A stretch of 64,000 nt of DNA, taken from assembly GCF_005938215.1 (NCBI RefSeq), contig NZ_VCPD01000004.1:186001-250000 (forward strand), in the 5' to 3' direction. Of this stretch, positions 1 through 64,000 are shown in pieces. The notes beneath the pieces are model-generated. The model ran no database searches, was not told where the DNA came from, and saw only the letters and a program-made list of their open reading frames with translations. The DNA comes from Ruegeria sediminis (GTDB lineage Bacteria; Pseudomonadota; Alphaproteobacteria; Rhodobacterales; Rhodobacteraceae). Made by a program: the position numbers and the translations under genes. Every line of letters starts with the position of its first letter. The first letter of the stretch is position 1.

Positions 1-1
1 G

Positions 2-127
2 CTCGAGACGGTGGCAGGCCACCTGGTAGAACTGTCCGCCAGGCTGCAGGCGGCCAACATCAATGCCGCATCGCTTGCCGACCCCGAGCTTCTGGCGCTG
101 CCCGAGGACAAGATACATGGCCGCTGA
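2..127 (+). CDS. C-terminal end of an unidentified protein (partial)
   Basis: The reading frame is open from the window edge and stops with TGA at 125-127, giving the last 41 residues of a protein whose start lies outside the window. The tail is Leu/Ala-rich and looks helical, ending in LPEDKIHGR. The stop overlaps the likely start of the next gene (ATG at 117) by 11 bases, as in a translationally coupled pair. No family can be named from this fragment. A second frame is also open here, so the choice of frame is itself an inference. Confidence 0.4.
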   Translation, partial: LETVAGHLVELSARLQAANINAASLADPELLALPEDKIHGR

Positions 128-1016
128 CCTGACCGGACAAGCCTATGCCGCGCATGAAAGGCTGGTCGCGCCCGCCCGCGCCCGGCCGGAAATCTGGCGG
201 CTGCTGGCAGGCCTCGCCCTGCTGGCCGTGGTCGTGTTCGGGCTGAACGCGTCCCTGCTAGCGCTGGTCGCGGGGCTGGGCTCGGACGTCTGGGTCGAAA
301 CCTTCCTGTCCGGTTCGACGCCCGTCGCGATGCTGGTGCTGCTGGGCAGTTTCGGCTTCGTCATCCTCGGCGTGGCGCTGGCGGCCCGGCAGATGCAGCG
401 CCGGATGCTGCAAAGCATCGTCGGGCCCTATCGCGAAACCCTGGCCCAGTTCTGGCAGGTGCTGCGGGTTCTCCTGGTCCTTGGTGCCGTGATCCTGGCC
501 CTGCCGCCCTATGACATGGGCGCCCCGTTGAAACCCAACCTGGCGCCGCTCGTCTGGCTGGCCATTCTGCCCTTTTCCCTCATGGCGATCCTGATTCAGA
601 CCAGCGCCGAAGAGATCCTGTTCCGCGGCTACCTGCAACAATGCCTCGCCGCCCGCTTCCGCTCGCCGGTGATCTGGATGGGCCTGCCCTCGGTCCTTTT
701 TGCCTTGGGCCACTACGTCCCGGCGCAAGCCGGCGAGAACGCGTTCCTCATCGCGCTCTGGTCCGGAACCTTCGGGCTGCTGATGGCGGATCTGACGGCC
801 CGGGCCGGAACCCTGGGCCCGGCGATCGCGCTGCACTTCTTCAACAACCTCATCGCGCTTCTGTTCATCGCGCTTCCCGGCAGCCTGGACGGGCTGGCCC
901 TGTTCCTGCTGCCGTACGAGATGTCCGACACCGGACATCTGCGCGCCTGGCTGGTGGTGGATTTCGCGCTGATGCTGGTGGCCTGGCTGACGGCCCGCAT
1001 CGCATTAAGGCGCTGA
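117..1016 (+). CDS. CPBP family intramembrane metalloprotease
   Basis: This 299-residue, very hydrophobic protein has about seven or eight predicted membrane segments. It carries the CPBP (CAAX protease and bacteriocin-processing, Abi) motifs in order: EEILFRGYL (the EExxxR motif), FALGH (FxxxH) and HFFNN (HxxxN). In the family these residues form the metal-binding active site of a membrane-embedded protease; most bacterial members have no known substrate. I chose ATG 117 because upstream codons in this frame (from 63) are proline/arginine-rich and lie inside the preceding gene. It precedes accD by 59 bases and may be read with it. Confidence 0.8.
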   Translation: MAADLTGQAYAAHERLVAPARARPEIWRLLAGLALLAVVVFGLNASLLALVAGLGSDVWVETFLSGSTPVAMLVLLGSFGFVILGVALAARQMQRRMLQSIVGPYRETLAQFWQVLRVLLVLGAVILALPPYDMGAPLKPNLAPLVWLAILPFSLMAILIQTSAEEILFRGYLQQCLAARFRSPVIWMGLPSVLFALGHYVPAQAGENAFLIALWSGTFGLLMADLTARAGTLGPAIALHFFNNLIALLFIALPGSLDGLALFLLPYEMSDTGHLRAWLVVDFALMLVAWLTARIALRR

Positions 1017-1075
1017 TTGCATTTCCTGACGCAGGGTCTTATTTGACCTGAACGCAGCATCAGCAAGGGTCCCTC

Positions 1076-2011
1076 ATGAACTGGATCACAAACTACGTTC
1101 GCCCCCGGATCAATTCGATCTTCTCGCGCAGGGAAGTGCCGGAGAATCTCTGGCAGAAATGCGACGAGTGCGGCACGATGCTGTTCCACCGCGAACTGGC
1201 GGACAACCTGAACGTCTGCACCCAGTGCGGCCATCACATGGCGATCACCCCGCGCGAGCGGTTCAAGGCGCTGTTCGACGGCGGCGTGTTCACCGAGGTC
1301 GCCGTTCCCGCCCCCACCGCGGACCCGCTGCATTTCCGTGACCAGAAGAAATACCCCGACCGCATGAAGGCGGCGCAGAAGAAGACCGGCGAGAAAGAGG
1401 CGATGCTGGTGGCCTCGGGCGAGATCGGGCGCACGCCGGTCATCGCCGCCGCGCAGGATTTCTCGTTCATGGGCGGGTCGATGGGCATGTATGTGGGCAA
1501 CGCCATCATCGCCGCCGCGCAGGAGGCGGTGAAACGCAAGCGCCCGTTGATCCTGTTCTCGGCCGCCGGCGGCGCCCGCATGCAGGAAGGCATCCTCAGC
1601 CTGATGCAGATGCCGCGCACGACCGTGGCGGTCCAGATGCTGAAAGAGGCCAACCTGCCCTACATCGTGGTTCTGACCCATCCCACCACCGGCGGCGTCA
1701 CCGCCTCCTACGCGATGCTGGGCGACATCCAGATTTCCGAACCGAACGCGCTGATCTGCTTTGCCGGTCCCCGCGTGATCGAACAGACGATCCGCGAAAA
1801 GCTGCCCGACGGGTTCCAGCGCGCTGAATACCTGCTGGATCACGGCATGCTCGACCGGGTGACCAAGCGGACCGAAATGCGGGACGAGTTGATCACCATC
1901 ACCCGAATGCTGCTGGGCCTGCCGCCCGCGGTGGCGGGCGACCTGCCCTCGCCCCCGCCCGCCGCGCCCGCGGACAAGGACGCCCCCGCCGAGGACAAAG
2001 GCGAGAAATGA
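1076..2011 (+). CDS. accD: Acetyl-CoA carboxylase carboxyltransferase subunit beta
   Basis: AccD joins AccA to form the carboxyltransferase of acetyl-CoA carboxylase, which makes malonyl-CoA for fatty acid synthesis in the cytoplasm. The 311-residue protein has the usual N-terminal zinc ribbon (Cys29, Cys32, Cys48, Cys51) followed by the crotonase-like carboxyltransferase fold, including SAAGGARMQEG and the HPTTGGVTASYA stretch. Length is typical. The C-terminal 25 residues are Pro/Ala/Asp-rich and probably disordered. The stop overlaps the folC start by four bases (ATGA), so the two are translationally coupled; accD-folC is a familiar pair in proteobacteria. Confidence 0.97.
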   Translation: MNWITNYVRPRINSIFSRREVPENLWQKCDECGTMLFHRELADNLNVCTQCGHHMAITPRERFKALFDGGVFTEVAVPAPTADPLHFRDQKKYPDRMKAAQKKTGEKEAMLVASGEIGRTPVIAAAQDFSFMGGSMGMYVGNAIIAAAQEAVKRKRPLILFSAAGGARMQEGILSLMQMPRTTVAVQMLKEANLPYIVVLTHPTTGGVTASYAMLGDIQISEPNALICFAGPRVIEQTIREKLPDGFQRAEYLLDHGMLDRVTKRTEMRDELITITRMLLGLPPAVAGDLPSPPPAAPADKDAPAEDKGEK

Positions 2012-3282
2012 CCGCTGCCACATCCGACGCCATCCTCGCACGGATGATGGCGCTGCATCCCAAGATCATCGACCTGACCTTGGACCGGGTCTGGCGGCTG
2101 CTCGCGGCGCTCGACAACCCTCAGGACCGGCTGCCGCCGGTGATCCACATCGCCGGAACCAACGGCAAGGGCTCGACCCAGGCGATGATCCGCGCCGGGC
2201 TCGAAGGCGCCGGGCTGACCGCACATGCCTACACCTCGCCGCATCTGGCGCGGTTTCACGAACGCATCCGCGTGGCCGGAGAGCTGATCGCGGAACCCGA
2301 CCTGACGGCGGTCCTGGACGAGTGCTACGCCGCCAATTCGGGCGAGACCATCACCTATTTCGAGATCACCACCTGCGCCGCCCTGCTGGCCTTTGCCCGC
2401 ACGCCCGCCGATTACACGCTGCTGGAGGTTGGGCTTGGCGGACGGCTGGACGCCACCAACGTGATCGACAAGCCGGCGGTCACGGTCATCACCCCGATCT
2501 CGCTGGATCACCAGCAGTATCTCGGCGACACGCTGGCCAAGATCGCCGCGGAAAAAGCCGGTATCATCAAGCGCGGCGTTCCCTGCATCGTCGGGCCGCA
2601 GACGGACGAGGCGATGGAGGTCATCGAAGCGACCGCCGCCCGCCTCGGCGCACCCCTGCTGGCGCATGGCCAGCACTGGCACGTGCACGAAGAGCGCGGA
2701 CGCCTGATCTACCAGGACGAAACCGGATTGCGCGACCTGCCGCTGCCCAACCTGCTGGGCGCGCATCAGGTCCAGAACGCCGGAGCCGCGCTGGCGGTAC
2801 TGCGCCATCTCGATCTGGGCGATGCCGCCTATGAAGCGGCCGTGACCAATGCCTTCTGGCCCGCCCGGATGCAGCGCCTGAAGACCGGGCTGCTGGTCGA
2901 GGCTGCGCCTCGGGCCGAGCTATGGCTCGACGGCGGCCACAATGCCGCTGCCGGGGTCGCGCTGGCGGATGTGCTGGCAAAATTGCCGCCCCGGCCTACC
3001 CACATGATCTGCGGCATGCTCAACACCAAGGACGTGCGCGGCTACCTCGCGCCGCTGGCCGAACGCGCGGACAGCCTCACGGCCGTATCCATTCCCGGCG
3101 AGGCCAACACGCTGAGCGCGGACGAGACCGCCGCCGCCGCGAACTCGGTGAACCTGCCCGCCACCACCGCCGACAGCGTGGCCGAGGCCCTTGCCGCGAT
3201 CGTCGCCCGGGATCCGCTGGCCCGCATTCTGATCTGCGGCTCGCTCTATCTCGCGGGCAACATCCTGCGCGAAAACGACTAG
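2008..3282 (+). CDS. folC: Bifunctional folylpolyglutamate synthase / dihydrofolate synthase
   Basis: FolC ligates glutamate to dihydropteroate and then extends the folate polyglutamate tail, using ATP. The 424-residue protein has the Mur-ligase-type P-loop GTNGKGST at residues 50-57, the substrate-loop segment HLARFHERIRV, and the conserved LDGGHN motif of the C-terminal domain. Length matches the family. It starts inside the accD stop codon, so it is co-translated with accD. It ends 49 bases from the convergent zapE gene, with no strong terminator visible between them. Confidence 0.96.
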   Translation: MTAATSDAILARMMALHPKIIDLTLDRVWRLLAALDNPQDRLPPVIHIAGTNGKGSTQAMIRAGLEGAGLTAHAYTSPHLARFHERIRVAGELIAEPDLTAVLDECYAANSGETITYFEITTCAALLAFARTPADYTLLEVGLGGRLDATNVIDKPAVTVITPISLDHQQYLGDTLAKIAAEKAGIIKRGVPCIVGPQTDEAMEVIEATAARLGAPLLAHGQHWHVHEERGRLIYQDETGLRDLPLPNLLGAHQVQNAGAALAVLRHLDLGDAAYEAAVTNAFWPARMQRLKTGLLVEAAPRAELWLDGGHNAAAGVALADVLAKLPPRPTHMICGMLNTKDVRGYLAPLAERADSLTAVSIPGEANTLSADETAAAANSVNLPATTADSVAEALAAIVARDPLARILICGSLYLAGNILREND

Positions 3283-3331
3283 GGTTTGACCCGCCGCCGG
3301 CTGCTCCGAGGCGTCTCGGGGCAACGCCGGC

Positions 3332-4390
3332 CTATTTGCCCCAGTCCTTGTCCTGCATCTCCCGCAGGCGCGATGCGGTGCGCTCGAACTCGAAGGTGCC
3401 CTCGCCTTCGACATAGAGCATTTCCGGCTCGGCCGCCGCCGAGCAGATCAGGCGCACCCTGGCCTCGTACAGCGCATCGATCAGGGTCACGAACCGCTTG
3501 GCCTCGTTGAAGTTGTTGCGCGACAGGCGGGGGATGTCCTCGAGCACCAGCACCTTCACCTCGTCGGCGATGGCAAGATAGTCGCCGGCCCCCAGCATGC
3601 GCCCGCACAGGTCATAGAACGACGCCCGCGCCACGCCGTTGCGAAAGGCGGGCAGCACCACTTCGCGCCCCTTGACGTGCAGCGTCAGCGGCTCGGCCGG
3701 GCCGCCGGACAGATCCCGCCACACGGCGCGGATGTTCTCGCGCGCCTCCGGCCCGATCGGCGTGAAATAGACCTGCGCCCCTTCCAGCCGGTTCTGCCGG
3801 TAATCGGTGGGCGACGCCATTTCCCATACCACCAGCCGCTCCTTGATGAGCTTGATGAAGGGCAGGAACAGCTGCCGGTTCAGCCCGTCCTTGTACAGGT
3901 CGTCGGGCACCCGGTTCGAGGTCGTCACCACCACCACGCCCGCCTCGAACAGGAACTCGAACAGGCGGCCGACGATCATCGCGTCGGTGATGTCGGTGAT
4001 CTGCATCTCGTCGAAGGCCAAAAGCCTGACCGACTTGACCACCTCCGCCGCGACGGGGGCCAGCGCATCCTCGACACCTTTCTGCCGCGCGGCGTGCATC
4101 TTCGTGTGGATCTCCTGCATGAAGGCATGGAAATGCACCCGCCGCACCGGCACGTCGCCCAGGGTCTCGACGAAAAGATCCATCAGCATCGACTTGCCGC
4201 GCCCGACGCCGCCCCAAAGGTACAGCCCCTTGGGCGGCGGCGGGGCCTTGCGGAACAGCCCGCGTTTGACCGGCGCCGCCAGCGCGGCGCGGATGCGCTC
4301 GAATTCCGGCAGCACGGCCTGCTGCACCGGGTCGGCGGTCAGAACGCCCCCGGCAACGCGCTCTGAATACAGGGAAACCACGTCAGTCAT
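3332..4390 (-). CDS. zapE: Cell division protein ZapE (AFG1-like ATPase)
   Basis: The protein belongs to the AFG1/LACE1 family of P-loop ATPases; in E. coli ZapE associates with the FtsZ ring under stress, and mitochondrial AFG1 handles misfolded respiratory subunits. Walker A GGVGRGKS lies at residues 60-67 and Walker B in LLAFDEMQITD; the TSNRVPDDLY segment is typical of sensor 1. I chose the ATG at 4390 (352 residues, starting MTDVVSLYSE) because the 20 extra codons upstream read as non-conserved arginine/serine-rich sequence. In many alphaproteobacteria zapE lies near sucABCD or mdh, which is not the case here. Confidence 0.92.
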   Translation of the reverse strand: MTDVVSLYSERVAGGVLTADPVQQAVLPEFERIRAALAAPVKRGLFRKAPPPPKGLYLWGGVGRGKSMLMDLFVETLGDVPVRRVHFHAFMQEIHTKMHAARQKGVEDALAPVAAEVVKSVRLLAFDEMQITDITDAMIVGRLFEFLFEAGVVVVTTSNRVPDDLYKDGLNRQLFLPFIKLIKERLVVWEMASPTDYRQNRLEGAQVYFTPIGPEARENIRAVWRDLSGGPAEPLTLHVKGREVVLPAFRNGVARASFYDLCGRMLGAGDYLAIADEVKVLVLEDIPRLSRNNFNEAKRFVTLIDALYEARVRLICSAAAEPEMLYVEGEGTFEFERTASRLREMQDKDWGK

Positions 4391-4538
4391 GCCCGAGCCA
4401 TAGCGCCGCGCCGATGCGTTGGAAAGCCGACAAGGCGAAGCGCGCATCAAATTTCCTTAACTGTGCAATCAAAACTCCTGAATTGACGCCCGGCGAAATG
4501 CCACTAGGGTCTTCGCCACCCCAATCCCCGGAGAAATC

Positions 4539-5780
4539 ATGGACCGTTCGGCCCGCCTGTTGTCCCCAGTTCTGATCGTCGGCTGCATCATCATCACGGT
4601 CAGCTTCGCGGTGCGCGCCTCGTTCGGGGTGTTCCAGATCCCGATTGCCGACGAATTCGGATGGCTGCGCACCGAGTTCTCGATGGCGATCGCGATCCAG
4701 AACCTGGCCTGGGGAATCGGGCAGCCCATCTTTGCCGCGATCGCCGAAAAGGTCGGCGACCGGCGCGCCATCATTCTGGGCGCGCTGACCTATGCCGCCG
4801 GCATGGTCCTGACAGCTTGGTCGGTCACGCCTTTCGCCCATCAGATGTATGCCTGGCTGGTCGGTTTCGGCATCGCCGGGACCGGCTTCGGGGTGGTTCT
4901 GGCCGTGGTCGGGCGCGCCTCGTCCGACCGGAACCGCTCGATGTCGCTGGCCATCGTCACCGCCGCCGGCAGCGTCGGCCAGGTGATCGGCGCGCCGACG
5001 GCCGAGTGGATGCTGACCTTCCTGCCATGGCAGCAGGTGTTCCTGGTCTTTGCCGCCGTGATCCTGACGCTGGTCCTGACCCTGCCGTTCATGCGCGCCC
5101 CTGCGCCGGCCGACAGGAAGGAACTGGAAGAGAGCATGGGCCAGATCCTGACACGGGCCTTTCGCGATCCGTCCTACACCCTGATCTTTCTCGGCTTTTT
5201 CAGCTGCGGCTACCAGCTGGCCTTCATCACCGCGCATTTCCCGGCCTTCGTGACCGAGATGTGCGGACCGATCCAGCCGGGCGGCGTTCTGCACTCGATG
5301 GGGATCACGACGACCTCGGCGCTGGGAGCCGTGGCGATCTCGCTCGTCGGTCTCTCCAACATCGCGGGAACGCTGGCGGCGGGCTGGGCCGGCAACCATT
5401 TCCCCAAGAAATACCTGCTCGCCGGCATCTACACGGCCCGGACCGTCGTCGCCGCGGCCTTCATCCTGCTGCCGATCACGCCGGCCTCGGTGATCGTCTT
5501 TTCGATCGTCATGGGCTCCCTCTGGCTGGCCACGGTGCCGCTGACCTCGGGCCTGGTCGCGCATCTCTACGGGCTTCGCTACATGGGCACGCTCTATGGC
5601 ATCGTCTTCCTCAGCCACCAGATCGGCGGTTTCCTCGGCGTGTGGCTGGGCGGCCGCATGTATGACCTCTACGGCGACTACACCATGGTCTGGTGGGTCG
5701 GCGTGGGCGTCGGCGCCTTCAGCGCCATCGTCCACCTGCCGATCCGCGAGAAACGCGCCGGCGCGGCGGTGCCCGCCTGA
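4539..5780 (+). CDS. MFS transporter, monocarboxylate/oxalate-formate-like
   Basis: This 413-residue protein has about twelve membrane segments and the major facilitator signature between helices 2 and 3 (AEKVGDRRAI). The N-terminal pattern SFAVRASFGVFQIPI resembles the oxalate/formate and monocarboxylate-like MFS subgroup, so an organic anion is the likely substrate, but the sequence does not identify it. The gene has its own leader of about 150 bases after the divergent zapE start and a ribosome-binding site (CCGGAGA) before ATG 4539. It abuts, tail to tail, a cyclodeaminase-family gene with no gap. Confidence 0.82.
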   Translation: MDRSARLLSPVLIVGCIIITVSFAVRASFGVFQIPIADEFGWLRTEFSMAIAIQNLAWGIGQPIFAAIAEKVGDRRAIILGALTYAAGMVLTAWSVTPFAHQMYAWLVGFGIAGTGFGVVLAVVGRASSDRNRSMSLAIVTAAGSVGQVIGAPTAEWMLTFLPWQQVFLVFAAVILTLVLTLPFMRAPAPADRKELEESMGQILTRAFRDPSYTLIFLGFFSCGYQLAFITAHFPAFVTEMCGPIQPGGVLHSMGITTTSALGAVAISLVGLSNIAGTLAAGWAGNHFPKKYLLAGIYTARTVVAAAFILLPITPASVIVFSIVMGSLWLATVPLTSGLVAHLYGLRYMGTLYGIVFLSHQIGGFLGVWLGGRMYDLYGDYTMVWWVGVGVGAFSAIVHLPIREKRAGAAVPA

Positions 5781-6689
5781 TCAGCCCCGCCACTTGTCGA
5801 GGATGTAGCGGCTGGTCATCAGGTCCAGATGCGCGCCGCCGCCGTTCTTGAACAGCGAAATCGCCGCCGGATCGTAGGAAAACGAGCCGAGATCGTAGAA
5901 ATCGGCCACCAGGTCGGACCGCTGGATGACGCCTTCGGCCAGCGGCGTCTTGATCTCGCCGATGTGATCGACGGTGGTGTCGAAACTGTCCACGAAGATG
6001 CGCGCACGCGTCAGGGCCTGGTCATCCGCTTCGCGCATGTCCGGCCTGTAGGCGCCGATCAGGTTCAGGTGCTGCCCGGGGCGCAGCCATTCGCCGCTGA
6101 TCACCGGGTCGGTGGACATGGTGGCGGTCACGATGATGTCGGCCCGGTTCACCGCCTCGGGCAGGTCCGGCGCGACATCGACATCGTGCAGGCTGGCAGC
6201 CAGTTCCTCGGCCTTGGACCGGGTCCGGTTCCACAAGCGCAGCTTCGCCTGCGGAAAGCCCGCCCTGAACGCCGCGCAGAGCGACCCGCCGACCGTGCCG
6301 GCGCCGACGATCAGGATCTCGCGGCTGTCAGGGTTGGCCAGCCGCAGCGCGCCGAGCAGGCTGTCGCCCGCGGTTTTCCATTTCGTCACCAGGTGGAAGT
6401 CCACCAGCGCCGACAACGCCCCGTCGGCATCGTCGTACAGGCAGACCGAACCGTTGATCATCGGCGCGCCCCGATCCGGGTTGCGGGGAAAGATCGTGGC
6501 GGTCTTGACCGCCATGCCCAGCCCGTCGATCCAGGCCGCCCGCGACAGCAGCGTATCCGGATCACGGTACAGGAACGTGTCGCCGATCTCGGCCTTGGGC
6601 AGGTCATGCCCGTCCGCCAGCGCGCCGGCCAGTTCCAGCCAGTCGAGATTGGCCTCGCCTTCGGCAAAGGGGATGTGGGTGATGCTCAT
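5781..6689 (-). CDS. Ornithine cyclodeaminase / mu-crystallin family protein
   Basis: The 302-residue protein has the family's Rossmann NAD(P)-binding motif VGAGTVGGSLC in the middle and the typical C-terminal arrangement. Family members include ornithine cyclodeaminase, delta-1-pyrroline-2-carboxylate reductase, alanine dehydrogenase and the iminosuccinate reductase BhcD of the beta-hydroxyaspartate cycle. None of the bhcABC partners are adjacent, so the exact reaction is unassigned; an NAD(P)H-dependent imine or amino acid conversion is the safe statement. About 200 bases without a gene separate its start from the next gene upstream. Confidence 0.8.
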   Translation of the reverse strand: MSITHIPFAEGEANLDWLELAGALADGHDLPKAEIGDTFLYRDPDTLLSRAAWIDGLGMAVKTATIFPRNPDRGAPMINGSVCLYDDADGALSALVDFHLVTKWKTAGDSLLGALRLANPDSREILIVGAGTVGGSLCAAFRAGFPQAKLRLWNRTRSKAEELAASLHDVDVAPDLPEAVNRADIIVTATMSTDPVISGEWLRPGQHLNLIGAYRPDMREADDQALTRARIFVDSFDTTVDHIGEIKTPLAEGVIQRSDLVADFYDLGSFSYDPAAISLFKNGGGAHLDLMTSRYILDKWRG

Positions 6690-6891
6690 GCGGCCTCGCT
6701 TTCGGTCGACAGGCCCGTCGCACTCAGACGATCGGCCCGGCCCTGCATGCGCCGGACGTGATGCGTCTGCCAGCCCCGGGCCATTTCCGGTTCCAAGCAG
6801 TCAGTAGTGTCGAGGCCGACTGAACCAAGCCCGGCGGGAATGATCAAGCCGGAACCGCGGCCCAACGCAAATCACCGCTTCCCGCGGCCCC

Positions 6892-7347
6892 TCAGCCGCG
6901 CATCGCGGCCCGGATCTCGCGCTCGAGCGCGTCCAGAAACCGCGACCTGTCGGCCTTAGAAAACGCCTTGCCGCTGCCGCCCGCACCCAGCGGATTGGCC
7001 GCGCGCAGATCTGCCATGAGGTCGCGCATCGCCAGTTGCTGACCGATATTGGCCGCGGTGAACGCCTCGCCGTTGGGGCGCAGCACCCGCGCCCCGGCCT
7101 CGACGCACCTGGCCGCAAGCGGGATGTCCGAAGTGATCACCACATCCCCCCTGCCGCTGCGTTCGGCGATCCACTTGTCGGCCTCGTCCGGCCCTTCCGC
7201 CACGATCACCACTTCGACCAGCGGATTGGCCGAGGGCCGCAAACCCCCGTTCGAGACCAGCACCATGCGCAGCCGATGCCGTGTCGCCACCCGCTCGGCC
7301 TCGGCCTTGACAGGACAGGCATCGGCATCGACGAAAACCGTCGTCAC
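6892..7347 (-). CDS. YaiI/YqxD family protein (DUF188)
   Basis: This 151-residue protein starts with [11 protein letters not shown], the diagnostic N-terminus of the YaiI/YqxD (DUF188) family, and continues with [12 protein letters not shown] and LRPNGEAF, also conserved in the family. The fold resembles PIN-domain nucleases with clustered aspartates, but no activity is firmly established. Its start overlaps the stop of sthA by four bases (ATGA on the minus strand), so it is probably translated from the sthA transcript. Confidence 0.9.
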
Positions 7348-8819
7348 GCCTTCTGGGCCTTCTTGGCGGCCGGTATCGGTTTTGCCTCGGCTTCCTCCGG
7401 CTTCTTGCGCACCTTGAACTCGTCCGGGATCGGCATCCGGTTGAAGGCGTCAAGCCCGGCGATCTTGTAGGCTTCGGCCAGCGTCGGGTAGTTGAACGTG
7501 TTCTGCACGAAATAATCCACCGTTCCCTTCAGGTTCAGCACCGCCTGGGCGATGTGGATCAGTTCGGTCGCGCCTTCGCCGACGATCTGGACCCCCAGCA
7601 CGCGGCGCGTCTTGAGCGAGAACAGCATCTTCAGCATGCCGTGCTCCAGCCCCATGATGTGCCCGCGCGAGGTTTCGCGGAACCGCGCCACGCCAACCTC
7701 GTAGGGAATGCCGCGTTCCTGCAGCTCTTCCTCGGACATGCCGCAGGTGGACATTTCAGGGACCGAGTAGATGCCGTAGGGAAACCAGGGGCTTTCCGGC
7801 AACGTCGGCGTCTCCAGCGCGTGACAGGCGGCAACCCGGCCCTGCTGCATCGCGGTCGAGGCCAGCGACGGATGCCCGATCACGTCGCCGGTGGCATAGA
7901 TATGCGGCACCGCGGTCTGATAGGTCTTGCGGTCCACGCTGATGCGGTTGCGGTGATCGGTTTCCAGCCCGACCGCGTCGAGATTCAGGGCCGAGGTCAT
8001 GCCCATCCGCCCGGCCGCGAACAGCAGCATCTCGGCCCGAACGTGGCGGCCGTTGGCAAGGCTGACCTCGACATGGCTGCCCGCATCCTCGATCTTTTCG
8101 ACCGCGGAACCCAGGCGCAGATCGACGCCGTTTTCCCGGATCTCGTGGGTGAATTCCTGGATCAGGGTGCGGTCGATGAAATCCAGGAAGGTCTCGCGCG
8201 GTTCGATCAGCGTCACCCGCACGTCCAGCGCCGAGAACATGGTGGCGTATTCCACCCCGATCACGCCCGCCCCGATCACCACCAGCGAGCGGGGAATCTC
8301 ATCCATCTCCAGGAAATCGTCGCCGTCCACCACGGTCTTGCCGTTGAAGGGCACGTAGTCGGGCCGGTAGGTCTTGGTGCCGGTGGCTATCAGGAACTTG
8401 GCGGCCGTCAGGCGCGTCGTGTCCCCGGCCTCGGTCGCCACTTCGATCTCGTGCGGCCCGATGAACTTGGCCAGCCCGTTCAGCGTGTCCACATGGTTGC
8501 GGTTGAACTGATGCTCCAGCACGTCGACTTCGTAATCGAGGGTCATGTGCAACCGCGCCTTCAGGTCCTCGGCCCGGATCTCGTCCTTGACCCGGTAGGA
8601 CCGGCCGTAAAAGCTGCGCTCGCGCCAACCCGACAGGTTCAGAACCGTCTCGCGCAGGGTCTTCGAGGGGATCGTGCCGGTATGGACGGAAACCCCGCCC
8701 AGCCGGTCCTTGCGGTCGATGACCAGAACCCGGCGTTTCAGCTTGCCGGCCTGGATCGCCGCGGCCCGGCCTGAGGGACCGGAGCCGATGATGATGAGGT
8801 CGTAGTCGTACTTGCCCAT
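7344..8819 (-). CDS. sthA: Si-specific NAD(P)(+) transhydrogenase (soluble)
   Basis: SthA is a soluble FAD enzyme that transfers hydride between NADPH and NAD, balancing the two pools. The 491-residue protein has an N-terminal FAD motif ([11 protein letters not shown]), a second nucleotide-binding motif ([13 protein letters not shown]), the [15 protein letters not shown] segment and a C-terminal dimerisation domain. The redox-active cysteine pair of the related disulfide reductases is missing: the site reads [12 protein letters not shown]. Loss of these cysteines is the hallmark of SthA compared with lipoamide dehydrogenase. The C-terminal 25 residues form a Lys/Glu/Ala-rich tail longer than in E. 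coli SthA. It lies 3 bases after fghA and overlaps the DUF188 gene. Confidence 0.92.
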
Positions 8820-8822
8820 GCT

Positions 8823-9656
8823 TCAATCCCCGTACAACGCTTCGGCGTGGAAGCCGACGTGATCTTCCATGAAGGTCGAAACGAAGAAATAGGAATGGTC
8901 GTAGCCCGGCTGCAGCCGGTTGACGGCCTGTTGCCGGCGCTCCGCGATGGCCTGCGCCAGCGCCTCGGGGCGCAGCAGGTCGATGAACTGGTCCCTGGTG
9001 CCGGTGTCGATCAGGATCGGGCCGTCGAACCCCTTTTCCTTCATCAGAACCGTCGAGTCGTGCCGCGCCCAGGCCGCCTCGTCCTCGCCCAGATAGGCGC
9101 GCAGCTGCTTGCGGCCCCAATCGCTGGCGGTCGGATTCGCGATCGGCGCGAAGGCCGAGACCGAGCGGTAGCGGCCCGGCAGGCTCATCGCCAGCGTCAG
9201 CGCGCCATGCCCGCCCATCGAGTGACCGGTGATCGACTGCCGCTCGCCGTCGATGGCGAAGTTTTCGGCCAGCAGGGCCGGCAGTTCCTCGGCGACGTAA
9301 TCCCACATGTTGAAATGCGGGGCCCAGGGTTTCTGCGTCGCGTTCACGTAGAAACCCGCGCCCTTGCCCAGATCGTAATCCTCATGATCCGCAACGCCCT
9401 CGCCGCGCGGCGAGGTGTCGGGAAAGACCAGCGCGATGCCCTGCTCGGCGGCCCAGCCCTGGGCGCCGGCCTTGGTCATGGCGTTTTCGTGGGTGCAGGT
9501 CAGGCCCGAGAGATACCAGAGCACCGGCACCGGGCCGTCCCTCGCCTCGGCGGGCAGGAACAGGCCGAAGGTCATGTCGCAGTGGCAGGCGGCGGATGTA
9601 TGGCGGTAGACGCCCTGAACGCCGCCGAAACAGGTGTTCTCCGAAAGGGTTTCCAT
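8823..9656 (-). CDS. fghA: S-formylglutathione hydrolase
   Basis: FghA hydrolyses S-formylglutathione to formate and glutathione, the second step of glutathione-dependent formaldehyde oxidation. The first step, AdhI, is encoded separately at 13.2-14.3 kb. The 277-residue protein begins METLSENTCFGG, typical of the family, and has the nucleophile elbow GHSMGGHG with Ser146 plus a late GYDHSYFF segment supplying the catalytic histidine. I prefer ATG 9656; an ATG 33 bases upstream would add 11 residues that look non-conserved. The stop is 3 bases before sthA, so the two are likely one transcript. Confidence 0.94.
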   Translation of the reverse strand: METLSENTCFGGVQGVYRHTSAACHCDMTFGLFLPAEARDGPVPVLWYLSGLTCTHENAMTKAGAQGWAAEQGIALVFPDTSPRGEGVADHEDYDLGKGAGFYVNATQKPWAPHFNMWDYVAEELPALLAENFAIDGERQSITGHSMGGHGALTLAMSLPGRYRSVSAFAPIANPTASDWGRKQLRAYLGEDEAAWARHDSTVLMKEKGFDGPILIDTGTRDQFIDLLRPEALAQAIAERRQQAVNRLQPGYDHSYFFVSTFMEDHVGFHAEALYGD

Positions 9657-9758
9657 CTGGCAAGGTCCTTGCTTGGGGATTTGCGCCATGGCTAACGGGC
9701 CGAGGCCGTGGCGTAAAGTGCGGGAACCTGCGACAGAGACGCTTTTGCCCCGAAAAGC

Positions 9759-10688
9759 TCAGGGAACCCCGACCCAGGCGATCACCAGCGGCACCGTAAG
9801 GATGCTGGCGACCGTGGACAGCAGGATCGCGGCCGAGGCGCGGTGCGGCGCCACCCCGTAATGCGCAGCCAGCATGTAGACGTTGCCCGCAACTGGCAGG
9901 GCGGCGGCGGCGATCGCCACCGCGGCGGGAAAGGCGTCGATCGGCATCAGCCACAGCAGCACCACCGCGACCAGGGCGGGATGAACCGCCAGCTTGCAAA
10001 AGCTGAGCCAGGCCGCGATCTGCACGCGCTCGGCGGATTTGCTGGCCAGCGACGCGCCGATCGCGAACAGCGCCCCGGGCGTGGCGGCGCCGCCCAGAAT
10101 GGTGAGGAAATCGAACAGCGGCGGCGGGACGGGCAGGCGCAGCGCCGACCAGGCAAGACCGGCCGAGATAGACACTATCATGGGGTTTTTGACCAAACCC
10201 AGGCCGATCAGCCGCAGCGTGTTCGCCGTCAGTTTGCCGTCCCGCCCGCCATTGATCAGGATGACGATCAGCGACGAAAAGACGACCAGATCGACCGTCA
10301 GCACCAGCATCACGGGTCCGATCGCCGCTTCGGTGAACAGCATGGCCAGCATGGGCAGGCCCAGAAATCCGACATTGCCGATGGCCGAACATTGCGCTTC
10401 GACCGCGGCGGTCGGGATGTCGAGGCCGCGCAGATAGGCGACAAGCGTCGCCAGAAGATAGACCCCCGCCGTACCGATCAGATAGCCGACCACAAGCCGG
10501 CCGTTGAAGATCTCGGCAAAGGGCAAGGTGGCGGCGAAACGGAACAGCATCGCCGACAGGGCGAAGTAGAACACGAACTTCGTCAGATAGGCGGTCGCCT
10601 CTTCGCTGAAGAACCGGCTGCGCCCGGCCCAGTAACCCAGGCCGATGATCGCGAAGAAGGGAAGAGTCCGGAGGAAGATATCGACCAT
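9759..10688 (-). CDS. AEC family transporter (auxin efflux carrier-like)
   Basis: The 309-residue protein has about ten predicted membrane helices in two halves and matches the AEC permease family (for example VGFLGLPMLAMLF and the VKNPMIVS segment before the second half). Bacterial AEC members include malonate, malate and other organic acid transporters. No catabolic partner is adjacent, so the substrate is unknown. The gene stands alone between fghA and mbfA, both on the same strand, with gaps of 102 and 45 bases. Confidence 0.85.
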   Translation of the reverse strand: MVDIFLRTLPFFAIIGLGYWAGRSRFFSEEATAYLTKFVFYFALSAMLFRFAATLPFAEIFNGRLVVGYLIGTAGVYLLATLVAYLRGLDIPTAAVEAQCSAIGNVGFLGLPMLAMLFTEAAIGPVMLVLTVDLVVFSSLIVILINGGRDGKLTANTLRLIGLGLVKNPMIVSISAGLAWSALRLPVPPPLFDFLTILGGAATPGALFAIGASLASKSAERVQIAAWLSFCKLAVHPALVAVVLLWLMPIDAFPAAVAIAAAALPVAGNVYMLAAHYGVAPHRASAAILLSTVASILTVPLVIAWVGVP

Positions 10689-10733
10689 GGCGGAACTGGT
10701 AACATGATTTTACCGATCCGCAAGGTTCCAGTC

Positions 10734-11708
10734 TCAGCCGCTGCCGATCAGGATCCCCGCCGCCAGCACCAGCGAGCCGCCAAGCACCACCTGGAATACG
10801 GCGCGGAAGAAGGGAGTTTCCATGTACCTGTTCTGGATCCAGGCGATCGCCCAAAGCTCGAAGAACACGATGATGAAGGCGATGACGGTGGCGGTCCAGA
10901 ATTCCGGGATCAGGTAGGGCAGCGCATGGCCCAGCCCGCCCAGCGTCGTCATCACGCCCGACGCCAGCCCCCGCTTGACCGGCGAACCTCGCCCCGACAG
11001 TTCGCCGTCATCCGAGGCCGCCTCGGTGAAGCCCATCGAGATCCCGGCCCCGACCGAGGCGGCGAGGCCGACCAGAAATGTCGTCCAGGTGTCCTGCGTG
11101 GCAAAGGCCGCGGCAAAGATCGGCGCCAGCGTGGACACCGACCCGTCCATCAACCCGGCAAGGCCCGGCTGCACCCAGGTCAGGATGAACTGCCGGTGCG
11201 AGGCGGCATCCTCGTCGGCGCGGGTGTCCTCGTCGAGATGGGTCTCCTCCAGATGCGAGGCGGTGGCCTGGTGCCCCGCCTCGGCGGCGGCCAGGTCGCC
11301 CAGCAGCTTGCGGGTTGCGGCATCGGACGTGCGCGCGGCGGCGGCCAGGTAAAACCGTTCCGCGTCCCGCTCCATCGCCTCGGCCTCGGCGCGGATGCGC
11401 TCGATGCCCAGGTTTTCCACCAGCCAGACCGGGCGGCGCGCGTAATATCCCGCCACGTGCTCGCGCCGGATCAGCGGAATCACCGGGCCGAACCGCGCCT
11501 CGTGCAGGGCGATCAGCCGCGCGCGGTGCTGATCTTCCTCGACGGCCATACCGTCGAAGATCCTGGCGGTGGCGGGATAGTCGGATCTCAGCATCTCGGC
11601 ATAGGAGCGGTAGATCCGCGCGTCATCCTCTTCCGAGGATATGGCCAGCGCGATGACCTCCTGCTCGGTCAGATCGCGGAAGTGTTTGCGTTGCGTTAAA
11701 AACCGCAT
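10734..11708 (-). CDS. mbfA: Membrane-bound ferritin / iron exporter MbfA (rubrerythrin + VIT1-like)
   Basis: The 324-residue protein joins an N-terminal rubrerythrin-like diiron domain (EEDDAR, AVEEDQHR and later AAEAGHQ supply Glu/His ligands, about residues 20-165) to a C-terminal membrane domain of the CCC1/VIT1 family with about five helices and the GLMDGSVSTLAP and VGAGISMGFTEA segments. This is the architecture of MbfA, which in Bradyrhizobium and Agrobacterium exports iron and protects against iron and peroxide stress. A match to the Irr-binding ICE box sits just upstream, in agreement with the known Irr control. It is divergent from a TetR-type gene. Confidence 0.9.
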   Translation of the reverse strand: MRFLTQRKHFRDLTEQEVIALAISSEEDDARIYRSYAEMLRSDYPATARIFDGMAVEEDQHRARLIALHEARFGPVIPLIRREHVAGYYARRPVWLVENLGIERIRAEAEAMERDAERFYLAAAARTSDAATRKLLGDLAAAEAGHQATASHLEETHLDEDTRADEDAASHRQFILTWVQPGLAGLMDGSVSTLAPIFAAAFATQDTWTTFLVGLAASVGAGISMGFTEAASDDGELSGRGSPVKRGLASGVMTTLGGLGHALPYLIPEFWTATVIAFIIVFFELWAIAWIQNRYMETPFFRAVFQVVLGGSLVLAAGILIGSG

Positions 11709-11721
11709 TCCCTGCCCCTTG

Positions 11722-11738
11722 TTTAGAACAATTCCAAG
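11722..11738 (-). promoter_or_regulatory. Candidate Irr-binding ICE box of mbfA
   Basis: The 17-base sequence TTTAGAACAATTCCAAG is a near-perfect interrupted palindrome (TTNGAA-N3-TTCNAA) matching the iron control element bound by Irr in rhizobia and Rhodobacterales. It lies 13 bases upstream of the mbfA start codon, where bound Irr would block transcription under low iron. The match was made by eye, and the regulator gene itself is not in the window. Confidence 0.7.
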
Positions 11739-11836
11739 ATAGCGGTTGCGCTAGATCATGCAACAGAACGCGCGAATCGTTGAAACTGAACCAAACGGTT
11801 TATAAATTTGAAAAACCGAATATCTCAGGGGACGAC

Positions 11837-12454
11837 ATGACGCAATCCGCCACAATCCTTCGCACCGGACGGAAATTCGACCAGGTGCTGCGCGGTGCGC
11901 GCGAAGTGTTCATGGGGGACGGGTTCGAAGGCGCCAACGTGGATGACATCGCCCGCGCGGCGGGCGTCTCCAAGGCGACGCTCTACAGCTACTTCCCGGA
12001 CAAACGGCTTTTGTTCATGGAGGTGGCGCAGACCGAGTGCCGGCTGATGTCCGAACGCATTCTGTCGATGATCGACGAGACCAAGCCGGCGCGCGAGGTG
12101 CTGACCATCGCCGCCACCCAGCTCACCGGGTTCCTGGTCTCGGATTTCGCGCAGAAGGTGTTCCGGATCTGCATGGCCGAACGCGACCGCTTTCCCGAAC
12201 TGGGCCGCGCCTTCTACGCCGCGGGTCCCGAGAACGGGCAAAGGCAACTCTGCGACTACCTGGAAAAGGCCGTCGCCGCGGGCGAACTGGTGATCGCGGA
12301 CATTCCGATGGCGGCCGAACAGTTCTCGGAACTGTGCAAGACCCGGCTCTGGACGCGGGCTGCCTTCGGCATCCAGAACAGCTTCACCCAGGCCGAGATC
12401 GACGAAGTCGCGCTGCAGGCGGTGGACACGTTCATGGCGCGCTACGGCGCTTAA
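11837..12454 (+). CDS. TetR/AcrR family transcriptional regulator
   Basis: The 205-residue protein has the TetR DNA-binding domain at its N-terminus (helix-turn-helix VDDIARAAGVSKATLYSYFPDKRLLF) and a C-terminal ligand domain of the AcrR-like type. I chose ATG 11837 because AGGGGA stands 7 bases before it; an in-frame ATG at 11780 would add 19 residues unlike the family. Upstream lies a small inverted repeat (AACC-N4-GGTT near 11792) that could be an autoregulatory operator. The target is not obvious: the divergent neighbour is mbfA, and the convergent NYN gene overlaps its stop by four bases. Confidence 0.88.
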   Translation: MTQSATILRTGRKFDQVLRGAREVFMGDGFEGANVDDIARAAGVSKATLYSYFPDKRLLFMEVAQTECRLMSERILSMIDETKPAREVLTIAATQLTGFLVSDFAQKVFRICMAERDRFPELGRAFYAAGPENGQRQLCDYLEKAVAAGELVIADIPMAAEQFSELCKTRLWTRAAFGIQNSFTQAEIDEVALQAVDTFMARYGA

Positions 12455-13191
12455 TCCTTGCGGCGCACCATCAACTGGTTGCCCTGCCCGCGCTTGGTTT
12501 CGAAGATCTTGAGCGCGGTCACCAGGTCGGACAGCTTGCGCTTGCCATAGCTGCGCGTGTCGAAGTCGGGATTGGCCGCAACGATCCGCTGGCCGATGCT
12601 GCCCAGCGTGTACCACTCGTCCTCCTGATCGATCGAATCCATCGCCTTGATCACCAGGTCGCGGGCTTCGCGCATCTTGCTGGCCGGCAGTTTCCTGGCG
12701 GCGGGCTCGGCACCGGTCTTGGCACCGTCCGGGCCGGCGGCCTCATCTTCGGGACCGGTGAGGTTTTCCAGAAAGATGAAGCGCTTGCACGCCTTGCGGA
12801 AGGCGTCGGGCGTCTTCATCTGGCCCATGCCGAACACGTCCAGCCCCTGTTCGCGGATGCGGCTGGCCAGCCGGGTGAAATCGCTGTCCGAACTGACCAG
12901 GACGAAACCGTCGAACCGGCCGGAATGCATCAGGTCCATCGCGTCGATCACCAGCGCGATGTCGCTGGCATTCTTGCCGACCGTGTTCGCCGGCTGATGG
13001 TGGGGCACCAGGCCGAATTCGGCCTGGACCCTGTTCCAACCGCTCATCTGCTGGCTGGAAAAGTCGCCATAGCAGCGCCGCACCGAAGCCTCGCCCAGGG
13101 TCGCGATCTCGTCGAAGATCGCCTTGGTGAATTTGGGCGAGGTGTTGTCGGCGTCGATCAGGACAGCCAGCAGGGGAACGGGATCGGCCAC
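12451..13191 (-). CDS. NYN domain protein with C-terminal OST-HTH/LOTUS-like domain
   Basis: The N-terminal half is a NYN (LabA/DUF88-type PIN-fold) domain: LIDADNTS carries the first acidic residues, followed by DIALVIDAMDLM and VLVSSDSDFTRLASRIRE. These aspartates form the metal site of NYN ribonucleases. After a Pro/Ala/Lys linker (about residues 150-180) the C-terminus resembles an OST-HTH/LOTUS winged-helix domain (ending in the LSDLVTALKIFETKR segment), which binds RNA in other proteins. The 246-residue length fits this two-domain architecture. An RNA-processing role is inferred. It starts immediately after the adhI stop codon on the same strand, so it may be read from the adhI transcript. 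Confidence 0.85.
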   Translation of the reverse strand: MADPVPLLAVLIDADNTSPKFTKAIFDEIATLGEASVRRCYGDFSSQQMSGWNRVQAEFGLVPHHQPANTVGKNASDIALVIDAMDLMHSGRFDGFVLVSSDSDFTRLASRIREQGLDVFGMGQMKTPDAFRKACKRFIFLENLTGPEDEAAGPDGAKTGAEPAARKLPASKMREARDLVIKAMDSIDQEDEWYTLGSIGQRIVAANPDFDTRSYGKRKLSDLVTALKIFETKRGQGNQLMVRRKD

Positions 13192-14304
<1,113 letters not shown>

Positions 14305-14334
14305 GTTGCTATGTCTCCCTGTCAATTTCGCACG

Positions 14335-14355
14335 ACCCTGCGGCAATTGCAGGGT
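14335..14355. promoter_or_regulatory. Inverted repeat upstream of adhI
   Basis: ACCCTGC and GCAGGGT form perfect 7-base arms around a 7-base spacer, about 30 bases upstream of the adhI start codon. The position suits an operator. Read on the plus strand it could also be a weak hairpin followed by GTTTTC. No regulator is known from the sequence. Confidence 0.4.
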
Positions 14356-14434
14356 GTTTTCAACTCCCGTTTCGTGACAGTTTGGGCCGGCCCATGACAT
14401 TCCAGAACCGACACGACCGGAGAAAGGAACGCCA

Positions 14435-14722
14435 ATGTACCGTTTTGTCCTGATCCTGACCGCCCTGGCCGCCTGCACCGACACGCAGGTTCCGGTCGAA
14501 AGCGTGGCAGCGCCCGAGCCGGCGCCGGTCGATCTGGCCTTCTGCAAGGGCGAGAGCTTCGCGAATTCGGTGGGACAGCCGGTTTCGACCATACAGTCGA
14601 GCCTGCCCGACAAGGCGCGGGTTCTGGGTCCGGACGACATCGCCACACAGGATTACCGGGTCGACCGGCTGAATGTTTTCGTGGACGGATCGGGGGTGAT
14701 CCAGCGCCTGACCTGCGGTTGA
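14435..14722 (+). CDS. Peptidase inhibitor I78 family lipoprotein
   Basis: This 95-residue protein begins with a short signal sequence ending in a lipobox-like LTALAAC, so it is probably a lipoprotein anchored in the membrane with Cys14 lipidated. The rest matches the inhibitor I78 family: a conserved Cys-Lys-Gly-Glu segment, and the C-terminal [11 protein letters not shown] and LTCG ending with the second cysteine. Founding members inhibit serine proteases; most bacterial copies are uncharacterised. It lies between the divergent adhI and the SOS-boxed imuB gene and has no clear operon partner. Confidence 0.82.
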
Positions 14723-14767
14723 GCCGCAGCTCTGCGGCCCTCGACTCGGCCGGTGATTCTCGGGTAA

Positions 14768-14782
14768 GAACAAAATAGGAAC
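14768..14782 (+). promoter_or_regulatory. LexA box (GAAC-N7-GAAC) in front of imuB
   Basis: GAACAAAATAGGAAC exactly matches the direct-repeat SOS box of alphaproteobacteria (GAAC-N7-GAAC). It ends 17 bases before the imuB start codon, so LexA would repress imuB directly. No other gene lies between. Confidence 0.85.
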
Positions 14783-14799
14783 ATCTTGATGTCTGCCCG

Positions 14800-16452
14800 A
14801 TGCCGAAACGCCGAATACTCTCGCTCTGGTTCCCCCGCCTCGGGGCGGAACGGCTGGTGCGGGCCGCACGCGGCCTGCAGTCCGGCCCGCTGGCCGTCGT
14901 GGCGGAACAGGCCAACATGCAGGTCATCACCTCGCTGAACGCCGAAGGACAGGCCGCCGGTCTGCGCGTGGGCCAGCCGGTGCGCGACGCCCATGCCATG
15001 TGCGCGGCCCTCGTCACCCGCCCCCGCAACGCCCCCGCCGAGGCGGCGTTCCTGTCGGCGCTCAGGCGCTGGGCGGGCAAGTTCAGCCCCTGGGTCGCCG
15101 AAGAGGCGCCGGACGGGCTGGTCGTCGACCTGTCGGGCTGCGCGCATCTGTTCGGCGGCGAAGCGGCCCTGCTGGACGTGATCGAGACCGACTGCGCCGA
15201 CATGGGGCTCGGCGTGCAGATGGGCATTGCCGACACGCTGGGCGCGGCCTGGGCCCTGGCGCGCTATGCCGGGCAGGAGGCCGCATCGGACCGCAACGGC
15301 GACGCCATTGCCCAAGAGGCCCGCGCCACCCGCGCCCGCGCCGGCAAGCGGCGGCACTGGACCAGGGGGGGCGCCGCGCCGCAGGTGGCGGCGCCGGGCG
15401 GCGGCGCCCGGATCGCGCCGCCGGGGCAGACCTATGGCGCGCTCAGCCCGCTGCCGATCGCCGCGCTCAGGCTCGAAGACCACACCCTGGCGCAGCTGAA
15501 CCGGCTGGGCCTGCGGCGGATCGGCGACCTGCTGGGCCAGCCGCGCGCCGGCCTGGCCCGGCGGTTCGGCCGGGGCCTGGTGCTGCGGCTGGACCAGGCC
15601 ATGGGCAGCGCGCCGGAACCGGTCTCGCCCGCCCGGCCGCCGCATCACTTCGCGGTGCGGATGACCTTGCCCAACCCGATCGGGCTGACCGAGGACGTGA
15701 TGGCGGCCATCGACCGGATGCTGCCAGCGCTCTGCGCCCGGCTCGAGGAAAAGGGGCGCGGCGCGCGCGCCCTGCGGCTCGAGGCGCACCGCACCGACCA
15801 GGCCGCCGAGGTGGCCGAGGTCGGGCTGGCCCGCCCCTCCTTCGACAAACACCGCATTCGCCCTTTGTTAGAGATGAAAATCGACAAGATCGACGCCGGC
15901 TTCGGCATCGACATGCTGCGCCTGGTGGCGGTGCGGACCGAGCCGGTCCATGCCCGCACCCTCACCGGCCATGCCGAGGCCAGCCGCGCGGTGCGCGAGC
16001 GGTTGGCGGGCAGCACGGCGGTCGATGACCTGCTCGGAAAGCTGGGCGCGCGGATCGGGCTCGAGGCGATCACCCGCCGCCACCCGGCGGCCTCGCACAT
16101 CCCCGAGAAAACCGCGCAGACCCTGGCCGCCGCCTGGTCGGAGCCGGCGCGCGACTGGCCCGTCCCGCCGCGCCCCCGGCCCCTGCTGCTGTGGCGGCCC
16201 GAGCCGGTGACGGCGCCGGATACGCCCGATGTCCCGCAAACCTTCCGCTGGCGCGGGCGCGACTGGCGGCTGGCGCAGGCGACCGGCCCCGAGCGGATCG
16301 CCCCGGAATGGTGGCTGGACGACCCCGACTGGCGCAGCGGGGTGCGCGATTACTGGACGGTCGTGACCGAACAGGGCGACCGGTTGTGGCTGTTCTACGG
16401 CCACGGCGGAACCATGTCCGCGGGCTGGTTCTGCCAGGGAAGTTTCGCGTGA
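14800..16452 (+). CDS. imuB: DNA polymerase Y family protein ImuB
   Basis: ImuB is a catalytically inactive Y-family polymerase that acts as the hub of the mutasome with ImuA and DnaE2, giving SOS-induced mutagenesis. The 550-residue protein starts with RILSLWFPRLGAERLV, the ImuB version of motif I lacking the metal-binding aspartate, then has DGLVVDLSGCAHLFGGE, a palm/fingers region and thumb, and a long C-terminal tail ending in the conserved WFCQG region. A basic, low-complexity insert (about residues 160-205) is unusual. A consensus LexA box sits directly upstream. Neither imuA nor dnaE2 is adjacent, although the three usually form one operon. Confidence 0.88.
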   Translation: MPKRRILSLWFPRLGAERLVRAARGLQSGPLAVVAEQANMQVITSLNAEGQAAGLRVGQPVRDAHAMCAALVTRPRNAPAEAAFLSALRRWAGKFSPWVAEEAPDGLVVDLSGCAHLFGGEAALLDVIETDCADMGLGVQMGIADTLGAAWALARYAGQEAASDRNGDAIAQEARATRARAGKRRHWTRGGAAPQVAAPGGGARIAPPGQTYGALSPLPIAALRLEDHTLAQLNRLGLRRIGDLLGQPRAGLARRFGRGLVLRLDQAMGSAPEPVSPARPPHHFAVRMTLPNPIGLTEDVMAAIDRMLPALCARLEEKGRGARALRLEAHRTDQAAEVAEVGLARPSFDKHRIRPLLEMKIDKIDAGFGIDMLRLVAVRTEPVHARTLTGHAEASRAVRERLAGSTAVDDLLGKLGARIGLEAITRRHPAASHIPEKTAQTLAAAWSEPARDWPVPPRPRPLLLWRPEPVTAPDTPDVPQTFRWRGRDWRLAQATGPERIAPEWWLDDPDWRSGVRDYWTVVTEQGDRLWLFYGHGGTMSAGWFCQGSFA

Positions 16453-16579
16453 AGCGCCGAAAAAAGATGGCGAGCCGAGCGGAAAAAGCCCCGCCGCCGC
16501 GTGATCGCGGCGCCTCAACTGCAGGCGATCTGAGCGCATCAGGCTTGATTTGGAGAAAAATTCTGGCAAGGCTTGAGAT

Positions 16580-16930
16580 ATGAACATGCAGCCACCCAGC
16601 CCGTTGCCAACGGGTCCGGCCCAGATGCAGGTCGCGTTCGACCGGCGCGAATTGTCCTTGATCCTCTCTGTCTATGGCCGGATGGTCGCTTCGGGAGAGT
16701 GGCGCGACTACGGCATCTCGAACCTGCGCGACATGGCCGTGTTCTCGATTTTCCGCCGCAGCGCCGAACACCCGATCTACCGCGTCGAAAAGCATCCCCG
16801 CCTGCGGCAGCGGCAGGGCATGTACTCGGTCGTCGGCATGGACGGGCGCATCCTGAAACGCGGGCCGGATCTGCGCGCGGTGCTGCGGGTTCTCGAACGC
16901 AAGCTGATCCGCCCGGTAGACCCTGATTAG
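16580..16930 (+). CDS. DUF2794 domain-containing protein
   Basis: This 116-residue protein matches the alphaproteobacterial DUF2794 family: FDRRELSLILSVYGRMVASG, WRDYGI, FSIFRRSAEHPIYRVEK and a C-terminal LRAVLRVLERKL. It appears soluble, with a short Pro-rich N-terminus. No function is known. The gene follows imuB by 127 bases and ends overlapping the convergent NlpC/P60 gene by four bases. Confidence 0.85.
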   Translation: MNMQPPSPLPTGPAQMQVAFDRRELSLILSVYGRMVASGEWRDYGISNLRDMAVFSIFRRSAEHPIYRVEKHPRLRQRQGMYSVVGMDGRILKRGPDLRAVLRVLERKLIRPVDPD

Positions 16931-17664
16931 AGCCTTTTGTGGGCCGTGACCGGCCCGTCGCCCTGCGCCTCGATCCGGGCCAGGGCCTCTGTCAGGGGTT
17001 CGTATTGCACCGCCATGTGATGGGCGTTGGCGTGCAGCAGCGTTCCGGCGTCCGCGACCCAGGCCACATGGCCTTTCCAGAACATCAGGTCGCCGCGCCG
17101 GGGCGGCGTGTCGGGCGCAAGCGCGCTGCCCAGGGCGCGCTCCTGATCGCCGCTGTCGCCGGGGCACGGGATGCCGCAGGCCAGCAGGGCCGCCTGCACC
17201 AGCCCGGAACAGTCCAGCCCGAATCTGCTGTTGCCGCCCCACAGGTAGGGCGTGCCCAGAAACAAGGCCGCCGCCGCGACCGGATCCGGCAGCACCGTGC
17301 CTTGTTCCACCACATGCGGTCTGGGCACGAAGCCCGCGTCGGTTTCGACGAATGTCCCGGTCTCGGAAATCGCCGACAGACGGCTGCCGAAACTCAGCGA
17401 CATCCGATCGGGGCTTTTCATGTCGGGCCGTTCGTAGACATGCGTCGCCGGTGCGCTGACCCAATGGGTCGCGCGCCGCACCGGCCCCAGCGCATCCGGC
17501 CGGACCCAGCCCGGATAGCCGTCCTTGTCCGCGATCAGCCGGCACCACCCGTCCCGTTCCTCGCTGACCTGCACCGTGTCGCCGAACAGCAGCTGCCGGT
17601 CGCGCGGCCCGTCCGGATGGCGCAGCAGATCGACGACCGGCGCGATGACGCGGCGCGCCGTCAT
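16927..17664 (-). CDS. NlpC/P60 family peptidoglycan hydrolase with SH3-like domains
   Basis: The 245-residue protein has N-terminal bacterial SH3-like repeats (about residues 1-125, with DTVQVSEERDGWCRL) and a C-terminal NlpC/P60 domain: LGTPYLWGGNSRFGLDCSGLV provides the catalytic cysteine and GDLMFWKGHVAWV the histidine. Such enzymes cleave the gamma-D-Glu to diamino acid bond of murein peptides, often during recycling. There is no obvious signal peptide, so it may act in the cytoplasm like dipeptidyl-peptidase VI. Its start overlaps the stop of the M17 aminopeptidase gene by four bases; this pairing recurs in alphaproteobacteria and suggests sequential peptide degradation. Confidence 0.88.
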   Translation of the reverse strand: MTARRVIAPVVDLLRHPDGPRDRQLLFGDTVQVSEERDGWCRLIADKDGYPGWVRPDALGPVRRATHWVSAPATHVYERPDMKSPDRMSLSFGSRLSAISETGTFVETDAGFVPRPHVVEQGTVLPDPVAAAALFLGTPYLWGGNSRFGLDCSGLVQAALLACGIPCPGDSGDQERALGSALAPDTPPRRGDLMFWKGHVAWVADAGTLLHANAHHMAVQYEPLTEALARIEAQGDGPVTAHKRL

Positions 17665-19043
17665 AGGTTCAGCATCTCCGGCAGCGCCGCCAGCAGAGCG
17701 CGGGGCCCCTGCCCAAGCCCGCCCTTGCTGCGGCCCGGCTCCTTGGTCTGTTGCCAGGAATAGATGTCGAAATGCATGTAGGCGCTGTCCCCGACGAACC
17801 GGCGCAGGAACAGCGCCGCCGTGATCGACCCCGCGAACCCGCCCGATGGTGCATTGTCCAGATCGGCGACCCCCGGTTCGATCTGCGTCTCGTAGGGTTC
17901 GTGGAACGGCAGCCGCCAGACCGGGTCGGCAACCCGCGCCGCCGCACGGCTCAGCGCCAGCGCGGCGCCATCGTCATCGGTGTAGAACGGCGCCAGATCG
18001 GCGCCGACGGCCACCCGCGCCGCGCCGGTCAGCGTCGCCATAGACACCACCAGATCCGGCGCGCCCTCATCCGCCAGCGCCAGCGCATCCGCCAGCACCA
18101 GCCGCCCTTCGGCATCGGTGTTGTTGATCTCGACCGTCAGTCCCTTGCGCGAGGTCAGGATGTCGCCGGGCCGAAAGGCGTTTCCGGCCACCGCGTTCTC
18201 GACCGCGGGGATCAGCACACGCAGTTGCAGCGGCAGGTTCAGCGCCATGATCATCCGCGCCAGACCCAGAACGTTCGCCGCCCCGCCCATGTCCTTTTTC
18301 ATCAGGGCCATGGCCACGGCCGGCTTGATGTCCAGCCCGCCGGTGTCGAAACACACGCCCTTGCCGACCAGGGTCAGTTTCGGCCCCGATGTCCCCCAGT
18401 TCATCTCGACCAGGCGCGGCGCCCGATCAGCGGCCCGCCCGACCGCGTGGATCATCGGCAGGTTCCGCTCCAGCAGCCCGTCACCGGCGACGGTTTCGCA
18501 CGAGGCCCCGAATTCCGCCGCCATATCCTCGCAGGCGGCCTGCAGTTGCTCCGGCCCCATGTCGGCCGCGGGCGTGTTGACCAGATCGCGTATCAGCGCC
18601 TCGGCGCGGGCCAGCACCTCGATCCTCGCGGCGTCGATGCCCTCGGGCGCCACCAAACCCGCCTTGGCCTTGTTTTGCGTCTTGTAGCGGTCAAAGGCGT
18701 AGCCGGTCATCAGCCAGCCGAACGCTTCGACCTCCAGCGCCTCGGGCGCAACCCCGGACGCGATGCGATAGTCCCCCTTGGGCAGCGCCTCGGCGGCCGC
18801 GGCCAGCGGGAACCGCTTGCGCGCCCGACTGGCCGCATCGCCGTAGCCCGCCAGGGCGAATTCCGGCGCGCCGCCCGGCCCCGGCACCAGCAGAACCTGA
18901 CCCAACGCGCCGGTGAAGCCATTGGCCTCGATCCAGGACCGGACATCCGGCCCGTGCTGGTCCAGCCAGGCCTCCAGCCCGGTCGATTCGATTACGTGCA
19001 GGGGCAATGCGCCGTCCGACGGCGCGGCGAAGGTCAGGGACAT
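17661..19043 (-). CDS. Leucyl aminopeptidase family protein (M17)
   Basis: This cytoplasmic di-zinc exopeptidase removes N-terminal residues from peptides. The 460-residue protein has the M17 metal-binding signatures VGKGVCFDTGGLDIKP and the family-defining NTDAEGRLVLADAL, plus the KKDMGGAANVLG active-site loop with its lysine. The N-terminal domain is shorter and more divergent than in PepA. It is translationally coupled to the downstream NlpC/P60 gene, suggesting joint breakdown of cell-wall or other peptides. Confidence 0.9.
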   Translation of the reverse strand: MSLTFAAPSDGALPLHVIESTGLEAWLDQHGPDVRSWIEANGFTGALGQVLLVPGPGGAPEFALAGYGDAASRARKRFPLAAAAEALPKGDYRIASGVAPEALEVEAFGWLMTGYAFDRYKTQNKAKAGLVAPEGIDAARIEVLARAEALIRDLVNTPAADMGPEQLQAACEDMAAEFGASCETVAGDGLLERNLPMIHAVGRAADRAPRLVEMNWGTSGPKLTLVGKGVCFDTGGLDIKPAVAMALMKKDMGGAANVLGLARMIMALNLPLQLRVLIPAVENAVAGNAFRPGDILTSRKGLTVEINNTDAEGRLVLADALALADEGAPDLVVSMATLTGAARVAVGADLAPFYTDDDGAALALSRAAARVADPVWRLPFHEPYETQIEPGVADLDNAPSGGFAGSITAALFLRRFVGDSAYMHFDIYSWQQTKEPGRSKGGLGQGPRALLAALPEMLNL

Positions 19044-19107
19044 GGGCGGATCACCTCGGTTTGGTCGCGGCCCAGACTACTCTGCGCCTGCGCGCCTGCA
19101 ACCCCCG

Positions 19108-19497
19108 TCAGACCGAAAGGTCCCGCTGATCCCAGACCGCGCTCAGAGACCGTTCGCCCACCCGGATCAGACGGAACAGCGTCGCGCTGGTGGCGACATG
19201 GTCGCCCGCGTCCACCGATCCCGACACGTCGCCCGCGACCCGCGCCAGGACCGTCATGCCGATCTGCTCGGATATCGCCACCAGCGACCGCGCACATTTG
19301 CGCAGCTCGGCCCAATCCTGCCGCCGCCACATCCGCTCGCAGTTCGACAGCCGGACCGCCAGTTCCTCGATCGCGCGGCAGACCACGTCTTCGGCGTCGC
19401 TGTCGCCAAGCCGGCGGTACAGGCTGCCCAGCCGCTCCGGGTCCAGCCGGACGGATTCCTTCTGTTCGAGTGTGATGACCTTTTCCACCCCGTTCAC
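19108..19497 (-). CDS. Conserved hypothetical protein, HPt-like helical bundle
   Basis: The 129-residue protein is predicted to be all helical. The segment around ARSLVAISEQIGMTVLARV resembles the phosphotransfer (HPt) helix pattern, but the phosphorylatable histidine position is occupied by arginine or serine, so it would be a degenerate HPt-like protein if related at all. No other domain is recognisable. It is on the minus strand, 64 bases upstream of the aminopeptidase gene and divergent from the carbonic anhydrase gene. The function is unknown. Confidence 0.6.
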   Translation of the reverse strand: MNGVEKVITLEQKESVRLDPERLGSLYRRLGDSDAEDVVCRAIEELAVRLSNCERMWRRQDWAELRKCARSLVAISEQIGMTVLARVAGDVSGSVDAGDHVATSATLFRLIRVGERSLSAVWDQRDLSV

Positions 19498-19581
19498 CCC
19501 TGTTTTTGCGCACCCCCACGGTACAGGTGCATCCTGTCGTCGCAGGCGTTCGCAAAACGTTGCCTTGGGTATTGATAATGT

Positions 19582-19604
19582 CTCGAATTTTCCCTCAATT
19601 CGAG
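19582..19604. promoter_or_regulatory. Inverted repeat upstream of the carbonic anhydrase gene
   Basis: CTCGAATT and AATTCGAG are perfect 8-base arms around a 7-base spacer, ending 38 bases before the carbonic anhydrase start codon. The geometry suits a dimeric regulator such as a LysR- or TetR-type protein. No regulator gene is adjacent. Confidence 0.5.
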
Positions 19605-19642
19605 CTAGACGAGCCTTCAGAAAACAAACGGGGGATGCGGGA

Positions 19643-20293
19643 ATGGAATTTGCCCGGCCTTTGCCGAACTACCTGGCGCAGCGGTATCACGGCTGGAAAG
19701 CCACGACCTATGCCGAGAACCAGGTCTGGTACCGCCGGCTGGCGGACGAAGGGCAGCGCCCGCGCGCCATGGTGATTTCCTGCTGCGACAGCCGGGTCCA
19801 TGTCACGTCGATCTTCGGCGCCGATCAGGGCGAGTTCTTCATCCATCGCAACATCGCCAATCTGGTGCCGCCCTATGAACCGGACGGAGACCACCACGGC
19901 ACCAGCGCCGCGATCGAATACGCCGTGACCGCGCTCAAGGTGGCGCACCTGATCATTCTGGGGCACTCGCAATGCGGCGGCGTTCAGGGCTGCATCGACA
20001 TGTGCAAGGGCCACGCGCCGCAGCTCGAGGCCAAGGAAAGCTTCGTCGGGCGCTGGATGGACATCCTGAAACCGAAATTCGATCTGGTGGCCGATGTCCA
20101 GGACGGCGCCGAACAGGCGCGCCAGTTCGAGAAACAGGCCGTCGTGGCATCCCTCGAAAACCTGATGACCTTCCCCTTCATCGCCTCGGCGGTCGAGGAC
20201 GGCAGCCTCAGCCTGCACGGTCTCTGGACCGACATCGGCGAAGGCGGGCTGGAGTGCCTGGAACCGGGTACGGGAAAATTTGTTCCGGTCTGA
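19643..20293 (+). CDS. Beta-class carbonic anhydrase
   Basis: The enzyme interconverts carbon dioxide and bicarbonate. The 216-residue protein has all beta-class zinc and catalytic residues: Cys47, Asp49 and Arg51 in SCCDSRV, and His108 and Cys111 in GHSQCGG. The start ATG 19643 begins MEFARPLPNYLAQRY, as expected for the family; the frame is open far upstream but that part overlaps an opposite-strand gene and is not conserved. The sodium-bicarbonate transporter gene sbtA follows in the same direction, so bicarbonate brought in by SbtA can be converted locally. Confidence 0.95.
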   Translation: MEFARPLPNYLAQRYHGWKATTYAENQVWYRRLADEGQRPRAMVISCCDSRVHVTSIFGADQGEFFIHRNIANLVPPYEPDGDHHGTSAAIEYAVTALKVAHLIILGHSQCGGVQGCIDMCKGHAPQLEAKESFVGRWMDILKPKFDLVADVQDGAEQARQFEKQAVVASLENLMTFPFIASAVEDGSLSLHGLWTDIGEGGLECLEPGTGKFVPV

Positions 20294-20318
20294 TCTTTCA
20301 TTTTTCGCGTACCTCGTT

Positions 20319-20338
20319 ATTTGAACGTGAGTTCAAAT
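20319..20338. promoter_or_regulatory. Inverted repeat between carbonic anhydrase and sbtA
   Basis: ATTTGAAC and GTTCAAAT are perfect 8-base arms with a 4-base spacer, ending 13 bases before the sbtA start codon and abutting its ribosome-binding region. It is a good candidate operator or a structure controlling sbtA translation. Its sequence is unlike the repeat upstream of the carbonic anhydrase gene. Confidence 0.5.
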
Positions 20339-20351
20339 TGGGGACGCGCGC

Positions 20352-21329
20352 ATGGATCAGATACTCTCGCTGACGGCAGACAACCTGCTGTCGCCAGTCA
20401 TATTGAGTTTTGCCTTGGGGCTGGCGGCCTCGCTGGCGCGGTCGGACCTGTCTATCCCCGAAGCCATCGCCAAGGGCATGTCGATCTACCTGCTCTTCGC
20501 CATCGGCTTCAAGGGCGGCGTCAGCGTCGCCTCGCACGGGATCGACGCCACCCTGGGTCTGTCGCTGCTGACCGGCGTGCTGCTTTCCGCCCTGTTGCCG
20601 CTGGTGGCCTTCTTCCTGCTGCAGGTGCTGACCGACCTCGACCGCCTCAATGCCGGCGCGGTGGCGGCGCATTACGGCTCGATCTCGATCGTCACCTACG
20701 TCGCCGGAACCTCGGTCCTGGAAAGCCAGGGCCTGATCTACGAAGGCTACATGGTCGCCGTGGCCGCCGCGATGGAGGCGCCGGCGATCCTGTCCGCGCT
20801 GTGGCTGATCTCCCGCGGGGGCGGCGACCGCAAGATGGATTCGGACCTGTGGCGCGAGATCATCCTGAACGGCTCCATCGTCCTGCTTGTCGGCTCGTTC
20901 GCGATCGGATGGGCGACCGGCGAAGAGGGGCTGGCCGAGATCAGCAGCTTCGTCGTGTCCCCCTTCAAGGGCGTGCTGTGCCTGTTCCTGCTGGACATGG
21001 GCATCGTCGCCGGGCGGGGATTGCGCAGCGGCAGCGGGCTGATCAAACCCGGCCTGCTGGCCTTTGGCGTGCTGATGCCGGTGCTGGGCGCCTCGGCGGG
21101 GCTGGCCTGCGCGCTGCTGCTGGGCCTGTCCACCGGCGGAACCGTCCTGATGATGGTCCTCGGCGCTTCGGCCTCCTACATCGCGGTGCCCGCAGCCATG
21201 CGGGTCGCGGTGCCCGAGGCCAACCCGTCGATCTACCTGACCCTGTCGCTGGGCGTGACCTTCCCCTTCAACCTGACCCTGGGCCTGCCGATCTACGTGG
21301 CGGTGGCCCGCACCGTGACCGGAGGCTGA
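20352..21329 (+). CDS. sbtA: Sodium-dependent bicarbonate transporter family permease (SbtA-like)
   Basis: The 325-residue membrane protein has about ten predicted helices in two repeats and matches the SbtA (formerly DUF897) family: GFKGGVSVAS, AAHYGSISIVTYVAG and LGASASYIAVPAAMR are conserved positions that bind bicarbonate and sodium in the cyanobacterial structure. In cyanobacteria SbtA imports bicarbonate and is inhibited by SbtB. Here a PII-like gene follows after 4 bases and a carbonic anhydrase precedes, so a bicarbonate uptake unit is likely. In a heterotroph it would feed carboxylases. Confidence 0.9.
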   Translation: MDQILSLTADNLLSPVILSFALGLAASLARSDLSIPEAIAKGMSIYLLFAIGFKGGVSVASHGIDATLGLSLLTGVLLSALLPLVAFFLLQVLTDLDRLNAGAVAAHYGSISIVTYVAGTSVLESQGLIYEGYMVAVAAAMEAPAILSALWLISRGGGDRKMDSDLWREIILNGSIVLLVGSFAIGWATGEEGLAEISSFVVSPFKGVLCLFLLDMGIVAGRGLRSGSGLIKPGLLAFGVLMPVLGASAGLACALLLGLSTGGTVLMMVLGASASYIAVPAAMRVAVPEANPSIYLTLSLGVTFPFNLTLGLPIYVAVARTVTGG

Positions 21330-21333
21330 CCTT

Positions 21334-21645
21334 ATGCAAACACATGACGCGAAACGGGTTGAGATCACCATCGAAGCCGTGATGCAATCGCGCCTCACCG
21401 AGGCGCTGAAATCGGCCGGCGTGACCGGGTTCACGATCCTGCCGGTCTTCGGCGGATCCGGCCGGTCCGGCGAATGGAGCCGGTCGGGCCAGGTCAGCCG
21501 CGCCAGCGGCATGGTGCAGGTGATCTGCATCATCCGCCCGGAACGGCTGGATGCGCTGCTCGAAGCCGCCTTTGCCGTGGTGGACCGCCATATCGGCGTG
21601 GTCAGCGTCACCAATTGCCAGGTTCTGCGGGCCGAGCGGTTCTGA
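21334..21645 (+). CDS. sbtB: PII-like signalling protein, SbtB-like
   Basis: The 103-residue protein has the ferredoxin-like PII fold pattern: a first beta strand VEITIEA, a helix SRLTEALKSAGVTGFTILPV, a T-loop region rich in Gly/Ser/Arg (about residues 38-53, GGSGRSGEWSRSGQ), then MVQVICII and the C-terminal NCQVL strand. In cyanobacteria the SbtB trimer binds adenine nucleotides including cAMP and gates SbtA. The four-base gap to sbtA supports the same pairing here. It lacks the uridylylated tyrosine of GlnB-type PII proteins. Confidence 0.86.
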   Translation: MQTHDAKRVEITIEAVMQSRLTEALKSAGVTGFTILPVFGGSGRSGEWSRSGQVSRASGMVQVICIIRPERLDALLEAAFAVVDRHIGVVSVTNCQVLRAERF

Positions 21646-21647
21646 AA

Positions 21648-21675
21648 CGAAAAAGGGGCATCCGGCGGATGCCCC
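21648..21675 (-). terminator. Rho-independent terminator of asd
   Basis: GGGGCATCC and GGATGCCCC form a 9-base-pair stem with a 3-base loop at 21655-21675. On the minus strand it is followed by TTTTTCGTT, so it is an intrinsic terminator for asd. It lies just after the sbtB stop codon and may also stop the plus-strand transcript, though without a T run. Confidence 0.85.
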
Positions 21676-21702
21676 TCGATCATGAACGTCGCTGCGGCGC
21701 GG

Positions 21703-22725
21703 TCAGCCCTTCTTCAGGACCTCGCGGCCCAGAAGCTCGGCGATCTGAACCGCGTTCAGCGCCGCGCCCTTGCGCAGGTTGTCGGACACGCACCACAGGT
21801 TCAGGCCGTTCTCGATGGTGGGATCCTGGCGGATGCGGCTGATGAAGGTGGCGAAATCGCCGACGCATTCCACCGGCGTGACGTAGCCGCCCGCCTCGCG
21901 CTTGTCGATCACCATGATGCCCGGCGCCTCGCGCAGGATGTCGCGGGCCTCGTCCTCGTCCAGAAAATCCTCGAATTCGATGTTGATCGATTCCGAATGG
22001 CCGACGAAGACCGGCACGCGCACGCAGGTCGCGGTGACCTTGATCGCGGGATCGACGATCTTCTTGGTCTCGACGACCATCTTCCACTCTTCCTTGGTCG
22101 AGCCGTCCTCCATGAAGACGTCGATATGCGGGATGACGTTGAAGGCGATCTGCTTCTGGAACTTCTTCGGCTCCACCTCGTTGATCGGGTTGTAGACCGC
22201 CTTGGTCTGATCCCACAGCTCGTCCATGCCCTCCTTGCCGGCGCCCGACACCGACTGATAGGTCGAAACCACCACGCGCTTGATCCTGGCGCGGTCATGC
22301 AGCGGCTTGAGCGCCACCACCATCTGCGCGGTCGAGCAGTTCGGGTTGGCGATGATGTTCTTCTTGGCGTAGCCGTGGATCGCCTGCGGGTTCACCTCGG
22401 GCACGATCAGCGGAATGTCCGCGTCGTAGCGATAGAGCGACGAGTTGTCGATCACCACGCAGCCCGCGGCCGCCGCCTTGGGGGCGTAATCCTTGGTCGC
22501 GGCCGAGCCCACGGCGAACAGCGCGATGTCCCAGCCGGTGAAGTCGAAGGCCGCCAGATCCTTGGTCTTCAGGGTCTTGTCGCCAAAGCTGACTTCGGTG
22601 CCCAGGGATTTTCGGCTTGCCAGAACGGCAATTTCATCCACCGGGAACTGGCGCTCGGCCAGGATGTTCAGCATTTCGCGGCCCACGTTGCCCGTGGCGC
22701 CGACGACGACGACGCGATAGCCCAT
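21703..22725 (-). CDS. asd: Aspartate-semialdehyde dehydrogenase
   Basis: Asd reduces aspartyl phosphate to aspartate semialdehyde, the branch point to lysine, diaminopimelate, threonine and methionine. The 340-residue protein has the NADPH-binding VGATGNVGREML at the N-terminus and the catalytic cysteine at residue 130 in NPNCSTAQMV, with VSTYQSVSGAG downstream. Length is normal. The gene stands alone, with a strong terminator after it. Confidence 0.97.
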   Translation of the reverse strand: MGYRVVVVGATGNVGREMLNILAERQFPVDEIAVLASRKSLGTEVSFGDKTLKTKDLAAFDFTGWDIALFAVGSAATKDYAPKAAAAGCVVIDNSSLYRYDADIPLIVPEVNPQAIHGYAKKNIIANPNCSTAQMVVALKPLHDRARIKRVVVSTYQSVSGAGKEGMDELWDQTKAVYNPINEVEPKKFQKQIAFNVIPHIDVFMEDGSTKEEWKMVVETKKIVDPAIKVTATCVRVPVFVGHSESINIEFEDFLDEDEARDILREAPGIMVIDKREAGGYVTPVECVGDFATFISRIRQDPTIENGLNLWCVSDNLRKGAALNAVQIAELLGREVLKKG

Positions 22726-22838
22726 GTCTTGTCTCCTGAGTTAAGGACGCGCGTTCATAACACCCTTTCCGGAAGAAAAAAGGGGTTGCGGGGGCGTATT
22801 TCCGCCTTTGACGCCGATTTCAGACGTGGCGCGGTGTC

Positions 22839-23873
22839 TCAGGCCGCGTCCAGCAGCGCGCGGTAGACCTCGACCAGGGCCTTGGCCTCGGCCTCGATGT
22901 CGAAATGCCGCTCCACATGCGCCCGCACCGCCTTGCCCGCGCGCAAAAGGGAATCGCGGTCGCCCAGCATTTCCGCCGCCGCCTCGGTCAGGGCCGGAAT
23001 GTCGTCCGGCGGCACCACCCGGCCCAGCGACGGGTCGGTCACGATCTCGGAAAACGCGCCGACATCGGTCGCCACCACCGGCACGCCGCAGGCCATCGCC
23101 TCCAGCGGGGTCAGCCCGAACCCTTCCCAGCGTTGCGGCGCGACGAAGAGGTCCAGCACCTGGTACCACTCGGCGATGCGATCGACCGTGACTTCGGGCT
23201 TGAACAGGATGCGGTCGGCCAGACCGGCCTCGGCGACGCGCTGTTTCAGATCGGTCAGGTAACCGGCGTGCTTTTCCGTCGCCCGCCCCATGACGATGCC
23301 CGACACGTCATCGAACCGGCCGCACAGCCCGATCATCGCATCGACGAAGGCGTCGGTGCCCTTCTGGTGCCGGATCCGGCCATAGCAGCCCAGCAGCACG
23401 CCGTCCGGCAGGCCCAGCCGCGCCCGCAGCGCCGCGCGGTCTTCGGGCGGGGTGAAGTTCTCAAGGTTGATCCCGTGCAGGATCACGCGGGCGTCGCGAT
23501 CCAGGTACCCGGCGGTCTTGCGCGAGGTGGCCACCACCGCGTCCATCCTGCCGATCAGCCATTTGGTATAGCCCGTATGCGCCCGCTGCGAGGCGCTGGT
23601 GAACAGCAGCTTCAGCCGCATCCGGAACAGGCCGCGCAGGATCAGGCCCAACAGCATCTCGGTATTGCGCCGTGCGTGCCAGACCCGCGTCGTGCGGCGC
23701 GGCAGGAACGGGATCTTCGCCAGCGGAATATGCGGCACGTCCGCGGGCAGCCCGGGGCCGGTCGCGGCAATCTCTATCCACCGGTTCTGCAAGGGCACCA
23801 GCCGGGCGATCGTCGCCGTCACGCCCGACAGCCGGCGCTTGAGGTTCGGGGCGATGACGCGGGCGTCTTTCAC
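22839..23873 (-). CDS. Glycosyltransferase family 4 protein, LPS core LpcC-like
   Basis: The 344-residue protein has the GT-B two-domain layout. The C-terminal donor-sugar domain shows GCYGRIRHQKGTD and FVAPQRWEGFGLTPLEAMACGVPVVATD, the E-x7-E pattern of GT4 retaining transferases. The N-terminal part (SGVTATIARLVPLQ, HARRNTEMLLGL) resembles LpcC, the mannosyltransferase of rhizobial lipopolysaccharide core. It probably works on the cytoplasmic side of the inner membrane on lipid A-core. The same-strand MFS gene ends 33 bases upstream of its start. Confidence 0.85.
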   Translation of the reverse strand: MKDARVIAPNLKRRLSGVTATIARLVPLQNRWIEIAATGPGLPADVPHIPLAKIPFLPRRTTRVWHARRNTEMLLGLILRGLFRMRLKLLFTSASQRAHTGYTKWLIGRMDAVVATSRKTAGYLDRDARVILHGINLENFTPPEDRAALRARLGLPDGVLLGCYGRIRHQKGTDAFVDAMIGLCGRFDDVSGIVMGRATEKHAGYLTDLKQRVAEAGLADRILFKPEVTVDRIAEWYQVLDLFVAPQRWEGFGLTPLEAMACGVPVVATDVGAFSEIVTDPSLGRVVPPDDIPALTEAAAEMLGDRDSLLRAGKAVRAHVERHFDIEAEAKALVEVYRALLDAA

Positions 23874-23906
23874 TTGCTTCTCCTGACCCGGGCTGGACGG
23901 CCGCGC

Positions 23907-25079
23907 TCAGTCTATGCTGTCGCGGCTGAACACGTAAATCGCGCAGCCGGCGGCAAGCGCGACCGCGAAGAACCCGAAGATCGCGGTGTAGGGCGCGGTA
24001 GGGCCCAGATCAACCGTTCCCGCGTGGATCCGGCCGGTGACGAATTGCATGATCCCCACCCCGCCGATGCCGAACAGGTTCAGCAGCGTCACGCCGCGCC
24101 CGACCAGATGCGCCGGGATGAAGGCGCGGCCATGCGCCATGATGACCGGAAAGGTCGCGCCCAGGAAACCGACCGCCGCCAGCAGAAAGACCGAACTCCA
24201 GACGGCGCGGTCGATCCACAGGCACAACAGCGCCAGGGCGCCGACCCCCAGGACGTTGCCGCCCAGGATGACCCACTTGCGGGTGCGCAACAGCCGGTCC
24301 AGCGGCCCGTAGACGAAGGTCCCGGCGATCATCGCCGCCCCCATGACCAGCGTCGCCTGCCCGATCTGCGTCGTGCTCAGACCGAAGACGTCGCGCAGAT
24401 ACGGCCCGGCCCAGAGCCCCCGCAGCGCGGCCGAAGGCGCATAGGCCACCAGCATCAGCGGCAGGATCGCCCAAAGCGCCGGCTCCTTCAGCAGGTCCAG
24501 AAGCGAGCCCTTGGCGTCGGTCTCGACCCGCTTGGGATCCTGGACGCTGGCCCAGATCCCCACCGCCACTGCGGCGGAAATCAGCGCCAGCCCGGCCAGC
24601 GTCGCCCGCCAGCCCACCAGCTCGACCGCCAGCGCCGTCGGGTAGGACGCCACGAGGTTGCCGACCGACCCCATGCCGAGCATCACCGCCGCAAGGGTCG
24701 CGAATTTCGCGGGCGGAAACTCGCGGGCGAAAATGAAATAGGACGCCATCAGCACCGGCGAACAGCCGACACCGATCAGGACCATGGCGAGGCTTACGTG
24801 GACCGGCGCGGTCGCCACCGCGAACAGCCCCGCGCCGCCTCCGCCGCCGATCAGCAACAGAACCGCCGCCGTGCGCCGCGGCCCGATCTTGTCCAGCGAC
24901 CAGCCGACGGGAATCTGCATCAGCGCGAAGGTCATGAACCAGAGCCCCGAGGCAAAGGCCAGATCCTCGGGCGACGCGCCGATGTCGCGGCCGAGATCGG
25001 CGGTCAGAACTGCCAGAAAAGCCCGGAAGAATTGGCTGAGGACATAGGCCAGACACAATACCACCAATCCCGCCTGCAT
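23907..25079 (-). CDS. MFS transporter
   Basis: The 390-residue protein has twelve predicted helices and the MFS loop signature IPVGWSLDKIGPRRT between helices 2 and 3. I chose ATG 25079 (MQAGLVVLCLAYVLSQFFRA); the longer open frame upstream overlaps an opposite-strand gene. Nothing adjacent reveals the substrate. It precedes the LPS glycosyltransferase gene on the same strand by 33 bases and may be co-transcribed with it. Confidence 0.8.
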   Translation of the reverse strand: MQAGLVVLCLAYVLSQFFRAFLAVLTADLGRDIGASPEDLAFASGLWFMTFALMQIPVGWSLDKIGPRRTAAVLLLIGGGGGAGLFAVATAPVHVSLAMVLIGVGCSPVLMASYFIFAREFPPAKFATLAAVMLGMGSVGNLVASYPTALAVELVGWRATLAGLALISAAVAVGIWASVQDPKRVETDAKGSLLDLLKEPALWAILPLMLVAYAPSAALRGLWAGPYLRDVFGLSTTQIGQATLVMGAAMIAGTFVYGPLDRLLRTRKWVILGGNVLGVGALALLCLWIDRAVWSSVFLLAAVGFLGATFPVIMAHGRAFIPAHLVGRGVTLLNLFGIGGVGIMQFVTGRIHAGTVDLGPTAPYTAIFGFFAVALAAGCAIYVFSRDSID

Positions 25080-25220
25080 GTTCCCTCGCTCTGCCGGACG
25101 CCGTTGCCGGCATGGTTGGCATGTCTGGCCTTCATGCACAAGCGCGTGTGATATGTTGCAACCGGATGAAGTGACCGGCGCTTGGGCTATGTTTGCCCGA
25201 AACCGGGCGAGGGGGGGGCG

Positions 25221-26378
25221 ATGTTCGACAGGCACGATCCGTTTTACGCGCAGCTTGCGCCCCTGCGGGAATTCTCGCAGCTGGCGGATCCCGAGCGGTT
25301 CCAGCCGGTTCCCGGCGACTGGGTCGTCGGCGCCGCCGACATCGTCGATTCGACCGGCGAGATCGAACGGGGCCGCTACAAGACCGTGAACATGGTCGGC
25401 GCTGCGGTGATCTCGGCCATGATCAACGCCCTGGGCGGACAGGTCTTTCCCTTCGTGTTCGGCGGCGACGGGGCGTCCTTCGCGGTTCCCGGCGCCGATG
25501 CGGCCCGCAGCCGCGAGGTTCTGGCGGCGATGCGGCGCTGGGCCGAGGAGGAGTTCGCGATCTCGCTGCGCGCCTCGCTGATCCCCGTGGCGGACATCCG
25601 CGCGGCAGGCCGGGACGTGCGCGTCGCGCGCTACGCGACCTCGGACGGCGTCGATTACGCGATGTTCTCGGGCGGCGGCCTGGCCTGGGCCGAGGCGCGG
25701 ATGAAGGCGGGCGACTACGCGGTTTCGCCCGCGGACCCCGGCGCGCAGCCCGACCTGACCGGCCTGTCCTGCCGCTGGTCCAACAGCCGGGCCCTGAACG
25801 GCGAGATCGTGTCGCTTGTGGTCCAGCCCACCGAACGGGCGACCGAACGCGATTTCGCCGACCTCGCCCAGCGCCTGGTGGTAGTGTCCGAGGGGCTCGC
25901 GCGCGGTGGACACCCCGTGCCCCCTGCCGGGCCGCCGATGCGATGGCCGCCGCCCGGTCTCGCCCTCGACGCGCACGTGTCGCGCGAGGGCGGCAATCTG
26001 GCCCTGCGAAAACTGCTTTTGCTGGGGCAGAACCTGCTGATCTGGATCCTGTTCAGGACCGGCATGAGGCTGGGCTCGTTCGACCCCGAGCATTACCGGC
26101 GCACGGTCAGCGCCAATGCCGATTTCCGCAAGTTCGACGACGGGCTGAAAATGACGCTGGATTGCGACGGACCGACGCTGGCGCGGATCCGGCAGCTGCT
26201 GGACGAGGCGCAGTCCCGCGGCAAGATCCGGTTCGGCATCCATGCCCAGACCGAGGCGATGATGACCTGCTTCGTGCCGTCGGCGACGCAGGACGACCAC
26301 GTCCATTTCGTCGACGGCGCGTCAGGCGGCTACGCGCGGGCCGCGGCCGCCATGAAGGGGCAGGAAATCCGCGCGTGA
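25221..26378 (+). CDS. DUF3095 protein with class III nucleotidyl cyclase-like fold
   Basis: The 385-residue protein matches DUF3095. Its N-terminal half contains GAADIVDSTGEIERGRYK and FGGDGASFAV, which look like the two metal-binding aspartate motifs of class III adenylyl/guanylyl cyclases. The C-terminal half (HVSREGGNLALRKLL, FRKFDDGLKMTLDC) is specific to the family and may be a membrane-near or regulatory part. Activity as a cyclase is not established. ATG 25221 is preceded by a strong purine run (GAGGGGGGG); an in-frame ATG at 25182 is less likely. It converges on livM, four bases away. Confidence 0.75.
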   Translation: MFDRHDPFYAQLAPLREFSQLADPERFQPVPGDWVVGAADIVDSTGEIERGRYKTVNMVGAAVISAMINALGGQVFPFVFGGDGASFAVPGADAARSREVLAAMRRWAEEEFAISLRASLIPVADIRAAGRDVRVARYATSDGVDYAMFSGGGLAWAEARMKAGDYAVSPADPGAQPDLTGLSCRWSNSRALNGEIVSLVVQPTERATERDFADLAQRLVVVSEGLARGGHPVPPAGPPMRWPPPGLALDAHVSREGGNLALRKLLLLGQNLLIWILFRTGMRLGSFDPEHYRRTVSANADFRKFDDGLKMTLDCDGPTLARIRQLLDEAQSRGKIRFGIHAQTEAMMTCFVPSATQDDHVHFVDGASGGYARAAAAMKGQEIRA

Positions 26379-26382
26379 CGCG

Positions 26383-27438
26383 CTATTTCCTGGCGCGCAG
26401 CCGGCCCACCACCCCGGTCGGGAAGAAATAGACCGACAGGATGAACAGCACCCCCAGCCACAGCAGCCAGCGGTCCGCGCTGAGCAGTTCCGGCAGCACC
26501 GGAAGCCCGTCGACGACGCCCGAGGCCACGCCCATCAGGTTCTGCAGGTAGTTCTGCGCGATCACCAGCAGCGTCGCGCCGATCACCGCGCCGTACATCG
26601 TGCCCATGCCGCCGATCACCACCATCAGAAGGATGTCGATCATGATCTCCATCGACAGGGCCGTGTCCGGCCCCACATAACGCAGCCAGATGGCATAAAG
26701 ACTGCCGGCCAGCGCCGCCACCGCCGCCGAAAGGCAGGTCGCGGCGACCCGGTAATGCACCACCCGGTAACCGATGGCCTCGGCGCGGAAATCGTTCTCG
26801 CGGATCGCCTGCAGCACCCGCCCGAACGGCGAATTCACCACCCGCAGCATCAGCAGGAACAGGATCAGGCTGCCCAGGAAGATCAGGTAATAGGCCAGCA
26901 GCTTGCCGTTCAGCTTGACCCCGAACAGCTCGTCCCCGAACTTGAATGCCGGGCCCAGCGCGCGCGGCGTCTGAAAGGTCAGCCCGTCCTCGCCCCCGGT
27001 CAGGCCGGACAGCTGGCTGACCAGCACCGCCACCGCCGAGGCGACCGCCAGGGTGATCATCGCGAAGAAGATCGCCCGCACCCGCAACGAGAACAGCCCG
27101 ATCACCAGCGCCAGCGCCGCCGCCACCCCGGCCCCGGCCACCGAACCGACCAGCAGCGCGTCAAAGCCGCGCCCCATATGCGTCGAGGCCAGCGCCACCC
27201 CGTAGGCGCCGATGCCGAAGAACATGGTATGCGCAAAGCTGACGATTCCGCCATAGCCCAGAAGCAGGTCATAGCTCGCCACCAGCACCACGAAGATGCA
27301 GATGCGCGCCGCCGTGTCCACGGTGCGGACGCCGGGAAACAGGAACGGGGCCAGCGCAAGGCACACCAGGATGACGCCGAGGATCAACGTCAGGGGAACC
27401 GACCGGGGCATGTCGCCCGAAAGAACCGCTTTCATCAT
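26383..27438 (-). CDS. livM: Branched-chain amino acid/aromatic ABC transporter permease LivM-type
   Basis: The 351-residue permease has about nine or ten membrane helices and the LivM hallmarks: YDLLLGYGGIVSFAHTMFFGIGAY and the cytoplasmic EAA-like loop AIRENDFRAEAIGY. It pairs with LivH to form the channel of a LIV-type importer. Its start overlaps the livH stop (ATGATGA), so both are made together. It is the last gene of a probable operon running from hpaF, which suggests that the importer brings in an aromatic acid rather than leucine. Confidence 0.92.
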   Translation of the reverse strand: MMKAVLSGDMPRSVPLTLILGVILVCLALAPFLFPGVRTVDTAARICIFVVLVASYDLLLGYGGIVSFAHTMFFGIGAYGVALASTHMGRGFDALLVGSVAGAGVAAALALVIGLFSLRVRAIFFAMITLAVASAVAVLVSQLSGLTGGEDGLTFQTPRALGPAFKFGDELFGVKLNGKLLAYYLIFLGSLILFLLMLRVVNSPFGRVLQAIRENDFRAEAIGYRVVHYRVAATCLSAAVAALAGSLYAIWLRYVGPDTALSMEIMIDILLMVVIGGMGTMYGAVIGATLLVIAQNYLQNLMGVASGVVDGLPVLPELLSADRWLLWLGVLFILSVYFFPTGVVGRLRARK

Positions 27439-28466
27439 TTCGCCTTCACCACCGGGATCATGCCCATCGGGCGCCACATCAGGATCGCGACCATCAGGCC
27501 GATATTGGAAATCAGCGCCACTTTCGGCTCCAGAAAGGCGACGTAGTTCTGCATCAGCCCGACCAGCAGCGCGCCGATGAAGCAGCCCTCGACGCTGCCG
27601 AGCCCGCCGATGATCACCACGATGAAGATCAGGATCATCGCCTGGTTGCCCATATGCGCCGTGATGACCTCCTGGTAGAGACCCCACATCACCCCGCCAA
27701 GCCCCGCCAGCGCGGATCCGGCGATGAACACGCCGACAAAGACCAGCCGCAGCCGGTAGCCCAGCGCCTGCACCATCTCGCCGTTCTCGACGCCGGCGCG
27801 CACGATCAGCCCGATCTTGGTGCGCCGCAGCACCCAGCGCATCGCCAGAAACACCACCAGCCCGATGGCCACCGCAACCAGCCGGTATTTCTCGAGCGCG
27901 GCCCCCGCGAAGGTCACCGCCCCCTTCAGGGCTTCGGGACGGGCGATATAGATCTCCTCGGGCCCCCACAGCACGATGATCAGCTGCTCGACCACGATCA
28001 GCCCGCCCATGGTCACCAGGATCTGTTTCAGGTGATGGCCGTAGACCGGCTCGACGATCACCTTCTCGAAGGCCCAGCCCATCAGCCCCGTCGCCGCCAT
28101 CGCCCCGAACACCGCCACCATCAGCGCCGCGAGGTTCAGCGCCAGCGACGGCGCCGAGGTCATCTGCCCCAGCACCAGCAGGACCGACACGCCGACGAAG
28201 GCGCCGACCGACACGAAGGCCCCGTGGCCGAAATTGATCACGTCCATCAGGCCGAACACCAGCGTCAGACCCGAGGCCATGATGAAGATCATCATCCCCA
28301 TCGCCAGGCCCGAAACGGTCAGCGTCAGCCACGAGGTCGAACTGGGGATCGCAAGAAACCCCAGGACGATCAGCACCGGGATCAGCAGCACCGGCATCCA
28401 CGGTCCCAGCCGATGCGCGAACGAGGCTTGCGCCATCTTGGGCGCATGTTCAGGCGCGACACTCAT
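27435..28466 (-). CDS. livH: LIV-type ABC transporter permease LivH
   Basis: The 343-residue inner-membrane protein carries the LivH signature GLTLVFGLMDVINFGHGAFVSVGAF and the loop ALGYRLRLVFVGVF, with IGGLGSVEGCFIGALLVG near the C-terminus. It is longer at the N-terminus than E. coli LivH (about 45 extra residues with one more hydrophobic stretch), which is common in the family. It lies 52 bases after livF and overlaps livM by four bases. Confidence 0.92.
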   Translation of the reverse strand: MSVAPEHAPKMAQASFAHRLGPWMPVLLIPVLIVLGFLAIPSSTSWLTLTVSGLAMGMMIFIMASGLTLVFGLMDVINFGHGAFVSVGAFVGVSVLLVLGQMTSAPSLALNLAALMVAVFGAMAATGLMGWAFEKVIVEPVYGHHLKQILVTMGGLIVVEQLIIVLWGPEEIYIARPEALKGAVTFAGAALEKYRLVAVAIGLVVFLAMRWVLRRTKIGLIVRAGVENGEMVQALGYRLRLVFVGVFIAGSALAGLGGVMWGLYQEVITAHMGNQAMILIFIVVIIGGLGSVEGCFIGALLVGLMQNYVAFLEPKVALISNIGLMVAILMWRPMGMIPVVKAK

Positions 28467-28518
28467 GCGCGGCCTCCCTGCGTTTTTGTTTTCGTTTTCT
28501 GCAACTCGACCATCTGCC

Positions 28519-29241
28519 TCAATGCGCCTCCATGCTCAGACCCATCAGCCGCTCCTGCAGGGCCGCGTCGGTGGACAGTTCGGCCATCTGCCCGGACCAG
28601 ATCATCCGCCCGTCATCCATCACGTTGGCGCCGTCCCCCAGGGCCCTCGCGACCGAGAAATTCTGTTCGACCAGCAGGATCGACGCGCCCTGCTCCTTCA
28701 GCTCCTTCAGGGCCCGCGCCATGGTCGAGATGATCGCCGGCGCCAGCCCCTTTGTTGGCTCGTCGATCAGGTAGAGCCGCCGTTCCTCGACCATCGCCCG
28801 CGCGATCGACAGCATCTGCTTCTGTCCGCCCGACAGGTTGCCGGCCTCGGATTTCCAGAACGTCTTGAGCGGCGGGAAGATCGAGAACACCCAATCCAGC
28901 CGCGCCGGGTCGATCGGGCCGGACACGGCCGCAAGGATCATGTTCTCCTCGACGGTCAGGTCGGCGAAGATGCCCATTTCCTCGGGCACGAATCCGACGC
29001 CAGCCCGCGCGATCGCCGGGGTCGGCATCCGGCTGATGTCCTCGCCATCCAGCAGGATGCGGCCCTGATGCGCGCGCCAGTGGCCGATGATGGTGCGCAG
29101 CGTCGTGGTCTTGCCGACGCCGTTGCGCCCCAGCAGCATCGTCACCGCGCCGCGCGGTACCTCCAGGTCCACGCCCTGCAGGATGTGATACTGGGCGATG
29201 TTGGTATAGACACCCTCGAGCCTGAGAATGGGATCAGACAT
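28519..29241 (-). CDS. livF: LIV-type ABC transporter ATP-binding protein LivF
   Basis: The 240-residue ATPase has Walker A GRNGVGKTTT, the ABC signature LSGGQKQMLSIARAM, and Walker B RLYLIDEPTKGLAP, all in the LivF pattern. I chose ATG 29241 (MSDPILRLEGVYT), which overlaps livG by eight bases; the longer frame upstream is inside livG and is Arg/Trp-rich. It dimerises with LivG to drive uptake. Confidence 0.93.
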   Translation of the reverse strand: MSDPILRLEGVYTNIAQYHILQGVDLEVPRGAVTMLLGRNGVGKTTTLRTIIGHWRAHQGRILLDGEDISRMPTPAIARAGVGFVPEEMGIFADLTVEENMILAAVSGPIDPARLDWVFSIFPPLKTFWKSEAGNLSGGQKQMLSIARAMVEERRLYLIDEPTKGLAPAIISTMARALKELKEQGASILLVEQNFSVARALGDGANVMDDGRMIWSGQMAELSTDAALQERLMGLSMEAH

Positions 29242-29998
29242 CTTCCAGCTCCCGGCCCATGTAGGCCTCCTGCACCACGTCCGAGGCCATGACTTCGGCC
29301 GGCGGTCCATCCGCGGCCAGCGCGCCGTTGTGCAGCACGATGATGCGATCGGCCAGGGTGCGGATCACGTCCATCTTGTGCTCGACCAGCAGAACCGTGC
29401 GGTCCTTCTGCTCCTTCAGCGCGGCGATCAGTTCCAGCACCACGGGCGCCTCGTCCACGCTCATGCCGGCGGTCGGTTCGTCGAACATGTAGACGTCCGG
29501 ATCCAGCGCGATCAGCAGCGCCACCTCCAGCTTGCGCTGGTTGCCGTGGGACAGTTCCGAGACCACCTGGTCGCGATTGTCCAGCAGCCGCACCCGGGCC
29601 AGGATGCCCTCGGCAGCGTCGGTCAGTTCCGCGTGGCGGCTGGCCATGGACAGCAGGTTGAACCCCTGCCCCGCCTTGGCCTGCACAACCAGCCGCACGT
29701 TTTCCAGCACGCTCAGATTCGGAAACAGGTTGGTCAGCTGGAACGCCCGCCCGATCCCGGCGCGGGTGCGGTGCGACACCGACTGCCCCGAGATGTTCCG
29801 GCCGCGCAGCAGAACCCGCCCCGCCGATGCCGGGATCTGGCCCGATATCAGGTTGAAATAGGTGGTCTTGCCCGCGCCGTTGGGCCCGACGATGGCCGTC
29901 AGCTCTCCGGCCCGGAACGCGCAGGTCACCGCATCCACGGCGACATGACCGCCGAACCGGACGGTCAGGTCCTCGGTGGCTAGAATGGGAGGTGTCAT
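29234..29998 (-). CDS. livG: LIV-type ABC transporter ATP-binding protein LivG
   Basis: The 254-residue ATPase has Walker A GPNGAGKTTY, the LivG-type signature ELSHGNQRKLEVALLIALDP (SHG instead of SGG, usual for this subgroup), and Walker B MFDEPTAGMS. The insert GRAFQLTNLFPNLSVLENVRL is typical of LivG. It follows livJ by 73 bases. Confidence 0.93.
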   Translation of the reverse strand: MTPPILATEDLTVRFGGHVAVDAVTCAFRAGELTAIVGPNGAGKTTYFNLISGQIPASAGRVLLRGRNISGQSVSHRTRAGIGRAFQLTNLFPNLSVLENVRLVVQAKAGQGFNLLSMASRHAELTDAAEGILARVRLLDNRDQVVSELSHGNQRKLEVALLIALDPDVYMFDEPTAGMSVDEAPVVLELIAALKEQKDRTVLLVEHKMDVIRTLADRIIVLHNGALAADGPPAEVMASDVVQEAYMGRELEDV

Positions 29999-30071
29999 GG
30001 GCTGAGGTCTTCTTTCGACAAAGGACCGGCCCGGAGCCCGAAGGTCTCCGGACCGGACAAGGTCACAGGGA

Positions 30072-31247
30072 TTACTGGTTGCGGACCGGGATCGGCAGAT
30101 CTTCGATCGTCAGTTCGCGGACAAGCTCGGGGATGGCCCACTCGACGCCATCATCGATCTTGATCTTGAAGTGATACATGGACTGCAGCGCCTGGTGATC
30201 CTCGGGGCGGAACTTCATGGTGCCCTTCGGCGTCTCCCATTCCATGCCCTCCATCGCGGTGATCAGGGCCTCGGTATCGGTGCCGCCCGCCTTCTTGATC
30301 GCCTCGACGATCGCGATGCCGGCCGCCATGCCGCCCGCGGTGAAGAAATCCGGCGGCGTGCCGAACCGTTCCTGATGCTCCTTCACCAGCCAGTCGTTCA
30401 CCGGGTTCTTCGGGATTTCATAGTAGTAATAGGTCGCCCCTTCCATGCCCGGGAAGTCCTTGTAGGCGCTCATCGCCGCCAGGATGTTGCCCCCGGTCGC
30501 GATCTCGATGCCGAAGCGGCCCGGATCCATGGCGTTGATCTTGCCCATCGGGTTGCCGCCGCCGGCCCAGATGATGAACAGCCGCTTCTCGCCGTCCAGA
30601 TCCTTCATCGCGTTGAAGATGCGCTCGGCGGCGGCGGTGAAGTCGGTGGTGTCGGTCGGCACGTATTCCTCGTGCACGATGCCCGACCCGGCGCCTTCCA
30701 GCGCCTCCTTGAACGCGGCGATGCCGTCGCGGCCAAAGGCATAATCCTGCGCCAGCGTCGCGATGTGGACGTTCTCGCCCGCCAGCGCAATGGCGTTCGC
30801 CACCGCGTCCTGGGACGAGTTCCGCCCGGTGCGGAAGATGTAGCGGTTCCAGTTCTCGCCGGTGATCGAATCCGCCACCGCCGGTTCCACGATCAGCAGC
30901 TTTTCATACTCCTGCGCCACCGGCAGCATCGCCAGCGCCACGCCCGAGCTGACGGGTCCGACGGCCAGGTCCACCTCGTCGTCGCCATAGGCCTCTTCCA
31001 GCAGCGCCTTGCCGTTTTCCGGCTTCAGCTGCGTGTCCTTCTCGATCACGACGATCTTTTCGCCGTCGATCTCCATGGTGCCGCCGGTGGCGTATTCCAG
31101 CCCCAGCATCAGCCCGTCATGGGACTGCTTGGCATAAGCCTCGAACGGGCCGGTCTTGCCGTAGACATGGGCGATCTTGATGTCGGCGGCGGCTGCGGAT
31201 GCCAGCGCCAGCGCCGACACCATTCCTGCGCACAGAATGCGTTTCAC
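30072..31247 (-). CDS. livJ: ABC transporter substrate-binding protein (LivJ/HmgD-like)
   Basis: The 391-residue periplasmic protein starts with a Sec signal peptide (hydrophobic core GMVSALALASAAA, cleavage near Ala-Asp) and continues with the type I periplasmic-binding fold (IKIAHVYGKTGPFEAYAKQ, VGPVSSGVALAMLPVA). The start is a GTG at 31247, preceded by the strong site GGGGAGGA; no ATG fits as well. The position, directly after the homoprotocatechuate genes and before the LIV permeases, suggests that it binds an aromatic acid such as 4-hydroxyphenylacetate or a related compound. This is an inference from context. Confidence 0.88.
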   Translation of the reverse strand: MKRILCAGMVSALALASAAAADIKIAHVYGKTGPFEAYAKQSHDGLMLGLEYATGGTMEIDGEKIVVIEKDTQLKPENGKALLEEAYGDDEVDLAVGPVSSGVALAMLPVAQEYEKLLIVEPAVADSITGENWNRYIFRTGRNSSQDAVANAIALAGENVHIATLAQDYAFGRDGIAAFKEALEGAGSGIVHEEYVPTDTTDFTAAAERIFNAMKDLDGEKRLFIIWAGGGNPMGKINAMDPGRFGIEIATGGNILAAMSAYKDFPGMEGATYYYYEIPKNPVNDWLVKEHQERFGTPPDFFTAGGMAAGIAIVEAIKKAGGTDTEALITAMEGMEWETPKGTMKFRPEDHQALQSMYHFKIKIDDGVEWAIPELVRELTIEDLPIPVRNQ

Positions 31248-31369
31248 GTTTATCCTCCCCGATGGTGCGCCACGGTTTCGGCGCTGCAATATTTGAATGT
31301 GAGCAGGCTAAGGTGGAGGAGGCGCAACGGTCAATTATGCGGAAATACGTATTCCCTTACGGCCCTGCC

Positions 31370-32140
31370 TCATTTCGCCTTCCAATGCGCCGACAGCGCC
31401 CGTGCGGTCTGCGTCAGCAGCATCACGTCGATCCCCACCGCCAGGAATTGCGCGCCCATGTCCAGGTAGGCCTGCGTCGCCTCCTCGTTGGTGCCGAGGA
31501 TGCCCGGCGCCTTGCCGGCCGCCCTGATGCGGGCAAGCGCATCGGCGATCACCGCGCGGACTTCCGGCGCGGCGCTGTTGCCCTGAAATCCCATATCCGT
31601 GGACAGATCCGCCGGCCCGATGAACACACCGTCGATACCCTCGACCTGAAGAATCTCGTCCAGGGCCGCGATCCCGGCCCGGTTTTCCACCTGCACCAGC
31701 AGGCAGATCTCGGCGTCGGCGGTCTGGATGTAGTCGCCGACCGATCCGAACATGGTCGCCCGCGTCGCAGAGGCCCCGACGCCCCGCGCGCCCTCCGGCG
31801 GGTACCGGCAGGCGCGGACAAGTTCGCGCGCCTGCTCCGCGCTTTCCACGATCGGCACGATGACCGTCTGCGCGCCGGCGTCGAGCACCATCTTGATCAG
31901 CCAGGTCTCGCCCACGGGAACCCGCACCACCGGATGCGACGGGCTGGCCGCCAGCGCCCTCAACTGGTCCCGGATCGACCGGATGTCGTTGGGCGCGTGT
32001 TCGCCATCGATCACCAGCCAGTCGAATCCGGCCGTGCCCATGACTTCGGCGACGCTGGCCTCGGCAAAGCTCAGCCAGCAGCCGATCAGCCGATCGCCCC
32101 GTATCAGAGCCTGTTTGAACGTGTTGACGGGGGCAGGCAT
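31370..32140 (-). CDS. hpaI: 4-hydroxy-2-oxoheptanedioate aldolase (HpaI/HpcH family)
   Basis: HpaI cleaves 4-hydroxy-2-oxoheptane-1,7-dioate to pyruvate and succinate semialdehyde, the last step of the homoprotocatechuate pathway. The 256-residue class II aldolase has WLVIDGEHAPND, VQVENRAGIAALDEI (metal-binding Glu) and VFIGPADLSTDMG (metal-binding Asp). The ATG at 32140 begins MPAPVNTFKQAL as in HpaI. It lies 11 bases after hpaH. A near-palindrome, AATACGTATT, at 31343-31352 follows its stop in the 122-base gap before livJ. Confidence 0.92.
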   Translation of the reverse strand: MPAPVNTFKQALIRGDRLIGCWLSFAEASVAEVMGTAGFDWLVIDGEHAPNDIRSIRDQLRALAASPSHPVVRVPVGETWLIKMVLDAGAQTVIVPIVESAEQARELVRACRYPPEGARGVGASATRATMFGSVGDYIQTADAEICLLVQVENRAGIAALDEILQVEGIDGVFIGPADLSTDMGFQGNSAAPEVRAVIADALARIRAAGKAPGILGTNEEATQAYLDMGAQFLAVGIDVMLLTQTARALSAHWKAK

Positions 32141-32151
32141 GGCGGAACCTC

Positions 32152-32952
32152 TCAGGCGAAAGCGATGTCGACCGTACCGAACGGCCCGAAATCGGCGTGG
32201 AACGCGGACCCCGGCGGGGCCTCGATGGGGCGGATGAACGAACCCGACAGGACGATATCCCCGGCTTCGATGACCTGTCCATACTCGGCCATGCGCCGCG
32301 CCAGCCACTGGACCGATATGACCGGGTCGTTCAGGACGCCGGCGCCCAGCCCGGTTTCCTCGACCGTGCCGTCGCGGCTGACGATGGCGCCGACCCAGCG
32401 CAGGTCCTGCGCATCCGCCGCGTGACGTTCCGCCCCCAGCACCACGCCCGCATTGGCGGCGTTGTCGCTGATCGTGTCGGTGACGATGCGGGCCTGACCC
32501 GTCGCCGGATCGGCGCGCAGGATGCGGGTGTCCAGGATCTCCAGCGACGGGCAGACATGGCCGGTCGCCGCCAGCACGTCCTCGCGCGTGCACGCCGCCC
32601 CGGCCAGCGGCGCCTTCATGACAAAGGCGATCTCGGCCTCCACCCGCGGCTGGATGAACCGGCCCGCCGCTACGGTGCCGCCATTTTCGAACAGCATGTC
32701 GTCCAGCAACACGCCGCTGTCCGGCGTGTCGATGCCCAGCGCGTCCTGCATCGCCCGGCTGGTCAGCCCGATCTTCCAGCCGACCTTGCGCCGCCCTTCG
32801 GCCAGTTTCGCCGCCACAAACCGCTTCTGCACGGCGTAGGCGTCATCCAGCGTCATGCCGGGATGCCGCAGGCTGAGCAGCCCGCATTGAACGCCCGTCT
32901 TCTCGGCCAGGAACAGGACCTCAGCCGCTTCCTGATGCTGCGCCGGGGTCAT
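32152..32952 (-). CDS. hpaH: 2-oxo-hept-4-ene-1,7-dioate hydratase
   Basis: HpaH hydrates 2-oxo-hept-4-ene-1,7-dioate to the aldolase substrate. The 266-residue length is typical of HpaH, and the segments GWKIGLTSRAMQDALGI, PRVEAEIAFVMK (metal-binding Glu residues) and the C-terminal VLSGSFIRPIEA fit the hydratase family related to MhpD. It starts inside the preceding FAH stop (four-base overlap) and is followed by hpaI. Confidence 0.94.
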   Translation of the reverse strand: MTPAQHQEAAEVLFLAEKTGVQCGLLSLRHPGMTLDDAYAVQKRFVAAKLAEGRRKVGWKIGLTSRAMQDALGIDTPDSGVLLDDMLFENGGTVAAGRFIQPRVEAEIAFVMKAPLAGAACTREDVLAATGHVCPSLEILDTRILRADPATGQARIVTDTISDNAANAGVVLGAERHAADAQDLRWVGAIVSRDGTVEETGLGAGVLNDPVISVQWLARRMAEYGQVIEAGDIVLSGSFIRPIEAPPGSAFHADFGPFGTVDIAFA

Positions 32953-33803
32953 TCGTCCTCCACCGTGTTCACCAGCCTGCCGATGCCTTCGGCCTCGATC
33001 TCGACCACGTCGCCGGGCTTCAGGAACCGCGGCGGATCGAACCTTGCCCCGGCCCCGGTTGGCGTTCCGGTGATGATGATGTCCCCGGGCACCAGCGTCG
33101 TGAAGGTCGAGATGTATTCGATTTGCCGCCGGATCGGGAACAGCATCCGGCTGGTGCGGTCGTCCTGCCGCAACTCTCCGTTCACCCTTGTCGTCAGCCG
33201 GATGTCATCAAGTTGCGCCGGCGCAAGAAACGGCACTAACCAAGGCCCGATCGCCCCGGACCGGTCCCAGTTCTTGCCCTGCGTGACGTTGAATTTCGCA
33301 TGGCGCACCCAGTCGCGCAGCGTGCCGTCGTTGCAAAGCGTCAGCGCCGCGATGTGGTCATAGGCCCGATCCTGCGAAATGCGGCGGCCGCCCTTGCCGA
33401 TGACCACGGCGATCTCGCCTTCGTAGTCCAGTTGCGGCGTTTCCGGCGGCCGGATCAGCGGTTGCCCCGCCCCGGTGAACGAGCGCGGAAAGCGGATGAA
33501 CAGCGACATGTTCGGCGGCGCATCCTGCCCGTCCCTGTATTCCACATTGCGGTCGGGAAAGTTCACCCCGACACAGATGATCTTTTCCGGCGCGGGGATC
33601 GGGATTTCATACCGGAAGCCGCCATCGGGATGCGTGACCGCCTTGCCCTTGGCGGCCAGGGCCAGATCGTGCAGCCCGTCCGCCTCGATCACCTCGCGCA
33701 GCGTCGGCCAGTCGGGGAAATCGGGCGAGAGCGCGATCATGCCCGCGTCGGTCGCGACACCGTAATACGTGCGCCCGTCCGCGCTGAAGGTGGCGAACCG
33801 CAT
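32949..33803 (-). CDS. Fumarylacetoacetate hydrolase family protein, HpaG-type
   Basis: The 284-residue protein has the FAH-fold metal site in LDYEGEIAVVIGKGG and the C-terminal GDIIITGTPTGAG. In the homoprotocatechuate pathway this family supplies the decarboxylase and isomerase steps (HpaG, which in E. coli is a fused protein of two FAH domains, about 430 residues). This protein has only one FAH domain with a non-homologous N-terminal segment of about 70 residues, so it may cover only one of the two steps or act on both. It overlaps hpaH by four bases and shares one base with the decarboxylase gene. Confidence 0.85.
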   Translation of the reverse strand: MRFATFSADGRTYYGVATDAGMIALSPDFPDWPTLREVIEADGLHDLALAAKGKAVTHPDGGFRYEIPIPAPEKIICVGVNFPDRNVEYRDGQDAPPNMSLFIRFPRSFTGAGQPLIRPPETPQLDYEGEIAVVIGKGGRRISQDRAYDHIAALTLCNDGTLRDWVRHAKFNVTQGKNWDRSGAIGPWLVPFLAPAQLDDIRLTTRVNGELRQDDRTSRMLFPIRRQIEYISTFTTLVPGDIIITGTPTGAGARFDPPRFLKPGDVVEIEAEGIGRLVNTVEDE

Positions 33804-35224
33804 CAGGCCAGCCCCCGCGCGATTCCGGTGATGACGTCGAAGGCCATCATCACGTCCGCCTCGGTGGTCTCGAACTGCCCGGCCTGAAAACGGATCGCCA
33901 GATCGCCATCCACCCGCGTCTGCGTCAGGTAGATGCGGCCGTCGTCGTTGATGGCGTTGACCAGCCGCAAATTCAGGGTGTCCAAGTCATAAGATCCGCC
34001 CTCGGAAGGTGGTACAAAACGGAAGGTCCAGAGCGACCACATCGGCGGCGTGACGATTTCGAAATCCGGCTCGGCCGCCAGCCGGTCATGCAGCGCCAGC
34101 GACCAACTGATGTGATTGCGCATACGTTGGCGCAATCCCTCCAGCCCGTAGGTGCGGATCACGAACCACAGCTTCAGCGCGCGGAACCGGCGGCCCAGCG
34201 GCACCGACCATTCGGAATAGTTGATGATCCCGTCCTTGCCGTGGGTTTTCAGGAATTCCGGACTGATCGCCAGCGTCTTGACCAAGTCATCCGGGTTCTT
34301 CAGGAAATGCGCCGAGCAATCGAACTGCACCCCAAGCCATTTGTGCGGGTTGAAGACGATGCTGTCGGCGCGCTCGATGCCCTGCCAGTAGTGGCGATAC
34401 TCGGGGCAGATCATCGCGGACCCGGCCCATGCGGCGTCCACGTGGGTGTAAAGCTCGTGTTTCGCGGCAACCTCCAGGCACTGGTCGATGGGATCGGTGG
34501 CGCCCGTACCCGTTCCGCCAACGCTCAGGATCACCCCTGCGGGTTGAAAACCAGACTCTAAATCAGCCTGAATCGCCTTTTCCAGTGCCACCGGATCCAT
34601 CCCCCGCCAGTCACCGCGGATCGGTACGCGGACCAGGTTCTGCTGCCCGATGCCCGCAATCCAGATTGCCCGGTCGATCGAGGTGTGCACCTCGGACGAA
34701 CAATAGACGCGCAACGGTCTCTGCCCGAACAGCCCCTGCTGGTTGCCCTGCCAGCCCAGCGCCTTTTCCCGCATGGTCAGCACCGCGGCCAGCGTCGCCG
34801 ACGAGGCCGAATCCTGAATGACGCCCGCAAAGTCCCGGGGCAGGTCCAGCGCCTGCCGCAGCCAGTCCGTCATCCGGGTTTCCATCTCGGTCGCCGCCGG
34901 CGAGGTCTGCCACAACATGCATTGCGGCGCGATGGCGCTGGCCAGGAACTCGGCCAGAACCGAAGGGGCCGAGGCGTTTGAGTTGAAATAGGCGAAGAAA
35001 CGGGGATGTTGCCAGTGGGTGATCCCGGGCATCACGATCTCTTCGAAGTCCCGAAAGATGTCTTCCATCGCTTCCGGCGTCTCGGGCGGCGCGTCAGGAA
35101 GGGCGGTCAGCACCTCGCCCGGCTCGGTCTGCGCCCGGACGGGCCTGTCCCCGACGGTCTGATGATAGTCCCGCGCCCAGTCGGTAACCTTGTGGCCCCA
35201 GTCGGTAAATTCGTTCCAGTCCAT
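33803..35224 (-). CDS. Pyridoxal-dependent aromatic-L-amino-acid decarboxylase
   Basis: The 473-residue protein is a group II PLP decarboxylase of the aromatic amino acid type (DOPA, tyrosine, tryptophan). PLP lysine is Lys295 in NPHKWLG; Asp263 (HVDAAWAG) and His180 (SSEVHTS) match the ring-stacking and carboxylate-orienting residues. The catalytic-loop tyrosine is kept (Tyr336 in IINYSEWS), which argues for decarboxylation rather than aldehyde synthase activity. In this operon it would turn tyrosine or DOPA to the amine, which after oxidation feeds hydroxyphenylacetate or homoprotocatechuate. Amine oxidase and aldehyde dehydrogenase for that link are not seen here, so the role is inferred. 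Confidence 0.88.
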   Translation of the reverse strand: MDWNEFTDWGHKVTDWARDYHQTVGDRPVRAQTEPGEVLTALPDAPPETPEAMEDIFRDFEEIVMPGITHWQHPRFFAYFNSNASAPSVLAEFLASAIAPQCMLWQTSPAATEMETRMTDWLRQALDLPRDFAGVIQDSASSATLAAVLTMREKALGWQGNQQGLFGQRPLRVYCSSEVHTSIDRAIWIAGIGQQNLVRVPIRGDWRGMDPVALEKAIQADLESGFQPAGVILSVGGTGTGATDPIDQCLEVAAKHELYTHVDAAWAGSAMICPEYRHYWQGIERADSIVFNPHKWLGVQFDCSAHFLKNPDDLVKTLAISPEFLKTHGKDGIINYSEWSVPLGRRFRALKLWFVIRTYGLEGLRQRMRNHISWSLALHDRLAAEPDFEIVTPPMWSLWTFRFVPPSEGGSYDLDTLNLRLVNAINDDGRIYLTQTRVDGDLAIRFQAGQFETTEADVMMAFDVITGIARGLA

Positions 35225-35233
35225 CCAGATCTC

Positions 35234-36214
35234 CTACGGCGCGATGATGGGCTGAGCGGTCAGCGCACTCGGCACCGGCTTGATCCCGTCGAAGGTCGAG
35301 CCTTCTTCGAACCAGCTGCGCGGTGCAGGCGCGCCCCAAAGTGTCTGACGCTGAGGGTCGGTGAGGGACCACTTGATCGGCTCAAGATCGGGATCGACGG
35401 TCTGATAGTCCGAACAATAGATCTCGATCCGGTGCCCGTCGGGGTCCCGTACGTAAAGGAAGAAGGCGTTGGAAATGCCGTGCCGGCCCGGCCCTCTTTC
35501 GATATTGCCGACATAGCCGGTGGTCGACATCAGGTCGAGCAGGTCGATGATGTTGAGCGGATTCGGCACCCAGAAGGCCGTGTGGTGCAGCCGGGGCCCG
35601 TGGCCGTTCGTGAAGGCCACGTCATGCACACCGCCCTTGCGATGCATCCATGCGGCCCAGATTTTGCCGCTGACGTCATCCTCGGTGTATTCGGTCACCC
35701 GGAATCCGATCTCGTTGTAGAATGCGACTGCGCTGTCCACGTCCGCCGAGAACATGTTGAAATGGTCGATCCTCAGCGGCTTTGCCCCTTTGTAGAGCCT
35801 GTATTTCTGGTGGATCGGCTCCAGCCGCTCCATCTTGACATAGAATTCCAGAGGGATGCCCCAGGGATCGCGGACCCGCAGCGTACGCCCCATATGCGGG
35901 CGTTCGACCCATTCGGTCGGCAGGCCGCGCAAGGCAAAGAACCCCGCCGCCTTGTCGAGATCCGGCTCATCGTACAGCTTGAAACCCAGCACCCCGACTT
36001 CGGCCTTGTCGGCCTGCTCCAGCACCACGCAATGATGACCGCGTTCCTCCATCGCGCGCAGGTAGATGCGCGCGTCGTCCTCGTGGGTGACCTGCAGGCC
36101 CAGCGTGTCGACGTAAAAGGCGCGCGAGGCCCCCAGGTCCGTCACGCTGTATTCAACATGGCTGAGCCGCACGATGTTGAAAGGCGGGTAGAGATTGGGG
36201 GCCGGAACGGGCAT
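35234..36214 (-). CDS. hpaD: 3,4-dihydroxyphenylacetate 2,3-dioxygenase (extradiol)
   Basis: HpaD opens the ring of homoprotocatechuate between C2 and C3. The 326-residue protein is a type I extradiol (vicinal oxygen chelate) dioxygenase with two repeats, related to the Fe/Mn enzymes of Brevibacterium and Arthrobacter and not to the E. coli-type HpaD. Likely metal ligands are His151 (RIDHFN), His210 or His211 (LHHTAFW) and Glu264 (HRIEIY). I chose the ATG at 36214 (MPVPAPNLYP); upstream codons are non-conserved. It is followed by the decarboxylase after 9 bases. Confidence 0.92.
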   Translation of the reverse strand: MPVPAPNLYPPFNIVRLSHVEYSVTDLGASRAFYVDTLGLQVTHEDDARIYLRAMEERGHHCVVLEQADKAEVGVLGFKLYDEPDLDKAAGFFALRGLPTEWVERPHMGRTLRVRDPWGIPLEFYVKMERLEPIHQKYRLYKGAKPLRIDHFNMFSADVDSAVAFYNEIGFRVTEYTEDDVSGKIWAAWMHRKGGVHDVAFTNGHGPRLHHTAFWVPNPLNIIDLLDLMSTTGYVGNIERGPGRHGISNAFFLYVRDPDGHRIEIYCSDYQTVDPDLEPIKWSLTDPQRQTLWGAPAPRSWFEEGSTFDGIKPVPSALTAQPIIAP

Positions 36215-36272
36215 TTGTTCGATCTCCTTGCTATGCCGGGTGAAGCCGGCACGGTGCGCGTTTCCCAGAGTT

Positions 36273-37780
<1,508 letters not shown>

Positions 37781-37784
<4 letters not shown>

Positions 37785-38176
37785 TTCCGGTCCGCCCCTT
37801 TCAGATGCTCGCTGATGGTGCCGGTCTTGGGGGAAAGCTCCGGGTCGATGTCTCGCATTTCCATCGACAATGCGACGGAATGCTCGCGCATCGCCGGGGC
37901 CAGGAAACCCTCGGCCGCGGCAAAAATACGCGCTGCCGCCGCCTTGCGCGTCGCCAGATCGCGCCCGCCGCGAAGCCGCACCGTAATGTCGACATATCCG
38001 TGTTGCGGACCGCCATCCCCGATCGCTGCATGATCCGCACGCATCGCGCGCACCCGGATGCCCGCGACGGGAAAGACGCCGGTTTCGATCGCCGCTTGCC
38101 TCAACGCCTCGCACAGACCGGCCAGGTCCGTGCGCTGCTCCATGTTCGCGGAGTAATCCACGATGATGTGCGGCAT
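37781..38176 (-). CDS. hpaF: 5-carboxymethyl-2-hydroxymuconate delta-isomerase
   Basis: HpaF (HpcD) is a small tautomerase that isomerises 5-carboxymethyl-2-hydroxymuconate. The 131-residue protein begins MPHIIVDYSANME; the proline exposed after methionine removal is the catalytic base of the superfamily. GGPQHGYVDITVRLRGGRD and a C-terminal EMRDIDP are typical of the family. It is the first gene of the catabolic operon, divergent from hpaR with 101 bases between. Confidence 0.93.
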
Positions 38177-38191
38177 GGTTTCCCCCTTTAA

Positions 38192-38203
38192 TTAACATGT
38201 GAA
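38192..38203. promoter_or_regulatory. Candidate HpaR operator between hpaF and hpaR
   Basis: TTAACATGTGAA is a 12-base imperfect palindrome (one symmetric mismatch pair) in the AT-rich part of the hpaF-hpaR spacer, 15 bases upstream of the hpaF start. MarR-family repressors bind such palindromes in divergent promoters, so it may control both directions. It was identified by eye only. Confidence 0.45.
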
Positions 38204-38277
38204 GTATTTTTCTGATTCTGTCAACCGCGACTTCAATCCCCAGTTGCAGCGCAGGACGAATTCGGCAAAGATTCTCT

Positions 38278-38712
38278 ATGCCCAGCGACTTGCCGCTCAC
38301 CTCCCGATCCTTGCCAATCGCGCTGCTGCGCGCCCGTGAAAGCGTCATGGGGCCGATCCGGACGATGCTTGCCGATGTTGACATCACCGAACAGCAATGG
38401 CGGGTTTTGCGGGTGCTTCAGGAAGAAGGGCCGCAGGATCCGACCCGGATCGCCCATCGCGCCTGCCTGCTCTTGCCGAGCCTGACGCGCATCCTGCAGA
38501 AGCTTGGTGAAAAGGGGCTGATCGACCGGCAGCCGGATCCCGATGACCGCCGCAAGCAGATCATCCGCATCACCGACGACGGCCTGAAGATCATCCGGAA
38601 CAACCTGACGGCCAGCATTCAGGCTGCCGAGCGGATCCGGGCGCATCTTGGGCCGGAGCGGTACGAGGCCCTGCTGGACCTGCTGAACGAATTGAACGAC
38701 ATGGACAACTGA
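38278..38712 (+). CDS. hpaR: Homoprotocatechuate degradation operon regulator HpaR (MarR family)
   Basis: The 144-residue protein is a MarR-type repressor: N-terminal LTSRSLPIALLRARESVMGPIR is characteristic of HpaR, followed by the winged helix with ITEQQWRVLRVLQEEGPQDPTRIA and the wing LIDRQPDPDDRRKQIIRIT. In E. coli HpaR represses the meta operon until pathway substrates bind. It is divergent from hpaF, the first gene of the operon, as expected for its target. Confidence 0.93.
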   Translation: MPSDLPLTSRSLPIALLRARESVMGPIRTMLADVDITEQQWRVLRVLQEEGPQDPTRIAHRACLLLPSLTRILQKLGEKGLIDRQPDPDDRRKQIIRITDDGLKIIRNNLTASIQAAERIRAHLGPERYEALLDLLNELNDMDN

Positions 38713-39398
38713 CACCGGGTTCGCCGCTCGGGGTTCAGTTGCGGATGGCCCGACGGGTTTCAAAGCCAAATCGTGTTGAGGTTTGCAAGTCCCCGCCGGA
38801 GAGGAGGGGGTTCCCTCCGGCGGGGTGGCCAGGCCTGATATCAAGTGTTCGCCTGACCGGCGACCGGCTTCGTCTTGGACTTGCGCGACGGTCCGGCCCA
38901 AGCATCAAGGCGCATTAGAGGTCAAAAATGTGACCCGTGTTGTTCCAGAGAAACCAGGGGGTCGGCTCTCTGAATGACGCGCCCTGAAGCGTTCGAATTT
39001 TGATGCCCCTTTGTCCCGCTGTGTTCAATACCTTCCCTTTCGTTAACCTTTGTGGCGCCGGAAATTCCGACGGATGCAGGTGCGTAAAAGAAGTGAAGGG
39101 GCCATGATTCAGCCCCCCGGAATCGCAACATTCCCGCCGCGTCTTGCCGGGTAGGTTCCTGTGGATAACTGTAGCACAGCCGCTCCGTGTTCCAACCCCC
39201 CAAGTTATTAAGTTTCTGTCACGATCCTGTGCCTTTTTTTCTTGCCCATCATATTGGGGGAAGCAGACAAACACCTACAATCCATACACGCAGGCAATCG
39301 GGCCGTTCACCATGCGGGCTTTTGGCGATATCACTCTATTTGGCGCGCTCCGGGCCCAATAATGGACCTCGGAAACATAACAAGATGGGGAGTCCCGC
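38713..39398. other. 686-base gene-free stretch with one strong hairpin
   Basis: No convincing coding region exists between hpaR and the FAH gene. At 38791-38825 lies a strong hairpin with perfect 11-base arms (CCCCGCCGGAG and CTCCGGCGGGG) but no T run, perhaps the end of the hpaR transcript. The following 500 bases are AT-richer than the flanks, with a T7 run near 39234. They contain no recognisable gene remnant, tRNA or insertion sequence, and probably hold the promoter and leader of the FAH gene. Confidence 0.6.
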
Positions 39399-40097
39399 AT
39401 GACCGAAAGCCTGTTCACCCTGCCCGCGGTTCCCGGAATTCCGGTCAACGGCGAGAGCGCCACCTACCCGATCGGCCGGATATTCTGCGTCGGCAGGAAC
39501 TATGCCGCGCATGCTGCTGAAATGGGGCATGAAGTGGATCGCGAGGCACCCTTCTATTTCACCAAATCCGCCTCCAACGCGGTCCTGTCGGGGGCATCGG
39601 TCCCCTATCCGCCGGGAACCGAGGACTACCACCACGAAATGGAACTGGCGGTCGCGATCGGGCGCGAGGTTTTCAGGGCAGACGCGCAGGACGCCTGGAA
39701 AGCGGTCTATGCCTATGGCTGCGCCCTCGACATGACCCGGCGGGACTTGCAGATCCGCGAGCGCAACAAGCAACGCCCGTGGGACCTGGGCAAGGATGTC
39801 GAAAACGCCGCCGTCTTTGCTCCGCTGACCCGGGCCGAGGCCTGGTCCCCGGACGATGACAAACGCATCCATCTTGAGGTGAACGGCATGTCGCGCCAGG
39901 ACGCGACACTGGCCGAACTGATCTGGAAGATCGACGAGATCATCCGTCACTTGTCGGGCTTCTATCATCTGCGGCCGGGCGACCTGATCCTGACCGGCAC
40001 ACCGGCCGGCGTCGGGCCGGTCGTCGCGGGCGACGTCATCACCGGCGGCGTGGACGGTCTGGACCCGATCGAACTGACGCTGACAGGGGCCGAATAG
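39399..40097 (+). CDS. Fumarylpyruvate hydrolase-like FAH family protein
   Basis: The 232-residue length and the sequence (IFCVGRNYAAHAAEMGHEV, PFYFTKSASNAV, YHHEMELAVAIG with the metal Glu residues, and ALDMTRRDLQ) match fumarylpyruvate hydrolase of the gentisate pathway (NagK-like), which releases fumarate and pyruvate. Neither gentisate dioxygenase nor maleylpyruvate isomerase is in the window. It could instead hydrolyse another oxo-acid, or supply the second FAH function missing from the hpa operon. It stands between the hpa and box loci. Confidence 0.82.
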   Translation: MTESLFTLPAVPGIPVNGESATYPIGRIFCVGRNYAAHAAEMGHEVDREAPFYFTKSASNAVLSGASVPYPPGTEDYHHEMELAVAIGREVFRADAQDAWKAVYAYGCALDMTRRDLQIRERNKQRPWDLGKDVENAAVFAPLTRAEAWSPDDDKRIHLEVNGMSRQDATLAELIWKIDEIIRHLSGFYHLRPGDLILTGTPAGVGPVVAGDVITGGVDGLDPIELTLTGAE

Positions 40098-40335
40098 GAC
40101 CGGTTTTCCCCCGGCTGATTGCCCAACGCTGTCAATTCACGAGTGTTTTGCACAGCCCGCCGAAACAGGACGCTTGCGTAGAGCCCGGGTTCGGTTGCAG
40201 TCTGAGGACATCGGAAAGCACACACGATACCCCGTCGCGGCCGTGTCGGTTTGCGGGGGTGGAAGGAGATGGATCGGCCTGGCGGCGGGCCCTGGGGTGA
40301 AGACCCCGGCATCCGCAGCGGGACGAATACTGGCA

Positions 40336-40351
40336 GTATATTGCAATATAC
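40336..40351. promoter_or_regulatory. Perfect 16-base palindrome upstream of the TRAP operon
   Basis: GTATATTGCAATATAC is a perfect palindrome centred on TGCA, 51 bases before the dctP start. A related imperfect site (CGCA-N6-TGCC) follows at 40361-40374. Both resemble the TGCA-based sites found elsewhere in the box locus, so BoxR may act here as well. The rest of the 304-base gap (40098-40401) holds no gene that I can support. Confidence 0.5.
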
Positions 40352-40401
40352 AAGAAAATTCGCATTATATTGCCACAATAATGGGTCAAAGGGAGGATAA
40401 C

Positions 40402-41460
40402 ATGACCTATCGGAGAACGCTTCTGAGCATGATCGGCGGGGTCGCCGCGGCGGCTCTGGCCACCGGCTTCAGCGCGGGATCGGCGCTGGCCCAGGAGGTC
40501 ACGCTGAAACTGCATCAGTTCCTGCCGGCGCAGGCCAACGTGCCGAAACTGGTTCTGGACGTCTGGGCGGACAATGTCGAAAAGGATTCGGACGGCCGCA
40601 TCAAGGTGGAACGCTATCCCTCGATGCAGCTGGGCGGCAAGCCGCCGGAACTGATGGACCAGGCGATCGACGGCGTGGCCGATGTCGTCTGGACTGTGGT
40701 CGGCTACACGCCCGGGCGCTTCCCCTCGACCGAGGTGTTCGAACTGCCGTTCATGATGACCAATGCCCGCGCCGTGTCGCGCGCCTATTGGGAAATGTTC
40801 GACAAGCACATGAAGGATGACGAGTTCAAGGACGTCCACATCCTTGCCACCTGGGTGCATGGGCCCGGCATGATCCACACCGCCGACCCTGTCGAAAAGC
40901 CCGAGGATCTTCAGGGGATGAAGATCCGCGGCGGTTCGCGCTCGGTCAACTCGCTCCTGACCAAGCTGGGCGCGACCCCGGTCGGTATGCCGGTGCCGGC
41001 GGTACCCGAGGGCCTGTCGAAAGGCGTCATCGACGGAACCACGATCCCATGGGAAGTGACCACTGCGCTGAAAGTGCCGGAACTGGTCGAGAACCACACC
41101 GAGTTCGATGGCCGTGCGCTCTACACGCTGACCTTCGTCCTGGCGATGAACAAGGACAAGTACGAGAGCCTCCCGGATGATCTGAAGAAGGTGATCGACG
41201 ACAATTCGGGGATGGAATTCTCGGTCTTCGCGGGCGGCACCCAGGCCGACGCCGATGGTCCGGCCCGGCAGGTCGCCGAGGATCTGGGCAACAACATCAT
41301 CACCATCGACGAAGCCGGTGTCGAAGAGTGGCGCCAGTTGGCCCAGCCGATCTATGACGAGTGGATCGCCGACATGAACGCCAAAGGCAAGGACGGTCAG
41401 GCGCTGCTTGAAGAGGCGCAGATGCTGATCGAGAAATACACGCCGGAATACACGAACTGA
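40402..41460 (+). CDS. dctP: TRAP transporter substrate-binding protein DctP
   Basis: The 352-residue protein has a Tat/Sec-like signal peptide (YRRTLLSMIGGVAAAALATGFSAGSALA) and the DctP fold (VTLKLHQFLPA, LQGMKIRGGSRSVN with the conserved arginine that binds carboxylates). It delivers a carboxylic acid from the periplasm to DctQM. The start ATG 40402 follows GGGAGGA at good spacing. Its place in the box locus suggests that benzoate or a related aromatic acid is the ligand. Confidence 0.92.
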   Translation: MTYRRTLLSMIGGVAAAALATGFSAGSALAQEVTLKLHQFLPAQANVPKLVLDVWADNVEKDSDGRIKVERYPSMQLGGKPPELMDQAIDGVADVVWTVVGYTPGRFPSTEVFELPFMMTNARAVSRAYWEMFDKHMKDDEFKDVHILATWVHGPGMIHTADPVEKPEDLQGMKIRGGSRSVNSLLTKLGATPVGMPVPAVPEGLSKGVIDGTTIPWEVTTALKVPELVENHTEFDGRALYTLTFVLAMNKDKYESLPDDLKKVIDDNSGMEFSVFAGGTQADADGPARQVAEDLGNNIITIDEAGVEEWRQLAQPIYDEWIADMNAKGKDGQALLEEAQMLIEKYTPEYTN

Positions 41461-41532
41461 TCCGGCGCAGAACCGACGGCGGCGGCGCGCGGGCGCCGCT
41501 GCCGGAACGGCCCCGAAAAAGATCGAGGACCA

Positions 41533-42117
41533 ATGCATAAACTGATGATGGGGTTGGCCAGAACATTGGCCATCATCGGCGGGATCGTCCTGAGCGCCCT
41601 GATCCTGCTGACCTGCCTGTCCATTCTGGGCCGGCTGCTGAACGGGTTCTTTCACGGCGGCTTCATGCAGAGCGTCGCCCCCGGTTTTGCCGACTGGGCG
41701 ATCGGAATAGGCGTGGGGCCTGTCAACGGCGACTTCGAACTGGTCGAAGCCGGGGTGGCCTTCGCCATCTTCTGTTTCCTGCCGCTCTGCCAGATCACGG
41801 CGGGCCATGCGTCGGTCGACATCCTGGCGAACACCTTTCCCAAGGGCGTGAACCGCTTCCTGCGCATGGTGACCGAAATCGTCTTCGCCGCGGTTCTGGT
41901 CCTGATCGCGTGGAAGCTGTTCGACGGGATGCTGAGCAAGAAGGAATACGCCGAGACGACCTTTCTGCTGCAGTTCCCGATCTGGTGGGCCTATGCGCTC
42001 AGCTTCGTAGGGTCCCTGGCGGCGGCGATCGTCGGCATCTACATGGCCGGCGTCCGCACCTATGAATTCTTTACCGGCCGCATCCTGATCTGGGACGGCG
42101 TGGAGGCGACCCATTGA
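41533..42117 (+). CDS. dctQ: TRAP transporter small permease DctQ
   Basis: The 194-residue membrane protein has four predicted helices, as expected for DctQ, with VDILANTFPKGVNRFLRMV in the central loop. It lies 72 bases after dctP and overlaps dctM by four bases (ATTGAGCG region; dctM starts with TTG or a nearby codon at 42114). With DctM it forms the sodium-driven permease. The insert around residues 38-62 makes it slightly longer than typical members. Confidence 0.88.
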   Translation: MHKLMMGLARTLAIIGGIVLSALILLTCLSILGRLLNGFFHGGFMQSVAPGFADWAIGIGVGPVNGDFELVEAGVAFAIFCFLPLCQITAGHASVDILANTFPKGVNRFLRMVTEIVFAAVLVLIAWKLFDGMLSKKEYAETTFLLQFPIWWAYALSFVGSLAAAIVGIYMAGVRTYEFFTGRILIWDGVEATH

Positions 42118-43613
42118 GCGCGCTTGAAATCGGAATCGCGTCATTCCCGGCGCTGATGGTGCTGATCTTTCTGCGGGTGCCGATCGGGCTGGCCATGTTC
42201 CTCGTTGGGCTCGTTGGCCTGGTCCTGGTGACCGACGGTACCCAGGTGGCCTTCGCCCGCCTCAAGAACGAGACCTACACGACCTTTTCCAGCTATTCGC
42301 TGACCATCGTGCCGATGTTCCTGCTGATGGGGCATTTCGCGACGCTGGGCGGCATGTCCAACGCGCTGTTCAAGGCCGCCGAAGGCTGGCTTGGCCATCG
42401 CCGGGGCGGCGTCGCCATGGCTTCGATCGGGGCCTGCGCCGGGTTCGGCGCGATCTGCGGCTCGTCGCTGGCCACGGCGGCCACGATGGGCCGGGTCGCC
42501 TTGCCCGAACTCCGGCAATACGGCTATGCGGGCGGGTTTTCGACCGCCACTCTGGCCGCGGGCGGCACGCTGGGCATCCTGATCCCGCCCTCGGTGGTGC
42601 TGGTGATCTACGCGATCCTGACCGAGCAGAACATCGCCAAGCTGTTTCTCGCCGCCTTCATCCCCGGCATCATGGCCGCCGTAGGCTATGTGATCGCCAT
42701 TTCCATCTACGTGCGGCTCTATCCGGAAAGCGCGGGCACGCGCCCGGCGGTTCCCTATTCCGAACGTTTCGCGGCGTTGCTGCAGGTCTGGCCGGTGCTG
42801 CTGGTGTTCGGGCTGGTGGTGGGCGGCATCTACCTTGGCTGGTTCACCCCGACCGAAGGCGCGGCGGTGGGCGCATTCGGCACGGGCGTGATCGCCTTTT
42901 TCAATGGCGGCCTGACGATCTCGACGTTGGCAGACAGCTTCATCGTCACGGCCCGCTCGACGGCAATGATCTTTTTCATCGTGCTGGGCGCGGGGTTCTA
43001 CAACGGCTTCCTCGCGCTGACGCAGGTGCCGCAGGAATTGTCGAACTATGTCGTCAGCCAGGGACTATCGCCCTTGATGGTGCTGGCGCTGATCCTGTGC
43101 TTCTACCTTGTCTTCGGCTGCCTTATGGACAGCCTGTCGATGATCCTGCTGACGATCCCGATCTTTTTCCCGGTGATCTCGGCGATGGATTTCAACCTGA
43201 TCTCGCTTCCGGCCATGCAGGCCGAAGCGGCGATGGACGTGCTCAAGAACGGCGTACCCGAGGGCATGGGCGCTGAAATGCTTGCCTCGATACAGGAGGC
43301 GATCGCCAGCGGCGCGGAGCTGACCCGCGAGCAGATGAAGGAACTGGGCATCCGCGTCACGCAGGGCATGGCCAACCGCATCGAGGCCGAGCATGTCGCG
43401 ATCTGGTTCGGCATCCTGGTGCTGATCGTGGTCGAGGTGGGGCTGATCACGCCGCCGGTCGGGATGAACCTGTTCATCATCAACGCCATGGACCGGGCCA
43501 CGCCGATGATCGAGACCTACAAGGCGGTCATGTTCTTCGTGGCGTCGGACATCATCCGGGTCATCGTTCTGGTCGCCTTCCCGGCGATCACGCTGTTTCT
43601 TCTGCCGGGCTGA
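42114..43613 (+). CDS. dctM: TRAP transporter large permease DctM
   Basis: The 499-residue protein has about twelve to fourteen membrane segments and TRAP large-subunit signatures (SFPALMVLIFLRVPIGLAM, ICGSSLATAATMGRVALPE, GGTLGILIPPSVVLVIYA, and the C-terminal LITPPVGMNLFIINA). An insert of about 50 mostly hydrophilic residues (AEAAMDVLKNGVP to TQGMANRIE, about 370-425) separates two late helices; many aromatic-linked DctM proteins have such an insert. The annotated first codon is TTG at 42114, overlapping the dctQ stop. Confidence 0.9.
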   Translation: MSALEIGIASFPALMVLIFLRVPIGLAMFLVGLVGLVLVTDGTQVAFARLKNETYTTFSSYSLTIVPMFLLMGHFATLGGMSNALFKAAEGWLGHRRGGVAMASIGACAGFGAICGSSLATAATMGRVALPELRQYGYAGGFSTATLAAGGTLGILIPPSVVLVIYAILTEQNIAKLFLAAFIPGIMAAVGYVIAISIYVRLYPESAGTRPAVPYSERFAALLQVWPVLLVFGLVVGGIYLGWFTPTEGAAVGAFGTGVIAFFNGGLTISTLADSFIVTARSTAMIFFIVLGAGFYNGFLALTQVPQELSNYVVSQGLSPLMVLALILCFYLVFGCLMDSLSMILLTIPIFFPVISAMDFNLISLPAMQAEAAMDVLKNGVPEGMGAEMLASIQEAIASGAELTREQMKELGIRVTQGMANRIEAEHVAIWFGILVLIVVEVGLITPPVGMNLFIINAMDRATPMIETYKAVMFFVASDIIRVIVLVAFPAITLFLLPG

Positions 43614-43673
43614 GCCGCGCTCGGCGGTCTTTGAACAAGAAAGCCCCGTGGCATCGCGGGGCGGGAGGGAATA

Positions 43674-45461
43674 ATGGCGGGCTATGTAGAGCATGAGGTC
43701 ATCCGCGAGGATGCCGGTGACGGCGTGATCCTGTTGCGCTCGGCCCATGCCCTGCCGGAACCGGCCCGCAAGACGACGGACTGGCTGCATCAATGGGCGG
43801 AGGAACGCCCCGATGCCGTGTTCCTGGCCGAACGCAGCGGACCGGGTTGGCGTGAGTTGCGCTATGCCGAGGCGCTGGATCGGGTGCGGGCCCTTGCGGC
43901 AGGTCTGCTGGCGCGCGGGCTGGATGCGGATACACCCATCCTGATCCTGTCCGGCAACAGCGTCACGCACGGCTTGCTCTCGCTTGCCGCGCAGTATGTT
44001 GGCATTCCGACCGCGCCGGTGGCCGAACAATACTCGCTGATCCCCGGCGCGCTCAAACAGCTTCACCACATCCTCGACCTGATCGATCCGGCCATGGTCT
44101 TTGCCGAGGACGGCGCAACCTTTGCCGAGGCCTTGGGCATGGACAAGATGGCCCGCCGTCAGATCGTGGTGGGCCGCAACCCCGGCCCCGGCATGGCCCT
44201 GTTGTCCGACCTGACGCGGGAACAGGCAATGGTCGAAGAGGCCGCCGCGAAGGTCGGTCCCGAAACCGTGGCCAAGATCCTGATGACCTCGGGATCCACA
44301 TCGAACCCCAAGGGCGTGCTGACGACGCAGGCCATGCTTTGCGCCAACCAGGCGCAATACCGGCAAGCCCTGCCTTTCCTGTCCGAGCGCCCGCCGCGTC
44401 TGGTCGATTGGTTGCCATGGAACCACGTCTTTGGCGGCTCGAACAATTTCAACCAGATGCTCGCCTTTGGCGGCGCGCTCTACATCGACGACGGCAAACC
44501 GATCCCGGCCCTGATCGGCAAGACGTTCGAGAACAACCGGATCATGAACGGCACCATCGCCTACAACGTGCCGGTGGGCTATGCCCAGTTGCGCAACGAG
44601 ATGCAGCGGGACGAGGCGCTCAAGCGGAATTTCTTCGCCGATCTCGACATGCTGTTCTACGCCGGCGCCTCGCTTTCAGCGGATGTCTGGCGGGATCTGA
44701 GCGACATGGCGCTGGACGTCCGGGACGAAGCACCGCTGATCACCACCTGCTGGGGAATGACCGAAACGGCGCCCGCCTGCATCTTCCAGCATTTCCCGGC
44801 CAACCTGCCGGGCATCGTCGGCGTTCCGTTGCCGGGCGTCACGGTGAAACTGGTGCCGGAAGAGGGCGAGCGCTACGAGGTTCGGGTCAAGGGGCCCAAC
44901 ATCTTCCCGGGTTACTTCCGCGATCGCGAAAAGACCGCCAGGGCATTTGACGCCGACGGGTTCTTTTGCAGCGGCGACGCCATGACCCTTGTTGACCCTG
45001 GCGACGCCAACCGGGGATTGCGTTTCGACGGGCGGATCTCGGACGATTTCAAACTCGCCTCGGGCATCTGGGTCCGGGCGGCCGCGCTGCGTCTGGAACT
45101 GCTGGCGGCGCTGGCGCCGTTGGCCGCGGATGTGATCGTGACGGGCGAGAACCGATCCGAGGTCGGGTTGATGATCGTGCCGACGCCTGCCATGTCCGAC
45201 GGGCTGGAAGGCTTGGACGGCGCCCTGCTGGCCGGGGAAAAAGCGCGGGACATCGCCGCCCGTCTTGCCCGGGCCAATGGCGACAAGGGATCGTCCGCCA
45301 GCATCACGCGCGCCGTCATTCTGGCCGAGCCTCCTTCGATGGCGGAGGGCGAGATTACGGCCAAGGGCAACCTGAACTTCAGGAAACTGCTGGATCGCCG
45401 CGCTGTGTTGGTGTCGCGCCTCTACGGCGCCGGTGATCCCGCGGTCATTCACGTGCAATAA
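43674..45461 (+). CDS. Feruloyl-CoA synthetase-like acyl-CoA ligase
   Basis: The 595-residue protein is an adenylate-forming ligase with the AMP-binding motif LMTSGSTSNPKG and the WGMTETAPA motif. Its overall layout, including GNSVTHGLLSLAAQYVGIPTAPVAEQYSLI and WNHVFGGSNNFNQ, matches feruloyl-CoA synthetase rather than benzoate-CoA ligase. It probably activates a hydroxycinnamate or other aromatic acid to the CoA ester. The usual partners (enoyl-CoA hydratase/lyase Ech, vanillin dehydrogenase) are absent, so the substrate is open. It lies 60 bases after dctM and before the benzoate-CoA ligase, with candidate BoxR sites straddling its end. Confidence 0.85.
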   Translation: MAGYVEHEVIREDAGDGVILLRSAHALPEPARKTTDWLHQWAEERPDAVFLAERSGPGWRELRYAEALDRVRALAAGLLARGLDADTPILILSGNSVTHGLLSLAAQYVGIPTAPVAEQYSLIPGALKQLHHILDLIDPAMVFAEDGATFAEALGMDKMARRQIVVGRNPGPGMALLSDLTREQAMVEEAAAKVGPETVAKILMTSGSTSNPKGVLTTQAMLCANQAQYRQALPFLSERPPRLVDWLPWNHVFGGSNNFNQMLAFGGALYIDDGKPIPALIGKTFENNRIMNGTIAYNVPVGYAQLRNEMQRDEALKRNFFADLDMLFYAGASLSADVWRDLSDMALDVRDEAPLITTCWGMTETAPACIFQHFPANLPGIVGVPLPGVTVKLVPEEGERYEVRVKGPNIFPGYFRDREKTARAFDADGFFCSGDAMTLVDPGDANRGLRFDGRISDDFKLASGIWVRAAALRLELLAALAPLAADVIVTGENRSEVGLMIVPTPAMSDGLEGLDGALLAGEKARDIAARLARANGDKGSSASITRAVILAEPPSMAEGEITAKGNLNFRKLLDRRAVLVSRLYGAGDPAVIHVQ

Positions 45462-45500
45462 ATTGCAAATCTGGAGGCGCCAATGCTGCAATATCTTGCA
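45454..45500. promoter_or_regulatory. Two candidate BoxR operators upstream of bclA
   Basis: TGCA-N6-TGCA occurs at 45454-45467 (TGCAATAAATTGCA, overlapping the preceding stop codon) and again at 45487-45500 (TGCAATATCTTGCA). A further TGCA half-site lies at 45516. The spacing of the two sites is 33 bases, three helical turns. They sit in the only AT-rich gap of the ligase region, about 105-150 bases before the bclA start, and match the TGCA-repeat type of sites reported for BoxR/BzdR. Confidence 0.7.
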
Positions 45501-45605
45501 TAAATCCATCCGGGATGCATTATTGCCCGCAGGGGACAGACGCGAGCGGGACGGCAGGAGGACCAACCGCTCGCAGCCCCTGCGCGTCACGTGGGAGGAG
45601 TGAAT

Positions 45606-47135
45606 ATGAGCGGAAACGCCGCGCTGTATTTTGTGGATCGCCATGTGCGCGACGGGAACGGCGACCGGCCGGCATTCCGGGAAGCGGCCGGGCAGAAACG
45701 GGCGATGACCTATGGCGAACTGGCGGACGCCACAAACCACGTCGCCGGCGCACTCGGCCGCGCCGGGATCCCGCGCGAGGCGCGCGCGGCGATGCTGGTT
45801 CTGGACCAGTTGGAGTTCCCCCAGATCTTCTGGGGCTGCATGAAGGCGGGCGTGGTGCCGGTTCCGCTGAACACGCTGCTGACGACGCAGGTCTACGACG
45901 TGATCCTGAACGACAGCCGCGCCTCCTGCCTGTTCGTGTCCGAAGAGCTTTGGCCGGTCGTGCAGCCCGCCGCCGAGGCATCGCCGCACCTGAGCCATAT
46001 CGTCGTGATCGGCACGGCGCCGGAAGGCAGGCAAAGCTTTGCGGATTTCGTGTCGGGCGCTACGCCGATGCCGGCAGTCGCTGCGTCCGAGGATGACGTT
46101 GCCTTCTGGCTGTATTCCTCGGGATCCACTGGCCAGCCCAAGGGAGTGCGGCACGTCCATGGCAGTCTCAAGGCCACCGCCGATGCCTACGGCGCGCGGG
46201 TTCTGCAGATCGAGCCGGACGACGTGGTGTTTTCAGCGGCCAAGCTGTTCTTCGCTTACGGGCTGGGCAATGCCATGACCTTTCCGATGTCCGTGGGGGC
46301 CGAAACGGTGCTGTTCAACGGCCGACCCACTCCCGACACCATGGCCGAGATCATTGCCGCCGAAAAACCCACCATCTTTTGCGGCGTTCCGACGCTTTAC
46401 GCCGCCATGGTTGCGCAGCTGGAAAGCCGGGGCGTTCCCGACGTGAAACTGCGCCGATGCATCTCGGCTGGGGAGGCGTTGCCTGAAGAGATCGGGCGCG
46501 GCTGGCGGCGGCTTTGGGGCGTGGACATTCTCGACGGGGTCGGTTCGACGGAAATGCTGCATATCTTTCTGTCCAACGCTCCGGGCGACGTGGCCTATGG
46601 CACGTCCGGCCGCCCGGTCCCGGGCTACGAAGTGCGCCTCGTGGACGAGGACGGCAAGGATGTGGGCGCCGGCGGGCTTGGCGAGCTTCTGGTGCGCGGC
46701 GCTTCGGCGGCGGACGGATACTGGAACAAGCGCGACAAGAGCCGTGCCACGTTCGAGGGCGAATGGACCCGGACTGGCGACAAGTACGAGCTGGCGGCAG
46801 ACGGGCGCTATGTCTATTGCGGGCGGACCGACGACATGTTCAAGGTCTCGGGCATCTGGGTTTCCCCCTTCGAGGTGGAACAGGCGCTGGTATCACACCC
46901 GGCCGTACTCGAGGCGGCGGTCGTCGCCGCGCGCGATCAGGATGGGCTGGAAAAACCCAAGGCCTACATCGTGCTGAAACAGGCCAAGGCCGACGGCCTT
47001 GCCGACGAGTTGCGCGAGTTCGTCAAGGACAAGGTCGGCAAGTGGAAATATCCCCGCTGGATCGATTTCGTCGAGGATCTGCCCAAGACCGCAACCGGCA
47101 AGATCCAGCGATTCAAACTGAGGGAGGAACCGTGA
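45606..47135 (+). CDS. bclA: Benzoate-CoA ligase family protein
   Basis: The 509-residue enzyme activates benzoate to benzoyl-CoA with ATP, the entry step of the box pathway. Features include the AMP-binding motif LYSSGSTGQPKGVRH, the benzoate-CoA ligase stretch FFAYGLGNAMTFPMSVGAE, DGVGSTEMLHIF, and the catalytic C-terminal lysine in PKTATGKIQRFKL. ATG 45606 follows GGAGGAG at ideal spacing. The stop overlaps the hydrolase start by one base (TGATG), so the genes are coupled. Confidence 0.94.
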   Translation: MSGNAALYFVDRHVRDGNGDRPAFREAAGQKRAMTYGELADATNHVAGALGRAGIPREARAAMLVLDQLEFPQIFWGCMKAGVVPVPLNTLLTTQVYDVILNDSRASCLFVSEELWPVVQPAAEASPHLSHIVVIGTAPEGRQSFADFVSGATPMPAVAASEDDVAFWLYSSGSTGQPKGVRHVHGSLKATADAYGARVLQIEPDDVVFSAAKLFFAYGLGNAMTFPMSVGAETVLFNGRPTPDTMAEIIAAEKPTIFCGVPTLYAAMVAQLESRGVPDVKLRRCISAGEALPEEIGRGWRRLWGVDILDGVGSTEMLHIFLSNAPGDVAYGTSGRPVPGYEVRLVDEDGKDVGAGGLGELLVRGASAADGYWNKRDKSRATFEGEWTRTGDKYELAADGRYVYCGRTDDMFKVSGIWVSPFEVEQALVSHPAVLEAAVVAARDQDGLEKPKAYIVLKQAKADGLADELREFVKDKVGKWKYPRWIDFVEDLPKTATGKIQRFKLREEP

Positions 47136-47953
47136 TGTTCGAATGGAGCCGAACCCCGGCCAGCCCCATGAATGTGAAGGGCGTCGCGCTGGAATACGCC
47201 TGTTTCGGCCCGCCACCGTCCGAGGCGCCGACCATAGTATTGCTGCACGAAGGGTTGGGCTGCGTCGCCCTGTGGCGGGATATCCCGGAACTGCTGTCCG
47301 AACGAACAGGGCTGGGCGTGCTGGCCTACTCCCGCCAGGGCTACGGGCAATCCGACCCGGCCGACCTGCCGCTCCCGCTCGATTTCATGACGCGCGAAGC
47401 GGTGGATGTGCTGCCTCGTGTTCTCGAGCAGTCAGGAATTCGCCGCTGCATCCTGTTCGGCCATTCCGACGGGGCGACGATCGCCGCCATTTACGCGGGC
47501 AGCGTCGAGGATCACAGGGTGCGGGGCCTGATCCTCGAAGCGCCGCATTTCTTCACCGAAGAGATGGGGCTGCGGGAAATCGCCCGGGCGCGCGACAGTT
47601 TCGCGGCATCGGACATGCGGGACAGGATGGCGAAATATCACCGCGATCCCGAAGGCGCCTTTCGCGGCTGGTGCGACACCTGGCTGGATGCTGGCTTCAA
47701 GGGCTGGAACGTCTCCGAGGTAATCGACTACATCCGCGTGCCGATCCTCGCCATCCAGGGGCGCGGCGACCAATATGGCACCCTCGCGCAGATCGACGAG
47801 ATCGAAACCCGCGCCTATTGCCCTGTCGATACCGCGGTTCTCGATTGCCAGCACGCGCCGCATCACGAGGCGCGCGAGGCCACTCTGGAGGCGGTTTCGG
47901 AATACTGCGCCCGGCTGCTGCGCATCGAGGCGGCCGAGGTTGCACCGGCCTGA
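47135..47953 (+). CDS. Alpha/beta hydrolase in the box operon
   Basis: The 272-residue protein has the alpha/beta hydrolase fold: an oxyanion-hole region IVLLHEGLGCVALWRD, the nucleophile elbow GHSDGATIAA with its serine, the acid in IQGRGDQYGT, and the catalytic histidine in DCQHAPHHE. A role as thioesterase, relieving CoA sequestration, or in hydrolysing a box intermediate is plausible. Neither is proven by sequence. It starts with ATG 47135 overlapping the ligase stop (an in-frame GTG at 47132 is an alternative) and is followed by the DUF309 gene after 3 bases. Confidence 0.82.
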   Translation: MFEWSRTPASPMNVKGVALEYACFGPPPSEAPTIVLLHEGLGCVALWRDIPELLSERTGLGVLAYSRQGYGQSDPADLPLPLDFMTREAVDVLPRVLEQSGIRRCILFGHSDGATIAAIYAGSVEDHRVRGLILEAPHFFTEEMGLREIARARDSFAASDMRDRMAKYHRDPEGAFRGWCDTWLDAGFKGWNVSEVIDYIRVPILAIQGRGDQYGTLAQIDEIETRAYCPVDTAVLDCQHAPHHEAREATLEAVSEYCARLLRIEAAEVAPA

Positions 47954-47956
47954 GCA

Positions 47957-48403
47957 GTGGAACTGACCCTTCCCGCAAACGCCTACGTGCCGGGCCGGAC
48001 CGCAAGGCACCCCGAGGACACCTTTGCCGCACTTTGCGGGACGGTTGCGCAAGGGATGAACATCCGCGACATCGCCGCTTCCGACGCATGGCGCGCGGGA
48101 TGGGTTCTGTTGGATCGCGGCTATTTCTGGGAAGCCCACGAGGTCTGGGAACCGGTCTGGCTGCACCTGCCGCCAAACTCGGCCGAGCGCCAGTTCGTGC
48201 AGGCCTGCATCCAATTCGCCAACGCCTGCCTGAAAGAGCGGATGCAGCGGCCCGCGGCCGCGCTGCGGCTATGCGGCCTGGCGCGGGAGCGGCTTGCCGC
48301 AGCCGGATCGGGATCCGGATCGCGGATCATGGGGATCGATACGGCGGAACTCCACTCGCGCCTAACTGCGCTGCGTGAGCGACTCAGGAACACTGCAACA
48401 TAA
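47957..48403 (+). CDS. DUF309 domain-containing protein
   Basis: The 148-residue protein contains the DUF309 signature LLDRGYFWEAHEVWEPVWL followed by helices ending in ANACLKERMQRPAAALRL. The family is all-helical, of unknown function, and usually encoded by genes of diverse context. The start is GTG 47957, three bases after the hydrolase stop, so it is probably translated with it. Its last codons overlap a candidate BoxR operator. Confidence 0.8.
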   Translation: MELTLPANAYVPGRTARHPEDTFAALCGTVAQGMNIRDIAASDAWRAGWVLLDRGYFWEAHEVWEPVWLHLPPNSAERQFVQACIQFANACLKERMQRPAAALRLCGLARERLAAAGSGSGSRIMGIDTAELHSRLTALRERLRNTAT

Positions 48404-48494
48404 TGCATACTTAATCCCGAGGCAAATCTTGCATTTTAAGATCATTTTTCCAAATCCTTGATTTTAAACGACACTATGTATGCATTATTTTGCC
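48394..48494. promoter_or_regulatory. Candidate BoxR operators upstream of boxC
   Basis: TGCAACATAATGCA (48394-48407) is TGCA-N6-TGCA and overlaps the DUF309 stop. A second near-site TGCA-N6-TGCC is at 48481-48494, and single TGCA motifs lie between. The 159-base gap before boxC is strongly AT-rich, as expected for a promoter region, so a separate BoxR-controlled promoter of boxCBA-boxR is likely. Confidence 0.65.
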
Positions 48495-48562
48495 AGCCAA
48501 GTCTTGCCGCCCATGACTTAACATACTAAAGTGCGGCCTGCCGCCAAAGTGAGGATCCCGGA

Positions 48563-50224
48563 ATGTCCCAGCGCATCGACTTTCAGACCGACCCCACTAG
48601 ATACCGCCACTGGCGCGTCGAATATGACGGCGAGGTCGCCAACCTCTACATGGATGTCGACGAAAAGGGCGGACTGTTCCCCGGCTACGAACTGAAACTG
48701 AACTCCTACGACCTCGGGGTCGATATCGAACTGGCGGATATCGTGCAGCGAATGCGCTTCGAGCATCCCGAGGTGAAGGTCGTGGTGATGCAATCCGGCA
48801 AGGACAAGGTGTTCTGCGCCGGGGCCAACATCCGGATGCTCGGCGGGGCCAGCCATGCGCACAAGGTGAACTTCTGCAAGTTCACCAACGAAACCCGCAA
48901 CACCTTCGAGGCGGCCGAGGCGGATTCGGGTCAGAAATACATCGCGGCCGTCAAGGGTTCCTGCGCCGGCGGCGGATACGAACTGGCGCTGGCCTGCAAC
49001 CATATCATTCTGACCAATGACAGCACCTCGTCGGTGGCCCTGCCCGAGGTGCCGCTGCTGGCAGTGCTGCCGGGGACCGGCGGTCTGACCCGGGTGACCG
49101 ACAAGCGCAAGGTGCGGCGCGATCTGGCCGACGTGTTCTGCTCGGTCGAAGAAGGCGTGCGCGGTCAGCGCGCGGTCGATTGGAAACTGGTGGACGAGAT
49201 CGCCCCGAACTCGAAATTTGACGAGGTGGTGCAGGAACGCGCCCGCAAGTTCGCCGCGGCATCGGCAAAGCCGTCCGGCCTGAAAGGTATCGTGTTAGAG
49301 CCGATTTCCCGCAGTTTCGGCGAGGATGGGTCGGTCATCTATTCCCTGGTCGAAGTCGCGGTCGACAGGGATGCAGGCCGGGCCACCATAACCGTCAAGG
49401 GCCCCGACGAGGACGCCCCCGCCGACATGGATGCGCTACAGTCGCAGGGGTCGCAGGCATGGATCTTGCGCCTTGCCCGGGAACTGGACGACGCCATCCT
49501 GCACCTTCGGCTGAACGAGCGCGAACTGGGCCTGATCGTGTTTCAGACGCAGGGCGATCCGGTTCGGGTTCTGGCCCATGAAAAGCTGCTCCTCGACAAT
49601 TCGGGCAACTGGCTGGCGAACGAGATCCTGCAATACTGGAAACGGGTCCTTAAGCGGATCGACATGACATCACGCAGCCTCGTGGCGCTGGTCGAGCACG
49701 GATCCTGCTATGCGGGCGTTCTGGCGGAACTGCTGTGGGCGGTGGACCGGTCCTACATGATGCTGGAGGAGTTCGAAGGCGACAACCGCCCGCTGGCGTC
49801 GATCACGCTGAGCGACGGCAACTTTGGCACCTACCCGATGGGCAACGACCTGTCGCGTCTGGAAACACGGTTCTGGGGCGACCTCGACGCGGTGGAAACC
49901 CTCAAGGAACATGTGGGCAGGCCGCTCGAGGCGGAAGACGCCGAGGAGCTTGGGCTGGTCACCTATGCCTATGACGACATCGACTGGGAGGACGAGGTGC
50001 GGATCTTCCTCGAGGAGCGCGCCAGCTTCTCGCCCGACGCGATGACGGGAATGGAGGCCAACCTGCGGTTCGCCGGTCCCGAAACGATGGAAACCCGGAT
50101 CTTCGGCCGCCTGACCGCCTGGCAGAACTGGATCTTCCAGCGCCCGAATGCGGTGGGTCCCGAAGGCGCCTTGCAGCGTTACGGCACCGGCCTGCGCGGC
50201 GAATACAACATGGAACGTGTGTGA
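48563..50224 (+). CDS. boxC: Benzoyl-CoA-dihydrodiol lyase
   Basis: BoxC hydrolytically opens the ring of 2,3-epoxybenzoyl-CoA, releasing formate and 3,4-dehydroadipyl-CoA semialdehyde. The 553-residue protein contains two crotonase-like domains in tandem (first one with AGANIRMLGGASHAHKVNFCKF and CAGGGYELALACNHII), which is the BoxC architecture; length matches. It starts 159 bases after DUF309 with its own AT-rich promoter region and is followed by boxB after 30 bases. Confidence 0.96.
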   Translation: MSQRIDFQTDPTRYRHWRVEYDGEVANLYMDVDEKGGLFPGYELKLNSYDLGVDIELADIVQRMRFEHPEVKVVVMQSGKDKVFCAGANIRMLGGASHAHKVNFCKFTNETRNTFEAAEADSGQKYIAAVKGSCAGGGYELALACNHIILTNDSTSSVALPEVPLLAVLPGTGGLTRVTDKRKVRRDLADVFCSVEEGVRGQRAVDWKLVDEIAPNSKFDEVVQERARKFAAASAKPSGLKGIVLEPISRSFGEDGSVIYSLVEVAVDRDAGRATITVKGPDEDAPADMDALQSQGSQAWILRLARELDDAILHLRLNERELGLIVFQTQGDPVRVLAHEKLLLDNSGNWLANEILQYWKRVLKRIDMTSRSLVALVEHGSCYAGVLAELLWAVDRSYMMLEEFEGDNRPLASITLSDGNFGTYPMGNDLSRLETRFWGDLDAVETLKEHVGRPLEAEDAEELGLVTYAYDDIDWEDEVRIFLEERASFSPDAMTGMEANLRFAGPETMETRIFGRLTAWQNWIFQRPNAVGPEGALQRYGTGLRGEYNMERV

Positions 50225-50254
50225 GGGGCGCTGGCCCTTTGTCGGAGGAAAGAC

Positions 50255-51706
50255 ATGCTCGACCTGATCAACGTAAGCTACGACACCCAGATCCCGAACA
50301 ACGTGGGGCTGAGCCAGGACAAGAAGGTGCTGAAGGCGCTGGAGAAATGGCACCCCGGCTACATCGACTGGTGGAACAAGCTGATCCCGCAGAACTTCCA
50401 GGAATCGCTTGTCTACCTGCGCACCGCCGTCAGCGTCGACCCCAAGGGCTGGGCCAAGTTCGACTACGTGAAGATGCCCGAATACCGGTGGGGCGTGCTG
50501 CTGGCCCCGCAGGTCGAGGAACGGGTGATCCCCTGCGGCGAACATGCCGGTCAACCGGCCTGGCAGGAGGTTCCCGGCGAATACCGCAACCTGCTCAAGC
50601 GCCTGATCGTCATTCAGGGCGACACCGAACCCGCCTCGGTCGAGCAGCAGCGGTTGCTGGCGCTCACGGCACCGTCGCTTTATGACATGCGGAACCTGTT
50701 CCAGGTGAACGTCGAAGAGGGACGCCACCTCTGGGCCATGGTCTATCTGCTGCACAAGTATTTCGGCCGCGACGGCCGGGAAGAGGCCGACGACCTGCTG
50801 CGCCGCCAGTCGGGCAGCGAGGAAGCGCCGCGCATGCTGGGCGCCTTCAACGAGGAAACGCCGGACTGGCTGTCCTTTTTCATGTTCACCTATTTCACCG
50901 ACCGCGACGGCAAGATGCAGCTCGAGTCGCTGGCGCAATCCGGTTTCGATCCGCTCAGCCGCACCTGCCGCTTCATGCTGACAGAAGAGGCGCACCACAT
51001 GTTCGTCGGCGAAACCGGCGTCGGCCGGATCGTCCAGAAAACCTGCGAGGTGATGAAGGAGAACGGCATCGAAGACCCCTTTGACGTGGGAAAGATCCGC
51101 GATCTGGGCGTGATCGATCTGCCGACGGTCCAGAAGAAGCTGAACCTGCACTACACGCTGTCGCTGGACCTGTTCGGGCAGGAGGTTTCGACCAACGCCG
51201 CAAACGCCTTCAACGCGGGGATCAAGGGTCGGTACATGGAAAACCGGCTGACCGACGACCACCGGCTGCAGCAGGACACCTATACCGTCTGGGACCTGGA
51301 AGACGGCAAGGCCGTGCAGAAGGAGGTTCCGGCGCTGACCGCGATCAACATGCGCCTGCGCGACGATTACACCAAGGACGCCGCAGGCGGCGTCGGCCGC
51401 TGGAACAAGATCATCGAGAAATTCGGGATCGACTTTGAACTGAAGCTGCCGCACGAGGCGTTCAACCGCAAGATCGGCGTCTTCGCCGACAAGCTGTTCG
51501 ACCCCGACGGCAAGGTGGTCAGCGGCGCGGATTACGACAAGGGCCTGCCGGAATGGCTGCCGACCCATGCCGACGGCGATTTCATCCAGTCCCTGATGAA
51601 GCCCTGCTACGAGCCGGGCCAATACGCGCGCTGGATCGCGCCGCCCAAGGTGGGCATCGACAACAAGCCGGGCGATTTCGAATACGTGAAGCTTCACATG
51701 GCCTGA
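50255..51706 (+). CDS. boxB: Benzoyl-CoA 2,3-epoxidase subunit BoxB
   Basis: BoxB is the oxygenase that epoxidises benzoyl-CoA using electrons from BoxA. The 483-residue protein has paired diiron motifs: E155-x2-H158 (EEGRH) and E244-x2-H247 (EEAHH). Start MLDLINVSYDTQIPNNVGL and overall length match BoxB closely. It lies 30 bases after boxC and about 120 bases before a small cysteine protein gene. Confidence 0.96.
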   Translation: MLDLINVSYDTQIPNNVGLSQDKKVLKALEKWHPGYIDWWNKLIPQNFQESLVYLRTAVSVDPKGWAKFDYVKMPEYRWGVLLAPQVEERVIPCGEHAGQPAWQEVPGEYRNLLKRLIVIQGDTEPASVEQQRLLALTAPSLYDMRNLFQVNVEEGRHLWAMVYLLHKYFGRDGREEADDLLRRQSGSEEAPRMLGAFNEETPDWLSFFMFTYFTDRDGKMQLESLAQSGFDPLSRTCRFMLTEEAHHMFVGETGVGRIVQKTCEVMKENGIEDPFDVGKIRDLGVIDLPTVQKKLNLHYTLSLDLFGQEVSTNAANAFNAGIKGRYMENRLTDDHRLQQDTYTVWDLEDGKAVQKEVPALTAINMRLRDDYTKDAAGGVGRWNKIIEKFGIDFELKLPHEAFNRKIGVFADKLFDPDGKVVSGADYDKGLPEWLPTHADGDFIQSLMKPCYEPGQYARWIAPPKVGIDNKPGDFEYVKLHMA

Positions 51707-51824
51707 AACCACAAACCCGAGCCGGGTGCCGCAAACGGTAACATTTCGTGACGAAAACCGGATTGACGGACTCACCTATTGTCCTGTTGGCTGGACCCGG
51801 CTTGTTCAGAAGGGGAGACCCGCA

Positions 51825-52001
51825 ATGCAGATCAACCGCTCCAAGGCCGAGACACCAAAGCTGGTGGCCCTCGCCGGTCAGGTATCCGCGCTGCAAGGCC
51901 CCTGTGTCGGCTGTTCCGATTGCGTCGGTCTGTGCACCGCCCTGATCGACACGCTGGTTCTGCCCGACATGATCCTGACCAAGAAACGCGAGAGTTCATG
52001 A
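51825..52001 (+). CDS. 58-residue four-cysteine small protein coupled to boxA
   Basis: This short gene is preceded by a good ribosome-binding site (AGGGGAGA) and ends with TGA overlapping the boxA ATG (ATGA), so the two are translated together. Its middle contains Cys27-x2-Cys30-x2-Cys33-x3-Cys37 (CVGCSDCVGLC), the [4Fe-4S] ferredoxin pattern, in an otherwise short basic-plus-hydrophobic protein. It could be a small iron-sulfur or assembly protein for BoxA, or a remnant leader of boxA. No family is known to me. Confidence 0.65.
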   Translation: MQINRSKAETPKLVALAGQVSALQGPCVGCSDCVGLCTALIDTLVLPDMILTKKRESS

Positions 52002-53182
52002 ACCAGCCGCTCAAGCAGCACCTGATCGACCCCGAAATCTGCATCCGTTGCTACACCTGCGAGATGACCTGCCCCGAGCAGGCCATCGAGCATGACGACA
52101 TGAACGTCGTTGTCGACGTGTCCAAGTGCAAGTTCTGCATGGATTGCATCCCGGTCTGCCCCACCGGCTCGATCGACAACTGGCGTGTGGTCACCGAACC
52201 CTATTCGCTCGAGGATCAATACGGCTGGATGGAGTTGCCTGAGCAGGAGGACGTGGCCGGGGACGAAGGCGGGCTGGAGGCGTTGGATGACGCCATCGCC
52301 GCCCTGCTGGCCGAGGCGCACAAGGGCGCGGGGGGCAAGGCCAGGGCGCCCGCGACGGCGTCAAAGCCGACGGTCAACATGTATGGCCTGGGCAAACCGG
52401 CGGACGCCAAGGTGGCCGGAAACTTTCGCCTGACGGCCGAGGACAGCGACAGCGACGTCCGCCACATTATCCTCGATTTCGGCTCCCTGCCCTTTCCGGT
52501 TCTCGAAGGCCAGAGCCTAGGGATCATCCCGCCCGGCACGGACGAAAACGGCAACGCGCATCTGCCGCGGCTCTATTCCGTATCCAGCCCCCGCGACGGC
52601 GAACGCCCCAACTTCAACAACCTCTCGCTGACCGTCAAACGCGAGGAAAAGGGGCTATGCTCCAACTATGTCTGCGACCTGAAACCGGGCGACACGGTCA
52701 AGGTGACCGGCCCGTTCGGCGCGACCTTCCTGCTTCCATCAGACCCTAACGCGCAGCTTTTGATGATCTGCACCGGCACCGGCTCGGCCCCGTTCCGCGC
52801 CTTCACCATGCGGCGCCAGCGGGAATACCCGTCGCTCAAGGGTTCGCTGATGCTGGTCTTCGGCGCCCGCAGGCCGCAGGAACTGCCCTACTTCGGACCG
52901 CTGAAAAAGGTGCCCGAAAGCTTCATGGCCAAGCATTTCGCCTTCTCCCGGCAGGAAGGAGAGCCGAAGCATTATGTGCAGGACAAGCTGCGGCAAGAGG
53001 CCGAACAGGTCGGCGAACTGCTGAGGAACCCCGACGGCCACATCTACATCTGCGGCCTGAAGGCGATGGAACAGGGTGTCGAAGAGGCGTTGAAGGACAT
53101 CGCACGCGGATTGGGACTGGATTGGGGTGAGTTGCGCGACCGCATGCGCGATGAGGGCCGCTATCACGTGGAGACCTACTGA
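51998..53182 (+). CDS. boxA: Benzoyl-CoA 2,3-epoxidase subunit BoxA (reductase)
   Basis: BoxA passes electrons from NADPH to BoxB. The 394-residue protein has two [4Fe-4S] motifs at the N-terminus (Cys15, 18, 21, 25 and Cys44, 47, 50, 54), a linker rich in Ala/Glu/Lys (about residues 85-120), then a ferredoxin-NADP reductase domain with FAD-binding RLYSVSS and MICTGTGSAPFRAF. The start at 51998 fits the conserved N-terminus; it overlaps the small protein's stop. boxR follows after 99 bases. Confidence 0.95.
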   Translation: MNQPLKQHLIDPEICIRCYTCEMTCPEQAIEHDDMNVVVDVSKCKFCMDCIPVCPTGSIDNWRVVTEPYSLEDQYGWMELPEQEDVAGDEGGLEALDDAIAALLAEAHKGAGGKARAPATASKPTVNMYGLGKPADAKVAGNFRLTAEDSDSDVRHIILDFGSLPFPVLEGQSLGIIPPGTDENGNAHLPRLYSVSSPRDGERPNFNNLSLTVKREEKGLCSNYVCDLKPGDTVKVTGPFGATFLLPSDPNAQLLMICTGTGSAPFRAFTMRRQREYPSLKGSLMLVFGARRPQELPYFGPLKKVPESFMAKHFAFSRQEGEPKHYVQDKLRQEAEQVGELLRNPDGHIYICGLKAMEQGVEEALKDIARGLGLDWGELRDRMRDEGRYHVETY

Positions 53183-53250
53183 CACCGGCCGAGCATCCGT
53201 GCCGCGAACGTCAATTTCGATTGCCCGCACGGGGCGGTCGGCGTAGTTTG

Positions 53251-53264
53251 TGCATTATTTCACA
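53251..53264. promoter_or_regulatory. Possible BoxR half-site upstream of boxR
   Basis: TGCATTATTTCACA has one TGCA and a degenerate second element with the right 6-base spacing, ending 17 bases before the boxR start. It could allow autoregulation. The match is weak. Confidence 0.35.
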
Positions 53265-53281
53265 TAAGCGACACGGGAAGC

Positions 53282-54199
53282 ATGAGCGAGATCACCAATT
53301 TCAGGGGCGACAGCACATCGCAGCGCGGCTCGGACCTTGCCGATGCGTCCGTGTCGGCCCTGATCGCCCGTGTCGGCGAACGGGTGCGGGAAGCGCGCGA
53401 GCGGCGCGGAATCCCGCGCCGTGTGCTGTCAGAAATCTCGGGCGTTTCCCCGCGCTATCTTGCGCAACTGGAAGCAGGCGAGGGAAACATCTCGATCGGC
53501 CTGCTGCAACGGGTCGCCATTGCGCTCGATCACCGGATCGAATGGCTGGTGGGCGAGGACGATCCGTGGAGTTCCGATGCCCTGCGTGTCGCGGACCTGT
53601 TCCGGGCGGCCCCAAGCGACGTGCAGCAGACGGTGCTGCGTGCCCTGAGCCCGGAACCGGACGAAGTTCTGCGCGCCCGCAGGATCTGCCTCGTCGGCCT
53701 GCGCGGCGCCGGGAAATCCACCCTTGGGAGGCTCCTGGGGCAGGAACTGGGCCTGCCTTTCGTCGAACTCAACGACGGCATAGAAGAGCAGGCCGGAATG
53801 CCCGTGGGCGAGGTCATGGCGCTCTATGGGCAGGAAGGCTACCGCAAGCTCGAAGCGCAGACCGTCGAGCGGGTGGTCGCGACCCATGACTCGTTGGTTC
53901 TCGCCGTGGCAGGCGGCATCGTCGCCGAGCCGGACACCTACAACACCCTGCTCAGCCATTTCCACACCATCTGGCTGCGCGCCTCGCCGGTCGAACACAT
54001 GGACCGGGTGCGGGCGCAGGGGGACGAGCGGCCGATGGCCGGGAATCCCGAAGCGATGGAGCAGCTCAGGTCGATCCTGACCAGCCGCGAGGCCTTGTAC
54101 GGCAAGGCGCAGGCGCAGCTGGACACCTCGGGTCAGACCGTCGAGACGTCGCTGGCGCAACTCAAGTCCCTGATCGAAGAGCGCGGGTTCCTGAACTGA
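53282..54199 (+). CDS. boxR: BoxR-type transcriptional regulator (XRE HTH + shikimate kinase-like)
   Basis: The 305-residue protein has an N-terminal XRE helix-turn-helix (RGIPRRVLSEISGVSPRYLAQLEAG, about residues 42-66) and a C-terminal shikimate kinase-like domain with Walker A GLRGAGKST at residues 139-147. This is the architecture of BzdR and BoxR, which bind benzoyl-CoA and release repression of benzoate genes. It ends the plus-strand box locus, and several TGCA-type candidate sites lie in that locus. It converges on the ycaQ-like gene. Confidence 0.95.
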   Translation: MSEITNFRGDSTSQRGSDLADASVSALIARVGERVREARERRGIPRRVLSEISGVSPRYLAQLEAGEGNISIGLLQRVAIALDHRIEWLVGEDDPWSSDALRVADLFRAAPSDVQQTVLRALSPEPDEVLRARRICLVGLRGAGKSTLGRLLGQELGLPFVELNDGIEEQAGMPVGEVMALYGQEGYRKLEAQTVERVVATHDSLVLAVAGGIVAEPDTYNTLLSHFHTIWLRASPVEHMDRVRAQGDERPMAGNPEAMEQLRSILTSREALYGKAQAQLDTSGQTVETSLAQLKSLIEERGFLN

Positions 54200-54217
54200 C
54201 TTCGACGGGTCTCCGGG

Positions 54218-55432
54218 TCACTTGGGTTCGCGTAGCCAGCCATCGTCAAACAGGACCCTGTCCATCCCGGTGAAGCGGCGAACCCGCTCCAATTCGGCCT
54301 CGAGCCGCCGGGTGCGGGCTTGCGACCACTTGACCGACCGCTCAGGCCACAGCGCGCGCACCCTCAGTTCTCCGTCATCCCGATGCGCCTTCATGTCGAT
54401 CCGGCCCACAAGCTTGTCACCTTCGAGCAGGGGGAAGACATAGTAGCCGTAGACCCGCTTCGGTTCGGGGACGAAAACCTCGATCCGGTAGTGGAATCCG
54501 AACAGTCGCTCGGCCCGCTTGCGGTCGCGCAGCGCCGGATCGAAGGGGCTGAGAACGCGCATCCGGCCCGGCGGTGGGGCAAGGCGCGCGACCCGTTCCC
54601 CCACGTCGGCCCGAGTGAAGACCTTGCGCGGGCGGCCATCGGCGCATTCGATCTCGGCCCATTCGATATCGCCGCTCGCCAGCGCCCTTTCGCACCAAGC
54701 CTTCGCCTCGGCCGGAGTGACCGTATCCCAGAACGCCGCCAGTTCCCCGGATGTGGCAAAACCCAGCCGGTCCAGCGCTGCGTTGCACAGCCAATCCACC
54801 GTCGCCTGCTCATCACACGGCGCGGCGCCGGGGCACAGATGCGCCTCGATCACCCGTTCGGTCAGGTCGTAGCGTTTCTGGAACCCCTCGCGCCCGATGA
54901 CGGTCAGCGCACCGGTGCGCCACAGGTATTCCAGCGCCGTCTTGGACGGGTGCCAATCCCACCAGCCGCCCGAGCCCTTCTTCTCGTCCCGGCCCACATC
55001 CGAGGAACTGACCGGCCCGTGGTCGCGGATGTGCTGCAGAACCGACTCGAACCGCGCCTCGAACCCGTCGCGCCGCCAGTTCTTCCAGCGTCGGGCCAGA
55101 AGATCGGCGTCGCGCTGAAACCGCAGATGCCAGTGGCGGAAAAACTCCATCGGAATGACGGCGGCATCATGCGTCCAATGCTCGAACAGGCCACGATCCC
55201 TTTCGTAGAGCCGCTTGAGGTTGTCGGAGCGGTAAGTCGGCCGGCGCGCGAACAGGATCATGTCATGCGCGCGGGCAATCGTGTTGATGCTGTCCACCTG
55301 AACAAAGCCGAGCCGGCGGATCAGGTCCTGCAGGTGTTCACCCTTGGCCGCCCCGGCCGGCGGTTCGACCAGGGCGTGCCGGTCCAGGAACAGCGCCCGC
55401 GCGGCCCGGTTGTCCAGTCGCCGAACCGGCAC
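54218..55432 (-). CDS. Winged helix DNA-binding protein, YcaQ crosslink-repair glycosylase family
   Basis: The 404-residue protein matches the HTH_42 (DUF1006) family: LGFVQVDSINTIARAHDMILFAR, the central winged-helix arrays, and the C-terminal YGYYVFPLLEGDKLVGRIDMKA. Members such as AlkX (YcaQ) in E. coli and AlkZ in Streptomyces unhook DNA interstrand crosslinks. A DNA glycosylase role is likely by family. The gene starts 4 bases after the LacI-type regulator's stop on the same strand, and probably shares its transcript. Confidence 0.88.
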   Translation of the reverse strand: MPVRRLDNRAARALFLDRHALVEPPAGAAKGEHLQDLIRRLGFVQVDSINTIARAHDMILFARRPTYRSDNLKRLYERDRGLFEHWTHDAAVIPMEFFRHWHLRFQRDADLLARRWKNWRRDGFEARFESVLQHIRDHGPVSSSDVGRDEKKGSGGWWDWHPSKTALEYLWRTGALTVIGREGFQKRYDLTERVIEAHLCPGAAPCDEQATVDWLCNAALDRLGFATSGELAAFWDTVTPAEAKAWCERALASGDIEWAEIECADGRPRKVFTRADVGERVARLAPPPGRMRVLSPFDPALRDRKRAERLFGFHYRIEVFVPEPKRVYGYYVFPLLEGDKLVGRIDMKAHRDDGELRVRALWPERSVKWSQARTRRLEAELERVRRFTGMDRVLFDDGWLREPK

Positions 55433-55436
55433 CGGC

Positions 55437-56462
55437 TCAGCGCCGCTTCAGGGTGTCGCCGTAGCTGATCTTGGGGGTCAGGATGACGCGCGTTTCCACC
55501 TCGGCGTTCGGGTCTTCCAGCCGCGCCGCGATGATCTCGGCCGCCTTGCGTCCGATTTCCAGACGGCAGGCGTCCATCGTGGCCAATCTGCGCGGCAGCC
55601 CTTGCAGCAGTTCCACATTGTTGAACCCGGCAAGACCGATCTGTCCGGGAACGGCGATCCCCTGATCCAGCAGGTAGAGCAACCCGCCAGCCCCGATCAT
55701 GTCGTTGGAATAATAAAGGAAATCAAGATCCGGCGAGCGATCCAGCATCGCCTTGGTCATCTCGCGTCCCTTTGCCAGAGCAGAGCCGCCGGAATAGAAT
55801 TCGCGATCCACGATCTCGACACCGTTCTTGCCCAGCACCTCGGTGAACCCCTCGAACCGCTTCCGCGCCCGGTGGTCCAACGGCATCTTGGTGCCCATGA
55901 AGCCGATATGCTGGTATCCGGCCTTGAGAATCGCCTGCGCCATCTCGCGTCCGGCACGGCGATGCGAGATGCCGACCATCGCATCGACGGGCTTGCCGTC
56001 CGTGTCCATGATCTCGACGACGGGAATGCCCGCCGATTCCAGCATGGCCCGCGCCGCGTCCGTGTGTTCGAGCCCCGCGATGATCACGCCCGAGGGCCGC
56101 CACGAGAGCATCTCGTACAGCACCTTTTCCTCTTTTTCGGGCTGGTAATCGGTGACGCCCACCACCGGTTGCAACTCGGTGCCCTCGAGCACCTGGTTGA
56201 TGCCGGTCAGTACCTCGGGGAACACCATGTTCGACAGCGAAGGGATGATGACCGCCACCAGGTTGACGCGGTTGGAGGCCAGCGCCCCCGCGATCTTGTT
56301 CGGAACGTACCCAAGCTCTTTCGCGGCGGCCAGAACGCGGGTCCGCGTCGCCTCGGACACATCGCCCCGGTTTCGCAACACCCGGCTGACCGTCATTTCG
56401 GAAACCCCGGACGCCTCGGAGACGTCGCGGAGGGTGAGCGGGCGTTTTGTTTCAGTGGTCAC
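55437..56462 (-). CDS. LacI family transcriptional regulator
   Basis: The 341-residue protein has the LacI helix-turn-helix (LTLRDVSEASGVSEMTVSRVLR) with the hinge helix PNKIAGALASNR and a periplasmic-binding-like sensor domain. It resembles GntR-type gluconate regulators, but no sugar catabolic gene is adjacent, so the target and effector are unknown. A LacI-type palindrome lies 30 bases upstream (56492-56505), suggesting autoregulation. It reads into ycaQ. Confidence 0.88.
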   Translation of the reverse strand: MTTETKRPLTLRDVSEASGVSEMTVSRVLRNRGDVSEATRTRVLAAAKELGYVPNKIAGALASNRVNLVAVIIPSLSNMVFPEVLTGINQVLEGTELQPVVGVTDYQPEKEEKVLYEMLSWRPSGVIIAGLEHTDAARAMLESAGIPVVEIMDTDGKPVDAMVGISHRRAGREMAQAILKAGYQHIGFMGTKMPLDHRARKRFEGFTEVLGKNGVEIVDREFYSGGSALAKGREMTKAMLDRSPDLDFLYYSNDMIGAGGLLYLLDQGIAVPGQIGLAGFNNVELLQGLPRRLATMDACRLEIGRKAAEIIAARLEDPNAEVETRVILTPKISYGDTLKRR

Positions 56463-56491
56463 CGAAGCACCTGTTCTGTTGTTTTGAGCGA

Positions 56492-56505
56492 TGGTAGCGC
56501 GAACA
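56492..56505. promoter_or_regulatory. Candidate LacI-family operator
   Basis: TGGTAGCGCGAACA is a 14-base imperfect palindrome with the central CG and flanking TG/CA typical of LacI-family operators. It is located 30 bases upstream of the LacI-type gene's start, within its probable promoter. It fits autoregulation but was found by eye. Confidence 0.4.
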
Positions 56506-56576
56506 CAGCAATTGGTTCAACTGTTGCGCAAAGGCGATGACAATCCGAAAAAAGACGGCTAGACAGAGCCCCGCGT

Positions 56577-56653
56577 GGCCCCGTGGCTCAACTGGATAGA
56601 GCAGCCCCCTCCTAAGGGGCAGGTTGCAGGTTCGAATCCTGCCGGGGTCACCA
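56577..56653 (+). tRNA. tRNA-Arg (anticodon CCT)
   Basis: The 77-base gene folds fully: acceptor GGCCCCG/CGGGGTC, D-arm GCTC/GAGC, anticodon stem GCCCC/GGGGC with loop CTCCTAA (anticodon CCT, codon AGG), T-arm GCAGG/CCTGC with TTCGAAT loop, and encoded CCA. It is intact and lies 189 bases before the aminotransferase gene. Confidence 0.97.
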
Positions 56654-56841
56654 CTCACCCAAAGGATACATCAAAAAAAAATCCGCAGGATTTCTTTGGC
56701 GCAGCTGCATCGCTGCCGGTCGTCATTGGCGCGCGAATGTCCTTTCGTGTCGCAAACGACATTGATACCAAAGTGCTGGCTGGCGGATCCTTTGACAGGG
56801 AAACACCTCACCTGACTTTTCGAACGACAGGATCACTGGAC

Positions 56842-58095
56842 ATGCTGCATGAAAGAACCGGCCTGATCGAAGCCATCCGCGCGCGCTTCGCCCATGTAGA
56901 CGCCTGCCCGTTCCAAGGGCCGCGAATCTTCTTCGAGAATGCGGGCGGGGCGCTGACGCTGAAATCGGTGGTCGAAACCTCGGCCAGGTTCGCCGCGATC
57001 CCCGACAACCAGGGGCGCGACAACGTGGCGAGCCGCGCTCTCGTCGATGTCATCGACACCGCCAAGGCCGACCTCGCCACCTTCATGAACGCCTCTACCG
57101 GTCAGTTCTTTGTCGGCGAGAGCGGGACGGAACTGCTTTTCCGCATGATCCGCACCGCCTGCGTCAACGCCCCGAAGGGCCGCAAGGTGATCGGCAGCTC
57201 CATCGAACATCCCGCCAGTCGCAGCGCCGCGCGCCGCTGGGCCCGGATCGCGGGGCTGGACTATGTCAACGTCCCGCACGACGACGCGACCGGCACCGTC
57301 ACCGCCGATGATTACCGGGTCCGTCTGACCCCGGATGTCGCGGTCGCCACCATTCTGCACGCCTCGCCGGTGACCGGAATGGGCATGGACGTGGCCGCGA
57401 TCGCTTGGGCGATCCGCGAAGTCGCGCCGGATTGCCTGATCATCGTGGATGGCATCCAGCACGCGGCCCACGGCCAGTTGGACATCGACAGCTACGGAAT
57501 CGATGGCTACGCGATCTCGCCCTACAAGGTGTTTTCGCGCCACGGCTACGGGGTGGCCTGGATCTCGGACCGGCTGACCGCGCTTCCGCATGACATGCTG
57601 ATCGACGCGCCGGCCACCGGCTGGGAGTTCGGCACCCGCGACACCGGTTCCTATGCCACCATGTCGGATGTGGTCGCCTATTTCGACTGGCTGGGCGGAG
57701 AAGTTTCGGATGAGGTCGACCAGCGTAAACGCATCGAAGCCGCGGGACGGGCCATTCACGCCTATGAGACGCATCTGACCAATGCGATGATCAACGGAAC
57801 CGGCAACCTGCCCGGGCTGCGGGACATGGAACACGTCACCATCCTTGCCGGGGCCGACAACCCCGCGCGCGAGGGGCTCGTCTCGATCGTCGTCGATGGA
57901 ATGCCATCGGCCGAAGTGGTGACGCGGCTGAACGAACAGGGGATCCGCACCCATACGCGCAAGGCGGATCACTACAGCGGCAACGTGCTGACCCCGCTGG
58001 GCCTCAGCGACTGCATCCGCATTTCGCTCTGCCACTACAACACCGAACACGAGGTGGCGCAGCTGCTGGCGGTTCTGAAGAACATCCGGGACTGA
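56842..58095 (+). CDS. Class V aminotransferase / cysteine desulfurase-like protein
   Basis: The 417-residue PLP protein has the class V motifs: Asp203 and His207 in VDGIQHAAHG, PLP Lys229 in ISPYKVFSRHG, and N-terminal GPRIFFENAGGAL. The C-terminal NVLTPLGLSDCIRISLCHYNT is the family's conserved end. It resembles cysteine desulfurase-like proteins with no proven substrate; the catalytic-cysteine loop of IscS/SufS is not evident. Start 56842 is chosen because conserved sequence begins there, and a TTGACA lies at 56792-56797 in the region before. In-frame ATG 56737 (35 extra residues) is less likely. The frame even runs back through the tRNA. Confidence 0.78.
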   Translation: MLHERTGLIEAIRARFAHVDACPFQGPRIFFENAGGALTLKSVVETSARFAAIPDNQGRDNVASRALVDVIDTAKADLATFMNASTGQFFVGESGTELLFRMIRTACVNAPKGRKVIGSSIEHPASRSAARRWARIAGLDYVNVPHDDATGTVTADDYRVRLTPDVAVATILHASPVTGMGMDVAAIAWAIREVAPDCLIIVDGIQHAAHGQLDIDSYGIDGYAISPYKVFSRHGYGVAWISDRLTALPHDMLIDAPATGWEFGTRDTGSYATMSDVVAYFDWLGGEVSDEVDQRKRIEAAGRAIHAYETHLTNAMINGTGNLPGLRDMEHVTILAGADNPAREGLVSIVVDGMPSAEVVTRLNEQGIRTHTRKADHYSGNVLTPLGLSDCIRISLCHYNTEHEVAQLLAVLKNIRD

Positions 58096-58162
58096 GCCCA
58101 AGCGAGAATTTGCGCCCTCCCCCCTTGCACGCACCTTCGGGCTTGGCTACATCCCCCCTCAC

Positions 58163-58238
<76 letters not shown>

Positions 58239-58287
58239 TTACACAACCATTGAAAAATAAAGAAGAAATCTCTATCACAGCCATCAA

Positions 58288-58341
58288 TGTATGGTAATGG
58301 ACGCGAAATTGTATGGTACTGTGTATGGGCGATGTATGGTA
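58288..58341 (+). repeat. Phased direct repeats TGTATGGTA beside tRNA-Val
   Basis: TGTATGGTA occurs at 58288, 58310 and 58333, with a shorter TGTATGGG copy at 58322. Start-to-start spacings are 22, 12 and 11 bases, close to whole helical turns. Such arrays next to a tRNA commonly are arm-type integrase or excisionase sites. Confidence 0.7.
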
Positions 58342-58392
58342 GTGCGTCGCGCCTTGTAACCACCGCCAACCCCCTAAAAACGAATCTTGCGA

Positions 58393-58683
58393 CTAGGCGT
58401 CGGCAGCTTTCCGCGCCTGTTCCCGCTTGCGCGCATCCTTGATCTTGGTCTTCCGCTTCGACTCTACCCGGTTGAGCCAAATCGTGGCGGGTAGTCCAAC
58501 AAGAGCCAATAGCCCAAGACCCGCATAAATCGCGAAATCTAAGGGTATATCGACGACTGCCAGCAACGCGGCCGCTACAGCAAGTGCGCAAAGAAGAGCG
58601 GCACTTCGTAGCAACCCATGTAGCCATGCGCTGCCAAAAAGCAATGTTAGAAGGATGGCGAACAAGAGCAGCCCAATCATCAT
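58393..58683 (-). CDS. Small membrane protein of unknown function
   Basis: The 96-residue protein has two or three hydrophobic segments: a start LLLFAILLTLLFGSAWL, a middle stretch of Ala/Leu around residues 30-42, and a third around 50-68. A strongly basic tail (SKRKTKIKDARKREQARKAADA-like, Lys/Arg-rich) follows. The start is preceded by GAAAGG. It is the only minus-strand gene in the element's visible part. Small membrane proteins at such positions sometimes give superinfection exclusion, but nothing here shows that. Confidence 0.6.
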   Translation of the reverse strand: MMIGLLLFAILLTLLFGSAWLHGLLRSAALLCALAVAAALLAVVDIPLDFAIYAGLGLLALVGLPATIWLNRVESKRKTKIKDARKREQARKAADA

Positions 58684-58805
58684 ACCGACCTTTCTATAGT
58701 GTAATGCAGATACCTAAATGCGCATGCAGGCGAAAATGAGGCTTGAGCTGCTCGGCCCGAAAACGACATTCTCAGGCGCGCTGTCCGCCGCAGCCTTGAG
58801 TAATA

Positions 58806-58930
58806 GTTAACACGTTAACGTGACCCGTTTCGGGCCAAATTCTTGATTGATTCGCAATTTTCGGGCACTATTCCGATATCACACAATGTAGTGTCAAGTA
58901 AAAAGTATCACGCTTTTGGAGTAGGTTAAC
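58806..58930. promoter_or_regulatory. GTTAAC motifs and 12-base palindrome before the first plus-strand element gene
   Basis: CACGTTAACGTG at 58811-58822 is a perfect palindrome, and GTTAAC occurs at 58806, 58814 and 58925. The last copy is two bases before the GTG start of the HTH gene. This looks like an operator/promoter region between divergent genes of the element. Confidence 0.5.
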
Positions 58931-58932
58931 AA

Positions 58933-59445
58933 GTGCTGACTGTATGTCAATCTGATCTGGGCAACGCGGTCGGGCTGTCACGAAATACTGTGTCCGTCCG
59001 GACGCGGGGTCTCGATTTCACCCATCGTGGGCAGGGCGCGCGCCGGTATCGGCTAGCGGACGTCCTGCCCACGATCAAGGACCGGGAACGGGACTCTGTT
59101 CCTGCCCTTTTTGGTCTGGCGCAGGATGACGGCGAAGAACTGTTCGTCGGAGATAGCGCGGTACGCCGAGCGCGACGGTTGGAAGGCTGGATGCGCGGGG
59201 AACAGATCGAACGGCTGTTTGGGGCGAGAGTGATGTTCACGAACGCTCTGGCGGCGTCTGTGCAGTCATCGGTGCTGTTCGAACATTTGGAGGCACTGCG
59301 CCTCAAGTTGGTTCTGACCGACCCCGTTCTGCGCTGGGCCGTGCTTGGCGATGTGGACGCATTGCCGCCCTTCGAAAGCTGGGCCGTGCCATTCGCAATC
59401 ACCAATGCCCGCTATGAACCATTGTATAAAAAGGAGGCCGCGTAA
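58933..59445 (+). CDS. Element-encoded helix-turn-helix protein
   Basis: The 170-residue protein starts with GTG 58933. Its first 50 residues contain a MerR/excisionase-like helix-turn-helix (SDLGNAVGLSRNTVSVRTRG, then YRLADVLPTI). The rest is helical with no known domain. The layout loosely resembles phage terminase small subunits or element control proteins; I cannot decide which. Its stop overlaps the next start (TAATG), so translation is coupled. Confidence 0.6.
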   Translation: MLTVCQSDLGNAVGLSRNTVSVRTRGLDFTHRGQGARRYRLADVLPTIKDRERDSVPALFGLAQDDGEELFVGDSAVRRARRLEGWMRGEQIERLFGARVMFTNALAASVQSSVLFEHLEALRLKLVLTDPVLRWAVLGDVDALPPFESWAVPFAITNARYEPLYKKEAA

Positions 59446-59918
59446 TGAGCGACCCGACCGAAAATTTCCGCAAAATCGTCGCGGCTGACGACTTGACCCG
59501 CGCCCGCTGGGAAGCGGTGAGCGACAAGGTAATTGCCGATGCAAACAAGCTTCTGGGCGTGAGTCTGACTCGTGAAGATGTGGTTGCACTGCCCAGCGCA
59601 AGGCTGGCGGTGTTGACCGACGAACCTCTGTCCGAGTCGTACTTGTCCGAGGTGAAGCAGCTTGAAGCTGTTCAGGGGCAGATGCGTCAGAAGGAACTGC
59701 GCGCCGCGCTGGAACGGGGCGAAGATGAAGCCCACGCCGAATTGAACCGTCTGCCGCGATACCAGCGGATGGCGCGTGCCCGTGATCTGGGAATGACCGG
59801 TGCTGAGCCTGTTGCGGTACCGTCCAGCGCCGCGGACGAAGCGACCTTGCTGCGGCGTCTGTTGACCCTTTCCCCGGCAGAGCGACTCGCCAAGGCAAGG
59901 GCATGGGGTTTGGCATGA
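59445..59918 (+). CDS. Element-encoded hypothetical protein
   Basis: The 157-residue soluble, charged protein has no domain that I recognise. A central stretch of helices (LEAVQGQMRQKELRAALERG) may form a coiled coil, and the C-terminus ends with LLTLSPAERLAKARAWG. AAGGAGG precedes its ATG, and it overlaps both neighbours (TAATG before, ATGA after). Confidence 0.6.
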   Translation: MSDPTENFRKIVAADDLTRARWEAVSDKVIADANKLLGVSLTREDVVALPSARLAVLTDEPLSESYLSEVKQLEAVQGQMRQKELRAALERGEDEAHAELNRLPRYQRMARARDLGMTGAEPVAVPSSAADEATLLRRLLTLSPAERLAKARAWGLA

Positions 59919-60175
59919 CTCTGGACGATATTGCTCAGATCATCGCCCATGACCACGCCGGGGCGTGGTGGGGCCTTTTTCGTTCCGATGGAAACGGACA
60001 CCGGTTTCTGCCCACCGGCCACGTCTTGACCCACGCCGCATACGACGAAATCCGCGCGCGGTTCGGACCAACCCCGAGTGGCGAAAAGCCGGAACTGACG
60101 CCCGAACAGATCAAGCGCAACAAGCTGCGCGGTATTGCCGATGCCGCCGGGGAAGGGCGTCGCTATGGGCGCTAA
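59915..60175 (+). CDS. Element-encoded small hypothetical protein
   Basis: The 86-residue protein starts at ATG 59915, overlapping the preceding stop as ATGA; an in-frame ATG at 59903 would add four residues. It has a Trp-rich N-terminal part (HDHAGAWWGLFRSDGNG) and a charged C-terminal end (LTPEQIKRNKLRGIADAAGEG). No family is recognised. It overlaps the next gene by 11 bases. Confidence 0.55.
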   Translation: MTLDDIAQIIAHDHAGAWWGLFRSDGNGHRFLPTGHVLTHAAYDEIRARFGPTPSGEKPELTPEQIKRNKLRGIADAAGEGRRYGR

Positions 60176-60452
60176 GAGCCTCCTTCACGACCCCGGCACC
60201 ATTTTGTCCGATACCACCTTCGACGGCGGCGGCGATTACGTAGATGTATCCGGCGATTATCTGCATCTACAGCCGAGGGAAAGGGAGGCGGCGAAGGCGC
60301 GCCAGAAGAAGTGGCACAAGCGCGTGCGAAAGTGGCAGAAAGCGCGCGAGGAATGGACGCCCGAACATATCGCCGCCGAGGAAGAACGACTCCGCGCAGA
60401 GGCCGAGTCGCTCCTTGCGACGCGGGAAGAGGAATTCCGCGGTGCCGCGTAA
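60165..60452 (+). CDS. Element-encoded charged coiled-coil protein
   Basis: The 95-residue protein begins MGAKSLLHDPGTILSD, with GGAAGGG seven bases upstream of its ATG. The second half is almost entirely Arg/Lys/Glu/Ala (REREAAKARQKKWHKRVRK) and likely a long helix or coiled coil that could bind nucleic acid. No family match is known to me. Confidence 0.55.
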   Translation: MGAKSLLHDPGTILSDTTFDGGGDYVDVSGDYLHLQPREREAAKARQKKWHKRVRKWQKAREEWTPEHIAAEEERLRAEAESLLATREEEFRGAA

Positions 60453-60624
60453 TTGCGCCTTCGACCGGGGCAAGTTCACCCGCGCCTCACGCCGTGCCTT
60501 GCGGCGGGCGCAGCTATGGCACGCCAGCCGCCTTGCCGTTCCTGATCATGAGGCTTGGCGGGCAACATGGCCCGCTATCGGGGAAGGTATCGAATCGATC
60601 CTCGCCCGCGAATTCGGCCTCTAG
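60442..60624 (+). CDS. Element-encoded 60-residue basic protein
   Basis: A GTG at 60442, overlapping the preceding gene's end by 11 bases and preceded by AGAGG, opens a 60-residue frame rich in arginine and tryptophan (FTRASRRALRRAQLWHASR, then EAWRATWPAIGEG). It could be a small DNA-binding protein. Overlapping gene order and the fit of the ribosome site support it, but evidence is modest. Confidence 0.45.
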   Translation: MPRNCAFDRGKFTRASRRALRRAQLWHASRLAVPDHEAWRATWPAIGEGIESILAREFGL

Positions 60625-60742
60625 CGGGCGACATAAAAGGGGCGGCGGCGATGGCTCCCCGGCCAGCCGCCCGACACCCGCCGGGGCGGTGAACGCCATT
60701 CCCGCCCCGGCGGACCTTTCAGCAACAGACAGGACTACCAAA

Positions 60743-61201
60743 ATGATCCACCTGACCCCTTCACAGCGCGCCCAGCTTTACCTTGCCATGACCAAGGCGC
60801 TGGACGTATCCGACGATCCCGAAACCCGCGAAGAGGCGCAGCGGCTGGCGCTGTGTCAGCTTGTCGCCGACTACAGCGGCGGCGAAGGCAAGTTCGCCCT
60901 TCATGAAGCATTCCGGCTGGCGGACGCCCTTGATTACTATCTGACCGACCACGCGGGCGCGGGTCCGCATGGCTTCAGCGTCGCAAATGTCGCCCGGCTG
61001 GTAGGCGGCGACAAGGACGTCGTCCGCGCCGCCCTGCGCCTTCTGGGCGCACTACCCACTCATGACTCGGAAGCCCCGGACGATTGGTCAACTGCGCCCG
61101 GTCGGAAGGTGGAGTCGATCCGTTTTCCGCGCGACCTTCTTGCCGATTACATTCGGTTGGAACTGGAAGAGGCCGAACAATTCGCAGCCAAGTTGTGCTG
61201 A
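60743..61201 (+). CDS. Element-encoded hypothetical protein with possible winged helix
   Basis: The 152-residue protein starts at ATG 60743 (MIHLTPSQRAQLYLAM), 118 bases after the preceding gene. A region near residue 80-105 (GFSVANVARLVGGDKDVVR) looks like a helix-turn-helix. A helical first half and an acidic C-terminus (RLELEEAEQFAAKL) flank it. It may regulate the element's replication genes. The frame is open upstream but that part overlaps other genes. Confidence 0.55.
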   Translation: MIHLTPSQRAQLYLAMTKALDVSDDPETREEAQRLALCQLVADYSGGEGKFALHEAFRLADALDYYLTDHAGAGPHGFSVANVARLVGGDKDVVRAALRLLGALPTHDSEAPDDWSTAPGRKVESIRFPRDLLADYIRLELEEAEQFAAKLC

Positions 61202-61421
61202 TTTCCATGATCCGCCTTTGAGTATGTGTCTTTTTGGTACCTACTATATCTTGTGCCGTTGTCGGAAAATCCGGTCCCAAGTTCTGCTTCAAGCTGAATT
61301 TTTTTGTGGTCGGCTCGCATCGCAAAATACGTGTTAAAACCTTTTGTTTTCATGGTGATGACTCCGTTTTGCGCCCCGCCTATGTTTGGCTCATCTGAAC
61401 GAACGGAAGGAGAATAGAAAA

Positions 61422-61583
61422 ATGAAAATCGTCAACATTTTGGGTCGCGAGGACCGCGAAATTGCGCTTGTGCTGGCAGCTGACCGAATGGCGCAGGTCG
61501 CGCAAAAGCCCCTGACGCGGTCCGCCGCCGACGAACTGCGGCGGCTGGCGGCGAAGGTCGCGGAACTGGCGGGGGCGGCATGA
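61422..61583 (+). CDS. Element-encoded 53-residue protein
   Basis: ATG 61422 follows GGAAGGAG nine bases upstream, after a 220-base gap that holds no gene that I can support. The product (MKIVNILGREDREIALVL, then two short helices ending AKVAELAGAA) is a small helical protein. It overlaps the next gene by four bases, supporting its reality. Confidence 0.55.
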   Translation: MKIVNILGREDREIALVLAADRMAQVAQKPLTRSAADELRRLAAKVAELAGAA

Positions 61584-61963
61584 TGCGCAGAGTTCCCGAG
61601 AAGGACAACGGCGAACGCTTCCAGAGCCTGAGCCGAAAAGAAATCCGCGCCGCGCTGCGCGCAATCAAAGAAGGCGACTTGCATAACCTTGCGGCGGAAA
61701 CTGCGTACGATGTGGCTTGGCGGGTCTTCAAGGATGCAGGCTGTGACATTGAAATGCGCGACGTGGCCATGGATGGAGCCATTGAAGCAATTCGCACGGG
61801 GTGCGGGGACGGCGAAATTTGGAGTGCAGGGTGGAATGAAGCTTGGGAATTCCAGCGTGAAATAGAGGCCGAAGAGGCGCAGGACGAAATGAACGAATAC
61901 CTCACCCGCCGGGACCACGAAGACGAAATGTGGGACCAGATGGACGAATACTGCGACCGATAG
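61580..61963 (+). CDS. Element-encoded acidic hypothetical protein
   Basis: The 127-residue protein is strongly acidic at its C-terminus (EIEAEEAQDEMNEYL, then DEMWDQMDEYCDR), a feature of DNA-mimic proteins, though that is only a resemblance. The first half is helical (SLSRKEIRAALRAIKEGDLHN). It starts with ATGATG overlapping the preceding stop. It precedes the primase-like gene by 78 bases. Confidence 0.6.
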   Translation: MMRRVPEKDNGERFQSLSRKEIRAALRAIKEGDLHNLAAETAYDVAWRVFKDAGCDIEMRDVAMDGAIEAIRTGCGDGEIWSAGWNEAWEFQREIEAEEAQDEMNEYLTRRDHEDEMWDQMDEYCDR

Positions 61964-62041
61964 ATTTGGCAGGGGCGCATTTGCGCCCCTGCACCCTCAC
62001 CAAGGCCATCATGCAATTCTAAAAGAGGGAGAAACCACAGA

Positions 62042-64000
62042 ATGGCAAAGAACGTAACCGCAGCACCCGATCTGGACATTGCAGACATGATCGCAATGGC
62101 GGGGCTTGAACTTTCAGCCGGGGAATTGGCAGAACATGCCGAATGGCACCACGGCTGGGAAATGGACACTCCAAAACGGGAGGAGCCGCCCCTTTGGCTT
62201 TATGACCATACCAGCGACGGGAACGTGATCCGCCTTTCACGCCCGCCTTTGACACGCCTAGGCGATGCCACCGTGATTGGCGATCTATCTGAATGTGACG
62301 CGCTGCTGAATATGCCTGTCATCGTCGGCACGACCGATACCGCTCCGACCACGTTCGGCAGCAATTGGGAACGGCACGAAAAGACTTGGGGTGAGGCGAT
62401 CTTATCGTTTCTTGCACGTCATCCGGAACAACCCAACAAGGGCGGGAACGCAATCTTCTTTGCCGAGGGGCAAAAGGTTGGGAAGCGCCGCAACGGCGTC
62501 GAGTTCTGCTACAAGCTGGAAAAGAAGATTCTGAATGTCCGCGCCGTTGCCGCCGACATTGATGGCGGCTGCACGGTGGAACAGGTCATTCCGCGCCTGC
62601 GCGAGCTTGGCCTCTTTGCCGTGATCTATACGACGCATTCACACAGCACAAAGGGTGGTTTGGGGAGCGACCGATTCCGCATCATTCTGCCGCTTGCCGA
62701 GGTATTCGAACTGGGCGACCGGGAAGCCGATCCGGCGGGCTGGGACGCCCGCAAGGCCGAATGGCAGAGCCGATATTTCGGGTTTCTGGAAATGCTCATT
62801 CCTGAGGGCGGGGAGATCGACTCGCGTGGCTCGCTTCCGTCTCAGATGATGCACGCGCCCGCCCGCCCCACTGGGGCAGACTTCAAGCACTACATTCTGG
62901 CAGGCCGGGGCGTGACGCTAGACGATATGTCCGCTGGGGATGTTAGCAAGTATATGCGCCGGAGTCCGTCTGGTATCAAAGCAGGCGGTGGCGCAGGGCG
63001 CGGTGAACCTGCCTATCTGTCGGATGGCTTCGACCTTCTGGCGTGGGCTGGTGACCATGGCGAGTATTTTGACCTTCCCGCCTTTCTCGAAATGATCGGC
63101 TGGGATGTGCGGGGGGATGCAGGGCGCGGGGCCGATATTCTCTGCCCGAATGCAGGCGCTCATACCTCCGGCGAGGATATGGCGTGGGCTGCTCCGGGCG
63201 ATGGCGGAGGCGAAACCGCTATTGTCTACTGCCACCATTACCACTGCTCAGGCCTTTACACCTGCGACTTCCTGCGCCTGATCGAAGAACTGACTATAAT
63301 GCCGGACGGAGAGACCTTTTCTGCCCTGCTTTGTAGCCCGCTGTTCTATCCGTCTGAGGTGGACGGGGAAGCTATCACCGTGAACCGAGCGGACTACATT
63401 GACGAAGAGATTGAGATTGGATGGATCAAGACTTCCGTCGCCGTGAAGCGGGCCTTCAAGGCTCTGCCTGCCAACGCAGGCGCTGACCACTTTGCCGCGA
63501 TCTATGCAGGCATCGTCAAGGCGGGTGAACGTGGCGACGCCGTTGCCAAGTGGGGCGAACTTGTGAGGGTGCATCTTGATGCGAACGCGCGTAAGCGCGT
63601 GGAAAAGCTTGGTCGGGAATTTCTGGAAGCTGAACGGGCCGAATTTACCGCCGAGAAGACTGCAGAGCGTCAGGAAGGCTATGCCGAGGCACTGGATAGC
63701 GGCGAGCCTGCCAATGTCTCTCTCGACCCCGCCGAGCCGCTGGGAGACAACATGGAAACCGCTTTGGCGACACTTAGTCATCGGTTTGCCCCCTGCGATC
63801 TGGGCGGGCAGTTTCGCATTGTCCGCAAGCCCGATCTGAACGCCTTCAATTCGGAGTTCGACTCCACGATTTCTGTTTATCGGAAGGAAGATTTTCTGAA
63901 CCTGCACCTTGATCGGCAGATCATGGAAGGCGAGAAGCTGATAAATCCAGCAAAGGTCTTTCTTGAAACCGCAAAGCGTAAGAGCGGCTTGGTTTTTGCA
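62042..64000 (+). CDS. Primase-like protein with AEP-type motifs and CHC2-like zinc motif (partial)
   Basis: The frame is open for 653 codons to the window edge. Residues 172-174 (VAADIDGG) give the DxD motif and residues 199-201 (THSHS) the sxH-like motif of archaeo-eukaryotic primase superfamily proteins, followed by DRFRIILPL with Arg213, all typical of phage and plasmid prim-pol proteins. A zinc motif follows: Cys368-x5-His374 (CPNAGAH), then Cys397 and Cys402 (CHHYHC), like the DnaG/CHC2-type finger. The end may carry a helicase domain outside the window. The gene probably primes replication of the element. The start is ATG 62042 after GAGGGAGA. Confidence 0.75.
   Translation, partial: MAKNVTAAPDLDIADMIAMAGLELSAGELAEHAEWHHGWEMDTPKREEPPLWLYDHTSDGNVIRLSRPPLTRLGDATVIGDLSECDALLNMPVIVGTTDTAPTTFGSNWERHEKTWGEAILSFLARHPEQPNKGGNAIFFAEGQKVGKRRNGVEFCYKLEKKILNVRAVAADIDGGCTVEQVIPRLRELGLFAVIYTTHSHSTKGGLGSDRFRIILPLAEVFELGDREADPAGWDARKAEWQSRYFGFLEMLIPEGGEIDSRGSLPSQMMHAPARPTGADFKHYILAGRGVTLDDMSAGDVSKYMRRSPSGIKAGGGAGRGEPAYLSDGFDLLAWAGDHGEYFDLPAFLEMIGWDVRGDAGRGADILCPNAGAHTSGEDMAWAAPGDGGGETAIVYCHHYHCSGLYTCDFLRLIEELTIMPDGETFSALLCSPLFYPSEVDGEAITVNRADYIDEEIEIGWIKTSVAVKRAFKALPANAGADHFAAIYAGIVKAGERGDAVAKWGELVRVHLDANARKRVEKLGREFLEAERAEFTAEKTAERQEGYAEALDSGEPANVSLDPAEPLGDNMETALATLSHRFAPCDLGGQFRIVRKPDLNAFNSEFDSTISVYRKEDFLNLHLDRQIMEGEKLINPAKVFLETAKRKSGLVFA

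Follow-up and report, generated by a model that had tools for sequence, protein, structure and literature searches.

The box locus and gene X

The stretch of Ruegeria sediminis DNA analysed here, a window of 64,000 nucleotides, carries a box (benzoyl-CoA epoxidation) locus whose features are collected in Table 1. Upstream of the box genes, and on the same strand, stand genes for a benzoate-CoA ligase, an alpha/beta hydrolase, a DUF309 protein, an acyl-CoA ligase and a TRAP transporter. A 4HBT-type thioesterase gene, which is common in Rhodobacteraceae box clusters and in many loci separates boxA from boxR, is not found in the cluster of the window.

Between boxB and boxA lies a small gene, and the protein family of its product is called X in this work. 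The plus-strand translation of 51825-52001 is MQINRSKAETPKLVALAGQVSALQGPCVGCSDCVGLCTALIDTLVLPDMILTKKRESS, followed by a stop codon, with cysteines at positions 27, 30, 33 and 37 and no further cysteine. The motif GGGGAG stands a few bases 5' of the ATG, and the stop codon TGA (51999-52001) is fused with the boxA start codon ATG (51998-52000) in an ATGA overlap. The sequence-only reading had described a small gene with a ribosome-binding site, these four cysteines and the ATGA overlap, flanked by boxB and boxA; translation and sequence bear out the former, and the TIGR03225 and TIGR03224 scores in Table 1 the latter. X is single-copy in the window's genome (E<=0.001). None of the model libraries searched has a curated entry for the family, which appears to be undescribed; a search of the open-access PMC literature brought up no article that deals with a small protein of a box operon.

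Table 1. Features of the box locus and its surroundings, with coordinates on the window
Feature	Coordinates	Strand	Basis
TRAP transporter large subunit, dctM	42114..43613	+	TIGR00786 over cut-off
Benzoate-CoA ligase	45591..47135	+	TIGR02262 743 bits (cut-off 375)
DUF309 gene, between alpha/beta hydrolase and boxC	47957-48403	+	Matched in many Rhodobacteraceae box clusters
boxC	48563..50224	+	TIGR03222 947 bits (cut-off 712)
boxB, di-iron benzoyl-CoA epoxidase	50255..51706	+	TIGR03225 924 bits (cut-off 499)
Conserved non-coding block upstream of X, ACGGTAACATTTCGTGAC...CGGATTGAC	51735..51770	+	Alignment of 6 loci
Gene X, 58-residue protein with C-x2-C-x2-C-x3-C (stop included in coordinates)	51825..52001	+	Translation, family conservation, selection
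boxA, reductase carrying two Fer4 motifs; first 4 nt shared with the end of X	51998..53182	+	TIGR03224 538 bits (cut-off 459); Pfam Fer4 and NAD-binding
boxR-type regulator, HTH and shikimate-kinase-like domain	53282..54199	+	NF006015 392 bits (cut-off 204); Pfam

Conservation and selection

By using the X sequence of the window, a similarity search matched 30 of 198 Rhodobacteraceae genomes, the window's own included, and ten named relatives with a match belong to Ruegeria, Seohaeicola, Leisingera, Phaeobacter and Pseudophaeobacter. Within the fetched pieces, boxB was seen in 26 of the 30 matched genomes and not in L007, L010, L024 and L029. All four cysteines were found in 27 of the 30 matches, which had been collected by similarity and not by motif; the other three were two frame-broken copies (G143, G009) and a spurious match with an internal stop (G093), which was dropped. 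A profile of 36 rows then matched 73 of 394 Rhodobacteraceae genomes at E<=0.001, and 67 of 394 after the removal of six genomes whose matches were all weaker than 1e-5 (G001, G087, G167, G927, G964, G1035). In these genomes, 65 of the 67 X copies have an open frame with the four cysteines, G009 and G143 again being the frame-broken ones. Because the profile rows were partly picked by their cysteine pattern, the invariance of the cysteines within the profile is partly built in, and the unbiased counts are 27/30 and 65/67. The pattern used to collect copies barred a proline after the fourth cysteine, and G062 and G873 were added to its yield; G943 and G847 represent the same locus and were counted once. 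Residue conservation was also high at Gly29 (70 of 76 X copies), Gly35 (75), Pro47 (75) and Leu51 (71). As to the two broken copies, that of G009 (L061) lies beside an intact box cluster and that of G143 (L090) in a genome without boxB.

When 25 X coding sequences were compared, all 300 pairs had pN below pS, and both TGC and TGT occur among the copies at every one of the four cysteine positions. The dN/dS values of the window's X against ten box-linked homologues ranged from 0.10 to 0.46. A hitch-hiking non-gene was rejected on the strength of this selection. Comparing synonymous and nonsynonymous changes across relatives had been put forward together with the gene, and a loss of cysteines and frame had been named as what would speak against it; frame and cysteines proved to be kept. 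X is a protein-coding gene whose frame and cysteines are conserved.

Linkage to boxB and boxA

Of 61 boxB-linked copies, 40 share exactly 4 nt with boxA (a distance of -4 nt) and 46 lie within -20 to +30 nt of it; in five the pattern located no boxA downstream. In G080 and G866, boxA is on another contig and X adjoins boxB; in G936 (L200), boxA is present by tblastn and was missed by the pattern; and boxA was not found in G1033 (99% complete) or G873 (75% complete), both of which have a boxB-linked X. The position between boxB and boxA and the tight coupling, first noticed in the window, are thus those of most copies. Three genomes that are 96-99% complete (G139, L079; G056, L080; G1033, L211) have boxB and no boxA over the cut-off, and another reductase may serve BoxB in them.

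Of the 67 X genomes, 59 carry boxB. Among 46 Rhodobacteraceae genomes with boxB, an intact ORF follows boxB in 27, a broken one in 1 and none in 17, and 1 was unreadable owing to a contig end. Outside the Rhodobacteraceae, an X-type ORF was found beside boxB in 0 of 46 loci, as judged on the fetched piece and by a pattern that bars proline after the fourth cysteine, and a profile search of 289 genomes of the class, 54 of which have boxB, gave a match only in the window's own genome. A subunit would be expected wherever BoxA and BoxB are and to be lost together with them. X is absent from 17/46 boxB loci inside and 46/46 outside the Rhodobacteraceae, and seven of the 67 X genomes have an intact copy yet no boxB (ten genomes when the further searches described below are included). 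That X belongs to BoxA or BoxAB as such, as had been implied, is not supported by these counts: X is genuinely tied to boxA, yet not to it alone.

Mapped onto the BoxB tree, presence and absence of X call for 13 changes, at least 4 of them forced by supported branches, and 0 of 500 shuffles were as low; the broken X of G009 was scored as present. Because the outgroups are without X and its state is clustered on this tree, we read X as gained within the Rhodobacteraceae and then lost repeatedly, with transfer as an alternative.

X in genomes without BoxAB

Eight of the 67 X genomes are without boxB, seven with an intact X (G106, G193, G1032, G891, G978, G870, G915) and one with a broken copy (G143). 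Other searches added three box-less genomes with an intact X, namely G844 (Leisingera sp. ANG59), G848 and G851. None of the ten box-less genomes with an intact X has a boxA over the cut-off, the absence of boxA and boxB being less sure in G848 and G851, which are 75% and 85% complete. Within the genus of G106, X occurs in three of five genomes, of which G852 has a box cluster and G106 and G851 are without boxB.

The surroundings of box-less copies are often remnants of a box locus. A relative of dctM lies directly 5' of X in several box-less genomes: dctM or dctPQM is followed by X in G193, G848, G106 and G851, and the order is dctPQM-X-thioesterase in G844 and dctPQM-DUF309-X in G915. X follows a FAA hydrolase gene in G1032 and an HpaI-like aldolase gene in G870, the latter with a convergent thioesterase gene, and it adjoins an AlkZ-like gene in G891. 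In G193 the gene downstream of X, also AlkZ-like, is convergent. The 4HBT-type thioesterase gene still adjoins X in the box-less locus L038 (5205-5693). In G978 (L205, 2558-5250), X comes immediately after a cluster that encodes an ABC/TupA-like tungstate transporter and an HTH-PBP regulator. A second X copy was observed in G1026 (L210, C48:30900-41000, motif near 5098), a genome with a full box cluster, where it comes after dctPQM and an acyl-CoA ligase gene and before boxR.

On the X tree, which was built from 58 columns and has many open forks, the box-less copies require 10 changes, at least 4 of them forced by supported branches, a number no lower than in shuffles. Relative to their nearest box-bearing relatives, the ten box-less copies differ at 184 of 461 non-cysteine sites and at 0 of 40 cysteine sites, a divergence that is not datable to after the loss of box. 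Ratios were near-relaxed in some box-less comparisons (G193/G848 0.64, G915 0.70, G891 0.51; not computable for G870). Since a small gene from the middle of the block repeatedly survives the loss of the block, a role outside BoxAB is suggested, and the persistence of X without BoxAB points to a second, putative client.

Resemblance to iron-sulfur proteins

The X protein of the window stays below all Pfam cut-offs (Fer4_18, 16 of 27 bits; Fer4_2, 12.5 of 24.5 bits), and no NCBIfam model is over its cut-off. Because the best Pfam E-values of the other 32 members are only 0.002 or weaker, we infer that these probably fall under the Fer4 cut-offs as well. The weak profile matches of X are mostly to iron-sulfur proteins; in a profile search of the PDB, PsaC and ferredoxins made up most of the matches listed, and all five alignments examined span the cysteine stretch only. 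In common with the [4Fe-4S] ferredoxins of the Fer4 clan (PsaC, Fer4_2, Fer4_18), X has the C-x2-C-x2-C-x3-C spacing and matches weakly over it. In contrast to them, it has this motif once and not twice, its fourth cysteine is followed by proline in 2 of 77 copies, and the window protein has no remote Cys-Pro and is under every Pfam cut-off. The label "ferredoxin-like" given to it at the outset therefore holds for the spacing of the cysteines, and not for the Pfam Fer4 scores or for the number of motifs, which is one and not two.

BoxA shares with X the operon and the overlap of the two genes, and it contains two motifs with the spacing of X, whereas X is without a FAD or NAD domain. Homology to the ferredoxin region of BoxA was considered and rejected, as hhalign aligned 16 columns at 3.8% probability. 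AlphaFold, run on 11 sequences, gave a poor model (pLDDT 54, pTM 0.25). A PHROGs search matched 1 of 36 X members (E 0.0087), and tblastn of plasmid records with the window's X gave no match. In the accessible part of the published description, benzoyl-CoA epoxidase is made up of BoxB and a reductase, BoxA, which has FAD and two [4Fe-4S] clusters and is needed in minor amounts only (PMC4498308); BoxA and BoxB stand alone there, in keeping with the earlier statement that no subunit of this type belongs to the described BoxAB.

The upstream block

The block between boxB and X is conserved in Ruegeria and Leisingera relatives, box-less Leisingera included (6 aligned loci), and its full pattern stands upstream of 4 of 75 X copies. 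When the window was scanned loosely for the block, nothing above chance came up. The block contains no sigma-70-like site, the only such site in 51600-52100 being inside the X gene, and no Rfam match was found in 48000-54500. A regulatory RNA or promoter reading was rejected on the lack of an Rfam match, the position of the sigma-70-like site within the gene and the 4/75 count. The block itself is a possible promoter or operator, and because it is conserved, also in box-less Leisingera, there are hints that X has a promoter of its own.

Candidate function and alternatives

The reading we favour is that X is a small, perhaps dimeric [4Fe-4S] redox or reactivation helper, probably co-translated with BoxA and not exclusive to BoxAB, to which a probability of about 0.4 is given. 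In this reading X would belong to the Rhodobacteraceae box locus as a small, soluble accessory protein of the iron-sulfur kind, its cysteines presumably binding a [4Fe-4S] cluster. In two-cluster ferredoxins, three cysteines of a motif hold one cluster and the fourth holds the other. Having a single motif, X would thus depend on a second X molecule or another protein, and it probably acts as a dimer or upon a partner. By passing electrons to an iron centre, it may prime or reactivate a ring-attacking enzyme or one of aromatic-CoA metabolism; the target would be the di-iron site of BoxB where present and, elsewhere, another oxidation-prone iron enzyme, and such a helper would be useful yet dispensable. 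Small ferredoxins of the XylT type, encoded in some dioxygenase operons, prime or reactivate iron enzymes, and XylT itself is a [2Fe-2S] plant-type ferredoxin that reactivates extradiol dioxygenases. By analogy, X could likewise be a small putative redox protein inside an aromatic oxygenase operon and a dispensable helper, although it differs from XylT in motif and size. Counted for this tentative assignment are the cysteine spacing, the weak matches mostly to iron-sulfur proteins, the intact copies (65/67), the 4-nt overlap (40/61), the company of boxB (59/67), the clustering of X on the BoxB tree and the box-less persistence with unchanged cysteines (0/40); counted against it are the lack of a family model, PDB alignments confined to the cysteine stretch, the hhalign result with BoxA, the pLDDT of 54, the rarity of the proline (2/77), the published two-protein description of BoxAB and the boxB loci without X (17/46).

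We place a helper of this kind before a cluster carrier, and the carrier before a role as sensor or leader peptide or in binding another metal. As an iron-sulfur cluster carrier or repair factor, X would supply or restore oxygen-labile clusters, namely the two [4Fe-4S] clusters of BoxA where there is a boxA and those of other proteins elsewhere. Probable co-translation with boxA, the gene of an iron-sulfur subunit, argues for such a factor, and the persistence of X without BoxAB suggests other clients; however, X stays by boxB and not boxA in G080 and G866, G1033, in which boxA was not found, has an intact copy next to boxB, and many bacteria have BoxA homologues yet no X beside boxB; a carrier is rather unlikely. 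Lower in our ranking, and quite improbable, is an extension of the helper reading in which X is the founding member of minimal half-ferredoxins: about 55 residues, with a [4Fe-4S] cluster only as a homodimer or in the cleft of a partner, X would act as a reactivase that moves between oxygen-activating iron enzymes, recruited into the Rhodobacteraceae box operon and kept after loss of the epoxidase for a second enzyme encoded elsewhere.

More doubtful than either is that X senses metal or redox state, or serves as a leader peptide, and so tunes translation or expression of boxA and its neighbours. CutF in Rhodobacter is a cysteine-bearing leader peptide upstream of operon genes, and X resembles leaders of this type as a small cysteine-containing ORF directly 5' of an operon gene. 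The 4-nt overlap with boxA in 40/61 copies, the upstream block conserved in close relatives and the retention of X beside dctPQM or boxR after box loss are in line with it, but selection acts on the whole X protein and not on one end only, and there is no Rfam element. A leader should always be followed by the gene it controls, and X, unlike CutF-type leaders, persists where it has no downstream gene running in its own direction, as in box-less G193, whose convergent next gene leaves nothing translationally coupled to X. Binding of zinc or copper(I) instead of an iron-sulfur cluster, in a structural or metal-buffering protein, ranks below even the sensor: four close cysteines in a small protein and the failure of every iron-sulfur family model would suit it, whereas the weak matches are mostly to iron-sulfur families, and the glycines of x-G-C and x-G-x-C, kept in 70/76 and 75/76 copies, would fit a tight cluster loop. 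The least probable of these alternatives is that X serves BoxAB only and that box-less copies are recent leftovers. The boxB found in 59 of 67 X genomes, the broken X of G143, which has no boxB, and the near-relaxed ratios given above for G193/G848, G915 and G891 speak for it; against it, ten intact box-less copies are scattered across the X tree (of 10 changes, counted on few columns, supported branches force at least 4), and X survives in mid-locus while the adjoining boxA, boxB and boxC are gone.

Significance

Benzoyl-CoA epoxidase has so far been described, in the part of the source available, as a two-protein system of BoxB and BoxA (PMC4498308). A third, conserved and probably co-translated protein in many Rhodobacteraceae would alter the view of how electrons or clusters are delivered to the di-iron epoxidase. 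Both the role of X in the epoxidase and a putative second client would be testable in a tractable marine model, for example Ruegeria pomeroyi. MS/MS data on R. pomeroyi cells exist that, in the part of the report available, include a benzoate condition (PMC3305630). A predicted tryptic peptide of X, from L035 (strain SZCCDBG043), is ELIDTLVVPDLILTR. Elsewhere in the window, near the TRAP transporter, the minus strand (35234-38387) carries a gene of the glyoxalase/dioxygenase superfamily and one for an aldehyde dehydrogenase, which perhaps constitute a separate ring-cleavage route.
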